Of a stretch of DNA of 64,000 nucleotides, positions 1-64,000 are shown one piece after another; position 1 is the stretch's first letter; each line of letters begins with the position of its first letter. Below the pieces are notes generated by a model. That model worked only from the letters and a program-made list of their open reading frames with translations, was not told where the DNA came from and ran no database searches. Where the stretch lies: assembly GCA_004123355.1 (NCBI GenBank), contig SCHM01000004.1, positions 6,289,017-6,353,016 on the forward strand. Direction: 5' to 3'. Source of the stretch: Amphirosellinia nigrospora. Its lineage: Eukaryota; Ascomycota; Sordariomycetes; Xylariales; Xylariaceae. A program made the position numbers and the translations under genes.

Positions 1-2310
1 TTATTTTTAAAAAAAAACTTTTATAATATATTTAAAACATATTTTAAAACGTTTTTTTAGTTTTTTAAATAATAAGCTTAAGCTTGTTTTTTATTAAATA
101 TAATAATAATAAGTTTAATTTTATTATTTTATTATAAAAAATAAAACTTATAAAAAAATAATCGAATAGTTTTAAAATTTAGCTATTATTTAATAATTTT
201 ATTATTAAGTTTATAAATAGTTTAAATATATTAAAAAATATATATATATTTATATAAATAATATTTTTTTTATTTATAAATTTTTTTTATTTTTTAAATT
301 ATTTTAATTAAAGTTTAAAACTTTAATATTTTTACGTTTAATTTTATAAATATTTTTATTATAAATATAATTAAAAACGAAATTTTATAACGATTATATT
401 TATTATTATAGCTATAACTATTAAAGCTAATTTTATTATTTAATAAATTTAAATTATTATTAAAGTTATTTATTCCGTTATTATTATTTTTATTATTATT
501 ATTATTGCTTGTTTTAATTAAAATATATATTTTAGCGTTTTTTATATTATTTTTAAAACAACAAAAAAAAAACAAAATAAAAATATTATTATTATGCTTA
601 TTATATTTAAAAATAAAAATAAAAATATTATATTATTTTTTTTATTTATAGCTATATTATTAAAATTAATTATTATATTATAAAAAGCTTATTAGTTTAA
701 TATAATTAAAAAAAAATATTAATAAAAATATTAAAATTTTAATTATTTATATAATTAAATTAAGTTTATTATTAATTTATTTAATATTTTTATAGCTTTT
801 TTATATTTAGTTTAATTTAATTTTATTTAAATTATTATTTTATTATTATTTTAAAAATTATTTATAGTTTTTATATTAAATTTTAAATATTAGTTTAATT
901 TTTTAAACGAAAACTTTATAAGTTTTTAATTTATTATCGTTAATTAAGCTTTATTAATATTAGTTTTAGCTTTAGTTATTTTTATGTTTATTTTATTTTT
1001 TTTATTTTTTTTTTACTTTTTAAATTATATTATCGGATAATTTATAAACGTTTTTAAAAACTTATATTAATAATAATAATATTTATTTTAATAATTATTA
1101 TATTAAAAAAAAGAAAATACTTTTAAATAAAAATTTTTTAATAATAAGTTTAACGTTTAGTTTAATAAATAACTAAATACGTAAAAAAACTATTATTATT
1201 TTAATTTTATAATTTATTATTTTATATAATATTATAAATAATAACTTAAAAATAAAATAAACTATATATAAATAAAAATAAAATAAAATATATATAATTT
1301 ATAACTATATTTTAATAATAAAACTAATATATTTATAAGTTTTAATAATAAATTAAAACGTTTAAAAATTTATAATAAAACTAAAATATTTAAAACAATT
1401 AATTAAAAATTTATAACGTTTATAACTTATATAATTTTAGCTACGCTATAAAAACTAATATATTTAAAATATAAAAATACTTTATTAAGCTTTTTTAAAG
1501 CTAAATAACTAATTTATTTAAAAGCTTCGTAAAAATATAAAAATAAAAATAAAAAATAAATTAACGTTAAAGCGCAATATTTGCTTTAATTAATAAATAT
1601 ATATAAATCGCGTATTAATTACCGCTAAAAAAATTAATATTTTTTTACTTTAAAAAATCTAAAAATAAATAGTTTTTAATATAGTTTAATATTATAATAA
1701 AACTACGTAATAAAGCATTATTTTAAAAAAATATTATAAGTTATAAAATAAAACTTAATTTAAAAAAAAAATCTATTATTAAATTTATATAGTAAATTTA
1801 ACAATAAATTTTTTAACTAGTAGTATATATTAGTTATTTATTTAAATATAAATATTATTAGGTGGTTTTTTTTTACGTTTTACGTAAAAAAACTACTAAT
1901 AATATAAACCTTTTAAAAGCTTTATTAATTATATTATTACTTTTAATAAATATTTAACTTTAAATTATTTTATTAAATTATAATTATTTATATAATAAAA
2001 ATAAATACTAAAAACCGAATATATATAATAATAAATAAAAATAAAAAAGTTTTTAATTCGGGTAAAAAAATTTTTTATTTAAAATATAAAAAATAAAAAA
2101 ATTTTTATCGATAAAAAACCTTTTTTTTATTTAGTTATACTTTTTTTATAAAACTTAAACAAACTTAAAATAAACTTATCGTTAATTTGTTGCGCTTATA
2201 TATAGCTTTAATATAATTAAGCTATTTAACTATAGCTCATTAAAAAGCATAAGCTCGCTTAACCATTAATAGCTACTTTTAATAAACTTATAAATATTTA
2301 ATTAATAATG
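1..2310. repeat. AT-saturated gene-free island (RIP-like)
   Basis: This stretch is almost entirely A/T with long TTTA/AATA-type runs. The only long open frame (near 315-575, minus) is asparagine-rich low-complexity translation of the base composition. Composition returns to ordinary values sharply at about 2.3 kb. In Pezizomycotina such islands are typically transposon copies destroyed by repeat-induced C-to-T mutation. I see no intact transposon domain, so its origin is inferred from composition alone. Confidence 0.75.
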
Positions 2311-3165
2311 GTTTTTATTACTATTCTAGGGACAGGAAGCATTAACCTTATGTGTTTAATACGGAAAAAAACCAAATGGACATTAAACAGCTCAACAAAT
2401 TTTATACCCTTAGATGACTTACAATTGTTTCATAGATTGATCTAAATCCATTGTGATATAACGCCCCGGGTAGTTAACCGTTATATTTAAGTAGGGTCAG
2501 TGTAATTGCCAATGGTGGGCCGGAGACGGCTTGTATGGTATCTCGAGCCAAACAGCATGTTAACGGTTACTTAGGTATGCATGATAATTTCTCACGAATC
2601 TGATTAAGCTTATCTTTTTATAATGACACTTTATATCGAATAAAATATGTGTGTTTATATAGACTAAGAAGAACTTACTAAAGGGAATTGAACCTCGTGG
2701 CATATTAACGACAGTCTTAATCTACCTCGATACGGCATTTTGAAATAATTATTTCCTGCGCTTGCCCCTTTCACTTCTGGTAGATCGTATCCGTACGTGA
2801 ATTTGACGATTTATACATTTATGAGTTGGAACGAATAGAAACAATCGATTTTTGGCTCGAATTCATAACCATCACTGGACATCACATAGAATCGCAGGAA
2901 GGCTAAATTCTAGTGGCGAACAGCCAAATACTAAAGAGCTTCGCTCGAAGACGTTCCCGTATTGCTATACCATGCTGCACACCATTATACCTGCGCATTG
3001 AGATTACGATAGCAGCAGCACCAACCCTTTTTGACTGCAGATGAAAGAGATTAATGAGTTTATGTCCTATAAGCACTGAGATATCCTAGGTTAAACTAGC
3101 ATCCCCGAATCTGAGTATTTTACATCATTGCCAATATTGTGAGTGAGAAAGTTCAGGTCCTATCT
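2311..3165. other. Intergenic, no gene seen
   Basis: Ordinary base composition between the AT island and the 3' end of the first gene. I see no convincing coding frame, RNA gene or repeat in it. Confidence 0.5.
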
Positions 3166-4272
3166 CTAGCTCTCATTCAGCCACTTGTAGACTACCCTCG
3201 CATCCTTCCCCTTATATCTCTCGTCTGCCATAGCTTCCTGAAAAGCGTCAAGCGTCGGCCCATCCAGAACAGTTCTAGCACCTACACTCTTCGCCAACTT
3301 GCTTCCCATGCCGAGTACCTTAGCGCAAAGTTCGATCCTGAACCCGCCATTGTAGTCTCTGCTACTTGGGACGTTATCTTGTACCCCGGGCACTGGGTTG
3401 CTCTTACTCGTAACCCAACATTGCCCACCGCTCGCATTGATGACGTCAGTGAGTAGCTTGACATCGAGACCAGCCTTCGTTCCTATGTTGAGAGCCTCAG
3501 ATGCAGCAAGAGACGTGATTGCGCTGAGGTAATTATTGATCACTTTGAACGCCGTGCCAGCACCGACATTACCACACAAGAAGATCTCTTTTCTTTTCCC
3601 ATGTGTTTTAGATACGACTTTACGATTGGAAAGACCGTATCGGAGACAGTCGGTGGGCAGCCAACCATAAACGTTAATGTGCCTGCTTCGGCACCCATAG
3701 GACCCCTGAAACTGGCGCGTCAACGAAAGTGAGGGTCCCATTGAGCTTAGAGCCGCTGACTTCTTGAGTGGCCTTAGCAACAGCGAGGATTATATCAGTC
3801 TCAATAGTCCCACACTCCATAATGAGCTTAGGTGCTGGTGATCCTGACTCTGCTGCAGCGACGGCGCCCGCGAGGATACCCGTTTCCGGATCCAGATAGA
3901 CCGACTTCACGGCGTCTGACCCAGGAAGCATAGTAATCACGGTATCCTTTCGTAGTAAGTATTTTATATGTTTACATCTTTGGAAATTGAGCCGAGGACA
4001 CTACTTACAGCCACTTTTGTTGCTTCAAATCCATTAGCGATAACTTCAACAGCGGCCTGCCCTTGCGCTTCATTCAAGAATCTCTCTACTGCATCCGTAC
4101 TCACATCGCATATAAGCAATGTTTTTTCAGGGCCTAGACCAGAGAGGAGGTTTTTCGCCATGGATAGCCCATCACCCAAGCCCTTCAAGGAACAGTTAGT
4201 GCTCGTCTCATTGTTGTTTACCTGGGTTATCTTACCGATAAAAGCCACGGCATCTGTGGGAGAAGCAGGCAT
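3166..4272 (-). CDS. 3-hydroxyisobutyrate dehydrogenase-like NAD-binding oxidoreductase
   Basis: Beta-hydroxyacid dehydrogenase family (6-phosphogluconate/3-hydroxyisobutyrate dehydrogenase fold), oxidising a 3-hydroxy acid with NAD(P). The N-terminal Rossmann start (AVAFIG / GLGDGLSMAKNLL) is split by a short intron. A second intron (about 3945-4008) precedes DTVITMLPG. Next come the substrate-loop motif FVDAPVSG, GAEAGTLTFMVG, and the C-terminal helical domain with the GNVGAGTAFKVINNYL lysine region and a VVYKWL end. Two single-base losses are needed: near 3703 (a C4 run on the plus strand) and near 3592 (an A/T run). The glycine loop reads GLGDGL, one residue shorter than the usual GxGxMG. 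First gene of the accessory cluster, same strand as lactonase 1. Family confident, substrate unknown. Confidence 0.8.
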
Positions 4273-4782
4273 GGTGATCGATATCGCAAGTTGTTTACCC
4301 CTTTTCTATAATCATAGGGGATAATGGTACACCCAAAATGTGAGCCTGAGTAGGTCGATCTGGAAAGTAGATGGGCTAATAAAAATGAAAATACGCGTTA
4401 CACGGAATGATTTCCCAGTGTGCCTAGTATCTCTGCTCTCACTATCTCATGCGGAATACTACAGTTTGTCTCATATGCAATAATTTGACTATCATTTATC
4501 AATCGAATTTCACCATATAATCGAGTTCATTTACAGAACACCAAAGCTTATGGAAGTTATGGCACCGGGTACGATTGAGGCTTGAAACCTCAACTGCCGT
4601 GAATTGGAGATTCAAGTTCCCCGCGCGAGGGTGGTGTTCATCCAGATGCACGAGTTTCCCCAAGAACAATATTGCTGGTACCGATCGTGCACCAGAACAG
4701 TGCTTCTATAGGTCGATCTCGACATGATCGTAAGATTTGGGGGTTATGGATTTAAGTACTCCCAGCTGCAAGATGGTCCAAT
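4273..4782. other. Intergenic spacer
   Basis: About 0.5 kb upstream of the dehydrogenase-like gene and downstream of lactonase 1. It presumably contains the dehydrogenase promoter. No clear motif was recognised. Confidence 0.4.
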
Positions 4783-5968
4783 CTATAGCTTACCCGGCCA
4801 GAATCGATGCCTATTGCGTTCACTCCAACCCTTGTCATGCGCGAGCACGACCTCAACATCGACATCCTTCTTCAATTGGGTCACCCCTCCGTTAATCTCA
4901 GCCAATGTCTTCTTCGCCAAATCCGTATGCACATGTACGCTTCTTATCCCGCCGCGACCATCGCTATACTCGGCAATTCCTTTTTCTCCGCTCAGAATCC
5001 TGGTGTCGTGACAGCAATCCCCGCCTAGGTAAACGTACTTCTTCTCGCCAGTACGCACGAGTAGGTTCACATGTCCGTATATGTGCCCCGGGCTATCAAT
5101 GACGTAGACGCTTTGATCCCCGAAGAAATCGATTGTGCGGGGAAAGCCGCCGAATGGTTGCCACGACCAATTATCTGCTGCGGGTGGCAATTTAGCCAGC
5201 GTGTCGGTGGGCGTCGGCGTCTGTACTGGAGAATCATGCCCGGCATAATATTCGTGGAAATGGGTGCCCTGGCTAGGAGTTGGCGGTAATTCGACCGTAC
5301 GTAGCGCTGGGAGTTCATTATCGTTGAATAATTCGGCAGGGTAATTTAACCCTGCACCGTTTTTCAGGAGATCCAAGGTGCCGGATCCCACGACAAACGT
5401 GGCACTGGTAAAGTCCGACGGCGTACCGATGTGATCCCAGTGTACGTGGCTCAATACCACGAAATCTATGTCTTTCTCTGGGTTGAGAAGCTGATTGATG
5501 CTTTGATCATTGTTTGCACCAACGCGAAGACTCGTGCTGCAGTCAGGATCAGTAATGATTGGTTGTCGGTCGGCAACATGCAGTTGTTGGGCTATTGCGT
5601 AGCCCGAAAGATCATGCTTGACGCCCAAATCGAAAAGAATATTTGTCACATTTCCGTTACGAGACGGAGGTGAAGATGGGTGTTGAATAAGAAAGGACAG
5701 CGATGGGACGGTGGTGCGCGTATCAGGATCAGCACCAGTTACAAAGAGGTAATCAGGGAGTGTTACTATATCATGGAGGGTCAGTGTTTGTCAATTCCGG
5801 CGTGATATATAAGTGTTTTTGAGATGCAAAAGATGGTCTAGCTCAATTTCTTTCTCGTTGAAATTGACCTTGATTGTAATAAACCGAAAGACTTTACGTA
5901 CTGTGTCCGGCGTTCAGGGCTGAAACTGTTACATAGACCGGACTCTCAGATTCATGGGAAACTGCCAT
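4783..5968 (-). CDS. Metallo-beta-lactamase-fold lactonase 1
   Basis: Predicted zinc hydrolase of the AHL-lactonase/AttM-like MBL group that opens lactone (possibly lactam) rings. The gene model is exon 1 5902-5968 (start at 5968), an intron with GTACGT donor and ATATAG acceptor, and exon 2 4783-5765, giving 349 residues with no frameshift. The spliced start reads VSALNAGH then ITLPDYLFVTGADPD, typical of the fungal family. The zinc motif HVHWDH lies at about residues 129-134. Further ligands sit in SPGHIYGHVNLL and GGDCCHD. It shares the family architecture with the second lactonase at 12.3-13.3 kb and is divergent from the alcohol dehydrogenase across a 0.5-kb shared promoter. Fold and chemistry class are confident; the substrate is not known. 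Confidence 0.88.
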
Positions 5969-6492
5969 CTTACAATAGCAAGTTATTTTGGTTTCGATAA
6001 ACAGGGCGTCGGAGTGAAATGGGAATCCAAAATACGCAAAAATGTTTAACATGAATCTCAAGCTTTCCACCTCCTCCCTTTCACACGATCCCTTTCATTG
6101 CCATCCTTTCCAGATTCCAATCCATTTAGGGCTATACACCCTAGAACAAAAGCAATCACTCCATACGGCGAGCATGATTAAAGCATATGAGGTAGTATGG
6201 AGCAAGATACTTGATGCATCTGAGCTGTGACGGTATCGGCAAAAGGCAATCCGACAATGAGGGGAAGACTGCAGCACACCGGTAATTCTCAGTCTGCGGT
6301 AGGGGTATTTATGCCACCACGTAATTCTCCTCACCCATGATTGGAGATTATGGAATGCTGGGCGGAAAAGGGGGGGATTAATTTGCCACCTGAAATAGCA
6401 ACACTATGATGCTGAAGCCCGCCTGTATCGCGCTTTAAGAATGGTCGAAACATAGCTCCTAGACATTGAAGCAGTGGAGGCAAGAATCAAGA
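5969..6492. promoter_or_regulatory. Shared promoter region, lactonase 1 / alcohol dehydrogenase
   Basis: Gene-free 0.5 kb between two divergent start codons of the same cluster, so it should contain both promoters. No specific operator could be assigned. Confidence 0.4.
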
Positions 6493-7630
6493 ATGGCGAC
6501 AACTAGTAATTCTAACTTACCAGAATCTATGAGAGCCCAGTTCCTGGATGCCTTCAACACCCCCTATAATCTCCGCTCTGTCCCTCTCCCCGTTTTCAGC
6601 TCGCCCCACGATCTACTTATCAAGGTCGAAGCAGCGTCCTACTGTCATACAGATGCCGTCCTCTCTGCGGGGCAAATGCAGCCCAATCCACCCAGCTTCC
6701 CACATGTGGGATGCCACGAGTTCGCGGGAACTATTGTCGCATTGCCTGACAATTCCTTGTCAGTTTTGAAGATAGGGACAGAGTCGGCGTTCCTGGCCGC
6801 GCATTCCATCCATGCGGGACATGTTTTGAATGTGCTGCCGGACCAACCTCAGCAGATCCCGACGCAGATCTCACCGGATACTCCGTATGCTGTCCAAATT
6901 CTCGTAACAATGGCTTAGATGGCCCTGGGGGCTTCAGAGAATACGCTGTTGTCGACAACCGTCAGATCGCACCCATTCCGAACAACATGACAGCGGTTGA
7001 TACAGCGGTTCTCATGTGCGCCGGTGTTACTATCTTCAATGCCTTGAAGCGGTGCGCTCTCCAGCCTGGCCAGCGCGTTGGTATTGTTGGCTGTGGTGGT
7101 GGACTTGGTCACCTAGGACTGCAATTTGCTACGAAAATGGGTCTCAAGGTACTGGGAGTCGATAATGCTGACGCTCCGCTGCAATTGGCTCAGAATCTCG
7201 AAACGGGAGCTAGGATAGTTGATGCAAGAACACTAGGTGCAACTGAAGTGGCCATTGAACTTGGAACCGAAGACGGGAAGCAAGATAGGGGTGACATGGG
7301 ACTTGACTCAGTCATCATCTTACCAGAGAGTCAAAAAGCTTTTGACTACGGCGTCGGTCTCTTGAGGAATCATGGAAGGTGTGTCGTGGTGTCTTTCCCA
7401 GAAAGAGGCTTCCATGTCTCTGCGCGCGACATCGTCTTTCGGGATGTTTCCATTGTGGGTAGCCTAGTGGGAGTAATAAGACACTGAGGGAAACATTACA
7501 GTTCGCTGCAGAACATGAGGTGAGAGCGGTGATAAGAACATTTCCATTATCAAGACTGAACGAATTGGTGACTGAATATCATAAGGCAGAAGGTGGAAAG
7601 CTTGTCATTGATATGAATTTGCCAGATTAG
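6493..7630 (+). CDS. Zinc-type alcohol dehydrogenase (MDR family)
   Basis: Medium-chain dehydrogenase oxidising or reducing an alcohol/aldehyde with NAD(P). I chose the ATG at 6493 over an in-frame one at 6466 because MATTSNSNLPESMRAQF starts the family block. Catalytic-zinc side: SYCHTD and GCHEFAG. Structural-zinc side: CGTCFEC followed by CCPNS. Rossmann motif GIVGCGGGLGHLGLQFA. The C-terminus reads SNKTLRETLQFAAEHEV and stops at 7628. The single long exon needs two single-base additions, near 6770 (a GGG run, restoring DRVGVPGRAF) and near 7468 (GGG, restoring LVGSNKT). No internal stop substitution is seen, so error or very recent damage is likelier than old decay. Probably acts on a ring-opened hydroxy product of the lactonases (inference). 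Confidence 0.85.
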
Positions 7631-7790
7631 CTGTTCAGTTAGTCAAAAGTGAACTTGACCATATAAATAATATCAATTATGACACTCTGATCGATGAAGA
7701 TGTCTTAAATGTCCTCCCACCCGCAAGGGGCTCGTGCCAAGGATGTAGGGAGCCATAGAAATCATTTGTTTCCCAATACTCTTATCCAAG

Positions 7791-8236
7791 TTACGCTGCT
7801 TTGCTTCCAAGCTCCCTAGCCATTTCACCCTTCTCAGCCATCTCATTGAGCACTTTCTCTGCTACCTTCATCGCATCAACGCCGGCGGGACACCACAGTA
7901 CGTTGTACAATGGAGAATAGCCTCCCTGATTTCGAGCTCGGTAAGGCCATTATTCCTAGCGCCCCTAATATGCACAGCTAGCTCCGGCGCACGATTGAGC
8001 GCCATGAGCATACCGATATTCAGCAGGCTGCGCTGTTTTCTTTCAAGTCCCGGGCGCGTCCAGGCATAACCCCAGCACCATTCCGTGACGAGTTCTTGTC
8101 CGGGCTTGGAGAACTCGCTCGAGCCATTCGCGAGAGCGCGGTCGACATATGAGTCGCCAACGACGCTACGGCGCACTTTGAGCCCTTCATCAAACAGTTG
8201 CTTGTGGAGATCGTCAAATTTCGGATCTGTACTCAT
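7791..8236 (-). CDS. Carboxymuconolactone decarboxylase-like protein (single domain)
   Basis: CMD/AhpD-like family, small helical proteins that decarboxylate or isomerise ring-derived lactones or act as thiol peroxidases. It starts [15 protein letters not shown] at 8236. The body reads [43 protein letters not shown] and YCGVP, matching 4-carboxymuconolactone decarboxylase. One base is missing near 7888 (GGG on the plus strand). With it restored the frame continues [17 protein letters not shown] to a TAA at 7791. Without it the protein ends early in PPALMR. It sits between the dehydrogenase and the transporter and is divergent from the transporter. Confidence 0.85.
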
Positions 8237-8945
8237 ATTGAGGGGTAATAGCTGATCTGTATAACTTGGATTTTCAATGCAGTGTGGCCGGCTCCGTATT
8301 GTGCGTAGCAAACGTTGGTAATTCGTCAATGAAATATCAAAGTAGAATTCTCTACACGCTTTCTGCCGTATGATTTAAGTTGTTATAATTAGGAGCTAAG
8401 GGGATTCTGATGAGGGGATAGTGCATGATTATGCTACAGTTGCATCATATTCTACCGACTCCGCACGCCACATGCCCTCGGCTTTAGGTTGATTGAATGC
8501 TACAGTACTTTATTGGAGCACGTCGTAGGAGACTGAATCCTGGGAACCGGGCACGGGAATTGTTCGATAACGAAAAGCATTCGTTCTTAACCGGACACCA
8601 AGTCTACGATAAGGGTGAGACTCCGTCGATCGGAACTGACCGAGACGAGCATACCTAGGATTATCCTCTATCTCACAATGCTTGTATTCTCAATTAAACA
8701 CACGCGATTGATAAAAGCGATTTCACTGATACAGCAACCTATGACGTCTGAGTAGCTATCAATGTCTTCATGCCACAGTAGCTCAAGGAAAACCCATTGT
8801 ATCAAATAGTGTTCACGATCTTATCACACTTCACTGTCTCAGATCGCCATAGATATCATACGTTCAGTCACTACCTGTTTTCATCTCAGCAATTATTCGG
8901 CCCCCTTTTACGTTCCTCCCTAGGTTATCACATATAGCTCAGACC
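8237..8945. promoter_or_regulatory. Divergent promoter region, CMD-like 1 / MFS transporter
   Basis: Gene-free 0.7 kb between divergent start codons at 8236 and 8946. It must supply both promoters. No recognisable operator. Confidence 0.4.
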
Positions 8946-10823
8946 ATGTCCAGTGAGAATGAGAAGTCCAAACTCAATATCGACTCTGCGCAACATGAAT
9001 ACGGCAGTCAAGAGATCGAAGCGCAGCGTCGCAAGGAGAAAGCTCTCGTCCGCCGATTGGACTGTTTCATCGCACCCGTGATGATGCTCCTGATGCTCAT
9101 CAGCTATCTGGACCGAGGTAATATAGGATTCGCCGCAACTCAAGGGATGACCCAAGAGATTCATTTGAAGGGTACCCAGTTCAATGTGGGCAGTTAACGT
9201 TCTCATCATCTTCCGCTTCAGAGGATCTGGTGCACTATGCGTCATTCTAACACGATACCAATTGAGCAAGACCGCAGTTTCCGTCTTCTATATCTTCTAT
9301 ATTCTCGCCGAGTTTCCTACTACCCTCTTGGTTAAGCGTCTTCGATTCGACAGGGTCATCCCAGCTATCACGCTGGGTTGGGGTAAGGATATATTTTAAT
9401 ACCCCTTTACTAAGGGTTACGCATCTGCCCTAATAACTTGAAAATGTATTGCTGACGGCTACTATCGCTATTTTAGGTCTCATATGTCTCTTCACCGGGT
9501 TCATCCAATCGTTTGGTCCACTTGTTGTCACTCGTGTGCTACTTGGATTCTGCGAAGGTTGCCTGTTCCCCTCTCTGACATTATTCCTGTGCAACTGGTA
9601 TAAGCGAGAAGAGTTAGGCCTTCGTATCGCTTTCTTATTTAGTGAGTAATTTCCCTCGATGTCTAAACACCCCTTAAAACAATATCTGACCGGGTACCAT
9701 AGTTGCATCTGCGCTGTCTGGCGCCTTTGGCGGACTTGTAGCTTGGGCTGTTTTGCATCTTGATGGAGTTGCAAACATATCTGGATGGAGATGGTAGGTT
9801 TCGGTTCCTCAGCTAGTCCCCTCCTGCCCCTAAATCTAATCAAGATATTCTAGGTTATACATCATCGAAGGCCTTGTTACAGTCATCTGGGCTGGCCTCT
9901 GTTACATACTTATTCCTCAAAGTTACGAGACAGCGTACTTCCTAAATGATGAACAAAAGTCTCTCATGAAAAAGCGTGCCGAAGAGATGAGTGCCTACAG
10001 TGGCGGTTCAGGGCATTACACGAAGGGAGACATCAAAGAAGCCGCCAGGGATGTGAAAACGTGGGCACACGCCGTAATTCAGATAGCCGTCGTTACTATC
10101 CTCTATGGTACGTCAATTAGAAGATACCGCTAGATTCAATATGTTAACCTTCATTTTAGGTTTCGGTACATTCCTGCCCATCATCATCAAGGATGGGTTT
10201 CACTTCTCAACTGTGCAGGCACAATATCTTGTCATTCCCGTGAATCTCTGGGAGCTATCGTTTACGGTATTGGCGCAGGACTGTCTGATAAGTACTCTGC
10301 CCGCTTTTTACCGCTAATAATATGCGCTCCATTTGGCATCGCTGGGTATGCGATTTTACTCTGCGACGTGCCTTCAGGGGTACGATATTTCGCCACCTAT
10401 CTCATCGCTATTCCGTGCTTCCTATGCACTGGTGGCAACATGTAGGTAAACTCGGGTTTCAACACTCACAATCGACTTGATACTAGGTAATATGCTAATT
10501 TTGCTTCACTGCCCAGCGCTTGGACATCAGTAAACTGTGCGCCCGATGGAAAACGCGCAGCTACATTAGGGATTTCGTTGTCCCTAAGTAACATCGGCGG
10601 CGTTATCGCGGGTCAAATCTATCAATCCGGTTCCGGGCCTGCTTTCACGCTCGGCCATGCTTGGTCTTTAGGATCTTTAAGCGTTGCGTGGCTAGTATGC
10701 TGGATCGTACGAATGATATACACGCGGCGCCAGGCATGTAAGGACAAGGCATTAGCTGAAGGGATTACAGTACCTGAGGGGCGTTATACAGATAGATCGC
10801 CGGATTTTAAATATCAGCTTTAA
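8946..10823 (+). CDS. MFS transporter, DAL5/allantoate-permease type (anion:cation symporter)
   Basis: Twelve-helix plasma-membrane importer of organic anions. It has seven exons: 8946-9185, 9271-9382, 9477-9641, 9703-9793, 9854-10107, 10160-10441 and 10517-10823, each junction giving a continuous frame. The signature LISYLDRGNIGFAATQGM follows a soluble N-terminus. Later helices read VFYIFYILAEFPTTLL, TRVLLGFCEGCLFPSL and SLSNIGGVIAGQIYQSG. The frame breaks once, near 10251 (CTCTGGGAG). One extra G there restores NLWGAIVYGIGAGLSDKY. DAL5-family members carry carboxylates, vitamins or ureides, which fits uptake of an acidic substrate for the neighbouring enzymes. The specific substrate cannot be read from sequence. 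Confidence 0.87.
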
Positions 10824-10923
10824 GTATTGAATACAAACTAAAGCACTCGATGGAAATTCTCGATGGAAATTTGAGTGCTCGCCTTACTTCTGTCAGACTC
10901 TCTCTGTCGACTCTCTCTGTCAC

Positions 10924-11791
10924 TCAAGTAGAACCCCCAGTCAACTCTTCAATGATTGGCGCCGCCACATGGGCCGTATGTAAACTTAGTAGTGTTGCCA
11001 GCTCCAATACTTCTAGTATTTCTTGGGGGTCGCACCATAGCCGAGAGCATTCCGCATATGGAGCTTCAGTCCAGGTACGTAGAGGTGGGTTGAGGCCGCA
11101 TCAAATGCGCAGTACACAAGCTCTTTTATCTAGTCTCAAGTTAGCGATACTTGCCACACGCTAAACTCAGTTCGAAATTCATATGATCGGAGAATGGTAC
11201 CTTAGGTTCAAGTACCCCTTTACCCTGCTCGGCGGCCCCCTCTACATTCTTGACCCACGGCAAACTCGAGAATTCCAAATATGCCGCGAAGAACTCTGGA
11301 TCAAGTCTCAGAAAGTCTTCCCAGAACGTATGCCAGTATCCACGCTTCGCCGTAAATTCCCTCTGCAGATTTTGCTGCGTCTCATTAAACGGCCGCGTGA
11401 TGTCGTCAAGATATTTCCCCTCCTCTTTCAACACTTCAACGAGGAGTGGAACTCCGATATTACACGCGTGAATTCCCAATGTGCTTGACAACTCGATAAC
11501 CTCGAGGATCTCATCCCTACTCGCCCCTTCCCTCGCCGCCGACGCGACATGCTCGCGAATGCCTGGTGCGTAGAGATGGGTTGCGGCACAATCAACGGCA
11601 AGAGATATAAGAGCTTGTTCCTTGCGCGAGAGGTGAGATTTATTCCGCGGCACACTTGCTAGTGAGACGCTAGCAGAGAAAAATTCAGGGTCGAAGTTCA
11701 AGAGTGAGTCCCATCCAGAATGGAAGGCATCGGGTCCTAGTTTGGCATCAAACTCCTCCCTGAATTTCTTCTTTTCCTCTCCTTTGGCCAT
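10924..11791 (-). CDS. Double-domain carboxymuconolactone decarboxylase-like protein
   Basis: Two tandem CMD/AhpD-like domains in about 265 residues. Domain 1 contains DCAATHLYAPGIREHV and ASRDEILEVIELSSTLGIH. Domain 2, after an intron (11130-11200, GTACCA to TAG), contains CAFDAASTHLYVPGLKLH and EILEVLELATLLSLHTAHV. The internal repeat supports duplication and fusion. One base is missing in a G5 run at 11025-11029. Restoring it gives GATPQEILEVLEL and a stop at 10924; without it the second domain is cut. Convergent with the transporter and upstream of the second lactonase. A ring-cleavage or decarboxylation step in the local pathway is inferred. Confidence 0.85.
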
Positions 11792-12284
11792 GATTTCGAA
11801 TCAAGATTGCAGGACAGTTTGTTTAGACTCCTATAGATATATTGCGATCATGTATTGCAGCTTGGACAAACGATCGAAGCAAAATCAAATCATCACTCAC
11901 CTATCATCGATGCAAGAGCCACAGACAACAAAATAGCCTGAAGGCGAAGGCTCGTACAACAATCACCGAGTACCCCGCCCACTTCGCAGGGTTGGCACCG
12001 ACAATATGCTACAGCATCATGCCAAAGCATGGTTCATATTGGGGTAGTGATAACCTCTATGAGGGGAATTGGTATTCGCCAGTCTGTTGAGTTGGATCAC
12101 TGGGAAATAGTTCGGGCAAATTGCAAGAAGCCAAAAGTCACACTTGAAGGCGTATCCAAGTTTGATTCGAGGGTTATTATCGCGACGGGGATACGGCGCG
12201 ATTTAAAATATATCTCAGGTCACTACAGACAATGAATGCATCAAGGCATATAGAAAAGTAATATAAAACCGATCAATATGTATT
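11792..12284. other. Intergenic spacer
   Basis: About 0.5 kb between the start of the double CMD-like gene and the 3' end of lactonase 2. Short open frames here show no family resemblance. Confidence 0.4.
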
Positions 12285-13312
12285 CTAAGCACCGAAAAAT
12301 CTCTTCGTATTCCCAGCATCTTCTTCCCACTCAACATCATGAGCAAGAATGACCTCAACGCCCTTGCTTTCCAAATCTCTCACGCGCTCAATAGTCTCAA
12401 TAGCCTTTGAGCGATCGGCGTGTATACAACAAACATCGCCATGCACATCAAGCCATTCACTAATCGCCTTCTCCCCGCGCAAAATCCTGCGATCATGACC
12501 CGCGTCTCCAGCGAGGTAAACCCATGCTATGCTCGCATCGTCTTTGAGTGTTCGCGCAAGGAGGTTGATGTGACCAGGAAGATGGCCCGGCGCATCCACA
12601 ATGTATAAACTGCCATCTCTAAACACGTCGAGTGCAGCAGGGAGTCCTTCGAGTTCTTTCCACGGGCCTTGGAAGTTGATGGTGCTTGAAAACCGCGATG
12701 TCGCAGTTTCCCCCTCGCTTACCCCTGTAGGATCGGGAAGTTCAATCGTCCGCGAGGGGTCAAGGAGATCCGATTCGAAGAACGAATGGCTTCCGCGTAG
12801 ACTCTTGGATTTCCCCGCAAGCACGTCTAGAGCTCCATTTCCGACGACGAATTTGCTCCGAGGGAAGTCTCGCGGTTCACCAACGTGATCCCAGTGGACC
12901 TACCTTACGTATCAGCATTATAATGAAGCCGCGCCCAAATGACTTGAGTGACTTACGTGAGAATAAATCACAAAATCAACATCATTCGGCGTCAATCCTC
13001 CACCTTGTAAACTTTTCACGACATTTGGCTCAGTAGTAAGGGGCCGTCGCGTAGCTAAATGGCGTTGAATAGGTTCCGCATATCGCTCAATCTCTCTCCG
13101 TAGCCCCAAGTCAAACACGATCCGCGCAGTATTACCGGATGTATGATTCTTATGCTGTATCAAGAATGCAAGTGACGGCACAGTCTTGCGCCGGCCGGGC
13201 GATGCCGGGTGCACGAATTGCTCTTCGGTAGTGTGAAATGGCCTGCCGATAGAGCATGGACTTGGACAGTTGCTAAGCCTGCCTGTAACGTATTGTAGAA
13301 TAGAGACGACAT
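12285..13312 (-). CDS. Metallo-beta-lactamase-fold lactonase 2
   Basis: Paralogue of the lactonase at 4.8-6.0 kb. Exons 12957-13312 and 12285-12899 join across an intron whose splicing restores the zinc motif SHVHWDHVGEP. Further motifs are DAPGHLPGHINLLART, LAGDAGHDRRILRGEKAI and AHDVEWEED. The start chosen at 13312 (MSSLFYNTLQ) runs into VHALSAGHFTLP, homologous to VSALNAGHITLP of lactonase 1. One G appears lost near 13226, after FTLP. With it the frame continues EEQFVHPASPGRRKTV. Its product is shorter in the middle than lactonase 1. Two divergent lactonases in one cluster suggest two substrates or two steps. Confidence 0.85.
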
Positions 13313-13879
13313 GTTTAGAGAAGAAGTTGATGATAAGTTAGTCTGATTTCACGATAGCTTCGAAGCTTATCTCGGGGGTATTCATCAACAAATTGAGGTC
13401 TCTAACTATATTTCTCAATCCTTCCCCGCCCCCATGATTGGAGGCTTACATCAAATCTCCCCAATCTCCATTACCCTGTTCGCCGACCCCGACAGAACGC
13501 AGCAGGGGGTTTAGAGTAAGCAAGGATGAACATCGGTAAAGAAGACATCGAATACTATAAATCATTAAACACTACATAGTAAAATGTCACTCGCGGAAGT
13601 CTAACACCATCACATTTCATGTATTTCAGTATTCGATGATAAGGGGCAGATAAGGGGTGTGCTTATTTCTTCTTCATTTTTATCTTTACTCGAAACACTA
13701 TTTGAAGTCAAGGGGTAAATAAGGGGCTTTTTTTTTCTTTTTCCTCATTTTTTTTCTTCATCTCCAATTTTTTCAACAACAGAAATCAATCAATCAACAG
13801 AGAAAAACTCACCTATCTTACATCTATCAATCTAGGAAAAAGAGGCTCAGCGCGTGTTCAGTGAAACGAACCCAAGTCC
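13313..13879. other. Intergenic, includes TA- and T-rich stretch
   Basis: Upstream of lactonase 2 and downstream of the unknown gene at 13.9 kb. A related phrase, gataaggggcagataaggggtg and ggggtaaataaggggc, occurs twice around 13.64 and 13.71 kb. No gene. Confidence 0.4.
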
Positions 13880-14701
13880 TCAAAACTCAGGCCTACTCAA
13901 CCTCTCCGCATGCTTCCTCTCGCTGACCGCGAACTCATCAAGGAGAATCTTGAGGGCCACAGCCTTAGCATCAAGTTCATATAACATGAGTTGCTCCTCC
14001 TGCTCGTACTTCTCAATCTCCCTGACCAAGTTAGCAGCCGCGTTCACCACAAGGGCCATACAATCTCTTACAACAGACGTGCCCATGGTGAAGAACACCT
14101 GAGCGTTGTCACGAATCCCGTTGATCCTATTCACGAGCTTGTGCGTCTCGCGCGAGCGCAGACGAGAATGCTCGGCTTGGAAGGCTTCGGAGGCGGACCT
14201 GTGGACTTTGATGCCCAGTTCCATCACGTGGAACATCATGGTCTCGAATTCGGCGGGGTAGTTAACCAAACTGCCCTCTTCGGCGAGATAGCGCGGCCCG
14301 GGTGCGGAGGAGGTATTCCGTCAGCGCAACGACTTTGCTCTCGGCTATTTTCACGGCCTCGTGTCCTGTGTTGAGGTCGAAGAGTAAGAGCTTGATGTTC
14401 TGCAGTTGGTAAAGGACACGGCCGGTATAGCAACGCGGACATGCATCCCCGAACTTTTGTAGAATTTTGTTTCGGGGACGATGTCTGGAGAGAGCATGGC
14501 TAATTCGCCGTTCTCCGCGAGTGTTGCCCCATCACTGATTCGTGTGATGTGGCCGCAGGACCAGAACTCAAACTCATATTTCCTTGTCGGCGTCATTGCC
14601 GGGAAAGTAGAGCCTAGGTTAATACTGGAGGAGATTGACGTACGACGGGATGGGGAGGGTAGCTTACTAGGGTGAACTTCTCTTGTTGGATACAGGGGCA
14701 T
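13880..14701 (-). CDS. Unknown protein with CGH/CPRC cysteine motifs and long helical C-terminus
   Basis: I do not recognise a named family. The N-terminus (start at 14701) is Ser/Pro-rich. FEFWSCGHITRI and then FGDACPRCYTGRVLY follow, a possible treble-clef-like zinc site with widely spaced Cys pairs. The C-terminal half is helical and charged (KHLL-, EIEKYEQEEQ-, LKILLDEFAVSE-type segments, coiled-coil like). The frame changes twice: near 14467 (an A4 run where A5 would continue) and near 14292 (a GC repeat, two bases short). No intron is needed. Similar-looking hypothetical proteins are common in Sordariomycetes. It lies between the lactonase cluster and the C2H2 regulator; a role in that pathway is not indicated. 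Confidence 0.6.
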
Positions 14702-16017
14702 TATGATACTTGCTTTGTTGTTATTGATAATAGTTGTGTTGTTTTGAGGCGTGCTTTCAAGCTCTTGTAATGTGTTAATACTAGAGAAGGTGTGTCGATA
14801 TGGATACTGATGATGCTCTAAGTTCTTGGTAACACTGAGATGTTGTAGAAACTTAAGCTGTCAAACCCTAAGAGGTGTGTGTAGCTAGATCTGAATGACG
14901 TTCACACAGTGCGGCCCGGGTGTATTTATATATACAATATCTGAGACATATTCAAGGTACGTATTCAATAGCACACGGCTTGTTTTCAAATACAGCTTCT
15001 GTTCAACTCATTTTAATTCATTAGATATCTCGTCAAAGGGCCTGTTATACAATGAAAGCTCGAAGCAATGCCTCGTGTTTTGTGTGTTGGACATAGACCC
15101 GTCTCCTATGTACCTAATGAGGTCCGTCTCTTCCTTCCTGTATAGCGAGTTCCCACTCTCCATACCAATATCCGTCTCGTATCATCACCTAGAACAGCTG
15201 AACACTGCAAGCCATGGACTAGGGTATACCTTATGCTCTTGAACACCTACTGACGCGCGAGATACAGTATCTCCGTCCAACCTAGATGATGAACTCTGCC
15301 ATGAAGTCGCATTGCCGGTGACGTGATTTAGTGCACTGTAGGGTATAAGTAAACATGTTAATGCGAGATAATGTCGACATATTACTCAATAGGCGATACA
15401 ATAGTCAATATACAGGGGCGTGGGTGCTCCATCCGGAGGGTTCTCTGTAACTAGGAAAATATGCCTCTGACGGCTATTCGTATTAAAGTGGGAGAGAAAG
15501 CATTAGGCGTGCAAGAAAGAGTGTTAGTTTTAGGCACAGACACAACAATAGACTATGTATGTACGTTTTGTTATAAAAAGGCCTGAGAGGCCCCAGTCGC
15601 TCGACACTAGGGGAATCAATACAATCAACTAGTTATACATAGGCATTCGAGAACACGCTTTGTTCATTCATAACTAACTATATAGCCTGAACGTATGCAT
15701 TATTTCTTGCTAAGCCACTTATATAGCACTCATTACCGTTACCGTTACATATTAACCTTTATATCCGCATGGTATACTCGGACACCGATTCGTCTGATGC
15801 TCCTTGGCTCCGTCATATGATTGTGTAATTTAGTATATAAATAGCCGCTACGCAGTCGTATCTAATAGCTTTAGTATTCATAGCAGGGGTTGTAGCGTGA
15901 CGCCACAACATATTATATAGATCAAGAATAACAATGACAGGGTGATCAAGAAGTTGATGATATTTTGCGCGCATCAAAAATAACGTACTCGTAATAATCG
16001 CCTGTTCCATAGCAACT
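14702..16017. other. Intergenic, 1.3 kb, no gene seen
   Basis: Between the unknown gene and the regulator. It contains short frames without family resemblance. Presumably holds the 5' region of the 13.9-kb gene. Confidence 0.4.
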
Positions 16018-18969
16018 CTACCGCGAACGGAAATTAGAGGGACTGGGCGTAATTTCCAAGGAAGGAACGAATTCCTTACCTAGCCATCCCAAATACTTCG
16101 GAGCTCGACGTGTGTTTGGAACAAAGAGAATTTCCTCCCCGAGTCTCAAGTCCGAGTAAGACACGGATATCAGTGGGTCTATGGGGTCGTTCGATGCAAG
16201 CATCCGAGGCCTCTTTGTTCAAGTTGCGCCACCATTATACATCAGGTCCTTGCAATTCAGGAGCCGGAGGCAAGCCTCCTGTAGCAACTCTGAATGCGAT
16301 TGGATCAAGAGGGAATATACTACATCGAGTAGCTCCAGTAACCCATCATAAAGAGTAGCTGATGTGGCTGCATCGAGCTCGGACAACTTAGCTATTCTGG
16401 AAAGGTACTCAGGCACAGGATTCAAGCCATGCCGTATTCTACCCGGATAATATGGCTGAGTAATCTGCCCTTGACCTTTGAGTGCTTGTGCATAGGACCA
16501 AATGCTTAAAGTAGCATAGTACATGATCCACGGTCGGTGGGGGTCAGTATCGGCACGAGTTGAATACTGAATAGGGCCTGCACTATTAATCCCGGGTTCT
16601 TGGATCAGCGCGATTTTCTTCTGGCGGGGGTCAACTAAAATTCGATGAAGGAGCTTGAAGGCATGTAATATGGCACGCCTAGTAAGTGGCTGCCCAGCCC
16701 ATGAAGCCATGCGGGTGTTGACGTTAGCAAGATCTCGAGAAGAGACTTTCCGACCGATCAAACGTTTCGCGCCGGCATAAACTTGACAGTCGATGATGTC
16801 AATATAGAGGCTAATGTGAGCCAAGTGATACAAAACTGCGGCACTTTGGATTAGGCCGTTTGACGCAGACTGTTGTTCTGATAGGCTCGGCTCGGTGCTG
16901 CTTGCACCGCTTGAGCCAATAGCGTCGTCAAAACTGGTCTTCCAATCATCGAATGCCTTCAGTAGCATTTGACACCACTTATCCCTTGTTTCGGACGCGT
17001 TAGGGGCGTCGTCCAGCCACTTGAGATGTGTCTCGCGATGCCGTAGATGCCATCCGACGCTAAGAAGACCACACATGATAATCATACGCCCGAATGAGTG
17101 TGTCCGCACCACTCTTCCGTGAAGAGCTTGTTTCAAGCCATCGAGGAAGAAAACGCGCTCAACGCCGTACATACGGAGATTCGACTCGCGCTGGCGCACG
17201 CTCTCGTGGTTTGGAGCCGACCACAAAGCCTCGTCGCATGGAAGCGCTAAGCGAATCTCGTGTGGCGCCATATCGGCCGCATGACCGAACATGGCAGCAT
17301 GAATAATATCCATCATGAATGCAGCAAAGACCACTGTGCATCGCCTCGGTTTCCGCCCACCGGACCCACCAAACTCGGTCATCAGTACTCGGATCAACAC
17401 CGTTCTGTTCATCTGGAGGCGATTCCAGGCCTGCTTTACCAATGAGTGGGCTTCCTCGCCTCAGCAGATTAAGAGTGACAGAATGGTACATGTGACCCCG
17501 TTCATGTAGTTTTCTTGTTGAGCACATCTTTTCGTAGAACTCTACGAGCAAAAGCGCTTGGGCTACCCATAGATCAACTGGCGCCACCGCCCCTACGTCA
17601 AGGATTTCCAGGCGGACGGATGTAATAATGAGGTCGGCGAGAGCCTTGTACTCTTCGTGCTCACCAGTGGGAGATTGGCCATGAATCTGAGCAGCTCCCA
17701 GCGCAACCATGACAAGAAGCAGATGTATGGGGCATCTTGTAGGTGAGAAGGTAGGCTGATGAACAATGGGCAGGCGGGGTGAAACGATATCCCAGTAGAG
17801 GCGAATACACTCGTGGAGGAAATCCAAATGGATACTGGGGAGGTCATTCCCAGATTCTTGTAGTAGGTAACCTAGTTGTGAGTCGTATTCATTCCGTTTT
17901 TGACGGAACATGCTAATGTAATGCACAACCTCAAGGCGACGAGTCTCAGATATCAGCTCATCCAGGAGATCAGGGTGGCGAGGGGGTGTGAGGTCGACCT
18001 GAGACCTACTGGTTAGGGACTCGTGATCATAGTGAATGTTGTTGTTGAAAGGGGACTCCAAGCCCGCCTCTACAAAGGATAGATTAGCAACATTCATATC
18101 TCTGTAGGCACGGTCGTTATCGAATAGCCAAAGAGCGAAGTTAGTTGATAGATCTCCTGTATCGTGGGCCACTGGTAGGTCGGCAAATGGCATGAACGTA
18201 GAGTGGTCATGCAGAGAAGCTTGCCCCTGTGAGTAATAAGTAGGTTTTGGCGGCAGCATGCTAATGCCATCCATGGGCCGAGACCAAGTGGGCGTATGCG
18301 CCAGAGAACTCGTCGGGGTTGGTTGAGAGTCCAAGGTGGAGTTCGGACTCAACAATACTGAAGCATTCCGAGGCATACTAGCCGGTTGGCGCTGGAATAC
18401 TGATGCAGGCGTAGGAGGCGCAGGTTGTGGCAAAGTCATGGGCCGTAATGTCGTGCCTAGCGATGGTCCCGGTGCGGGTGCCAACGTCGGCGCTGAGCCA
18501 GCCTGAGCCTGACCATTGCTAGCGACACCCGGTGAGGAGACCGAGTTCGCATCTGACGATGAGTCCTTGGCGTTGACACTGAAACTGCTCGCCCGATTTC
18601 TCGGGACATAAGACGTAGAGTGCCGCTTCTTGTGTCTCAACAACAGGTCCTGACGGACGAACATCTGATTGCAGTCCGGCACATCGCATTTGTAGATCTG
18701 CTTGGGCTCATCTTTGGGTAACGTCAGTCTCGGTACACGACATGAATCGCGACCCACACTGCAGGCAGGGCCCCGTGATGATCGGGACGATCGGGAAGAT
18801 CAGCCTTACGGTTTAATTGATGCCGTTGGAGATGTTCGTGTCGCGAGTAGATCTTGTCGCATGTCGGCCAGTCGCAGGCGAACTTCTTGGGGGCTCCCTT
18901 TCGGCTGGCGCGCTTATAGCCCAAAGAAGGGCTGGATCCGGCGCTTGTTGCTTGTTGCTGAGACGCCAT
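16018..18969 (-). CDS. C2H2 zinc-finger transcription factor with fungal-specific TF domain
   Basis: Nuclear DNA-binding regulator. Exon 1 18810-18969 encodes the basic start and finger 1 (CDWPTCDKIYSRHEHLQRH). An intron (18712-18809) splits the linker. Finger 2 is CDVPDCNQMFVRQDLLLRHK. A Ser/Pro/Ala-rich linker follows, then the fungal_trans middle homology region (SETRRLEVVHYISMF, WDIVSPRLPIVHQPTF, WWVRWAETEAM, FGHAADMAPHEIRLALP). The frame shifts near 17328, where two bases of an AG repeat appear lost. A TGA at 16219-16221 ends the frame, but the same frame stays open below it for about 60 residues to 16018, ending in EFVPSLEITPSPSN, so the stop may also be an artefact or the true end. It is the nearest regulator to the lactonase cluster and a candidate pathway regulator (inference). 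Confidence 0.82.
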
Positions 18970-19922
18970 TGAATAGCGACATGGCCGAGTCACCTGTTTT
19001 TGGCATATGGTATGATGACCCGAGCGGCTTTGTGACAGGTATGTTGGGGGATATGAGAGCAGATTGAAGCTAGAGCAGCCAGGAACGGGCAAGTTGATGG
19101 GGGTCCGAGTGTTTTCTAGCAACCGAGATGGTCCCAGATCTTCCAATCAGCTGGCCCCGCGGGGGTTTTCCTAGTGGAGACTAGCGTGGGGGTCTAATCT
19201 ATGCTGCGAGTCCGGGGAACATGTGGGGCCTAGGACTTGGTAGTATACTCAACATATGGTTATTCTACAAATTACAACAATTTCAAAAAGTATTAATATC
19301 AGAAAACATACTTAAAAGATCCTCAGGTTGTATCACACCTTCGATGGTCGGCTTCATAGAGCAATAATATGGTGTGGTAATTCCTAAGAACCGTAGTGGA
19401 TACGTAATAGAGCACTCGGATAATGACACAACTTCCCCTTCACAACATTCTAACAATCAACATATACAGCCCGTATACATGCAGAATTCGTACCCGCCCT
19501 TTTACCCTATTTTTTGTCTATGTTATTTAATTTTTTTGCTTCTATTTATTGCTTTAGTCATATTATTTTATTCTATTTATTTAGCTTTGCTGTAGTTTAG
19601 GCAGTTTTGAGCTAGTTTTCGAAGATTAGAATCGCCGGATTCGTACTCAAGGGGTTACTATATATCAATTACCCCTTAGTACCGCTTTCGCTACGAAAAC
19701 TAGCTGAAAGGCTTACGCCCCTCCCAATACAAATTATCAGTTATATCACCCGTGTGTCTGTCCTGTGTGCGTTGTAGATCAGGTTCTTTGTGAAACATAT
19801 TATGGAGTTCGTCACGCATTGTTCCAGCGCCGAACACAGCGTTATATGCAAATGAGCAACAAAGCCAACATTGCCCGGGGACACGTGGGCCCCTTTCGTA
19901 CCCTGCTGCTCATTAAGGCTTT
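18970..19922. other. Intergenic, contains fold-back repeat
   Basis: About 0.95 kb upstream of the regulator. T-rich around 19.5 kb and carrying a nested inverted repeat described separately. No gene seen. Confidence 0.45.
19610..19705. repeat. Nested inverted repeat (fold-back element)
   Basis: Outer arms agctagttttcg (19610-19621) and cgaaaactagct (19694-19705) are perfect reverse complements. Inside them aaggggt (19649-19655) and acccctt (19671-19677) pair around a TATATA loop, and gtac/agtac flank those arms. The whole 96 bp can fold into one long hairpin. It could be a MITE remnant or a structural element. No target-site duplication identified. Confidence 0.6.
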
Positions 19923-20738
19923 GTGACTTGGACTCGAAGTGACTGCCTGAAGCTAAAGCTTGGCACAGTTTCAACTCTCCGAACCAACTTCATTCACACA
20001 GCTAGGCCGGACATGTTGATTTTACGCCTTCTAAACTGGTTTGAGAGTGTATTCTTCCTGGTTATCACCAACGTCGCGAAGTCGATTCAGAGCCTAGGTC
20101 GTTCATTCATTAGGCAGAAACCCCCTATCGTCTCAGCGCAAGGCCAGTATACGAACCAAAATCGCCTACTAGCGCGCCTCTTAGAAGTTCCAGACCAGTC
20201 AGGCGTAATATTCATTGCAATAAACATTCAATGCGAACAAGACGATGCCAGCCAAATTATTGCGATTGGGGTATGTAAATGGTACCCAGAATTTAATACC
20301 ACGGAATGTTTTCATTGGCAAATAAATAAAGTAAGCATGGTGGAAGATCGAACAAACTATTCAGAGAGAGATGATTTTCTTTTCGGAGAAACCGAGTTTA
20401 TTACCAAGTCAGAAATCAAGGATGTTTTGGATGCCTCGTTTGTGCTCCCTTCCAATATAAAACACGTTTCGTTGGTAGGGCATGACCTCGATGCACAACT
20501 AGGCCCTCTCAGGATGTATTGGGAGCCCCCGGGATATATAACGAAGATGGATACACAAAGAATATGGCAATTCCGATGTACGAATGATAAAAATATATCA
20601 CTGGAGACCGCGCTCCAAGGAATGACAGATCACTTTCCCAGCGAGTATGAACAAAAGCACGCCGGGAACGCTGCACATTACACAATAGATTTACTGCGGG
20701 CTTATGGGCGAGCCGCTGTTATTGCTTCGGATTTCTAA
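19923..20738 (+). CDS. Gfd2/YDR514C-like C-terminal domain protein, probable inactive nuclease
   Basis: Single-exon open frame, 271 residues, or 241 if ATG 20013 is used. It starts with a hydrophobic segment (WFESVFFLVITNVAKSI). The rest follows the pattern of the fungal Gfd2/YDR514C-type DEDDh-like domain: FIAINIQ, FLFGETEFI, VSLVGHDLDAQL, MDTQRIWQF and HAGNAAHYT. Against the family pattern as I know it (DxE, GHDxxxD, HNAGND), the carboxylates appear replaced: N101 and Q103 in the first motif, Q192 in the second, A250 in HAGNAA. That predicts a fold kept without catalysis. Recognition is from motif memory, so family assignment is moderate. No frame correction is needed. Confidence 0.65.
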   Translation: MTWTRSDCLKLKLGTVSTLRTNFIHTARPDMLILRLLNWFESVFFLVITNVAKSIQSLGRSFIRQKPPIVSAQGQYTNQNRLLARLLEVPDQSGVIFIAINIQCEQDDASQIIAIGVCKWYPEFNTTECFHWQINKVSMVEDRTNYSERDDFLFGETEFITKSEIKDVLDASFVLPSNIKHVSLVGHDLDAQLGPLRMYWEPPGYITKMDTQRIWQFRCTNDKNISLETALQGMTDHFPSEYEQKHAGNAAHYTIDLLRAYGRAAVIASDF

Positions 20739-21012
20739 TATTTTCTGGGCATCGGCGGGCGGTATCAGTGTGGTCTCTATGAAATGTCGGCTTCTTGGAA
20801 TTGGTGTATCGATAGGGTTAAATACACAGAATGAGCACACCATCAATCATATTAACCTAGGAGGTAAATTAATCGTTTTAAGGTATTAATATCTTTCTAT
20901 ATCTCGCGACTCATTCTGGACCCATAACGTTAACATACTCCTAAGAGCTTGTTGTTGCCATAACTTGAGCCCTCACGAACTTCGCCAAAACGTTTATAAT
21001 CAGACTTTTTTT

Positions 21013-22760
21013 TTACACATGCTCGGATTCCATCGACTCCCCGAAGATACATTCAAACACAACTTCCGGCTGATGCAGGTGGTTGCGGAGAGATTGGCGA
21101 TGGCTAAGAACGAGTGGAGGCGTCATCTCATAATCGGGCCGGTTAGCAACTGCCTGCCGTAAATTACGAAGCCGGTCGTGAATTGCGTAGAGGCCAACAA
21201 TTGTGCTGCAACAGCCAGCAAGGTCTGAATGGGCGTCACCGCCAAACAAGCATGCCCATTTTTCTTCCATAGACATCCCAGAACTGATTTCACGGCTTGA
21301 GTCAACTATATAGCTATAAAGCCATCGAAGAGGATTTATATTCTCGTCCCATAGAACTGAGAAAAAGACAGAGTACCTGCCGCATGATACCATCTGGTGA
21401 GATATCGATGACTTCGCTCGTGCTTTGAGAGACACGAGAGAGAGATCTTTTAATGGATATGAGTCCTGGAAAATCCGGCCTGGTAGAATTACCTTCGCTG
21501 ACGCAGTCGTCACGAAAATCCCCGAAGACGGTAGTGGTAAGCCAGAGAGTAACCTCGGTGCATGAATTGCTTGCAGATTGTGAGGGGCGCAGTCCTGTTC
21601 TTCTATAGATATGAATACCTCCGCTATGACAAGTCTCCTGTGTATAGGGTAGGATTGGTGGAGAAATATTAGAGAGGCCGGATGATGATCACGAATGTAG
21701 CGATGGTTACCGATGAGACGCAGAGAAATCCAAATTTGAAATTGCCGACGAATTAGAGTCGACTCTCCGGCCGCTTCGCCTCCACCAGATCTGCGAAGTT
21801 CACGAACACAGTTAAGCCCTGCGAAAACAACGTCTAACTTGTGTGTACGAAGAAGTTGTAGTTTCAGGGCTATCCCTTTGATTAGAGTGGCGGTAGCTTT
21901 CTCTTCTCATATCTCTGTGCCTGACAATAGACTCACAATACCTGAATTCTGATGGCGACGGGGCAAAAGCAGTCGTCCAACGACGGTGGTTACCCTCATT
22001 CAGGCCCAAGCGAATATGCTCTGGTCATCTGAAACTTTTATGATCTCTTCTTGCAGCCTAGAGAACGCCTTACACCCTTCGCCGTATATTAGAGACATAT
22101 TGATACCAAAGATACCCAAAAGACAATAAGCAATGTCCTCCAACCGGGAAGTAACACGATCAGCAGCCCACGACATTCTTTGCGCGATAGAATACTCAGG
22201 CACCGTATTCCGATCATGCAAAACGCCGAGTGTATCCTCGTACTCTTCGAAATGGCATCCGCAAGATCCTTGCGATCCCCAATGAGCTTCCACCTTTTAT
22301 CAAAGAAGACGACCTTCTCGGGCGCCAAGAGTTCTTGGAGCGTCCAACCACGAGTAAACCAACGACTCTCTTCAAACGGGACATCATCAGACCTGAGCGA
22401 CCTCAAATGAACCATACGGACATCCGCCAAGTACGCATAGCAGACAACGCTATCACGGTACCAAGCGTACATGGAATTGATGGCCTCGGAGAGCTCGGCC
22501 GAGCTCGTCTTGTCAATGCAAACGGTGTCGCACCATATGTACCGCAGTCCTTCGTCTCGCGCGCGTCCGCAAGCCTCATAAATCTTGACAAATCCTGCTT
22601 TCTCAATGATGGCGGTGATCATCGGGCTGGTCGTCGTGACGCGGCAAAATTCTTGGAGTGTCAGTTCTTCGTAGTCCCAGGTGTGCGAGAGGATGGCATA
22701 GGGGGGCACGTCGTGGAAAAACTCTTTCAGTTCGAGGGTAATGGAATCGATTAGACGCAT
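21013..22760 (-). CDS. HET (heterokaryon incompatibility) domain protein
   Basis: The N-terminal HET domain is clear: MRLIDSITLEL, YAILSHTW, YIWCDTVCIDK, SEAINSMYAWYRDS, SRWFTRGWTLQELLAP. Next are the usual ISYCLLGIF-type block (EDIAYCLLGIFGINMSLIYG), DDQSIFAW and a C-terminal region with LIKGIALKLQLL. Such proteins act in non-self recognition between fungal individuals. Three frame changes occur, near 22228 and near 22006 (single G losses by the family pattern) and near 21900 (an A run). With them corrected the product is about 580 residues with no stop. Start chosen at the canonical M-R-L-I-D. Because HET genes also decay naturally, real pseudogenisation cannot be excluded here. Confidence 0.85.
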
Positions 22761-23890
22761 GGTGAAAGGGGAGAGAGGATGACAAGCGTGTCAATAGGGG
22801 GTGATTTTGGCGACGACGATTTTGACGATACGGACGAGATCGTGAGTCGAGTATCAACCCAAGAAGAAGCAAGCTGCGGTCATGATATCCTGCCATCTGG
22901 TCTCATCATCCGGGGACTGGACTCTATATGAAGCTACTGTAATCTAAGTGAGCCTACATAACCCGTCACACGCCTCCCCTATCTCAGCCTCAAAATACTC
23001 CAGCTAAAAATGATCACATATCAGCTCTCATAAATTTAAGAACTCCAAGCAGGCTGAAACGAGAGAAACAAAGACAAGAACACACCAATAAACATGAAGA
23101 TGACACGAGTATATGATAGATATAGTGAGCAGATCTAACCAGCACAAAGAATAAATATAGACGAAACCACATATAGTACATCGAGCGGAGCTAAATCATG
23201 AGTGAAATCCACTTCAATGTGGCAAACCTTCAGCTGAGGAGTCTGACACAGATAATATCGAAAGCAACAACACCGCCATTTCAAAATGATGAATCCCGAG
23301 TGCCTCAGTCAGCTGTTAGGGTTAATGAGACGGATATCTCATAAACCGTGGTAGATAATCACACGTGAAATACATCGTTCATGCGTATTTTAGTAATTGG
23401 AAGTATTTCACTCATCTCCAGAAGGCGAGCGTTCAATCACGGCAACATCTGGTTGTAACACATAGCCTGCGTAGAATCACGAATACATCTAACATAACTA
23501 GCTCATAATGACAGTTGCTGAGAAAACGCAGGTCACCTATTCCAAACTTCTAGAGCATCCCGGAGGTGGTGATCACGCCGATACCAATACTTATCCATAT
23601 CAAACTCATCTGACAAGTCAAATCTCATGAAAGAAGTTTCAACAGTCAAGCCGTGTTAAGTTCCAGCTAACCTGCAAGCCCTCACCAAGAGACAGCATCG
23701 AGCGAGACTCACTCAAGCCTCAAAATTACAGGCGCTATCAAGCTGCTGAAACTTCATTCTTTGTCTTCCTCTCAAACGGGGAGTCAGGTCAGCATCTACA
23801 CAACGCCGATCATACGACACATCACAAGCATAATTGTCCAGCCACGAATGTCAAAGAACGCTCCCATTAACCTATCAACTAGCATAACAT
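22761..23890. other. Intergenic, 1.1 kb
   Basis: Between the HET gene start and the end of the AP-1 mu gene. Holds the HET promoter and the AP-1 mu 3' UTR. No gene or repeat recognised. Confidence 0.45.
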
Positions 23891-25545
23891 CTAAACAACA
23901 TCCGGCAAGCGCACCGCGATATCTCCAGACTGCGTTATGTATCTCACCCAGGGAAGTGACGGGTATTGCAGCTAAAAAAAGTCGCGTCAGCAGGCTCCAC
24001 TAGTGGGGACTCCTCTCATGATAACATGAAAGAAAAGGGGAATGGGAAAATGACCATGACGTACCTTGGGTTCCGTAATCTTCAGATACCCTCACCGAAT
24101 ACCACTGGTCGTGAAGTACGGGATCTCAAACTTGACCTGAATAGGCTCTTGGCGCCCTTGGTATTGACACCCCATGCTGCCGCCAAAGCCACCGGTCATG
24201 CCACCCCCATGCTCATCGTCACCCCTGACGCTGGCAGCCCAGCTCGGCGCGCATGAGGAATTCCTTGCCGCCGCCAAACTGTTTGATCTTCCAGACGATG
24301 GCGCTCTGCTCGGGGGCGTAGTGGACGCTGCCGATGTTGGTGCGGAAGCGGGGCGAGTCGGCGTCGTCGGGCACGGGTACGATGATCTCGACGTTGTTGG
24401 CCGTGCTCCGGCGCTTGAACTGCGCCCTTGCCTTTAGCATGTACTCGATCCGCGAGCCCGAGTGGCTCTCGACTACGCACTCCACCCAGACCAGGGGCTT
24501 GACCTGGGTGTTCAACCGGTAACTCATGAGCTCGAACTCGCCGTCGGTGGGATGAAGGAGATGGTGCGGTCGTTCTCGAAGCGCGATAACCGGACACACT
24601 GGTGGAATTTGACGTCCTCCATCTCTATCGCCTTGCCTCGTGTTGTCCTTCCTGTCGTCTCGAACATGACCTTATCGTTTAATCCTAGTCGTAGTTCGGG
24701 CATACCGGAGAGATAGCATTTCATCTTAATAGCGCCGAGAATCTCAGACCGCAGTACGCTGCCGTTCGCGGATACCAGTAGGTTCAAACTCTCCACCACA
24801 TCCAAGAACACCTCGTTCTTCCTGTACCGTATGCCTTCGGACCGCCACGATACGGCGTTTGTGAGTGCGATGGGTGGTCTCGCCTGGACTTCTAGCTTAT
24901 GCGACTCTTGGGTGATGTATTCTTGGAGGATCTTGGATTCGGTGGTCTGTGGGTAGCCAAAGTCCATCATCTCGTCTAGTAATTCGTAAATGATGACGAA
25001 GTTGTCGCGGATGGACTCCTCCTCGAGGGCTTTGAAGTACTCCGTAAATACTTCCACAATCTTGTGTAAGAATAGTAAGATCTCGGCGGCATTGGTATTT
25101 CGCTTCGTCAGGGCGAGGAGGTACAGATTGTTGTGTCGTATGTAGAGATACTACGCTGTGTCAGCATGGTAGACTATCGAGACGACATTCATGGACAGAC
25201 GTTGATTCCCTCGTGAGAGAAACATGGCGGCACGGCGGATGACTCTTCTTCGGCTTCGCTGAGGAGGACGGGGAACTTTTCGACGGCGGACATGGAATGT
25301 CACCTCGGTAGTTTCGAGCAAGTAGGGTCTGCATGGTGACAAATTAGTACGTAATTTGGTCCAAAGCGATTGCAGATCTTGGTCTTCGCACCTTGCCCTT
25401 CAAATCGAGGAAGAATACTGCTGAATGCGTCGTGTATGTTGTTGGCGTCGGATGTGGAAGGATAGGAAAAGGAGGCGGATGCCAATTGGCGCCTAGCCGG
25501 ATCGTGGTTTCGTTTTTTACGTATTCATACACCTGAAATGGTCAT
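23891..25545 (-). CDS. apm1: AP-1 complex subunit mu (clathrin adaptor)
   Basis: Medium chain of the trans-Golgi/endosome AP-1 adaptor, binding YxxPhi sorting signals and clathrin coats. Exons: 25533-25545 (MTIS), 25392-25420 (AVFFLDLKGK), 25201-25328 (TLLARNYRGDIP...), 24065-25150, 23891-23971 (LQYPSLPWVRYITQSGDIAVRLPDVV). Longin-type N-domain then the mu homology domain with FHQCVRLSRFENDRTISFIPP, FELMSYRL, KPLVWVECVV and VKFEIPYFTTSGI. At least five or six indels are needed (near 25294, 24544, 24242, 24235, 24170 and 24090). As a conserved single-copy trafficking gene this is poor evidence for a pseudogene and strong evidence for sequence error. Start codon in the tiny first exon is the least certain part. 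Confidence 0.9.
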
Positions 25546-28500
25546 TCGATATTTGTAGAATTTATTTCTCCCCACGTAGTTCTCCACGTAGAAGCTCTTG
25601 TCGTCAGGTCGAGAAGTGATATAGCACGTGTTGATGTTGGAAGCCTTGAGCTTTGAAGCTTAAACCCACGTCGCTTTACTTAATTGCCTGCTCCCTTGAA
25701 CCTGATGAATTGCCAAGCCACAGAGGCTGAGCTTAGCAGCAGCAGCCACAGATCTGGTCTCTTAATCTGGTCGACGTCACATGATATTGGTGCGCATGGA
25801 CCACTTTTCATACCCCACCGTCTATCCACCATACCTTATCCTTCGCGATCAAATTTGCAGAGGGTTTCCTCTCTTCTCTTCTTTTTTTCCTCACGCGTCC
25901 ATTAGACAGTGCAGCTCATTATTCTTCCTGGAAACACACAACTGGAACCGGCATTCTGCTGGTCTTCCGATCGTGTCGTTATTAGTGTTGCTTGCGATTT
26001 CGAGACGCGGAGAAGGATTCAATCTGGATTATGGTACCATAAGAGCTGCCCGCGCATTGCGTTGCCGTCTTGGTGACGAGTTGTTGTTTGGGCGGCGTCA
26101 GAGGGACCGAACATTTACTCGCTTACTTATTTACTTCCCTCGATGCACTGACTGTGATTGATTTCAATTTCATTTACCTCGTGCAACCCGGTCTTGGTCG
26201 TGTTGGGGTACACCCGAGTTTTACGAGGAGCAAGCCTGGTCAAGAGGTCGCATTAGAGTTGGCATAGGCCTGGCCAGCCACTTTGTCATCCGTGTCTTGC
26301 CTGTTATGGGCAAAGGCAAGCGTATCGGAGATGGCGAAAAGGGTGCCCAAATTCTGCTTTCCCGAGACTAACTAAACCTAAGATATCCCGATAACCTTAA
26401 ATCCCGAGGGCTATTAGACTATGTCGAATCTCACATGTGGAAATGAGATGATTCCACAGTCGAGACGTGCCGAATAGTGGCATAAGTTGAGTAAGTTTGT
26501 TTGTAACACGTGCATCGCGTACACTTGTCTATGGGCAACTACGAAGAGGGAATTCTAGCTGGGTCGAGTCTGGGGCCAAGCCACAAAAAAAGTTTGCCTT
26601 GCTTTGACTGGATGCTCGCTATCTGCAGATTGAGGGGACACAGCCTGAGACAGGATGTTAAGACTTTTTTGACATGTGCTCTAAGGAAGAGAACTCATCC
26701 TAAAATAGTGTCCGGTGGATCGTCTCGACTATTGTGCATACATCCATGATGTTTGCATGTGCTGACGTCCCTTCAGCTGGTTTGTCATCATTTCCATTGG
26801 AGAAAGAGATTCGTTGAAAATGCAACACGATACCAAATTGCCCGGGGACAGCGAATGATATCCCTTCATTCGCTGTTTATCATACATACATCCCTTACCA
26901 TTGCATACACAGGTCGCTACCTACATATATAGATTGAACGCCCAGCGATAAAAGAAGCATCCGGGGAGATGGCCATGGTGTTACTCTTTAGTTTATTCCA
27001 ATTGGCTGGGAATTAGTCCCCACTAGCAGATGTATGGTGTCACAGTTGAGACTTGCATGTGATCATGTGGCCAGGGTATGGTGGTTATGGTACCTGGAGA
27101 AGCGTAGGTACCTTTGCTTTTGTACCTGTTATTGGAAATTGAGTGAGGGTTTGACACGTGCGTGTACAGCATACATGCCGGCTTCCCTTAGCCTGCACCG
27201 TAGAGCGGCGAAGAAATCCATCTGCCAATCAAGCTCATTACGACACACCGCCGATCCCCTACTTGAGCATCTCTTGATTCGGGGTAGTAGATGCGATTTG
27301 TCAATGCGGATTACTAGTAGAACCATTGCCTAGCTGTGTTGTCTTTGGGAGCTAGTGGCGAGTCTTGCAACAATGCGATGGTCAGGGCAGGTCATGATAG
27401 TAGAATTAGGTCGGTAGATGGAATAGATTAAAACATTCGATATTCGTGGTCAGAAGGCCATTTTCACAAGCAAAAGCGATGATGAATGGAAGGATTGATA
27501 GGCCACTTACATGCCGAACCGAGCCCTGAAGAGGGTCCACTTCATCCCATTTGGCCCACCCTTTGTGCACAGAAGGCTTCGGAAGTACCCCCGTAGGTTC
27601 CATAAAGTGCTACGGGACCCTGCAGCTTGGGCTATAGCTGTATCCACAGCACTATACAGGCCAATGGGCAATTGAGAATTGGGGGCCTATTCGCAACAAT
27701 TACAGTACACCCGGGCAGACTGGGGGAGCTTATACACTATACTACAGGTACAATGGGTACCTAACCTCAGACTTCTGCGCAGACAAGGTGAGGGCTGGGG
27801 ACCCGGTACAGTAACAGGTACACGCACGTGTCACTGGAGACGCAGGCTGAACTTGGGTGCCCTGCCCTGTCAGAGGTCTCAGACAAGCAAGCCCTGGAGG
27901 TACACTAGGTCCTGCTCAGGCCTTCTGCCGTGTCGCCTCCCGTCCCTCTCATCGCTGCTGTTGCATCTAATCCACCAACCCACCTCTTCCTCACGATCCT
28001 CATCAATTCCTTTTTCTCAATCTTCATTCGTCCTACCTGCGTTCATTCATCCTGTCGATGCGCATTTTCAGTTCATTCTTGTATGAACTTACCTATAGCT
28101 TGAAATCGACTGCCCCTCTAATTCATCCAGGAAGAAATTAAGGCAGACACAGTCGAGCATCTTATTTGTATCATCTTTCTTTCAGCCTTCTTTATTTGCC
28201 ATAGACTGAAACAGAACGGCCGACGGCTCAGAGCTGGTTCCTGTCACTAGCACGATCACGAGTCAGTCTGCCAGAAAAACCCATATCAATCAAGCACCGT
28301 CACCTGCAAGTCGGCATTTACTCCTACACCACCACACAACGTACAACATATGATACTACTACATACAGCCCACTTCGCATCGAGTAACCTGTACTCCCAG
28401 ACTCCTTAGCCGACCCAAGGAGGAGTGAGCGGAGCCGCCTAAGACCCCATTCCGCGTAGATAGTTCATCATTGTGCAGCCGCCGTCTCTGCAGTTCCGGG

Positions 28501-29388
28501 TCCAGTCGCTCGTGATTCCGTTGTTCTAGCGACAATCCTCCCACTCACTCTCTACTATTCTCTTTTAATCATATCGTTGTCGTGGTCATCGCTCTTGCTT
28601 CGTTCAAGCCTGCGTGTCGCCCATCACCGGCTGCTACCCACTTCACTCTTATTGTTGATTTGACTTGGCCTCTTTTTTGTTTTGTTTTATTATATCCCGA
28701 CCATTCATGATACATCTTGAGCAAATGATTACCCAATAGCACGAGTGCGGCTTGTCGCTTACTGTCTTTCCCAGCCTTCCGGCGCCTCACACGGGGGATA
28801 GGAGAGACACATCTGCGGCCTCAACGGTCACTCTCTCCGATGGAGCACCCAACTGATAGCATGAATGGTTATATGTCATCATTGCCAAGGCAGCATATGA
28901 TCAAAAGAACGAGTTGCTTCACAATCCTGGCGAGTCGCGAAAACATGCGCTGCCCTCCCCCGACTCTGCGGTCTCGACCTTTGACCGCAGGACGAGAGTT
29001 TAAACTTCCACTATATCCTCCCCCCTGCGTATAGCCAGACCCGCGACACTCCCTTACCCTTTTCCGACCGCCAAAATGCTGAGCTTGCGCCTATGAATCC
29101 GCAAGCGACTTGAAGCACGACATCGGGAACCACGGCGCCAATAGACGCAGTAACAGCAACAGTCACCCAACCTCTACCGTCGCTTTCGTCGATAACCGCA
29201 TCCGCATCTTCCTCTTCCTCCTCTTCCTCTTCGCCATCCGTGCAGCAATTTACGTCTGCATCACAGTGCCCATCAGAACCAGTATACTCACCCCCCACAC
29301 GCCCGCCCTTGACCCATTGGCCGAGCCTCAATCCTTTGACAGCTTATTACACCCCTAGTCATGTCGAGGACCCGAGCCGCCTCTGCGA
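25546..29388. promoter_or_regulatory. Long gene-free region upstream of the CCG-8-like regulator
   Basis: 3.8 kb between two divergently transcribed genes with no supported coding frame. It contains several small open frames, some of which (for example 28840-29034, plus) could be upstream ORFs of a long leader. Pyrimidine-rich stretches lie near 27.9-28.1 and 29.2 kb. Long upstream regions are common for fungal regulators; no specific motif was proven. Confidence 0.4.
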
Positions 29389-30860
29389 ATGGACGTGGAT
29401 ACGAGTAGCAACAGCACTATGAGCGCTGCATCGCCAGATCGCTTCCAGAATGGCCGTGCTAGCAGCGTGAGTCTGGATGACCCTGATGTGCGCATGGCCG
29501 CCGAAGCCCTGGGTGATCTTAGAGCAGGTGAGTGAATTATGTCGATGGTCCTCGGCGTTGTGTGGCGTTCTTCTAGTTTATGAAATGCCAGTCCTGTAAG
29601 AATGCTGACAAATATCAATGACATGTAGATTTCGTATCTTCCCCGATACGCAGGTCAACCCCTCCTAGGTCGCCACAATCCTTGAGTAGGAGCCAACACC
29701 CAGAACCGTTACTATCATTGCTCACCACGTCACACCCATTCCTTGCCACGACAATAGATAGCGCTACGTCGGCTTACACCAACTCTAAAAACTATTACCC
29801 GCGCATTAAGACGAGCATTGAATATGTCGAGGGCTGCGTCATTCCCATCGCGAACACTGTTGGGTCTGTCGGGCGGGTGACTGGAGTCGAGAATGGTGTG
29901 CGATGGTTCTTACGACGTTCTCAACCTCACGGTGACGATCTAGAAGCACAGGGTTCTAATAAACGGAGGAAGGTCTGCTCCGGAGATGGAGATTATATGG
30001 ACATGAATCCGGAACCTGGTTCTGGTGCGCTAACACCGAGAGCATCCCTGGAGAGTTCGCTCGATCGGCGATTGTCTATGACTAGCACCGTCGACACGTT
30101 GCCGGCTTACGACGAGTTTCGGTCTCCTCCCTACACCGAACAACAGCCGGGTCCTGACGGTCGTCCGAATGGCCCGGCATGGCAATCGCGTTTGATTATG
30201 TCGACGTCGGGGTTAAGTATTGCCATGAGTGAAGAGAGCCTCCGAAGTTTGAAGTACTGTCTCGGTTGGCTTCGATGGGCCAATGCTCACATTGGGAATG
30301 TCGTTAATTCCCTCCACATTACCATGGAGAAGTACGAGCAGAGTGGCCCCGACTCGAACGGCGATCACCCGATGCAAGGCATGTCCGGCCAGGGACAAGA
30401 AGATAGAAGTCAACTCGCTGCTAAAATTGGGATGTTGCGGTCGGACGTTCTCAAGACACTTCAAGATGCCATCAACACCGTAAGCCGGTACGCTGGTGGT
30501 GCGCTCCCAGAAAATGCTAGAGAGCTTGTTCGAAGACATTTGACCAGCTTACCACAACGGTTCCATCTTGCCAGCATGGCTAGCGATCGTGAAGCTAGTC
30601 ACCAAAGAGAAGCGAGCATCGAAGAAGGGCGTCAAGGGCAGGGGCAACGAGAAGAGACGGAAACACGAGAAAGCGCCCGACGGGTGCTACTTCTTGCCAA
30701 GGAAGGTTTGGAGATGATGTCGCAGGTCTCTGGAGTATTGAACGGCACCCTCGTGAGCGCTGAGCAATGGTGCGAGCGCTTGCGTAGGCAAAGGCGAGAG
30801 CAACGAGAAGAGTTGCTGGGTGCGCCTCAGCCACCGTTAGACGATGTCAAGTTAGGTTAA
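29389..30860 (+). CDS. ccg-8: Opi1-domain transcriptional regulator (CCG-8-like)
   Basis: Member of the fungal Opi1 family, which includes yeast Opi1 (phospholipid gene repressor) and Neurospora clock-controlled CCG-8. Exon 1 29389-29527 encodes a short start with VRMAAEALGDLRA. The intron has GTGAGT/TAG borders, and exon 2 is 29629-30860, for 456 residues without any correction. The domain includes HPEPLLSLLTTSHPFLATTI, SAYTNSKNYYPRIKTSIEYV, NTVGSVGRVTGVENGVRWFL and a KRRK basic patch. The second half carries SLKYCLGWLRWANAHIG and a charged helical C-terminus rich in Q/E/R. The gene name is by resemblance; orthology needs a tree. Confidence 0.82.
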
Positions 30861-31598
30861 AGGGCGGGAAAGGCGACGGATGAGGACTGGTCGAGGCGTT
30901 CACGAGAAAACGGAAAAGGATACGAAGATCGGTAAAAAGGGACAAGGTTTTAAGAATGGGAGAGCCTGGTGGGAGAGATTGGACACCTTTATCGTTACAA
31001 CCCCTGCTTTTCGACATATTGGTTATTAGTGTAGTCGAGTGTCCCGATGGTTTGGTCCAGTTTTTCCGACCAACAACACCCACAACGAAACAATTTATAC
31101 CCACTCGGAGGCACGTACAGGACAAAAATATGGTTTTCATTTTGGGACTTGGCGTCACTGAAAATCTTCCCTTCCCTGCTCCCGACTCACTCTTCTCTTT
31201 TGTTACACGAGGCATTGTATCCTACGGAGCTTGGCTTACAAAACAGGAGAGCGTGTGTGCGATCATGGAGGCGTTCGAAGACTGGTCTTGCTTGATCTGT
31301 TCCATTCATCTACATGGGAGCGTTACGGAGCTAAGAGAGCGTCTTGTTGTATTTATATGCATGTGGCATGATTATTGTCCAGTCTTGAATCTTCACATGG
31401 CGCGAACTATTCATAGATACGCCATCACTATATACGAAGCATAATATCGTACCCATTTATCTGCTCCTTTCGTTTGATATAGATTCCCTCGCAATTATGA
31501 GGCGAGAAACTACCTGCTAGAATGCCTAGATATACCAACTCTTACTTTACGTTACCTCTCAGACATACATCTTTCATCTTCATTCTCACCATGCTCAA
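30861..31598. other. Convergent intergenic region
   Basis: 3' regions of the CCG-8-like gene and the esterase gene, which converge here. An open frame at 30956-31444 (plus) shows no family resemblance and is likely chance. Confidence 0.4.
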
Positions 31599-32499
31599 TC
31601 AAGCAGGCAACCCATCCCGAATTAACTCACTCATCGTCTCATTCGCCGTAATCCAAGTTCCCAAATCTGGCTTCTTCTCCAGGAGTAAATCGGCCACGAT
31701 ACGACCGAAGACCACGCTGCCCCAATCATTCAGGTGGGTATTATCCCCATCGTTAAGGTTATATACGTGCGCGCGTCTTCACCGATCGCGTCTACGTAGG
31801 CTAGGCTTGCGGCGTTGAGGTCGAGGTAGGTGGCGCCTGCGGTTCCGGCCGCGGAGATCGTGGCGAGCGTTGGTCGTGGAGGGAGTCCTCTGCTACGTTG
31901 GGGAGGTGAAAGTTCGGCGGGTTAGGGGGGTTACTAGGAGCTAGGGGGGAGGGTCAGTTCTGATATGTCTGAGAAGTTACCTTGGTCTTGGCATTGACAC
32001 TCTTGTATCACATGAGCCTAAGCATTTCATGAGTTCATGCCCATACTCAACCCAACTCACCTCACCCCATCTCAACCACACTCCAACCCGTAGAAAAGCA
32101 AACTCACCGGCGTGCCCCCAACGCCTGGACGTCTCCCGCGAACGCTACGAGGTTAATCTCAAATTCTTCCAGAGTGACCCCAGAGGTATCTTTCTGATCA
32201 TTGTGCCCAAACTGAATAGTCACGTAGACGTCGTCGCCGGCGGACTTGTACTCGCTCACGAGACCCTTCACGACGTCCCAGTCCCCGCCGGAGACAAAGG
32301 ACTCCGTCGTCGCGCCGTTGTGCCCCTTGTTCACCCCCGTCGCGGGTGAGATCAGGAAGGAGAGGAATCCGTTGCCCCAGCCGCCGCCGTTGCTCGCTTG
32401 TACTGCAGTTGTGCTGTCGCCTGCTAGGATGAATGCCGGTGTTGCGGATGTTATGGGGAGGAGGAGCAGGGATGGGAGGGCTTTGAGGGGGAGCTTCAT
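31599..32499 (-). CDS. Secreted SGNH/GDSL esterase, rhamnogalacturonan acetylesterase-like (CE12)
   Basis: Extracellular pectin-side-chain deacetylase type. A signal peptide (MKLPLKALPSLLLLPITSAT) precedes block I FILAGDSTTAV with the nucleophile Ser. Then come GGGWGNGF, block II NKGHNGATTESF, block III FGHNDQKD and block V DNTHLNDWG supplying the catalytic Asp and His. Exons 32108-32499 and 31599-31940; splicing restores TPLLVTPLTRRTF. One base is missing in a G run near 32117 and one near 31779 (GCG repeat, restoring GEDAAHVYNL). The end reads MSELIRDGLPA. Likely a plant-cell-wall enzyme of a plant-associated or saprotrophic fungus. Exact substrate not testable here. Confidence 0.85.
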
Positions 32500-33225
32500 T
32501 ATTGGACGCGGGGAGGTGGGCGAGTATCTGGCAGTGAATGAAATAATATTATTCCGAGAAGTGTTTGATCTCGTCTACCTACATGCTCTACACCTTTCTC
32601 GTCCGTCTATATATAACTTCGTCCGCGTTGTGTTTACCTACACCCCCCTCCCCCCAAGCATTAATTTTCCGTCCAGAAAGGGGGGAATTCCCCCGATGCG
32701 GGACCTCGTGAGAATGCAGCCCCGAGTCGCTGGCCCATTCGCCCCGCCCGAGGTACTGGGGGAACAACGGGGTGGCCCAAATCGTCATTTTTCGGCTGTC
32801 CTTCGACGACTCCGCTACGACTATGTTCATCAATTAGATTTCAGGCAGGTTCTGGGCGGCCTCCTCATTCGACGGCATTAAGTAACAGATAGGCTCAAAG
32901 GGTTTAAAGTGCGTCTCTCACTCACTTGGTTTAAGTAAGGTTCTTACGTGTGGTTCCCGTTTGATACGCCGTGGCCCCTTGTACATGCAGGTACGTTAGC
33001 AACCCGGTATGCACTTTTCCGGTGTATACCCCTCCGGTACGTTAGTAAATATGTACGAGATAGAGTATGCTATGACTTCAGCGGTCTGTGTTGCTGATTA
33101 TAGATCTTTAATGGGTGGCGTCCTGGCAGACGTCTCGTAACCACGCATGCAATACCCTGGTCCCTTGTTTCCGGGAGCTGTAATTATCTGTGTTCTCGTT
33201 GTAATTGCCAAGACACATCTACTGC
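32500..33225. other. Intergenic, 0.7 kb
   Basis: Upstream of the esterase; contains its promoter. Short frames have no resemblance to known families. Confidence 0.4.
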
Positions 33226-34283
33226 TTACTTATGACGCACGCGCGGGTATACAGCGAGGAAGAAATTTCGGTTCAAGAGCCTTTCGATGGCGATTCCCTT
33301 GCGGTCGGCGATAACTTTAGGTGCCTTGCCCAAACGCAATCCCCGGGCGAAGCCCAGCCGAGTAAGAATAAGCCGGTGCGGGGTTGGCGGATTTCGAGGA
33401 GTATTTGTTTCCCACAAGCCGTCATCGAAAAGAATGGTTAAACTTATGGATTCACTTGGCAAATCTAATGTAAGCAAGGGTGTTAGTCAACGGATGATTG
33501 AGCTCAGGGGCGAGTCTGATATTTTTGCCGGAGCGTTGGCAATTTCGAGATCTTGGGCCCTGTTCTCCTTTCAGGTATCTGGGGCAGTCTCAAATGGCCC
33601 TCAAAATCGCGAAGACGATGCGTTGATGAATGTATGGGTTGATCGAGAGGTGGCAGACCATATCATTGAAAATTTGGGGTTTCAATCCCGCTTGGAGCCA
33701 ACAGGCTCGGGAGGACAGACAAGCTTATGGGGATTCTAGTGTGCATGGTTTCTCGAGAATCTAAACGGGCCGAGTTCAACGATTAAGACGGAAGCTCACT
33801 GGGCTTGACGAAGGCCGCTCTTTTAGGCTCTGATAAGCTTTGCGAGGTGGACATGAAACCCCGTGGTAAGGGCCTGCCCGGCTTCCATAGTGTTGATTAT
33901 AAGACCCGTCAGAAAATGCCGCCTTGAATAAATATTGAAATCCTCTAGTTCGGTCAAACATTCGTCAAGCCATCGTGTCGTGATGGGGCAGTTCTCGTTC
34001 GTGGGACGACAGTAACGAGGTAATTTTCAGCGCTGGCTTTTGTGCTTGGGTTGAGCTCGATGTTAAGTAAGCAACATAGACATGATTAAACTGCAAAAAA
34101 CACTTGACCTACTGGAACAGCATCCCGGGCTACATATCGTACTGAGTCGCGTTCGAAGAACATATTCGGGTCTTGAACTGGCTCGTGGCAAGCCGTCGGG
34201 ACCTCAGCGTCATCAAGACAAGGCCAGGCTGGGCTCATTTTCTGTCCATATTTACTAAAAATCTTCGAAATTACAGTAGTCAA
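33226..34283 (-). pseudogene. Unidentified coding-like region, frame repeatedly broken
   Basis: Three pieces on the minus strand look protein-coding by composition: 34086-34283 (contains FFERDSVRYVARDAVPVGQ), about 33790-33990 (contains WLDECLTELEDFNIYSRRHF and GFHVHLAKLIRA in one frame) and 33226-33477 (contains LGFARGLRLGKAPKV). They lie in different frames with stops between them. I do not recognise the family. It may be one gene of about 300 residues broken by the same base losses seen elsewhere, or a decayed gene. An overlapping plus-strand frame (33287-33739) is considered a shadow. Confidence 0.3.
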
Positions 34284-34487
34284 GTGTCTTACCTATGGTA
34301 ATCTAAAAAAATTAAACCGAAGTAGTTGTCAAGGAAGGTAGATGGACCGTGCGCGATCCTGTCCATGCCTTGCATTAAGTATTACGCCTACTTGAGCCGA
34401 AGTAGTATCAATTCCCGATTGAATCATTCGTACAGAAAAAATTATATCTTGTTTATTTTATTTCCAGGCGCCTCATCCATCACCACT
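34284..34487. promoter_or_regulatory. Divergent upstream region of the FAD monooxygenase
   Basis: About 0.2 kb between the unidentified minus-strand region and the monooxygenase start. No specific motif identified. Confidence 0.25.
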
Positions 34488-35762
34488 ATGACACAACGCT
34501 AGTCCATATCATTGGCGCGGGAATTGGGACTGACCTTGGCCCGCTGCCTGCTCAAAAATGGTGTCCCGACGGTCTTATACGAGAGAATGCACTCTTCTCC
34601 TCGTCATGGCTATGGTATTACCCTTCATGCGTCTTCTTACCGGCCGCTTCTAGATATCCTCGGCCTCGACGAATGGACTTTCAGGCGTCGCGTAGCTGTG
34701 GACTGGTTACTAGGTGGTAATGGAGCCATCAACCCGACACTACTCGCCTACCACGGCAAGGTCGGACCGGCGTCGTTTCGAGCTCATCGCGAGAAGTTTG
34801 AGAAACTGCTCTGCGAGGGCCTGGATGTTCGATGGGAGCATGCCCTCGAGAAGATCGACGATACACCTTCTGGGAGGATACTATGCCTAAGGGGCGGTCA
34901 GAGATTGGAGAGTTCGTTCACAATCGGCGTCGATGGCCCTCATTCCAACACGCGCAAGTCCCTCCTTCCTGCAACGCCTCTTAAAGTTCTCCCTTATGTC
35001 GCCTTTAATGGTAAACGTCGAGTTAGTCGCGCTGTATTCGACCAACTCTACGCCCCAGCCATGAAAAGTTCAAATGTCATCGAGGCGAGGGTGGGCGACG
35101 CAGTTTTGAACCTATCTGTGAACGACCAGCAGGTGAACATCGTTAGCGTGAGTTATCCTCCGAGCTGTTTCTGGTCTCCATGCATGCTGTGTGATAAAGA
35201 ATAGGAGACTGCTATAACGTAATCGCGTATTTTCGAGTCTACGCACGTCACCAAAAATACCCATACGCTCCCGACGTAGCGGCTGCTGATCCGAATTTAT
35301 AGGTTTCATGGATATACTCGCGCCCAGCCAGAAGCGCGACCGATCCTCTTCATAAACCCGACCGTCCAGTGTCAGGGGCCACAGACATTCCAGAAGAGTT
35401 CTTCGACGAGATCGGGGCGCTACAGGGACTTCCCCAACCATTTAAGGAAGTATTCGACACAGAGAAGCTGAAAAACGAGAGAGTGCTACACTGGCTTATG
35501 CGCACCGTATTGGTCAGCCACCAGGAGCTCGATGCCTCGCGGAGAAGGGCGTATATTTTATGGGGACGCTGTACATGCCGAACCTATCTTAGGAGGAGAG
35601 GGAGCTAATAATGCCATCACGGACGGCATTCAGCTGGCAAACTGCATCGCAAAATCTGGCCAGAAAGGAATATTAGCTTGGTACGGGTCGAGGTACAACG
35701 AATGGCAAGAGATCGTCAAAGAAGTGAGGAGGCTATGGGCGAAATGCACCTGTGCAAACTGA
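34488..35762 (+). CDS. FAD-dependent monooxygenase (aromatic hydroxylase type)
   Basis: Flavoprotein hydroxylase of the PHBH/salicylate-hydroxylase fold using NAD(P)H and O2. Start MTQR at 34488. The dinucleotide motif reads VHIIGAGIG and, after correcting bases missing near 34500 and 34526, continues GLTLARCLLKNGVPTVLYER. The DG motif is GVDGPHSNTRKSL. An intron (about 35158-35302) leads into VSWIYSRPARS and PVSGATDIPEEFF. The second FAD motif is YGDAVHAEPILGGEGANNAI, entered after a two-base loss near 35541. The C-terminus is WYGSRYNEWQEIVKEV. About 400 residues, normal for the family. Sits beside an amidase, forming a second small accessory block. Substrate unknown. Confidence 0.8.
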
Positions 35763-36550
35763 TAGTTCTAGCCTTTAATTGGAATTATGGTTAGTCGTAC
35801 CTACAGCTCTGAGATAGAGAGGGCGAATCAACAACATATGTAGCTGCATCGCCAGCAATGATGAGATTCGAGCGAACATACGTATAAGTAAACAGAGTTA
35901 AAACTCATCAAAAGTTTATCCTACTGTTGGATGAAGTTCTTTGTGTTCCCCTACGCCATATCGCAAAATGATGCTTCCGAGAGGAGCTATACGACTTCGA
36001 GCCTGAGAGATGGACTGATCCTCAATGCGCAAATCTGAACTCCTGCGGCCGGCCCGTCTCGCTTGGCTCTCAGGTCTGTCCGGGAATGCTGTCAGTGTAC
36101 TTCAATGCAAATCGTTTGTCTTCCTATTATATATCTCTGTGATTGACATGACGTTTATACGTCACCTTCGGCAAATGGTCGGACGGCCCCTCGATTAGCT
36201 AGGATAGTCTACAGTCACAACTCAGAGCTTTTGCATCAGGACTTAGTTTCAATGAGTGCGTGTCTGATGTCTTTGTTTGAGTTGTATTGATTTTTATCAA
36301 ACTCCAATTTCCTACATGCGCAGTCACAACCTTAGCAACGCCAATAGTATAAACCTCAACAATACAAAGGTGCTCTCGGTAAATCTCGTTTAAGTTATAA
36401 TGCCCTCGTTTTGACGTAGGGTATTGTCAGAATGGAGGGTCCTGGCGAGATAACGACAAACTTCATACACATAATAGCGAGATAACATCCGCCTATTGCG
36501 TGCTAACCGAGTGTGAAATGCATTAGTGCAATCTCTGATCACTAGTATAT
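35763..36550. other. Convergent intergenic region
   Basis: Between the 3' ends of the monooxygenase and the amidase. No gene or repeat recognised. Confidence 0.4.
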
Positions 36551-39207
36551 TCATCCGAACATGGATTTCCCAGTTTTCAGGACAGTTGGCATGCCGGAAT
36601 CTTTCATGACCCTAAGTATCTCATCCATAAGTAGGGTTTGGACTTTTTACCCAAAACCCAATAACCCACCACCCATAAAAAGTGGGTGCCATGGGTATTA
36701 AACACCCAAAAAACCAACATTGTTTAAAAAGAATATAAAGCAAAAAGAACATCATTTCTTAGATTTCAGATTAGTACAAAAGATTAGTATATTTTTTTTG
36801 CTGCTAAATTTTGTATGCGTGGGTTTTTTTCCGTGGGTATTACCCATTCAAAAAACCCATGGGTTTTTTTGGGTACCCATTTCCGAACCCTATCCATAAG
36901 GGCAAGGTCCGTACCTACAAAGCTGTTAATAATGGTGTCTGAAAGGGGGAAGTGTAAACAATTCTAACCTGCTGGACTCATGATGGCTAGCGCGAATGGG
37001 ACCGTCTCTTCCTGGTCGGTGACGCGAGAATGATAAGGGAGTTCAGCAACTGCGATAAGTTTCAGAATGGGTTAATTTGTTTACAATCCATGATAAGGTC
37101 TTACTTGGAACTGCAAGAACTGGCTTCCATAACCGGCGCTAAAGCCAGGGCATTGATTCCGTCTTGAGGAGGGCGTTTGAATCTAGGATGTGTTAACTTA
37201 GGCAACCTCAATATGTCGGTGCATGATGGCTCACTTTGGCACTTCGTCGCGATATCTAGTCGTCATGGATTCAAGCGGCATGATGACGAGTGCATTAGAG
37301 TTCTTCCGGTAGAGACTGTCTGATTGAACCATTGCTTGTAAACTTTCATTTTTGCAAAGCCTCTGTCTCTTTCTTCTCGGGAGATACTCTGAGCATATGA
37401 CCTAAATGAAAATTATCAGTAAAATGGGCAACTCTCAGAGAAATGAGTCAATCAAAATCATCAAAAGTTCAGGCTCGACCTCAATGCTCGACTCACCACA
37501 TCCGCTGGTTAGGAGGGGAGACGTATGGTGCACGACCAAATAATTTCCAATGGCGAGCACGAAAATCATCGCAATTATGGTAGGCGTCGTAGCATTGCGC
37601 GTTTGGAGCCTAAGGAACCCATCAGTGTGATCGCTAGAGGGTTGGTATTAAAGGATAGATACTTCGTTAATATAGTGGCCCAGCGATAGACCTTCGGCAT
37701 CTGGTGGGGGAGATTGATCCCAGGTAGCTTCGAACGACAATTCATGGCATTCAATAGACAAGACCAACTTAACTTCTCCACGAAACTTTTAGCAATATCA
37801 ACTTGATTCGGGTCAATAAGGGACCAGTAGTCTATAGGCCAGATGACTGACGTGAACGGCTAACCCATTTTTATATATACATAGACAGTAAAAGGCAAAG
37901 GCACAAACCATCGGTTGTTTCTTGGATCTATCAAGCGACAACCATACACTGCTAAAGTCCCTACATTTCTGTAAATCCCTAGCAAGGACGCCGGCTGTGT
38001 CCCAAGTTCTGAGTACCAAGTCAGCCAAATCTTAATGAGAAATGAAATTATATCTTGCTGGCAAGATGGCTCGATTCCGTCTGGGGGAAGTAGTCCCAAA
38101 CTAGGACGGAGCCCAAAACACCCGCACCAAAGGCAAGGCCTAGTAACGCTACCCCATGCTTTTTCACACAAGGTTTTAGTATCTTCTAAGAGATCTTTGC
38201 CGTACAAAACTTACTGTCGGTTACCGATGGCGATATCGAGCCAGTCGTACGATGCAATAGCAGCTGCGCTTCCAGAACTGCTACCCCCTGGCGATTGGTA
38301 ACCATCGGCACGGGGGTTCCAAGGAGCCTGGTAGTCGATGTACTCAAGGGGCTCCTCCCAATTTCCAAAGGAATTCATCTTTGTCTTCCCAACTATGACC
38401 ATGCCAAGGTCGATAATGCGTTGGACGCACAACGCCGATTCCGTCCTTGGGCCATACGTGTCGTGAAAAGATTTGTTGCCCGCGGATGTTTTGATACCCT
38501 TTAAATCGATATTGTCTTTGATCACTACACGAAACCCTGCAAATGGTGAGATGGCGGCCTTACTGCTCTTGATACGAGAGGGAACAGCGAAGCTGCGAAA
38601 CTGGCTCCCGGGCTTTGGACAGATAAAAGCTCGAATCTGTCGCATGATCTAAGATGATATTAGTTTTCATCTTACGCAGTTGTAGCTTAACCTTACGTCG
38701 CTTTAGGCTTCAGAGTTACCATACAAGTGCCACTGCTGTCATCTATGAGCTTCCAGACATCCCTAAGCTCTTCTCCCCAGCAGACGTAGGGGCCCGGTGA
38801 CAGAAGTGGTTCTCGCAGGAATACGACGCGCTCATTGCCTAGTTGAGCGAGATATTCACGAGCCTTGGGAGAAATTTCGACATCATCCTCAACCGCACCA
38901 TGGAAGACAACGGTTTTCAGAAAAGAAGTGTTGAATACGTCATCGTTGTCGACGTAATCCTTCAAATTCGATCGAACCCAGTCGCCGGATACTTGTAAAC
39001 CCTGGGGAAGCGAGAAGACGGTGATGAGGCCAACGTTCCATAGACTAGGCACAGTCGCTATCTAAGACATCATGTAAGCGAAAAGTAGTGATTCCAAAGA
39101 AAGGCGGCCTTTACCGATGAATTTTTAGGCGCAATGTAATCAGTATCAGATATGGAAAACAAGTGATCATCTCCAGGGTTTGCACTTCTCATTAAATTTA
39201 ATCGCAT
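36551..39207 (-). CDS. Amidase-signature enzyme, last exon split by a MITE
   Basis: Fungal amidase (amidase-signature hydrolase, Ser-Ser-Lys triad) with the usual N-terminal extension. Exons begin 39115-39207 (MRLNLMRSANPG), 38697-39061 and 38215-38648, the last carrying the catalytic-lysine motif VVIKDNIDLKG and the signature SPGGSSSGSAAAIASYDW. Downstream pieces read SVTRPCLWCGCFGLRPS, YWSLIDPNQVDIAKSFV, WKLFGRAPYVSPPNQRMW, LPYHSRVTDQEETVPFALA and GTDLALMD. The natural end (EILRVMKDSG, VKTG-like LKTGKSMFG, stop 36551) lies beyond a 261-bp insertion at 36632-36892. Read through the insert, the protein would end in about 35 foreign residues. Several single-base breaks also occur (for example near 38590). 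Whether the product is active is unknown. Confidence 0.8.
36624..36631. repeat. Target-site duplication, left copy
   Basis: tccataag, identical to 36893-36900 on the other side of the MITE. Confidence 0.8.
36632..36892. mobile_element. hAT-type MITE with 8-bp target-site duplication
   Basis: 261-bp non-coding element. Ends are tagggtttgga (36632-36642) and its near-perfect reverse complement tccgaaccct a (36882-36892), 10 of 11 bases matching. The immediate flanks are identical 8-mers, tccataag at 36624-36631 and 36893-36900. An 8-bp duplication with a TAGGG-type terminus is the hallmark of the hAT superfamily. The interior is built of repeated acccat/atgggt units and carries no coding frame. 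The empty site can be read directly: joining the flanks restores the amidase reading frame. Confidence 0.85.
36893..36900. repeat. Target-site duplication, right copy
   Basis: tccataag, identical to 36624-36631. On the amidase coding strand it reads cttatgga, codons of ALMD. Confidence 0.8.
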
Positions 39208-39760
39208 CTTACTCGCGGTTTGCGAGCAAGTCGCTGGTGGTGGTTATAAGTGAGATGAACTTTGAATGACAAAGTTTGAGAACTCTATTCCACATGGCAA
39301 AGTCGATTCAATATCAGACTTCAGGCAGAAAAGGGAGAATCTTAAGTTGCACAAAATCTTCTCCCTCTGCCAGCCACCTGCGGGGTCAGGTACCTCGATT
39401 GGACCTCTACACAGCGCCACCTCAATTTCGATGTAATGTCTTAGCACCACCGTTATGTTGTTCTGTTGGTGACTTAGCTATACGTCATTCAAGAAGAAAA
39501 GAAATCCTGCCAACGTCAAGTGACAACATCCCTGAGTCAACAAAAGTCTACCCTTATGCGACGGATATACCCTAATGTTGAATAAGCCAATCGACAGTGA
39601 TAGACCTGATCCGTACCATCATTAAATTTACAATCATTTCGGGTCACTAGATTCCACCTTGTCGAAATGAGGTCACGCTCTCGTTGGGTACCGTCTTCGC
39701 GTAGCGAATGACGGAATGGAACATAGAATGTCATGATAAATTAAAATATTAAATATTAGT
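39208..39760. other. Intergenic upstream of the amidase
   Basis: No gene recognised. It grades into a repeat-like region beyond about 39.75 kb. Confidence 0.4.
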
Positions 39761-39790
39761 TAAAATACCCTGTAGCGCCGAGCAAGTCGT

Positions 39791-39832
39791 TATTAAAATA
39801 GAAAGCTTTGCCGGCGAAGCTTTATTTTAATA
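39791..39832. repeat. 42-bp palindrome centred on GCCGGC
   Basis: The left half tattaaaatagaaagctttg and the right half gaagctttattttaata are reverse complements around GCCGGC, except for one mismatch and one missing base. Confidence 0.8.
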
Positions 39833-39836
39833 CGTT

Positions 39837-39868
39837 ATAAATCGAAATGCTAAAAGTACTTCGATTTA
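39837..39868. repeat. Second hairpin directly after the palindrome
   Basis: Arms taaatcgaa and ttcgattta are perfect reverse complements separated by a 13-base loop. Confidence 0.65.
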
Positions 39869-39892
39869 AATGACGAGAATACTCCTAGCTCC

Positions 39893-39940
39893 TAGACCTC
39901 TTATTCCTTAGACCTCTTATTCCCTAGACCTCTTACTCCC
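39893..39940. repeat. 16-bp tandem repeat, three copies
   Basis: Unit tagacctcttattccc, three copies in a row with one or two changes each. Confidence 0.75.
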
Positions 39941-40831
39941 TAAACATTTACCCTTTACGTAAATTTATATATTTAGAGGGCTCCGCCCAGAAAGGTTGGA
40001 CCTCTAAGAACTCGGCCGCCGTCCTTTACAGTCCGGCCTTCGCCCTAGCCGGCCTTTTTATAACGCGTATCGTTAACTATATTAATATAATGCTAGTTTT
40101 ATATTCATAAAATATAGTAGTTATTAGCGACTATATTCGCTATTATAGTACATAAGCTATATAGTTTATTTAAGTGCGAATATGTTATAGTTAATGCTCG
40201 ATTTAAACTTTAACTAATAGGAGGCTTGCAAAGTCCGTATAAGCTAATCAGAGCGTTATAAAAAAATTTATACTTTTAAGGGTTATTATTAGAACTTCTT
40301 AATCTTTACTTTCTTTTATACTTAATTATCGTTGCTAATACGTGTTCGGAAAAATAAAGCTTTCTAATTAGTTAGTTAGCTTTTACATCGTACTAAATAC
40401 ACAGAACATTAATAGGAAAAGTCTATACACGTATGCAAATATTTCTTATCCCTCATAGAGACTATTATAACCCCACTATATGGTAGCTTCCCTATGGAGA
40501 CTATTTAATATATAGGGACTCTCTTTGTCTACATCTTCGTGCGAAAGATTATAGTGGGAGTTTTTGCATATACATGAAGTAGTTAGTGAATTTTTTTTTA
40601 AAAAGAAAAGAAAAAACTAAATTTCCAAAAGTCGCCTACTAGAAATCTCAATTTAGCAAGACCTACGAACTTAGTAGTTTATTACAAAGCACGGCTTATT
40701 AAGTGATTGAAGTCAATAAAGGTAAGTTAGTAGTTCTTTGCTACTCACAACTATGGCTTGAAATATAGTAACTCTCACTTTGAACCAACAAAGAACAACT
40801 CTGCCAACAATCAAAATCAAACAAAGAAACA

Positions 40832-41545
40832 ATGAAGTCAATTTTAGACACAATAGCATTGTTGACATTCTCTGTCAGCCTTATAATTACAAATACATTA
40901 GGGTACCTCACACTCCAACGCAGACTTTCTCTGTCACAGGCAACCCAGTCTCAGACTTCGGATATCCAAACCACGAAAAGCAGGCTGGATGCCGACTGTA
41001 TCGTCGAAGCATCCTATCAAAGAAAGTAAGTGTAGCGTAAATACACGATAAGTTCATATTTCCTTCATCTTACATACCTCTCCTATCTACCTTACCCCTT
41101 CCCGTCTTCACAATGCAGGCCACCAAACAAGGTAAAAATTCTTCTTCAAATACATGTTACAACTGCGCCAAAAGCCCTAGCGGTAGAACCAACAAAGCAA
41201 AAGCCGTACTCCGGGTTCTCCTAAACCAACCAGTTCCTCCTTCGCCCCCTCCTCCGCCTCCATTCCTAAAGAGCGCACAGAGCTCTGCCAGGCGTGCAAA
41301 ACGGCGGCAAACCGACAAGGCAGACTCTTTAACGACCCCCTACGGTGTCACGTGCCCTATAACATGCCGTCGTCCGGAAGCGACAGGAGTGGAAAGCGGG
41401 AGATAGGTCGATATATACGGCGGGATATTCCAATACCGACGACGAGGTCTATGTGCTGGTAAACCGAGTTTACTCGATGATGAGGCTCGAAAACAACCCG
41501 GTGCTTGAGTATTTTGAAAATAAGGGCAGCGATCTCTCGGGCTAA
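40832..41545 (+). CDS. Small unknown protein with N-terminal membrane segment
   Basis: I do not recognise the family. Exon 1 (40832 to about 41024) encodes MKSILDTIALLTFSVSLII, a hydrophobic signal anchor, then a Ser/Gln/Thr-rich segment. A GTAAGT donor and an ATGCAG acceptor give an intron ending at 41118. Exon 2 reads KPPNKVKILL, a Ser/Pro stretch after a base loss near 41220, then CQACKTAANRQGRLFNDPLR and, after another shift near 41420, DDEVYVLVNRVYSMMRLENN to a TAA at 41543. The ELCQACKTAA cysteine pair and conserved-looking segments suggest a real gene, but both frame changes are my inference. An alternative frame at the end gives a basic tail (IERIIRGRIRAVQIG). Next to a repeat region and to Gtr1. 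Confidence 0.4.
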
Positions 41546-42411
41546 CCCCAAAGTCCGGAGGAGGATTGAGCGAATCATCCGAGGTCGGATACGGGCGGTT
41601 CAAATTGGAGCGGCATATTGATGTCCGAAGGCAAGGTAATTGTTATAGTCACGGCTGCAGCTGCAGAGAAGGTCAAAGGACTAGCAATTAAGATACTCAT
41701 ACACTTTTGAGGTAGTCGACGGGTAAGTGAACCAAAGATTGGTGTTTTTAGAGCGTATTGATTTTCTGTTTATAATATTGTTCAAATACACTTTTTGTAA
41801 TTAAATATGGGTTGCGTAATGTGTAAGATTACTCATATACTTGCTGTGAAGAATTAGCTCGCTGCTGTCCCAGGTGTGAAGTTCAATATAATAAACGAAG
41901 CTTGGGGGCTACGTCATTAGTTGCAGTGGAATGTGCTGATTTGAGGTAAGCTGAGCTGAACCTAGCCCTATTAGTCTATAGTAGGTTAGCGGGTGGGGAG
42001 CTCAATCCCATCCGGGTCCCCATCCAGGTCTTCAGCATCAACGACACGAAGCAGTTACACACGGTTGAAGTTGACGAACCGCCGACGTTTCTCTTTCACG
42101 ATTAGTCGCGAATACGATCAATCACCTTCAAGTTATAGGCGCAGCCACACCCCGACCACCCCCTCACGACCCAGCGATCACAATTGCCCCGACTAACCGA
42201 ATTGCGTCGCCATCCGCCTTCTCGCCCAAAACGAACAACCGTGAATCTTCTACCCCGACTAACCTTTCTACATCCTCACACCTCGCGTACATCTTCAACG
42301 TCCAAGCATTCCTTCAGCTACGTAGGGCGACGCACTTAGGACCCTGAGATCTGAGATAGCATAGCTCAACACAAACATCGGAGAGATTCGTCCAAGACAA
42401 CCCGAGCAGCC
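41546..42411. promoter_or_regulatory. Upstream region of the Gtr1 gene
   Basis: 0.87 kb without a supported gene. The last part, about 42.0-42.4 kb, is CA/TC-rich, as in fungal 5' leaders. Confidence 0.4.
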
Positions 42412-43681
42412 ATGGCCGACGCCGAGGCGCCTGCGAGCCAGAGCCTGGCCCCCGATATTCGGAGCGAGGTTAAGAAGCCTAAGAAGAAGAAGGTCCTGCT
42501 CATGGGCAAGAGTGGCTCTGGCAAGTCGAGCATGCGGAGTATAATATTTTCCAACTATATCGCTAGGGACACGAGACGACTGTGCGTTGTTAATTCCTAC
42601 CATTCCCTTGTCCTGCTCTATCCGAGCTCCGCAGAAACACGTATACTTACCTGTGTGTAATATGGCCGCAGAGGAGCAACGATAGACATCGATCTTTCCC
42701 ATGTTAAATTCCTGGGAAACCTCACACTTAATCTGTGGGACTGTGGGGGTCAGGAAGCATTCACAGAAAATTACTTGTCCCAGCAACGCGTTCACGTCTT
42801 CTCGAATGTTGGGGTCCTCATATACGTCTTCGATATCGAGTCGAGAGATGTCGATCGAGACATGGCCACCTACGTATCTATAATATCCGCCATGATGCAG
42901 TACTCGCCCACCGCGAGAGTCTACGTCCTCATTCACAAGATGGATCTGATCACTATGAACGCGCGAGAAGCCGTCTTCGTCGACCGCGTACGATTGGTGC
43001 AGCAGAAGACGACCGAGTTCACGCAAGCTGCGGGCATCACGAGCGAAGTAGACCTGATCCCCTTCGCGACATCGATATGGGATCAATCCCTGTACAAGGC
43101 GTGGGCTAGTATCATTCACGACCTCGTACCCAACCTCTCCGTCATCGAGTCCCAGTTGGGCTCGCTGGGCACCATCATAGAAGCCGAGGAGATGCTTTTG
43201 TTTGAGAGAACCAGTTTTCTAGTGGTATCAAGTTGGACATCCGAAGAAGGCCAGAATAACCCGACGGGCGATCGCCAAGAACGCATGTCCAACATTTTAA
43301 AACATTTTAAGCAGAGCATCAGCCGCTACACTGGAACTCCTCGTAACGCCGAGCAGTTTGTCCTGATGGTGAGTCAATGCCGTTCTTTAAACGAAATTCA
43401 TTAGTCTACGTTTTGCCACAAGAACGAAGTCATATAGCACCGACTCAAAAAAGTCCATGTATCCAGGCTCATGCTAACGCGTCCTCGAACAGGAGCACAA
43501 GGCTGGTGTCCGGTTTTCCATGTTCGTCTGCAAATTCACAACTAACACATATCTTATGGTGGTTTTACCACCGGGAGAGGCTCGCTTCAATTCGGCGCGG
43601 CTCAATTGCCAAATTGCAAGAGAGAGCTTCAAATTCCTAGATGGCCCCGCCGCAGGGCCAAGTCAAGCTCCTCGAACCTAA
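42412..43681 (+). CDS. gtr1: Rag-family GTPase Gtr1 (RagA/B)
   Basis: Small GTPase that, paired with Gtr2 on the vacuole surface, signals amino-acid status to TORC1. Three exons 42412-42581, 42672-43368 and 43493-43681, giving 351 residues with no correction. The P-loop is GKSGSGKS at about residues 32-39. The switch region follows with [17 protein letters not shown], and the guanine-specificity motif is HKMD in VLIHKMDLI. The C-terminal roadblock-like domain runs through [24 protein letters not shown] (read in two parts) and [12 protein letters not shown] to GPSQAPRT. Length is normal for fungal Gtr1. Splice borders GTGCGT/CAG and GTGAGT/CAG. Confidence 0.93.
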
Positions 43682-45463
43682 CGAAAAAGGATGAACTATC
43701 ATTGCCTTAGTCTGATTAGCATTTGTGTTTAGGAACTAAAATACCCAACGTTATTCTAATAGAATTGAACTTGTTTACTGACAAACATCATGATGATGCT
43801 GAGCTAATAGTAACCTATATTTACAAAGTTAACGATGACCACTTGTGCTTGTCGTTCTAATATCTAAGCAGTTATGAGTCAAAGCGCAAAGTAAAGGCTA
43901 GCCCAAAGTTTATCGTCGTCAATATAACCCTACGCTCTACAATCAGATCCGCTTCTCTTAATCATCGTGAAGCCCGCAATTGCATGCCGAATTCGGATTA
44001 CCCATAATCATATCCGATATCCATCCAGGACCCGTCCCCATGCACCCATCCACGCACTGATCTCCAAGTGATCGGCATACCCCTGATTAGGAAGGTTAAT
44101 TCAATGACACTACGCCATGTCGACCAATGACGGGCTCCATCTTCGTCACAGGTTCAATACATCTGTCTCTCTCCGCCCTATATGTTTCTCGGTATTCGCT
44201 TTAGTTCAAGTAACAACATTGCGATGTTGGCAATCCCCGCTTCCCGCTTCGAAGTATCGTCGTGAGGGTCTAGAACTAGGGAATTTCCGTTAAGCGCCTG
44301 ATACCATGGATGGATGATTATGTGCGAATCGAGGGCACGGATCTACCCATGTGTTTGTCTAGACTACGACGATTTATTTCTACGGTAACACGTGAAGGGA
44401 AGACGAGTGGTGAGCGGCTGAGCATTTATACCAAAACCATCGCCAAGCATACCGAGAAGGAGTCGATGGAGTGCATAGAGTAACGTCAGCACCTATGAAG
44501 ACGGAATCCGCCGACATGTGTACGTCGACGCATCCATTTCAATAAACGTGCAATGCAGTGTATCGAAGGTCAAACGAACCTTGAATGAATCCGGCAGGTC
44601 GAGATTGACACTGTGATATCGTTGCTAGCACTGCAATTATGTGGACAAGCGTTCCCACGCCAAGATTAGAGCTGGGCTTGGCTTTTGGTGTTGCACTTTA
44701 CTCGATACATTCCCATACACTTCATTCAATACACCTATCTACATTCTAACTTAGTAAAGCACGATAGTACCTAACCCAGCTCCAAAAGTCCAGAATAATA
44801 TGATACGAAAAGATGCCGAAGAAAGTATCCTGTGACCTGTCTACCTACCTATATCGGCCCTAGACAATCGAAATTCAACGATAACTTAGATTCCGCGTCC
44901 ACAAACTTACCCAGATAACATTGAAACAATCTACAGCAGCCAATTCCGCCCTACCCCTCCATCTCACGGCGTATAGTAGGTCACATACCACAGAAGCATG
45001 TAGATACGTGACACCGACTACGACGCTACACACGTGAGTATCTAAAAAGCAAGCAGAGTCGCTTATCGCTCCCCGGCTTTGCAGCCTTAGTTTGTCGATC
45101 TCTTCCGACGCCTTGAAGCTGGATGTAGATCTGCAGGGTCCAATTCGGGGTTCCGCTGTTGTATTGCTGCCGTAGGTATGGGATCCCGTTCTAGAGTAGG
45201 TATACATCCGTTGTCTATCCTTCCGTCCTACACTTGCGCTCGCGCGCGAGGGCCCCGAGGTCGGGTGAGTATGAGTATGTGAGTAGGTATATATCTAAAC
45301 CATATCCCCCTCCGTCGAACCTACTACTCAGAAGGTTTGCGGTTCGTCCTGTATAAGGTTGAAGTCAAAGCTTAGGTAGCTTAAGGATCTTTTTAAACCT
45401 CTGTGGTAGGCGGGACTCTTTTTTTTCTGTTGGGAATTCTTGGAGAAAACTTCCAAGCCCATC
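43682..45463. other. Intergenic, 1.8 kb, no gene seen
   Basis: Between Gtr1 and the HNH nuclease. A minus-strand frame at 44875-45207 has no family resemblance. Presumably holds the nuclease promoter. Confidence 0.4.
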
Positions 45464-46328
45464 ATGAAGCTGTCGCTCACCCTCGCCGCCCTGCTGCCCG
45501 CAGGCGCGGTGCTTGCTGCGCCGGCGCCTATGCCGACTCCTGTACGTTTTCCATCCATCGCGACAACCCCCTACTATACATAAAGAACCATATCCCGCGC
45601 CTATCTCCAACACCTTCCCATCCCACGTCTTCTAAAAGTCCAAAACTAACCACCCTATCAGCCCGGCATCCCAACCGCCACAAGCGCAAAGACCCAGCTC
45701 GCGGCACTAACAGTGTCCACGAACCCCGACGACGGCGCGTACGAGCGCGACCTGTTCCCAACGTGGATCACGATCGAGGGGACGTGTAACACGCGCGAGT
45801 ACGTGCTGAAGCGGGACGGCACGAGCGTCGTCGTCGGGTCCGACTGCTACCCGACGAGCGGGACGTGGACGTCGCCGTACGACGGCGGCAAGTGGACGGC
45901 GCCTGCGGATGTGGATATTGATCATATGGTTCCTTTGAAGAATGCCTGGATCGTATGTTTTCCTTCCCCTATTCCCTTCCTCTCTCCTTTCCCTCTTCTT
46001 CATTTCTCCCTTCCTCACCCTCTCCCAATTTCCTCCCCAAACACCCCCAAATAAAAAACTAACACTCCTTAAAAAGTCTGGCGCAAACAAATGGACAACC
46101 GCCAAGCGGCAAGAATTCGCCAACGACGTAACCCGACCTCAGCTCTGGGCCGTGACGGACAACGTGAACCAGTCTAAGGGCGACAAGAGCCCGGACCAGT
46201 GGAAGCCGCCGCTGGCGAGCTTCTACTGCGTCTACGCGCGCTCCTGGGTTCAGGTCAAGACGTACTGGGCGCTGTCCATCACGTCGGCAGAGAAGAGCGC
46301 GCTTGGGAGTATGCTTGATACGTGCTAG
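45464..46328 (+). CDS. Secreted HNH-type nuclease (GmrSD C-terminal/DUF1524-like)
   Basis: Predicted extracellular endonuclease. Signal peptide MKLSLTLAALLPAGAVLAAP, then a short Pro/Thr spacer. Exons 45464-45541, 45662-45952 and 46077-46328 give 206 residues without any correction. The core reads RDLFPTWITIEGTCNTREYV, GTWTSPYDGGKW, then the catalytic DIDHMVPLKNAW with His114. It continues WTTAKRQEFANDVTRPQLWA, NQSKGDKSPDQWKPP and ends with a Cys-terminated helix (SMLDTC). Similar secreted HNH proteins are widespread in filamentous ascomycetes and are thought to scavenge nucleic acid. Its biological target is not known. Confidence 0.88.
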
Positions 46329-46826
46329 GTTAGTGAATAGGGGGATGTGATGCCGGGAATAGGTGAGATGAGATGAGATGAGTTGAGTTGAGTCAAGATG
46401 AATAACATGGGATGGAATAAGTTGAATGATTTTGATTTTTTTTGTTAGAGATACCTGACCTGGCTGGTCTATACCTGCGAGCATCTAGGCGTGACTTGAG
46501 TGTCAGCGCGAAACTGAATGTATTTCAATGATACCATCTTATCACAAGGAATTTGAACTCATATACTTAGCCACGCACTTCTTAACGTTCATCTTCGTTC
46601 CTGCATTATGTAAATCTGTATAGGTATTGCTCTAATCTTGACCACATGAGAATAATATAGTCTCATGATTTTAGCCCAGGAAATTAGAAAAAGGAGCCCA
46701 TAAAGCGCACACCTCTCTACTGCATTTCTATGTGTACATCTGTGACGTTGGCTTAACAGGGAAGCAACGGTGATACGTGCCCCCTTGGTATTTCTTACCT
46801 ATCAGTCGATAAATCCCTAATTCTAC
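46329..46826. other. Convergent intergenic region
   Basis: 3' regions of the nuclease and the p47 gene. A gagat/gagtt microsatellite-like stretch lies at about 46365-46395. Confidence 0.4.
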
Positions 46827-48270
46827 TCAGGCGCTTCGCTTGACCACGGCAATGCCACCCCTCTTGAATTCGCTCATCTCTCCGATTACCAGGGATTTGT
46901 CGGTATGATCTTTATTGGGAAATGTAGTGGCTAGCACCCATCCACCCGATCTGAGCTCAGGGGAAGCACGGCTGATGAAATCGTAGATGTCGTTGACTGT
47001 CTGTGATGTGTTAAAGCGAGCGGGAAGTCTCGTACCGTCTAGCATCTGAATTCGTATCATGACGCTAGGTTGCGATTCATCGACAGAACTACTTGGAGCG
47101 GCTGACGATGAGGTAGAGGCATGCGAAGTTGAAGTAGTGGCCGTCGCTTGGGTTGTGGCAGCAGCAGCCGCCGCCTCACCAGGTACGGGGCTACCGAGAC
47201 GTTGGCCCTGACCGCCGAAAGGCTTATACACCTTGGGAAGTGGGCGATAATTCTCACGGTGGTGTTCTAGCTTGACATCTATGGGCTCGTCATAGCGCAC
47301 ATTCATCAAGTGCGTGGGCGCGCGGCCCTGCTGTATCATGCGTAAATCTTCAGCGTGGCGCGGGTCGTCGAATCTGCACAGCTCTCCGTCGTCAATACTA
47401 AAGCCGTCTTGCCAGAGATGTAAGACTCGTTCCTGGGGTTCGACGTTGTGTGGGCGGGCCCGGCTCACGGGGCCTCGGGGATCGGGGACCATAACGCTAT
47501 CCGCACCCTCGCCGCCTAAGGTCTGTCCACCACCTCGGAAGGAAGAAGAGCTGGAGGGACCGGCAGGAGCGGATGCCTCGGGGCGTCGGGAGTTACTATA
47601 GAATAAGAATTAGCGAGATGGGGGACCTAGCAGGGCGGGAACACTGTGCTCACCTCTTGGCTTTAGAGAGGAGATCGTTGATCAGGCGTTTAGGGTCGAC
47701 GCCCTGGCTTGGATCTTGCACGGCGAGACCGCTCTTCTCGCCGCCGGCATATGTATCACGGCGGGCCGCATCGTCATCATCCTCGTCGTCGTCATCATGG
47801 TCATGGTCGTGGGCGCCACCTCCACCCAATGAGCTCAAAGTAGCCAGTCCCTTCTTTTTTTGAGGTCGTTTTGAGGCGGCGCTGGATGTGGTGGGGATGG
47901 CTTGGGGCGCAGGTCTGCCGTCGAGCGTACGGGGGCGGTGTAGTCGGGAGGAGCAGCTGAAGAGCTCGCAGCACCACTACCACTACCACTACCACTACCA
48001 CCAGCGGCAGTGGCAGTGGTCTCGTTCTCGTCCTCGTCGGCGTAGTACGACTGGACGGCAGCCTCGATATCCCAGTTGCTAACCAACAGGTAGTTTGTCG
48101 CCTGTACCATTGATGAGTATCCCGAGATCAAGTCGTCATGGAAGAAAGAGGGAGAAATAGAGAGAACCGATGGGATAGAATGGGAGGGAAGGGCTCACCT
48201 GTTCGGTGCTCGCACCCGTCATATTTATGAATTGGCTCGTGAGCGCATCTTGGTCCTCACGGTTCTCCAT
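46827..48270 (-). CDS. shp1: p47/Shp1-type UBX-domain cofactor of Cdc48
   Basis: Adaptor that links the AAA ATPase Cdc48/p97 to ubiquitin-dependent degradation and membrane fusion. Exons 48199-48270 (MENREDQDALTSQFINMTG, UBA start), 47654-48101 (rest of UBA, ATNYLLVSNWDIEAAVQSYY, Ser/Gly linker, acidic HDHDHDDDDEDDDD, PKRLINDLLSKAKR) and 46827-47595. The third exon contains the SEP domain (LHLWQDGFSIDDGELCRFDD, APTHLMNVRYDEPIDVKLEH) and the C-terminal UBX (IRIQMLDGTRLPARFNTSQT, GGWVLATTFPNKDHTDKSL). One base is missing in the G5 run at 47931-47935; exon lengths sum to one less than a multiple of three, as expected. About 429 residues after correction. Confidence 0.92.
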
Positions 48271-48302
48271 GGTGGTGGTGGTGGTGGTGGTGGTGGTGGT
48301 GG
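48271..48302. repeat. (GGT)n microsatellite abutting the p47 start codon
   Basis: 32 bases of perfect GGT repeat immediately upstream of the ATG on the minus strand, where it reads (ACC)n. It lies in the 5' leader next to the start. Confidence 0.9.
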
Positions 48303-49017
48303 CGTGTGCCTTTGTAAATGAGAAAGGGTTGAATGTGGTGGGATGCCGTGCAGGTGATGGTGAATGTTGATGGTAATTGGAATTGGGGACCGACACGAAT
48401 GCGCTGCGAGGTGGAGGGGTAGTATACCAGGTGGGTGTGGAAGTGGAATATGTTGCGTCGCAGTAGTCTAATAGAAGGAAGGGATGTGATGGGATGTTCG
48501 GGGACGGAAGATGTAAGATGTCGAGTTGACTCAAGGCTGTTCTTTCCTGTGACCAGGCAGCTTTGCTGTCGACGTTGAGCTCCCTTTCTTACCTTAGGTA
48601 GTCTCCGGTGTGCTTTATGGTGGGGGTTGGCGCTGTGTCATTATCTCGATCCAACCCCGCTATGTTCCCGGAAAGCCTTAATTGGGGTACCCATAACCTA
48701 CCTAATAGGTAGGTTAGGTACCTATACGTAGGTACCGAGGTATAGCGCTAGGTGCGCTAAGCCACAGCAGCCCTAAGCCTCACCTATGGCAGTCTAGATG
48801 TAACGGCATGGGTACAACTACACGCCCATCTTTCTAGCATCTTAATTCTTGATTCTCAGTCTAAGACAATCTCCGAAACCGCTAACGTTATTTCTGGCTG
48901 AACGAATACAAATCACGCAAACCTGAACCCCTCAAGCAGAGATAGGTTCATAACTCAACACATAAAGATTTCCGCCTTCTCATCGTCGTCGCCCCGCGCC
49001 ACAGCTTGACCGAGACC
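48303..49017. promoter_or_regulatory. Divergent promoter region, p47 / Mim1
   Basis: 0.7 kb between divergent genes. It contains a cluster of acctacc/ggtaggt words at 48.69-48.75 kb. Confidence 0.4.
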
Positions 49018-49402
49018 ATGGCCTCCGAAGAACACAACCCGCTAGCTGAGTCGGGCGTCACGATACACTCCGACAGCGAACAATACTCGGCCGGTGAGGA
49101 TATCTCCACATCACCCGACTCGTCATCATCGCCACCCATGATCCTCTACAAGCCCCCGACAACGTGGTCCCTACTCCGAGGCGTCGCCATCAACCTGCTC
49201 CTACCCTTCATCAACGGCATGATGCTGGGGTTCGGCGAGCTGTTTGCGCACGAGGCGGCCTTCCGGTTAGGATGGGGAGGTACCAGGGTATGTCTAAGCA
49301 CCCAGACGCTCGGCGCGCATATCCCATATTCCAAACTTTGACATGGTACTGATGCGAACTATGTAGGTTTTCCCCTATCGAGAAGAACGGCACATCCCAT
49401 AG
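49018..49402 (+). CDS. mim1: Mitochondrial import protein Mim1
   Basis: Small outer-membrane protein that helps insert alpha-helical outer-membrane proteins and assemble the TOM complex. Exons 49018-49287 and 49367-49402 give 101 residues without correction. The acidic N-terminus (SEEHNPLAESGVTIHSDS) faces the cytosol. The single membrane segment carries the Mim1 core LLPFINGMMLGFGELFAHE, followed by AAFRLGWGGTRVFPYREERH. The intron (GTATGT/TAG) is 79 bases. The glycine-rich helix and neighbourhood fit the family well. Confidence 0.88.
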
Positions 49403-50215
49403 GCCCCGGTATCGAGATCCGCGAGAAGCCGAGAGCACGACCTGGTAACCTGGACGATCTAACTAGCTTGGAATAAAGGACGGGAATTATAAAATTTATT
49501 TGATACCAACAAGCGGCATTGCAGAAGCATATATCATGGGCCAAGCGTCACCGCCTTGTACGAACCTCCAGTAGGCCATGAGACTCCGGAAGAAAACAAG
49601 AGGGGAAGAGGCGTGATGGAGAATTCTGCCCCGATATATCGTCATCATTGGGATGTGAGCGCGGCCCAGTCCAGCCCAGCCTAGCTATATTTTTGCTGCT
49701 CGCATAAGGTTGTCTCGGTTTTTCAGAGACAGATGTCGTAAGGTAGTTGGATGAGGTATACATGTACATATACATCGCAAGGTGGCCAGAAATCGACAAT
49801 TCTCACGCGAAAAGATTTTTGATCAGTGAGTTTGATTTGGATCTACTAAGCAAGGTATCATAAGCTGCGTAGATTGGCAATTGTTTGACCTTGATGTGTA
49901 CCTCAGCTTCACCACTGACGGAGCTTCCTCAGGGCAGCTAGATCAAGTAGGTACCTACCAAAGTACCTACCATCGGATGGAGGGGCTGAGCGGACCCCGG
50001 CCAAGTCCACATGGATGTGGGGTTGAACGGCACTGGGATTATTGCACTATTTCTTTTTAATGAATAACTGTGGGATTAGGCCTTCGTTTAAGGCATATTC
50101 CTAGGCGCATGCAGCGAAAAATAATTCATTGTGTAATAGGTACCTAGCCCTTTGAACTTTTGTTGTTGCTGGTTTGAAGCGGCCGACATAGGTCATCACC
50201 CTTCACCAACACACG
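49403..50215. other. Intergenic, 0.8 kb
   Basis: Between Mim1 and Oxa1. No gene seen. Includes an acctacc cluster near 49.95 kb. Confidence 0.4.
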
Positions 50216-51882
50216 ATGCTGCCAAGTAGGGGGCTCGCTAGACATCCGGCTTCTGCGCTGAGGTATTCGTTATCTAGTCGGACAAAGGTGTGATTCATCC
50301 CCTCCATGCCAATTGGATTTGTATATGCTCGTCTGTCTTCATACTCGTCGTCGTACTCACGCTTTTGGTCTTCTAGCCCACGCCGACATTATCCACCCGA
50401 CAATTTTCTCAGGCGCAGTCACAGTCGTCCGTATTATCGAGACACGGTCGTTCTCGGGCCAATGTATGCCAACATGGCAAGATAACACCCTCCACATCAG
50501 CCGTCGGGTACGGTGCCTCGGTTGGAATACCATCCGGCGTCTTCGCCCAACGTTCTGGCGCGGCGAGGAACCTCTCGCTCTGGCCTTTCCAGTCGAAGCC
50601 GCAGACACCCCAAACGCCAGAGACCGCCGAGACACCCTCGGAATGGTCATCGGCGTCATCGGCGTCGCCATCGGCATCAGCGCCCGCTCAGGCGCATCCG
50701 CCCGTATATGAGACGTCGACGCCCGCCGAACCTCTGACCAACGCCGCCGAGTCTTCTGCAAGCCAGGTCGATCCCACCCAGCTTCCCGACGATCTGCTCC
50801 GTGCATTCGACTCGCAGTCCTTCCTCGACATCCCCGAACGCATAGGTTATCTCGCCGAGCTTGGTCTCGACTACGGCCGGGGCCCGACCTCGTGCTGTCA
50901 GTGGTTGATCGAGCACAATCCACGTCTACACCGGCCTGCCCTGGTGGGGAACCATCGCCGCCGTCGCTCTTCTCTTCCGCGGTGTCATGTTCTATCCCAC
51001 CCTGATGGGCAGCAAGAACAGCGCCAAGGTGCAGCTAGCTCATAGCACCCCGGAATACAAAAAAGCCGATGCCGACTTCAAGGAGGCCACGTTCCGCACA
51101 GGGGACCGTGCCGCTCAGCTATATGCCCGGGGCGAGATGCGCCGCCTCAATAGGGAGGCCGGTGTAAGCGGTCTAGCCATGTTGACGCCCTTTGCCAGCT
51201 TCGCCATGATCCCTTTCAGTTACGGCATGTTCCGCCTGCTTCGGGGCATGGCTGACGTTCCCGTGCCCGGCATGGACACCGGAGGTTTGGTCTGGTTCAC
51301 CGACTTGACCATCTGCGACCCCCTTTACATCTTGCCTTGTATCTCGACCGGCATGGCCGTTCTCATGTTCAAGGTACGTAGCTTGAGCCCATCCATGCCG
51401 CTCATGCCGTTCCCTTACTAACCCCTCACCCAGCAAATGCAACGCGCCAACATGAAACCCAACCCCATGCAAGAGACCATGATGAATGGCATGACGTATA
51501 TCCTGCCACCTATGATGTTCTTGGGTACCGCCTGGTTGCCTGCCGGCATCCAATGGTTCTTCTTCGTACTGTCCATAGGCTCCATCGCACAGACACAGAC
51601 CATCCTCCACCCATCGGTGCGAAGATCGATGGCCTGCCCCGTCTTGACGCCCCTAAGCCCCGCGTCCTCGAGTACCAGAGCCCTTCCAAACGTGGGCTCC
51701 GTGGCTCGTTGGAGGATGGCATCAATGCTGCATCTCAGTCCGTCAAACAGGTCACGGGTGCCACCGAGGACAAGGCCCGGTGGAAGTCGGCCAAGGACTA
51801 CGAGGAACGGCGTGCTGAAGAGGAAAGACAGAACGCCGAGCGCCGGTTGAATGAGGCTCGTCGCCGGCGTGCCGGGCGATAA
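50216..51882 (+). CDS. oxa1: Mitochondrial inner-membrane insertase Oxa1
   Basis: YidC/Oxa1/Alb3 family insertase that puts mitochondrially and nuclear-encoded proteins into the inner membrane. Exon 1 50216-50287 is a targeting presequence (MLPSRGLARHPASALRYSL). Exon 2 50377-51373 carries RNLSLWPFQ, the pre-domain FLDIPERIGYLAELGLDYG, then the membrane domain FRGVMFYPTLMGSKNSAKVQ and GLAMLTPFASFAMIPFSYGM. Exon 3 51434-51882 has QMQRANMKPNPMQETMMNGM and the basic C-terminal ribosome-binding tail ending NEARRRRAGR. Frame corrections are needed near 50915 (after GPTSCCQWLIEH) and near 51620 (restoring AKIDGLPRLDAPKPR). As a conserved respiratory gene, decay is unlikely. Confidence 0.92.
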
Positions 51883-53568
51883 TCGCCCCTTAAAAACAAG
51901 GACTTGGCTTCTCTGTCACCATCCTCTAGATAGACCCTTGCCAAGTACTCATTTGACCTGGGGATTCTGGCTGTATAATACCGGACCGGACCGTGCTTAT
52001 CATAGACTCTGCTCATTCGGAAGAGTCACGGGCCCGCTTGACTGTACATACTACCGTGTAGAATCATAATGTGCTTTTGACGAAGATGAAGTAGCTTCAT
52101 CGGTCTATGTTTGAGACAGTGGGATATGCCAATTGGCACTGTGATGCCTGATTCTGGTAATTGATCATGTTTTTGATAAGAGACTTGAGCATGACAGCAT
52201 TCTCCTTGGGTGTGCTGGTGACTTACATGGATGGTTAGCACATAAATGAAGGGATGATAGGATCGACATCTATTGGTGTTGTGACACTGGCGAATATTTC
52301 TTAGTAGGATGTATTACTACGGTAGATTGGCCGCGTAGGCGGATTTCGCTTTTCGCTCTTCTGGTTATGAGTCTAATTCGTATTATCTGGGTTTATAGTT
52401 ATTGTAAATTTCTCTTATTCAGGCTATCTACCTACCCACTTAGTTACCTACTCATCTATTTACTCATTAGCAACTTATAACGTGATATTATCCTCGCAAT
52501 CGAAGACTTTTGTTATGAGTCTATTACGGAGCCTTATAAACGCAGATATGAATTTATAGAGATGGATATCAAGGTGAATATATAAATGAATATATAAATG
52601 AAGTTTGAGTACCTAAAGGCCTCAAACACAGCAAGCTTGGCTAACCGTATGTATATAAATACCTATCCTCACTTAGGGGCCTGCATCTCACCTCACCCTT
52701 CTTCACTACACACTTTAAGCACTTATTCACTTATTCCTTCATTTGCCTCCGCACTCTTTATCGACATCATCATCCACAACCTCGTTTATTCATTCATTTT
52801 TTTTTTCTTTCTTTCCTCGTCTATCTTCCCTCACTTCTTTCCTTGCTCCTCTACTTATTTACCTACTTCTCCAGCTACTTACTTCCTCACTTACTTCTCG
52901 TCCATCATATCTACATCATTACTCACATCCATCCCCATTCTCCATGAATCCATTGATCAACACTATCTCATCTCTACCTACACATCTCCACCCATCTTCT
53001 TACTCCTGCTCCTATAAATCCATCCCTATCTATATTTGTAATCCCTCCATCCTCCTCATCTAACAATCCATCAATCAGTAACTCATCATCAATCTATTCG
53101 CTTAATAATTTTAATAAATATTAGATTCATCTCATCATGCCTAATCCCCATCTCTCCATCCAGGGCAATAGGTATCTAAGTAAATAAGTAGGTAGAAGGT
53201 GAAATACCTACGATGCCACACCGCTTATCGTAACCAACCTACCGGCTCCTTTATTGAAATCCGAGACTTGTCATGGACCTTCAATTCCTCATCTCGCTCT
53301 CCGAACCCCCTCTTCCTCCGAGTAGTAGATAAATATCTCAATAGGGATGAGTACTACGGGAGTACAAAAGCGCACAGAAGGACGACAAGATAAAACATGG
53401 CACAATTTTGTCCACAAGACCATCATTTTGTTTGTGATTTGTTGATTTATTCATTCGATCCGATCCGATTCGGATAGGCAGGTAGGTAGGTAGGTTATAC
53501 AAATAATCCTCTTCTTTTCTTTCCCTTCCTTTTTTCTTATTTTTTTCTTCTTCCCTTCTCCCTTCCTA
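51883..53568. other. Convergent intergenic region, pyrimidine-rich in part
   Basis: 1.7 kb between the 3' ends of Oxa1 and Urc4. The part 52.68-53.1 kb is strongly C/T-rich with tctt/cctac words and gives spurious open frames. No gene. Confidence 0.45.
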
Positions 53569-56160
53569 TTAAAACACCGTCCCATCCGAATCAATCAAGA
53601 TGGGCGGTTCTTTCGTATTCGGCCGGCTGACTTCGGCGATTTCGCGACCACCCTGTATCATCACGATTAGCACTCTTCTCTCTAAACCTCATCTCCTCAC
53701 ACGATCCCCCAAAGGTTCAAGTTGGGAGGAGCGAGGGAAAAAAGAATAGACTCACCTTCCAACTGCCCGCTTCGAGCAACTGCGCAAGCGTGAGTTCACC
53801 GCCTTGTAACTCGTCTCGCAGCGCCACATTCACATCCGCACAAAGCTTATCCAGGAAGCCCACGGTAACACCCTCCACTCGACAATTACATCATCGCCGG
53901 GCTCGAACATGGGCGCGACCTCGACGCCCGCGGTGCCCGTGCGTGTGGAATGTTCTCTATAATGATCCAACCCTCTCTCCATGTCCTTTTCTTTCAGCGT
54001 CAAGACGCCGAGGTCGACAAAGAGACCGCCGTTTCGGTACTCGGGGAGCCCTGTCAGTAGCTCGGTGCCGGCAAATTGGATCTTGAGGATCGATTGCATG
54101 GGTTGCATCAGGGAGTACGTGAGCCACTGTGTCAGCTTGTGGAAGGGGAGGATGGCCTCCCAGGGTTCCGTAGCTCCGCTTCCTGCTTGTGAATGAGTCG
54201 TGCTCGGGAAGGGGAGAATGTCGGCGGGGATGACCCTGATGACGTCGTCCGATTCCGCTGTGGGACTTGGGGCATTGCTGAGCATGGCCATGCGTCACCC
54301 AGAGATACGCCGTTTATGGCCGTTCGTGACGAGGGCCAGATCGGTGCGAGGCCGGACATGAGGACGTTCCAGAGAACGGGGAGCACGATTATGGGGCTCG
54401 AGGAGGCTTGTGTGGTGGTGGGCTAGGAGGTAGTCTATATTTTATTCATTAGCATAAATCCGAGCACGATATCAATATCCTGGAGCATTGCTCGGACAAG
54501 CGACATGGGAAGGCTGGAAGTCGGGTAGAAAATTGCACGCACCAATCATGTCTCCCGGCCGTCCCGACTCGCCGAAAAATCCCTTTTCTCAGACAGAGCG
54601 TCTCCGAGTCGTAGGAGTAACTGGCAACGGCCCTCGAGACCGGCAACCTCGTTCCCGGTCGCGACTGAAGGCCCTTGGCAAGCTGGTCGACGGTCAGATT
54701 TCGCAAACCGTCTTTGTCGACCTGGTATTTATTGTCGGGGTTTCCGGAGAATATGCCCTGTTTTTGAGATCGTCAGCATGAGAGATGCGGTACAGTATAA
54801 GCAGGTTCCTCTTCGCTTCATTCCTTTTTCGCCGCAAGGTTCATATTATATGCCACTCTATCCCGACTCGAGCACCCAACCCAATCCTGACAGAGGAAGT
54901 ATAATGAAGAAAAAGTAACATACCGCCTTGAACATCTCCAAGCTGGCAATGGCCAAACCCTCAGAGCGGCGGTAGACCTTGCCGCTGTCGGCGCTCTTGA
55001 AGGACCACTCGGTGCCCGCACCGGCGTCGAGGAGCACGCTGACGAGGAACAGATCGACTAGACGGCGGCATTTCTCGGTATTATCGATGGTGGCGTCAAA
55101 GGTCGACATGAGGTGCGCGATGCGGTCGCGCCCGCCCACGGCGAAGTGCTGGTACCGACCGTGACCGGGGATGGAGTGGAAGGGGGCATCGTAATCGCGC
55201 TACAGGGATAATTAGTCTCAAATTGATTGCTTGAATAGGTAAATGAATTGTCTCTTTTGCTCTCTCTTTGCTATGTTGAATTGGGAGTAGGGGTGAAGCT
55301 TGGTCTAGGTCTGATATCATATGTCGCACGGGGATGGGGATAGATAGGAAATGCCAAGACAATGATAGCAAGGGGATGCGAAGCGTGGGGTTGGCGTGAG
55401 GGGTTTTGTTTCTGCTCCAGGGTACAGCCTGGGAAGGGATGAAGATATTGGATGCGAGGGCTGAGTCGATTGATTAATTGAAGCAGGTACAGCCGTATGT
55501 CGTATGCACGGGCTTTTTCATGCGCCTCTGCAGAAGTAATATAATCTCTAGGTACGTCTATATAAGGTGTAGGTATAGGCGGGTAACAGGTGTGTAGGAA
55601 AGAAGGGTTCGGTCGGGGGTTAGAGAGAGAGAGGAGAGTGTGTGTGTGGGATAGAATGGAACATCACGTAGTACTCGATTCACGATAGCATCAAACAAAC
55701 AAAACAAGATCAACGATGGCTGGAATCGATAGGACGGGGTGCGAACAACATACCTTGATGATGCGACAGACGAATTGGACTACGTCGGGGAACTTGTCGA
55801 GGTCGACGTCGAAGTGATTTAGCTGGTTTGCCAACGCCTTCTCGGTGATGACCTTGCACCGCTCGCGCACCGCCCCCAAGCTCCTCAGGTAGCCGGCGGC
55901 ATCGAGCGACGGATCGGGGGCTTGGGAAGGTTGACCTTGGGCAAATACGGCGTCATCGGGGTCAGGGGACTCTGAAGACCGCCTAGACTGCTGGCAGAGG
56001 TGCGGCTGTTGGTGTTGAAGTTGAGCGTGTTGGAGCGGACGCTCTTGTTATTATTGCTGTTCCGACCGAGGCTGATGTTGTGCGAGTTGTCCGAGTCGAA
56101 GCTGGCCGAGTCCTTGGTGAGAGGCTTGGGTGTTTTAGGTTTCCTAGAAAATAGACCCAT
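53569..56160 (-). CDS. urc4: Urc4-type uracil catabolism protein (DUF1688)
   Basis: DUF1688 protein of the URC pyrimidine-degradation route described in yeasts. Start MGLFSRKPKTPKPLTKDSAS at 56160, with a Ser/Asn-rich lead. The domain then runs AAGYLRSLGAVRERCK, HFDVDLDKFPDVVQFVCRII, FHSIPGHGRYQHFAVGGRDR, LVDLFLVSVLLDAGAGTEWS, RRSEGLAIASLEMFKA, GIFSGNPDNKYQVDKDGL, LWNVLMSGLAPIWPSSRTAI, NGVSLGDAWP, FHKLTQWLTYSLMQPMQ and the end EPPILIDSDGTVF. Introns lie at about 53653-53755, 54.42-54.56, 54758-54923 and 55200-55753. At least five frame breaks occur, near 55915 (C run), 54660, 54575 (T run), 54295 and 53867. Gene identity is secure from the conserved order of motifs; the break positions are approximate. 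Confidence 0.88.
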
Positions 56161-59100
56161 CTTTACGGCTCCTCTCTTCTGCCGCTGCTGCTGCTGTTGC
56201 TACCACCTATTTTTCTTTTGTTTATGGCGCTGGGAGCTGTCTGACCTTGGCTCGCTGCGTTGGCCGCCTCCGACCGATTCTAGGTTGGGCTCCGACAAAC
56301 GGGGCGCGAGAGGCAACGGATTGGACAGGGCAAGGATGGATGAGAAACTAAAACCGAATAAATACTGCAGGTCGATTCAATGGGTTTCGACCACGTAATG
56401 GCACCCGAGAGGACCGTGGCCGTTGTCTGGACGGTGGGCGGGCGGTGTCGTCTGTTGTCCGCGCTGTCTCAAAATATCGAATCTCGGTGGACGCCAAACG
56501 AGAGAGGTGACGGCAGGGGACAAAGAGGGAGAAAGGGCTTTCCCACCGAGGTATAACTTCTACTTCCTCTTTAGCTCTGTTGGTTCTTTTTTTCCTTTTT
56601 TCCTTTCTTCGCGCCGTGTCGGTGTGCAAAAGCAGCTAACTACAGGTAGCGTGGTGTGCGCGTAGGTCGAATATGCTCGCCGTAGTGCTGATTCAAGTAT
56701 GGTATAGTGGTATGGTGGGATGGTGGTATGATGATAGTATGTATTGTAGCTTTGTCGCCGGGTTCCACCAGATCCGAGGCCGCTTACACAGGGAGATAAA
56801 AAGAGTATAAGTAAGTAAGTAGGTAAGTAGGTAGTAGATAAGATGGAGTAGGTGTCTAAATAGGTATGTAGGGCGACACAGCTATCGTGACTCCGAAGTC
56901 AGTCGAAACTCTTCGACTTTTCGAAATATAGTAGGTATTACCTACTTAGAAGGCGACAGGCGCATCCCCCTTTTGAATCAGCACGCGGTTGTCAGACAAG
57001 TCAGATCAAGTCAGACAGTCAGACAAACAGACGGGAGACACGAACCAGGATAATGGTTGATGTGGTCAGGATCTGTTCAGGAGTCGTCATGTATGTATAT
57101 ATGTATGCACTATGTATATAAGTATGTGTGTGTGTGTATCTGTAAGGGCGGATGGCGACCTTTGCGACATTTGCGACCTTCAGTTGTGAGACCCTTCCAT
57201 TACAAGCAGAAACTACCTACAAGTACCTGGGTACCTACTTACCTACCTCTTACTTGGCGGGGTACCAGATTCCAAACTCCCGGGCTAAAAAGTCCCTTGC
57301 CGAAATGACACTGTAGAGCTTAGCTCGATACTACAGTGCACTGTACTGTAGGCCGTGCAACGACAAACATTGAATTATCGTATTTGTTTGTGCTTGGCTT
57401 GGGTTAATTGTACGTACCGTATCTAGATTGCCGCTGGATGATGCCGGTCAGCACCAGCTTATGATCTACAAATATTAGCAAAGCGACCATGGACCATCTG
57501 TCTGTTGCATTCAATTGCTATCACACTACCTATGATGTGATGGCCTCTTACAGTACATATATGTGTGTATGTATGTAGGTAAGTACCTACATATTCAACA
57601 TTGGCTTGGTCTGCCCTCTGAAGGATTCCCGATGCATATACCAAAAAGGGGAGCAGGGACGTCATCGTCGAGGTGTGAAATAATCCAAAAAGGCTCGACC
57701 CTGCCTGATGAAGTCAGCACCAAGGGCATCACCACAGGGCACTTGCACAGACACTTGCAGGGCAGTTGGAGGCGGCACAGCAGTCGTCACACCTACCTGA
57801 CCTGCCTACGTTTAAGGTAGTTTAAGGTAGGTGCTACATCCCGCTGTCTTCTACATTAAGAGGTACCTATACCTACTTCTCGACTCTATATCCCTTTGCC
57901 TGCCTTGGGTACACTTATTCCATGTTGGCAAATTAATCAAATCTATTGACTCTGGCTTACACTCGTAGCCTACAGGACATTCATTCACTGTCCCGTGCTG
58001 GTCATATCCCTTGTCGGTATATTATGGTGTAGTATCGTTACATATACATGGTATATTTCTTCCCTTGCGCGGAGCAACAGGATCGAGAAAATTGATCGCC
58101 CTGGTGTCGATGCTCATCTCACGGTTGATACCAATGCCCACCCCAGTCCAACCCCCAGTCAGTGCCGAAAAGGCAGCTGCCTAGGTCGGTATCGGGATGT
58201 GGATTCGAGCCTCAATAGTGCTGAACTTCCCTTAGTGCCTTTATCGACAGTTACGCGAACCAACCTCCCGCATCCTACCTATATGTACACTACCTAAGTA
58301 TGAGGGCAGGACACGAGACATATATCCTTACTATGATTTTTCGCGGAGATTGAACCACGGCCAGGCTACACGACGTTGCGTGTCATTCGACGGCGACGGC
58401 AAATCATGCCTTTCGTAACTCATTTGTCCCTTCCGCCCCGAGGTACCGCTATATAACGTTCTCTATTCTCGCAACACAGTGACACAATCGACATGACAGT
58501 AAGTCGTCTTTCTGTATACTGTGAGCTGCGCGCTCCCCAACGTCTACCTAGGTCTAGTTAGTCTAGTGTAGACATTCCCCAGAGATCGACGGCGCCGGTA
58601 GACTACTCTAAATCTAGTGCCCCGGCAACCTGAGTAAGTGATGGCGACCCGGCGCAATTCTATTGAACTCTATCCCTTCACTTATAGGGACGTGATTGGG
58701 CACTTCTTCTTTCAGCTCGCATAGGCGATAGGACAGTGGCTGGCTCGCCTAGGACATTTTGAACATGGCGGATGTCCAACTGCCCTTTCCGAAAACCTCG
58801 CTTGAATGCACGTAAGGTATGATGGATAAGAAAACCCAGATACGCAGGTTGGGATTTTATCATCGGCACACAACCGGATCCTTGCTTACTACTAACAGCC
58901 TAAAGCAACATCCAAGCAAATACTGCACCGCGTCATTTTAGCATGTAAGCCACGAAGGGGGAAGGGGAAAAAAGAGATCGGATCGTCAGGCACTGGGGAA
59001 CTCTACCTGGTCCTCCGGGATGGCCTGGGTCGTGTAGTGTACCAAAGTTGTCGTCGGCAAGGCGCCTGAAGGGGTTGAGTCCCCTGTTCCAGGGCGCGGC

Positions 59101-62100
59101 CTGGGCGGAAAGCTGGTAATAGTGCAGGCCGTTTTGGTGCTGGCCTTGGCGCCAATTGGTTGCTGATTCGCTCACTATACGCCAGTTGCGGCCGCTTGTT
59201 CCTGACTGTCCCAAACCAGGCAGCGCAGCCAGGCCGGCCACCTAAGCACCTAGGTATGTACTCGATGTTGCGCGCACTGTAGCCGCAACGCGTGGGCGCT
59301 CAGTTAGCCCTTGATTTACCCCATGGTCCAGGAGCAGCTCTAGCGAATCGTGGCGTCGAGACAGGACGAACCCTTGACCACTGTAACGTCAAGGGCCCGG
59401 GCTATATACCGCGGAACCCATACTATATATGCACAGGGCTTCTCATGTCATGAATACGCTGTCGAAAACCTTTCGACGCTCGCCCACCTTACACCTCATC
59501 GAGATCGCCTCGGCCTACCTATCATACGATTTTTAGAAATTTATTGCAGTGGCTACGACATGTAAGGAACGGCGTAACATCGTTTAAATCCGTTAGCCGT
59601 TTTCTAAACCAACAGATATCGGAGAAAAGACTAGTTTTAGCTAATGGCCGTCCACGTTGCGCCCCAGCTTACAAGTGGCGTACCTGTCGGTCGTGGGCAG
59701 GAGTGCGGGTCCACAGTACGAAGCATGTATACTTGCAAGACGGCAGTATTAGACGAGGACTCAATCTACTGTACAGGTACGTGTAAGTCGCCGAGAATTC
59801 TAGCCTCCTGCGTGTATCCGTGCCCCGGAAAGACCAGGCGGCTCAATCTGGCCTCTAGCATATCACATAGCCTCAGAGGGTGGCCATCATCTACGATTCC
59901 TGTCGATAATATATAACATGTAGTGTATGCGGACGACCAACACCCCGGAAAACCCCTGGAACCGGGTACAGAGAACCGAGAGGTTAGGTAGTAATCGTCA
60001 TTCCATCTCATCACTATTAGCTTTTATTCTAGCCCTTTTCAGCCCGGTTAGGCATAGCTCAATGAAGGTATCTGGACCACTCGTTGGTGGCCTTTGGTAA
60101 ATACGAGTGAACGGTCCGTATTTTACTTTGTGCTGTCATCCAGACGTGCCGTTCCCTCAGCCATCCATGCCTATCTATGACTAGCAATTTTATAATTTTC
60201 GGGGACTCTCTGGCTATTGAATCTAGATCTAGATAAGACGGCTCGTCAGCTAGGGGGTATGGCTCTCGTGCTGTGGCGCACACTGACGGCATGAAAGGCG
60301 ATCTGGACTCGCCGAATTGGGTACGTTTACCACGTGGTTACTACTCAAGCCCAGCAAGTGTCTGAAACTAGTCGCTCGCTGCAAGGTACTACGGCGGCTT
60401 CCCCCGTCGCCAGAATTAAGTCTCCACGTCGCGACGATTAGGGAAAGCGTAGCCGGTCGTCGAAGGCTGTCATTGGATTGCGGCAGCGCAGAGCCATCTG
60501 TAACCAGCCCTGCGGGAAGCTGAATGGGCGTATACTCCCGAGCGATGGTAGCCATCCGGTTCTGTGCTCGGCCCGTGTAGAGTAAGATGTCGTTTCTGGA
60601 TGAAACATCAAGGTTCGCCATCGCGTAGTCCATAGCTTATGGCACGCTACTCGCTCCCTGGCTGCGACATCTTGTCACGCTTTGCAATGCCGTTTAACAG
60701 TACAGCACTGTTTAAAGGGGCAAGTCTTTGCGCCTTGAGGACGTAGTGGACGGCAGAACTCATTAGGTCAGTCGTTGCGGGAGTAAACCTCTCGGGACGA
60801 TGGGCGGGATTGCATCGGAGATAGGGTCTTTGGTCCTGTCAGTATCTGATACCTGGAAGTATAAAGGGTTTACGTTTGGGCTATGGCAGTGCTGGCACCC
60901 ATGATGCTCTTGAGCTGACGCTGAATACAAAACGGGAAATAACTTCAGGTTATACTCGCCGCTAACCTTGAACGAAGGATGTGTACTCTAGTTCGTGGGA
61001 GCATTGAAAATAGGGGTGTAGATGACGTAGTGAATCATACTAGCTGACATTGAGTGTTGATATCTCAAGCAGTACTAGGCGTGAGTTTTGAAGGAAGGGA
61101 AGTTGTGTGACTGTGTCGGTAGGTAATATCATCCCAGGTGTATTTTTTCTATCATGGTGCCTAGTATTCAAATCCTGTCCTTTGAAACGTTGCTAAATGT
61201 AATCTCATCAAATAGACCCTACACAACATAAGTGTTGATATAGTTTAACTCTACTTAATAAATTTTATCATATTTATGCGGCTTCTTCGGACTATAAGAT
61301 ACTATAAGATAATGTGGCGCGATTCGAAACAGCCCTCAGTACGTGACTCTACAAAAAAAACCGCGGCCATGTAGAATGACCTCTATAAGTCCTCACTGAA
61401 GTTTACTAGTAAAAGTATGGAGAAACTTGTCAATAATATGCTGCTAGTTACTGAAGACTATGAAAAGTGTAAGGTTATGGGCATCTTCGTGAGCACCTAC
61501 GCGATCAGTCACCATATTTCTCATTTGGCGGTACATCTCCGATCATTTTGAATTTCGATGCTTAAATTGGAGTGTCAGATGCTTGGTTTTGGCAACATGC
61601 TTTTTTAATCGATGAATCTGTTCGGTGACTTGTGAGATGCGAGTTTCTTTTGAATTCTAGATTCTGGAAGATTGTGTTTTTTTAACTATCTGTACCTCTA
61701 GGCTTGGCGTTGAAGTGATCTTTGTCGGTTCCCTCACTTCTGTCGTATCCTGTATCTAGGCTAGACTCTCGTCGCTCAGGATGGTCATCTCGCTGTCATA
61801 AACACTAATGAATACCGATGAACCATACATGCTTCACAATATTGATGTTACATAATGTAAAACTTGATGTTCTCCTATGTTAATTATGAAGTAAGCTAGG
61901 ATTAGTCTTGCTACAAACATTAATCACTACTTCGGTATATACAAACGATGTCTTTAGGATAACTAGGTACATATTATTGACCTTCCCACAGCTTCGGGGA
62001 TAGGGCTCTCAGTCGTGACTAATACAACTCGTGATAATGGGATGGCTGGGGTAAAGTAATTATGATTACTCGCTATTCCACAGCCTCAGTTTGGAATCTT

Positions 62101-62660
62101 TTATACCGCTTTAGGTAGCTGATGGGAATAGATTTCGTCAGTGATAAACTATATCTTCGTTTAGCCTTCGCGACATCAAGGCTTGCCCGAATTATATCGT
62201 AGGGCTGTATAGGCATTTCCAATCGGTCCCGTAGCAGACGCTTGGATACGTAAGCGGGTACGGGTGTTGCGGCCCGTGTGGGATGAATAAGGTGAGATCG
62301 GTGGATTGTGGGATGAAGAATGTGGGATCGGTGGATTGTGGGATGAAAGACATGTGGGATATGGGATACCCTGATGGTGAGTGTGACTATGTAGTGGGAT
62401 GAATTAACAATTTACACATGTAGATTGTCTTTGACATGAAACTACTTTGTCGTTGTGATGCTGATCAGTGGCTGGCTAATTGCCAACAGTCTATATTAAC
62501 ACGATGCCTCCCTTCAGTCATCAACTTGATTCTCTGCTCCAACAAACAGCACTAAATCCTTCACTCTATCACTGTTGAACCCAACCAGCCGCTGTTCCTT
62601 CAGAGAAAAAAAAATAAGATATCTCCAATATTGACCCCTTGCATTGTTAAGGATTCAGCC
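56161..62660. other. Gene-poor 6.5 kb
   Basis: No supported gene. 56.2-57.9 kb is the Urc4 upstream region and has several acctacc/gtaggta words and TG/TA microsatellites (for example near 57.09-57.14 kb). 58.3-60.7 kb has ordinary composition and scattered frames without family resemblance. 60.9-62.4 kb is somewhat AT-richer. A 30-bp tandem repeat at 62.28 kb lies in the promoter of the next gene. Confidence 0.4.
62278..62347. repeat. 30-bp tandem repeat, about 2.3 copies
   Basis: gtgggatgaataaggtgaga-tcggtggatt at 62278-62307 is repeated at 62308-62337 with three changes and begins again at 62338. It lies about 320 bases upstream of the NmrA-like gene. Confidence 0.7.
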
Positions 62661-63617
62661 ATGTCTAGCATCAAGAAAGTTGCTCTCGCCGGTGTGAGTA
62701 TATTCAATCATCAATTTGGATAAATTTATGTACTGATCTACTTCCTATTAGAGCACCGGAAACCTCGGCCCAGCTGTTCTCCAACAACTTCTAGAAGCCG
62801 GGTTCGATGTGACAGTGCTTACGCGCCAAAACTCCTCTTCTAGCCTCCCTTCATCAGCCAATGTTGCTCGGGTTGACTACACATCGCTCGAGTCTCTCAC
62901 CAATGCTCTGCGAGGTCAAGATGCGGTGGTCTCGACCATCGGCACTGGTTCGCTAGCCGATCACCTCCTACTAGTGGAGGCGGCGGCGAAGGCCGGTGTC
63001 AAGAGATTCCTCCCCTCGGAATTCGGCTCCAATACTGCGGACCCTAAAGTTTCTCAGCTGCCTGCCTACAAGAATAAAATCGCGGTGCAAGATGCCTTGA
63101 AGAAGGAGGCTGAGACCGGGGCATGACTTACACGGTCGTGCTCCCCGGGCCATTTTTGGACTGGGGCATTCGAGTCGGGTTTCTAATTGACACCAAGGGG
63201 AAGAGTGTTACTCTCTGGGATGGCGGGGACCGTGTTTTCAGCGCAACAACTTTGCCTTCAATTGGACAAGCTGTCGTTGGTGTGTTGAAGCACCCCGAGG
63301 ATACTAAGAATCGCGCGGTTTTTGTTCAAAGTGCCGCATTGTCCTCGAAGCAGCTCCTAGAAATCGCAAAGAAGGCGGTTGGCCCAGACGGGTGGAAAGT
63401 CAACGTTGCCTCTCTTGACGACCATGTCAACAAGGGCTGGAAAGAGCTGCGCAAGCCTAAGCCAGACCCAGCCAACTTCGTCTACAATTTTATCTTCGCT
63501 GCTGTTTACGGCGAAGGGTACGGCGCGAAGTTCGAAAAGCTCGACAATGAGCTCCTCGGAGTTAAGGAGATCGATGAGGGGGAGATTGAAACGTTGATCA
63601 GAGAGTTGTCTAAGTAA
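62661..63617 (+). CDS. NmrA/isoflavone-reductase-like NAD(P)-binding oxidoreductase
   Basis: Atypical short-chain dehydrogenase of the NmrA/PCBER type, NAD(P)-dependent. Exon 1 62661-62693 (MSSIKKVALAG) and exon 2 62752-63617, with GTGAGT/TAG borders. The spliced dinucleotide motif reads ALAGSTGNLGPAVLQQLL. Next are DAVVSTIGTG, AGVKRFLPSEFGSNTADP (the FLPSEFG motif of the family) and PAYKNKIAVQDAL with the active-site-like lysine. One base is missing near 63118 (GGGG), after which MTYTVVLPGPFLDWGI continues the frame to ELSK. About 299 residues after correction. Function ranges from redox enzymes to nitrogen-metabolite sensing; not resolvable here. Confidence 0.86.
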
Positions 63618-63875
63618 AGCTTTGATTAATAAGCGAGCATGTTGGCAATACTGCTAATATGTACCATGCCTAGAGTTAAAGGGGGCATCTCTACACTAAG
63701 AATAAATCATTGTTGACAGATATAATTTTCGTGCGTAAGCGGGCTTATTGGCAACGGATTCCCGTTGATCTGCATTTATGAACTAGAGAACAAACGAAAG
63801 ATAATGGCCCTTACCATACCTAGCTGCGGACAAATATGGGTGAACCATATAAAAACTAGGCCCTTTACGATTTGA
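63618..63875. other. 3' flank of the NmrA-like gene
   Basis: No gene seen. Grades into the AT-rich end of the window. Confidence 0.4.
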
Positions 63876-64000
63876 ATCTAAATAAACACACCTTTCCCTC
63901 TATTTATCATCCGTACGCAAGCTATTATTAGTAAATTACATATATAACACTAAAAACCTTAATAACGCTAATTTTTAGCTTAAAACTTATAAAATATTAA
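63876..64000. repeat. Start of a second AT-rich island
   Basis: The last 120 bases become strongly A/T with no coding frame, like 1-2.3 kb. The island continues past the window, so its extent is unknown. Confidence 0.5.

Follow-up and report, generated by a model that had tools for sequence, protein, structure and literature searches.

A non-autonomous element (MITE) of the hAT family, 261 bp long, lies inside the last exon of an amidase gene, and this explanation as a whole, which covers its ends, its subterminal repeats and its 8-bp duplication, is given a probability of almost nine in ten. Taken alone, the insertion is nothing unusual for a MITE; the partner that shares its ends, a hAT element of about 9 kb with two histone H3-like genes, matters more. 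The transposase of such 9-kb elements would recognise the common ends and would have mobilised the MITE by a cut-and-paste mechanism. The MITE itself probably derives from a relative of the 9-kb element, and the amidase would now end early or without its C-terminal block. The window, meaning the whole 64-kb stretch of DNA that was analysed, comes from contig C6 in a genome of 48.1 Mb and 11 contigs. Histone genes, AT-rich repeats that look RIP-mutated and short introns of the GT-AG type indicate a filamentous fungus. The features around the insertion are as follows.

36552..36631, minus strand: C-terminal portion of the last amidase exon, displaced by the insertion and including one copy of the duplication; the original stop TGA lies at 36552-36554
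36624..36631: target site duplication, copy 1, TCCATAAG
36632..36892: non-autonomous hAT element (MITE), 261 bp, recognised by inverted ends and duplication, with 22 long copies in the genome including the window copy
36632..36642, plus strand: left terminal inverted repeat, TAGGGTTTGGA
36769..36791, minus strand: tandem pair of the 10-bp word of the family, TGTACTAATC and a second unit TATACTAATC, 13 bp from start to start
36784..36786, minus strand: in-frame TAA inside the tandem pair, reached when the amidase frame enters the element
36882..36892, minus strand: right terminal inverted repeat, TCCGAACCCTA
36893..36900: target site duplication, copy 2, TCCATAAG
36893..36914, minus strand: 5' portion of the final amidase exon (GTDLALMD), following the last intron
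38214..38645, minus strand: amidase exon (Pfam Amidase, E 1.5e-21)

Elements of the hAT superfamily have short terminal inverted repeats that start with CAG or TAG, and their transposases carry catalytic DDE/RW residues. The two ends of the window element follow TAGGGTTYGGA and pair at 10 of 11 bp, with one mismatch, and the duplication is identical at 8/8 positions; this re-measurement agrees with the near-perfect 11-bp inverted repeats and the exact 8-bp duplication originally described for an element of 261 bp. When the 64-kb window was scanned for 11-bp inverted pairs with at most one mismatch, 80-600 bp apart and enclosed by a perfect 8-bp direct repeat, two structures were found, at 36632-36892 and at 409-654. 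The inverted-end structure at 409-654 has the 8-bp simple repeat TATTATTA, is of low complexity and probably arose by chance. A plasmid collection searched with the window MITE gave no match.

A search of the same genome with the window MITE returned 46 matches, 22 of them long (window copy included), and 14 of these 22 have an exact 8-bp duplication. Both ends are preserved within two substitutions in 17/22 long copies, which measure 219-343 bp; among these, 12 have exact duplications, four have duplications with one or two differing positions, and in L003 no duplication is seen. Two further copies (L006 and L021) show a one-base deletion in an end each together with exact 8-bp duplications, and two others (L026 and L032) are partial matches only. 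The original prediction had proposed a genome search for further copies, and their absence, which it named as evidence against it, was not observed. It had also taken the perfect duplication as a sign of a recent insertion. This does not hold, since the best full-length relative of the window MITE is only 90% identical (over 266 aligned bases), and a perfect 8-bp duplication alone does not date the insertion.

The sequence L013 (C4:9815933-9823368) matches the window MITE at 94% over its right 204 bp, and with a length of 7436 bp and ends with a 7/8 duplication it might be taken for the autonomous parent. This is hardly conceivable, as the insert resembles an LTR retrotransposon (terminal repeats of about 200 bp that are 83% alike, with a 5-bp duplication ATAAC) and contains no open frame of at least 120 amino acids. 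L013 was ruled out as the parent and is a MITE copy split by a nested, RIP-degraded LTR retrotransposon.

The MITE copies are short, non-coding and numerous, and their ends are common to the transposase-bearing 9-kb elements. MITEs of the hAT superfamily are likewise short, non-coding and present in many copies, with inverted ends starting with TAG, an 8-bp duplication and a partner with a hAT dimerisation domain, and no difference in principle from the window element is seen. The first assignment as a hAT-type MITE is borne out by the 8-bp duplication, the TAG-starting ends, the multi-copy family and the full-length elements that carry a hAT transposase between the same ends.

At the insertion site, removal of the element and one duplicate yields an empty site that reads in frame, with GTDLALMD rejoined to EILRVMKDSGMPTVLKTGKSMFG and a stop; the whole rejoined sequence is GTDLALMDEILRVMKDSGMPTVLKTGKSMFG followed by a stop. 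The location in the last coding exon and the intact frame, both claimed from the start, are confirmed. The occupied site reads GTDLALMD-RVRKWVPKKTHGFFEWVIPTEKNPRIQNLAAKKIY and a stop, the frame running into RVRKWVPKK...KKIY and then into the TAA at 36784-36786, and the last ~24 amidase codons are cut off from the gene by the element. An amidase paralogue on C1 ends in TDLILAQLVEDGMRAAGIPTSVKTGASVY and a stop, the counterpart of the block beyond the insertion. Therefore, amidases of this kind do possess the C-terminal block that was displaced, and the case that the original prediction had named as contradicting it, amidases without this block, was not found in the paralogue.

The effect on the protein is less certain than the insertion. 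In-exon frame breaks occur in the assembly, the amidase included, and several are present both in the only canonical histone H3 gene found (L041, C4:3290684-3291147) and in an actin-related gene (L065, C1:9489327-9490677). The assembly probably carries many one-base deletions. Breaks in such conserved genes call for caution with any frameshift-based claim on this assembly and make the effect of the insertion on the protein uncertain. The insertion itself is secure, unlike the exact altered amidase tail. The element-encoded replacement tail proposed originally, with its TAA inside the element, depends on reading frames for which this assembly is no reliable guide.

The same caution applies to the idea that the amidase was already a pseudogene before the insertion, which would then have been without consequence. 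By eye, at least two frame changes of the amidase fall within stretches that are open in a single frame in the paralogue (54% identity over 79 residues), and an irregular appearance is also noted where the catalytic serine should lie. However, one-base breaks of the same kind in the canonical H3 and actin-related genes indicate that those of the amidase are probably sequencing errors, and an earlier loss of the gene is considered unlikely; the amidase as a proven pseudogene was dropped after these control genes showed like frame breaks. The MITE as an intron of the amidase was also considered. The sense strand offers the tandem pair and a downstream AG, but the frame to LMDEIL meets stops, and this reading is not favoured.

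The ends of the MITE recur about 9 kb apart, in elements of 9023, 9022 and 8998 bp, which supply the full-length hAT with the same termini that the original prediction had suggested looking for, including a hAT transposase gene. All three have the same ends and an exact 8-bp duplication.

C4:911075-920097: 9-kb element, 9023 bp
C9:763980-773001: 9-kb element, 9022 bp
C9:143025-152022: 9-kb element, 8998 bp

Two of the copies align to the third (L009) at 99.8 and 99.6%, and the three differ at 24 places in 9033 aligned columns, mostly by gaps (44/53 differing columns). Their GC content of 42% and TA/AT ratio of 1.05 give no sign of repeat-induced point mutation (RIP). Five relatives of 8.8-9.0 kb (L012, L016, L033, L034 and L035, on C5, C7, C1 and C4) have a GC content of 11-17% and TA/AT ratios of 1.22-1.31, a composition typical of RIP, and are heavily mutated, older relatives. 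The window MITE matches L009 over bases 1-50 (88%) and 203-248 (93%); for the longer MITEs L007 and L023, the match covers the last 113 bases of the partner, at 88-89%. For the interior of about 115 bp, no convincing alignment to the 9-kb element was obtained in the four MITEs compared, except for the tandem pair, and the 9-kb element may therefore not be the direct ancestor of the MITE.

Four genes were found in the 9-kb element, namely a hAT transposase, two histone H3-like genes (H3A and H3B) and a gene of unassigned function (X). The transposase model from copy L010 (959 aa) matches Dimer_Tnp_hAT (PF05699) with an E value of 3.6e-10 and 39.9 bits at a cut-off of 21.4. A genome search with PF00125 gave 16 matches, two per 9-kb copy. 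H3B lies on the plus strand and encodes 468 aa in eight exons, with a Pfam Histone match (E 1.2e-19) and histone H3 chains as the best match among solved structures (7.8e-21). Its long basic N-terminal part is without ARTKQTARKS, the canonical histone H3 tail. H3A, on the minus strand, has a Histone match over the fold (61.7 bits in two copies and 42 in the third), and its N-terminal exon is without a confident model. Each of the two genes needs an intron within the histone fold. X, on the minus strand and 496 aa long, gives no Pfam match above cut-off, and no solved structure matches it with an E value better than 1. In the genome, X has 37 matches; 36 of them fall within, or between, fragments of elements related to the 9-kb one, and the remaining one (C4:4913247) lies 3.3 kb from such a fragment. 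An initial view of the right-hand gene of the element as a C2H2 zinc-finger protein was dropped once the histone fold was seen. Elsewhere, a degraded histone H3-like copy (L059/L046, C9:388467-388610) lies on a small contig; hAT ends and the tandem word are absent from the surrounding 5 kb.

In the assembly, none of the 9-kb copies has open frames for all four genes at once. An open transposase frame is present only in L010, one for H3B in L009 and L011 and one for the whole of X in L009 and L010, and H3A is broken in L009. These breaks are blamed on assembly errors and, as the H3 and actin-related control genes are also broken, they are not taken as proof of decay in single copies, although some may reflect real decay.

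The tandem pair within the MITE belongs to an array that runs through the 9-kb element. There, 37 units of TGTACTAATC with at most one mismatch were counted, compared with a mean of 0.72 and a maximum of four in 200 first-order random sequences. All but one (36/37) stand in pairs or triples with one or two bases between units, corresponding to 11-12 bp from start to start; in the MITEs, the spacing is looser (12-14 bp). Modelled coding sequence accounts for 70% of the element, and none of the 37 units overlaps it. Introns were called by eye from GT-AG sites near units and from frame continuity, so this split between coding and noncoding parts is not fully independent of the word and is partly circular. 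Throughout the genome, the exact arrangement TGTACTAAT, 0-8 bases, TGTACTAAT occurs 63 times, always in this hAT family, where each of the three 9-kb copies contributes 18 matches and the MITEs together nine; a whole-genome control with the reversed word gave 0 matches. Single units number 153 genome-wide against 84 for the reversed word, which means that the tandem is private to the family and the single word is not. Pairs counted in a RIP-tolerant way are kept in each of the five RIPed relatives (13-16 per element).

In the literature covered, with most subscription journals lying outside the search, no description of the TGTACTAATC word or of such an array was found. Among the papers listed for the letters TGTACTAATC, no title concerned transposons, and among those listed for branch points, tandem repeats and hAT, none concerned branch sites in transposons.

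The word contains TACTAAT, and the tandem might represent nothing but doubled splice branch sites, multiplied in short introns to secure splicing. A pair or triple is present in 13/17 modelled introns and has the sense orientation in 10 of them. In nine of them, 7-13 bases separate the last TACTAAT from the end of the intron, and in the tenth, which has a TACTAAC of its own, the distance is 28. The pair directly before the start codon of X (2005-2025) may sit in a 5' UTR intron. By eye, a CTAAT site is still present in three of the four introns without a pair, which also speaks for branch sites. However, the pairs are antisense in 3/13 introns, further pairs are found near both ends and between genes (252-273, 6519-6539 and 8720-8741), and the exact tandem occurs 0 times outside the family in 48 Mb, though introns of the host also need branch sites. 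An exclusive role in splicing is possible but on the doubtful side.

Binding of the transposase to the pairs as a requirement for mobility is improbable. Near the ends of the 9-kb element, one pair does lie at 252-273 counted from the left and another at 282-303 counted from the right, and a recognisable pair is retained in 12/17 MITE copies. Nevertheless, it is absent from the other five, most pairs are internal and scattered across the 9 kb, and the ends of the element bear palindromic repeats of their own (AAACCCATGGGTTT and TGGGTACCCA).

The likeliest role of the array, held tentatively and at a little under an even chance, is that of a recognition site for a DNA-binding protein encoded by the element, with the sense copies in introns serving also as branch sites. 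Such a binding array accounts for a tandem that is confined to the family, for units set roughly one helical turn apart, and for the copies that are antisense or lie close to the ends. Three points weigh against it: the sense copies in introns are placed as a plain branch site would be, the spacing in MITEs is looser than in the 9-kb element, and 5/17 MITEs are without a recognisable pair.

Transposons of the hAT type with H3-like genes are already known from Pyrenophora tritici-repentis (PMC3538342) and from six Mycosphaerellaceae (PMC6710886), the only two papers that were on topic by title and abstract in a literature search on transposons with histone genes. According to Manning et al. 2013, the H3L hAT transduplication of Pyrenophora exists as a long form of 5.6 kb in 10 copies and a short form of 2.3 kb in 16 copies with one H3L gene, and the role of the histone was left open (PMC3538342). 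By this description, the elements resemble those found here in having near-identical copies and in enclosing, between their ends, a hAT transposase, an H3-like gene and a further gene without a known function, whereas the present elements differ in their length of 9.0 kb, in having two H3-like genes and in being found as three near-identical copies. For the Mycosphaerellaceae, including Pseudocercospora fijiensis, Dhillon et al. 2019 describe H3-carrying hAT elements that are known as relics ruined by RIP (PMC6710886). Those of P. fijiensis measure 9.5-9.9 kb and have an 8-bp duplication and one to two H3-like sequences each; RIP has inactivated every extra H3-like copy, the H3 gene originally captured was deduced to have had no introns, and no other domains and no direct or inverted repeats were identified (PMC6710886). 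As far as this description goes, the hAT type, the 8-bp duplication, the similar size, the H3-like sequences and the RIP-mutated copies are shared, whereas the three RIP-free copies, the intron-bearing H3-like genes, a readable third gene and the private array are not (PMC6710886). The RIP-free copies, the introns of the H3-like genes, the third gene and the private tandem word are what is new here, and the near-identical copies make genes, introns and cis sites readable.

An analogy was seen in the VANDAL21 transposon of Arabidopsis. Hosaka et al. 2017 describe a protein, VANC21, whose binding site is a short motif present as tandem copies in introns and in other noncoding sequence (PMC5735166), and both binding and the loss of silent marks were demonstrated in Arabidopsis (PMC5735166; Sasaki et al. 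2023, PMC10398659). As described there, VANDAL21 likewise combines an element-private short motif, in tandem in noncoding parts, with extra genes besides the transposase, and its motif also occurs singly elsewhere (PMC5735166). The family-enriched word in the noncoding parts of the 9-kb element (63/63 tandem matches in the family and 0/37 units in coding sequence) shows this feature of the VANC type. In contrast to VANDAL21, the present element is a fungal hAT with a putative binding array, and X is without a Pfam match above cut-off.

By this analogy, the 9-kb hAT could be a self-protecting chromatin package, in which X or the transposase would bind the tandem TGTACTAATC and H3-like histones would be placed there, keeping the copies out of H3K9-marked heterochromatin and RIP. 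This is speculative and quite unlikely as it stands. If true, fungi would have their own equivalent of VANC anti-silencing in plants, and the MITEs would keep one docking pair. As the layout of the private motif parallels a proven plant anti-silencing system, the question why transposons carry histones becomes testable.

Two minor observations concern the surroundings of these elements. In the window, positions 39740-40600 are AT-rich with short repeats like tagacctcttattcc and perhaps represent a RIP-degraded repeat. C9, a contig of only 1.33 Mb, holds two of the three 9-kb elements without RIP, and the small contigs C7-C11 may represent accessory chromosomes with less frequent exposure to RIP.
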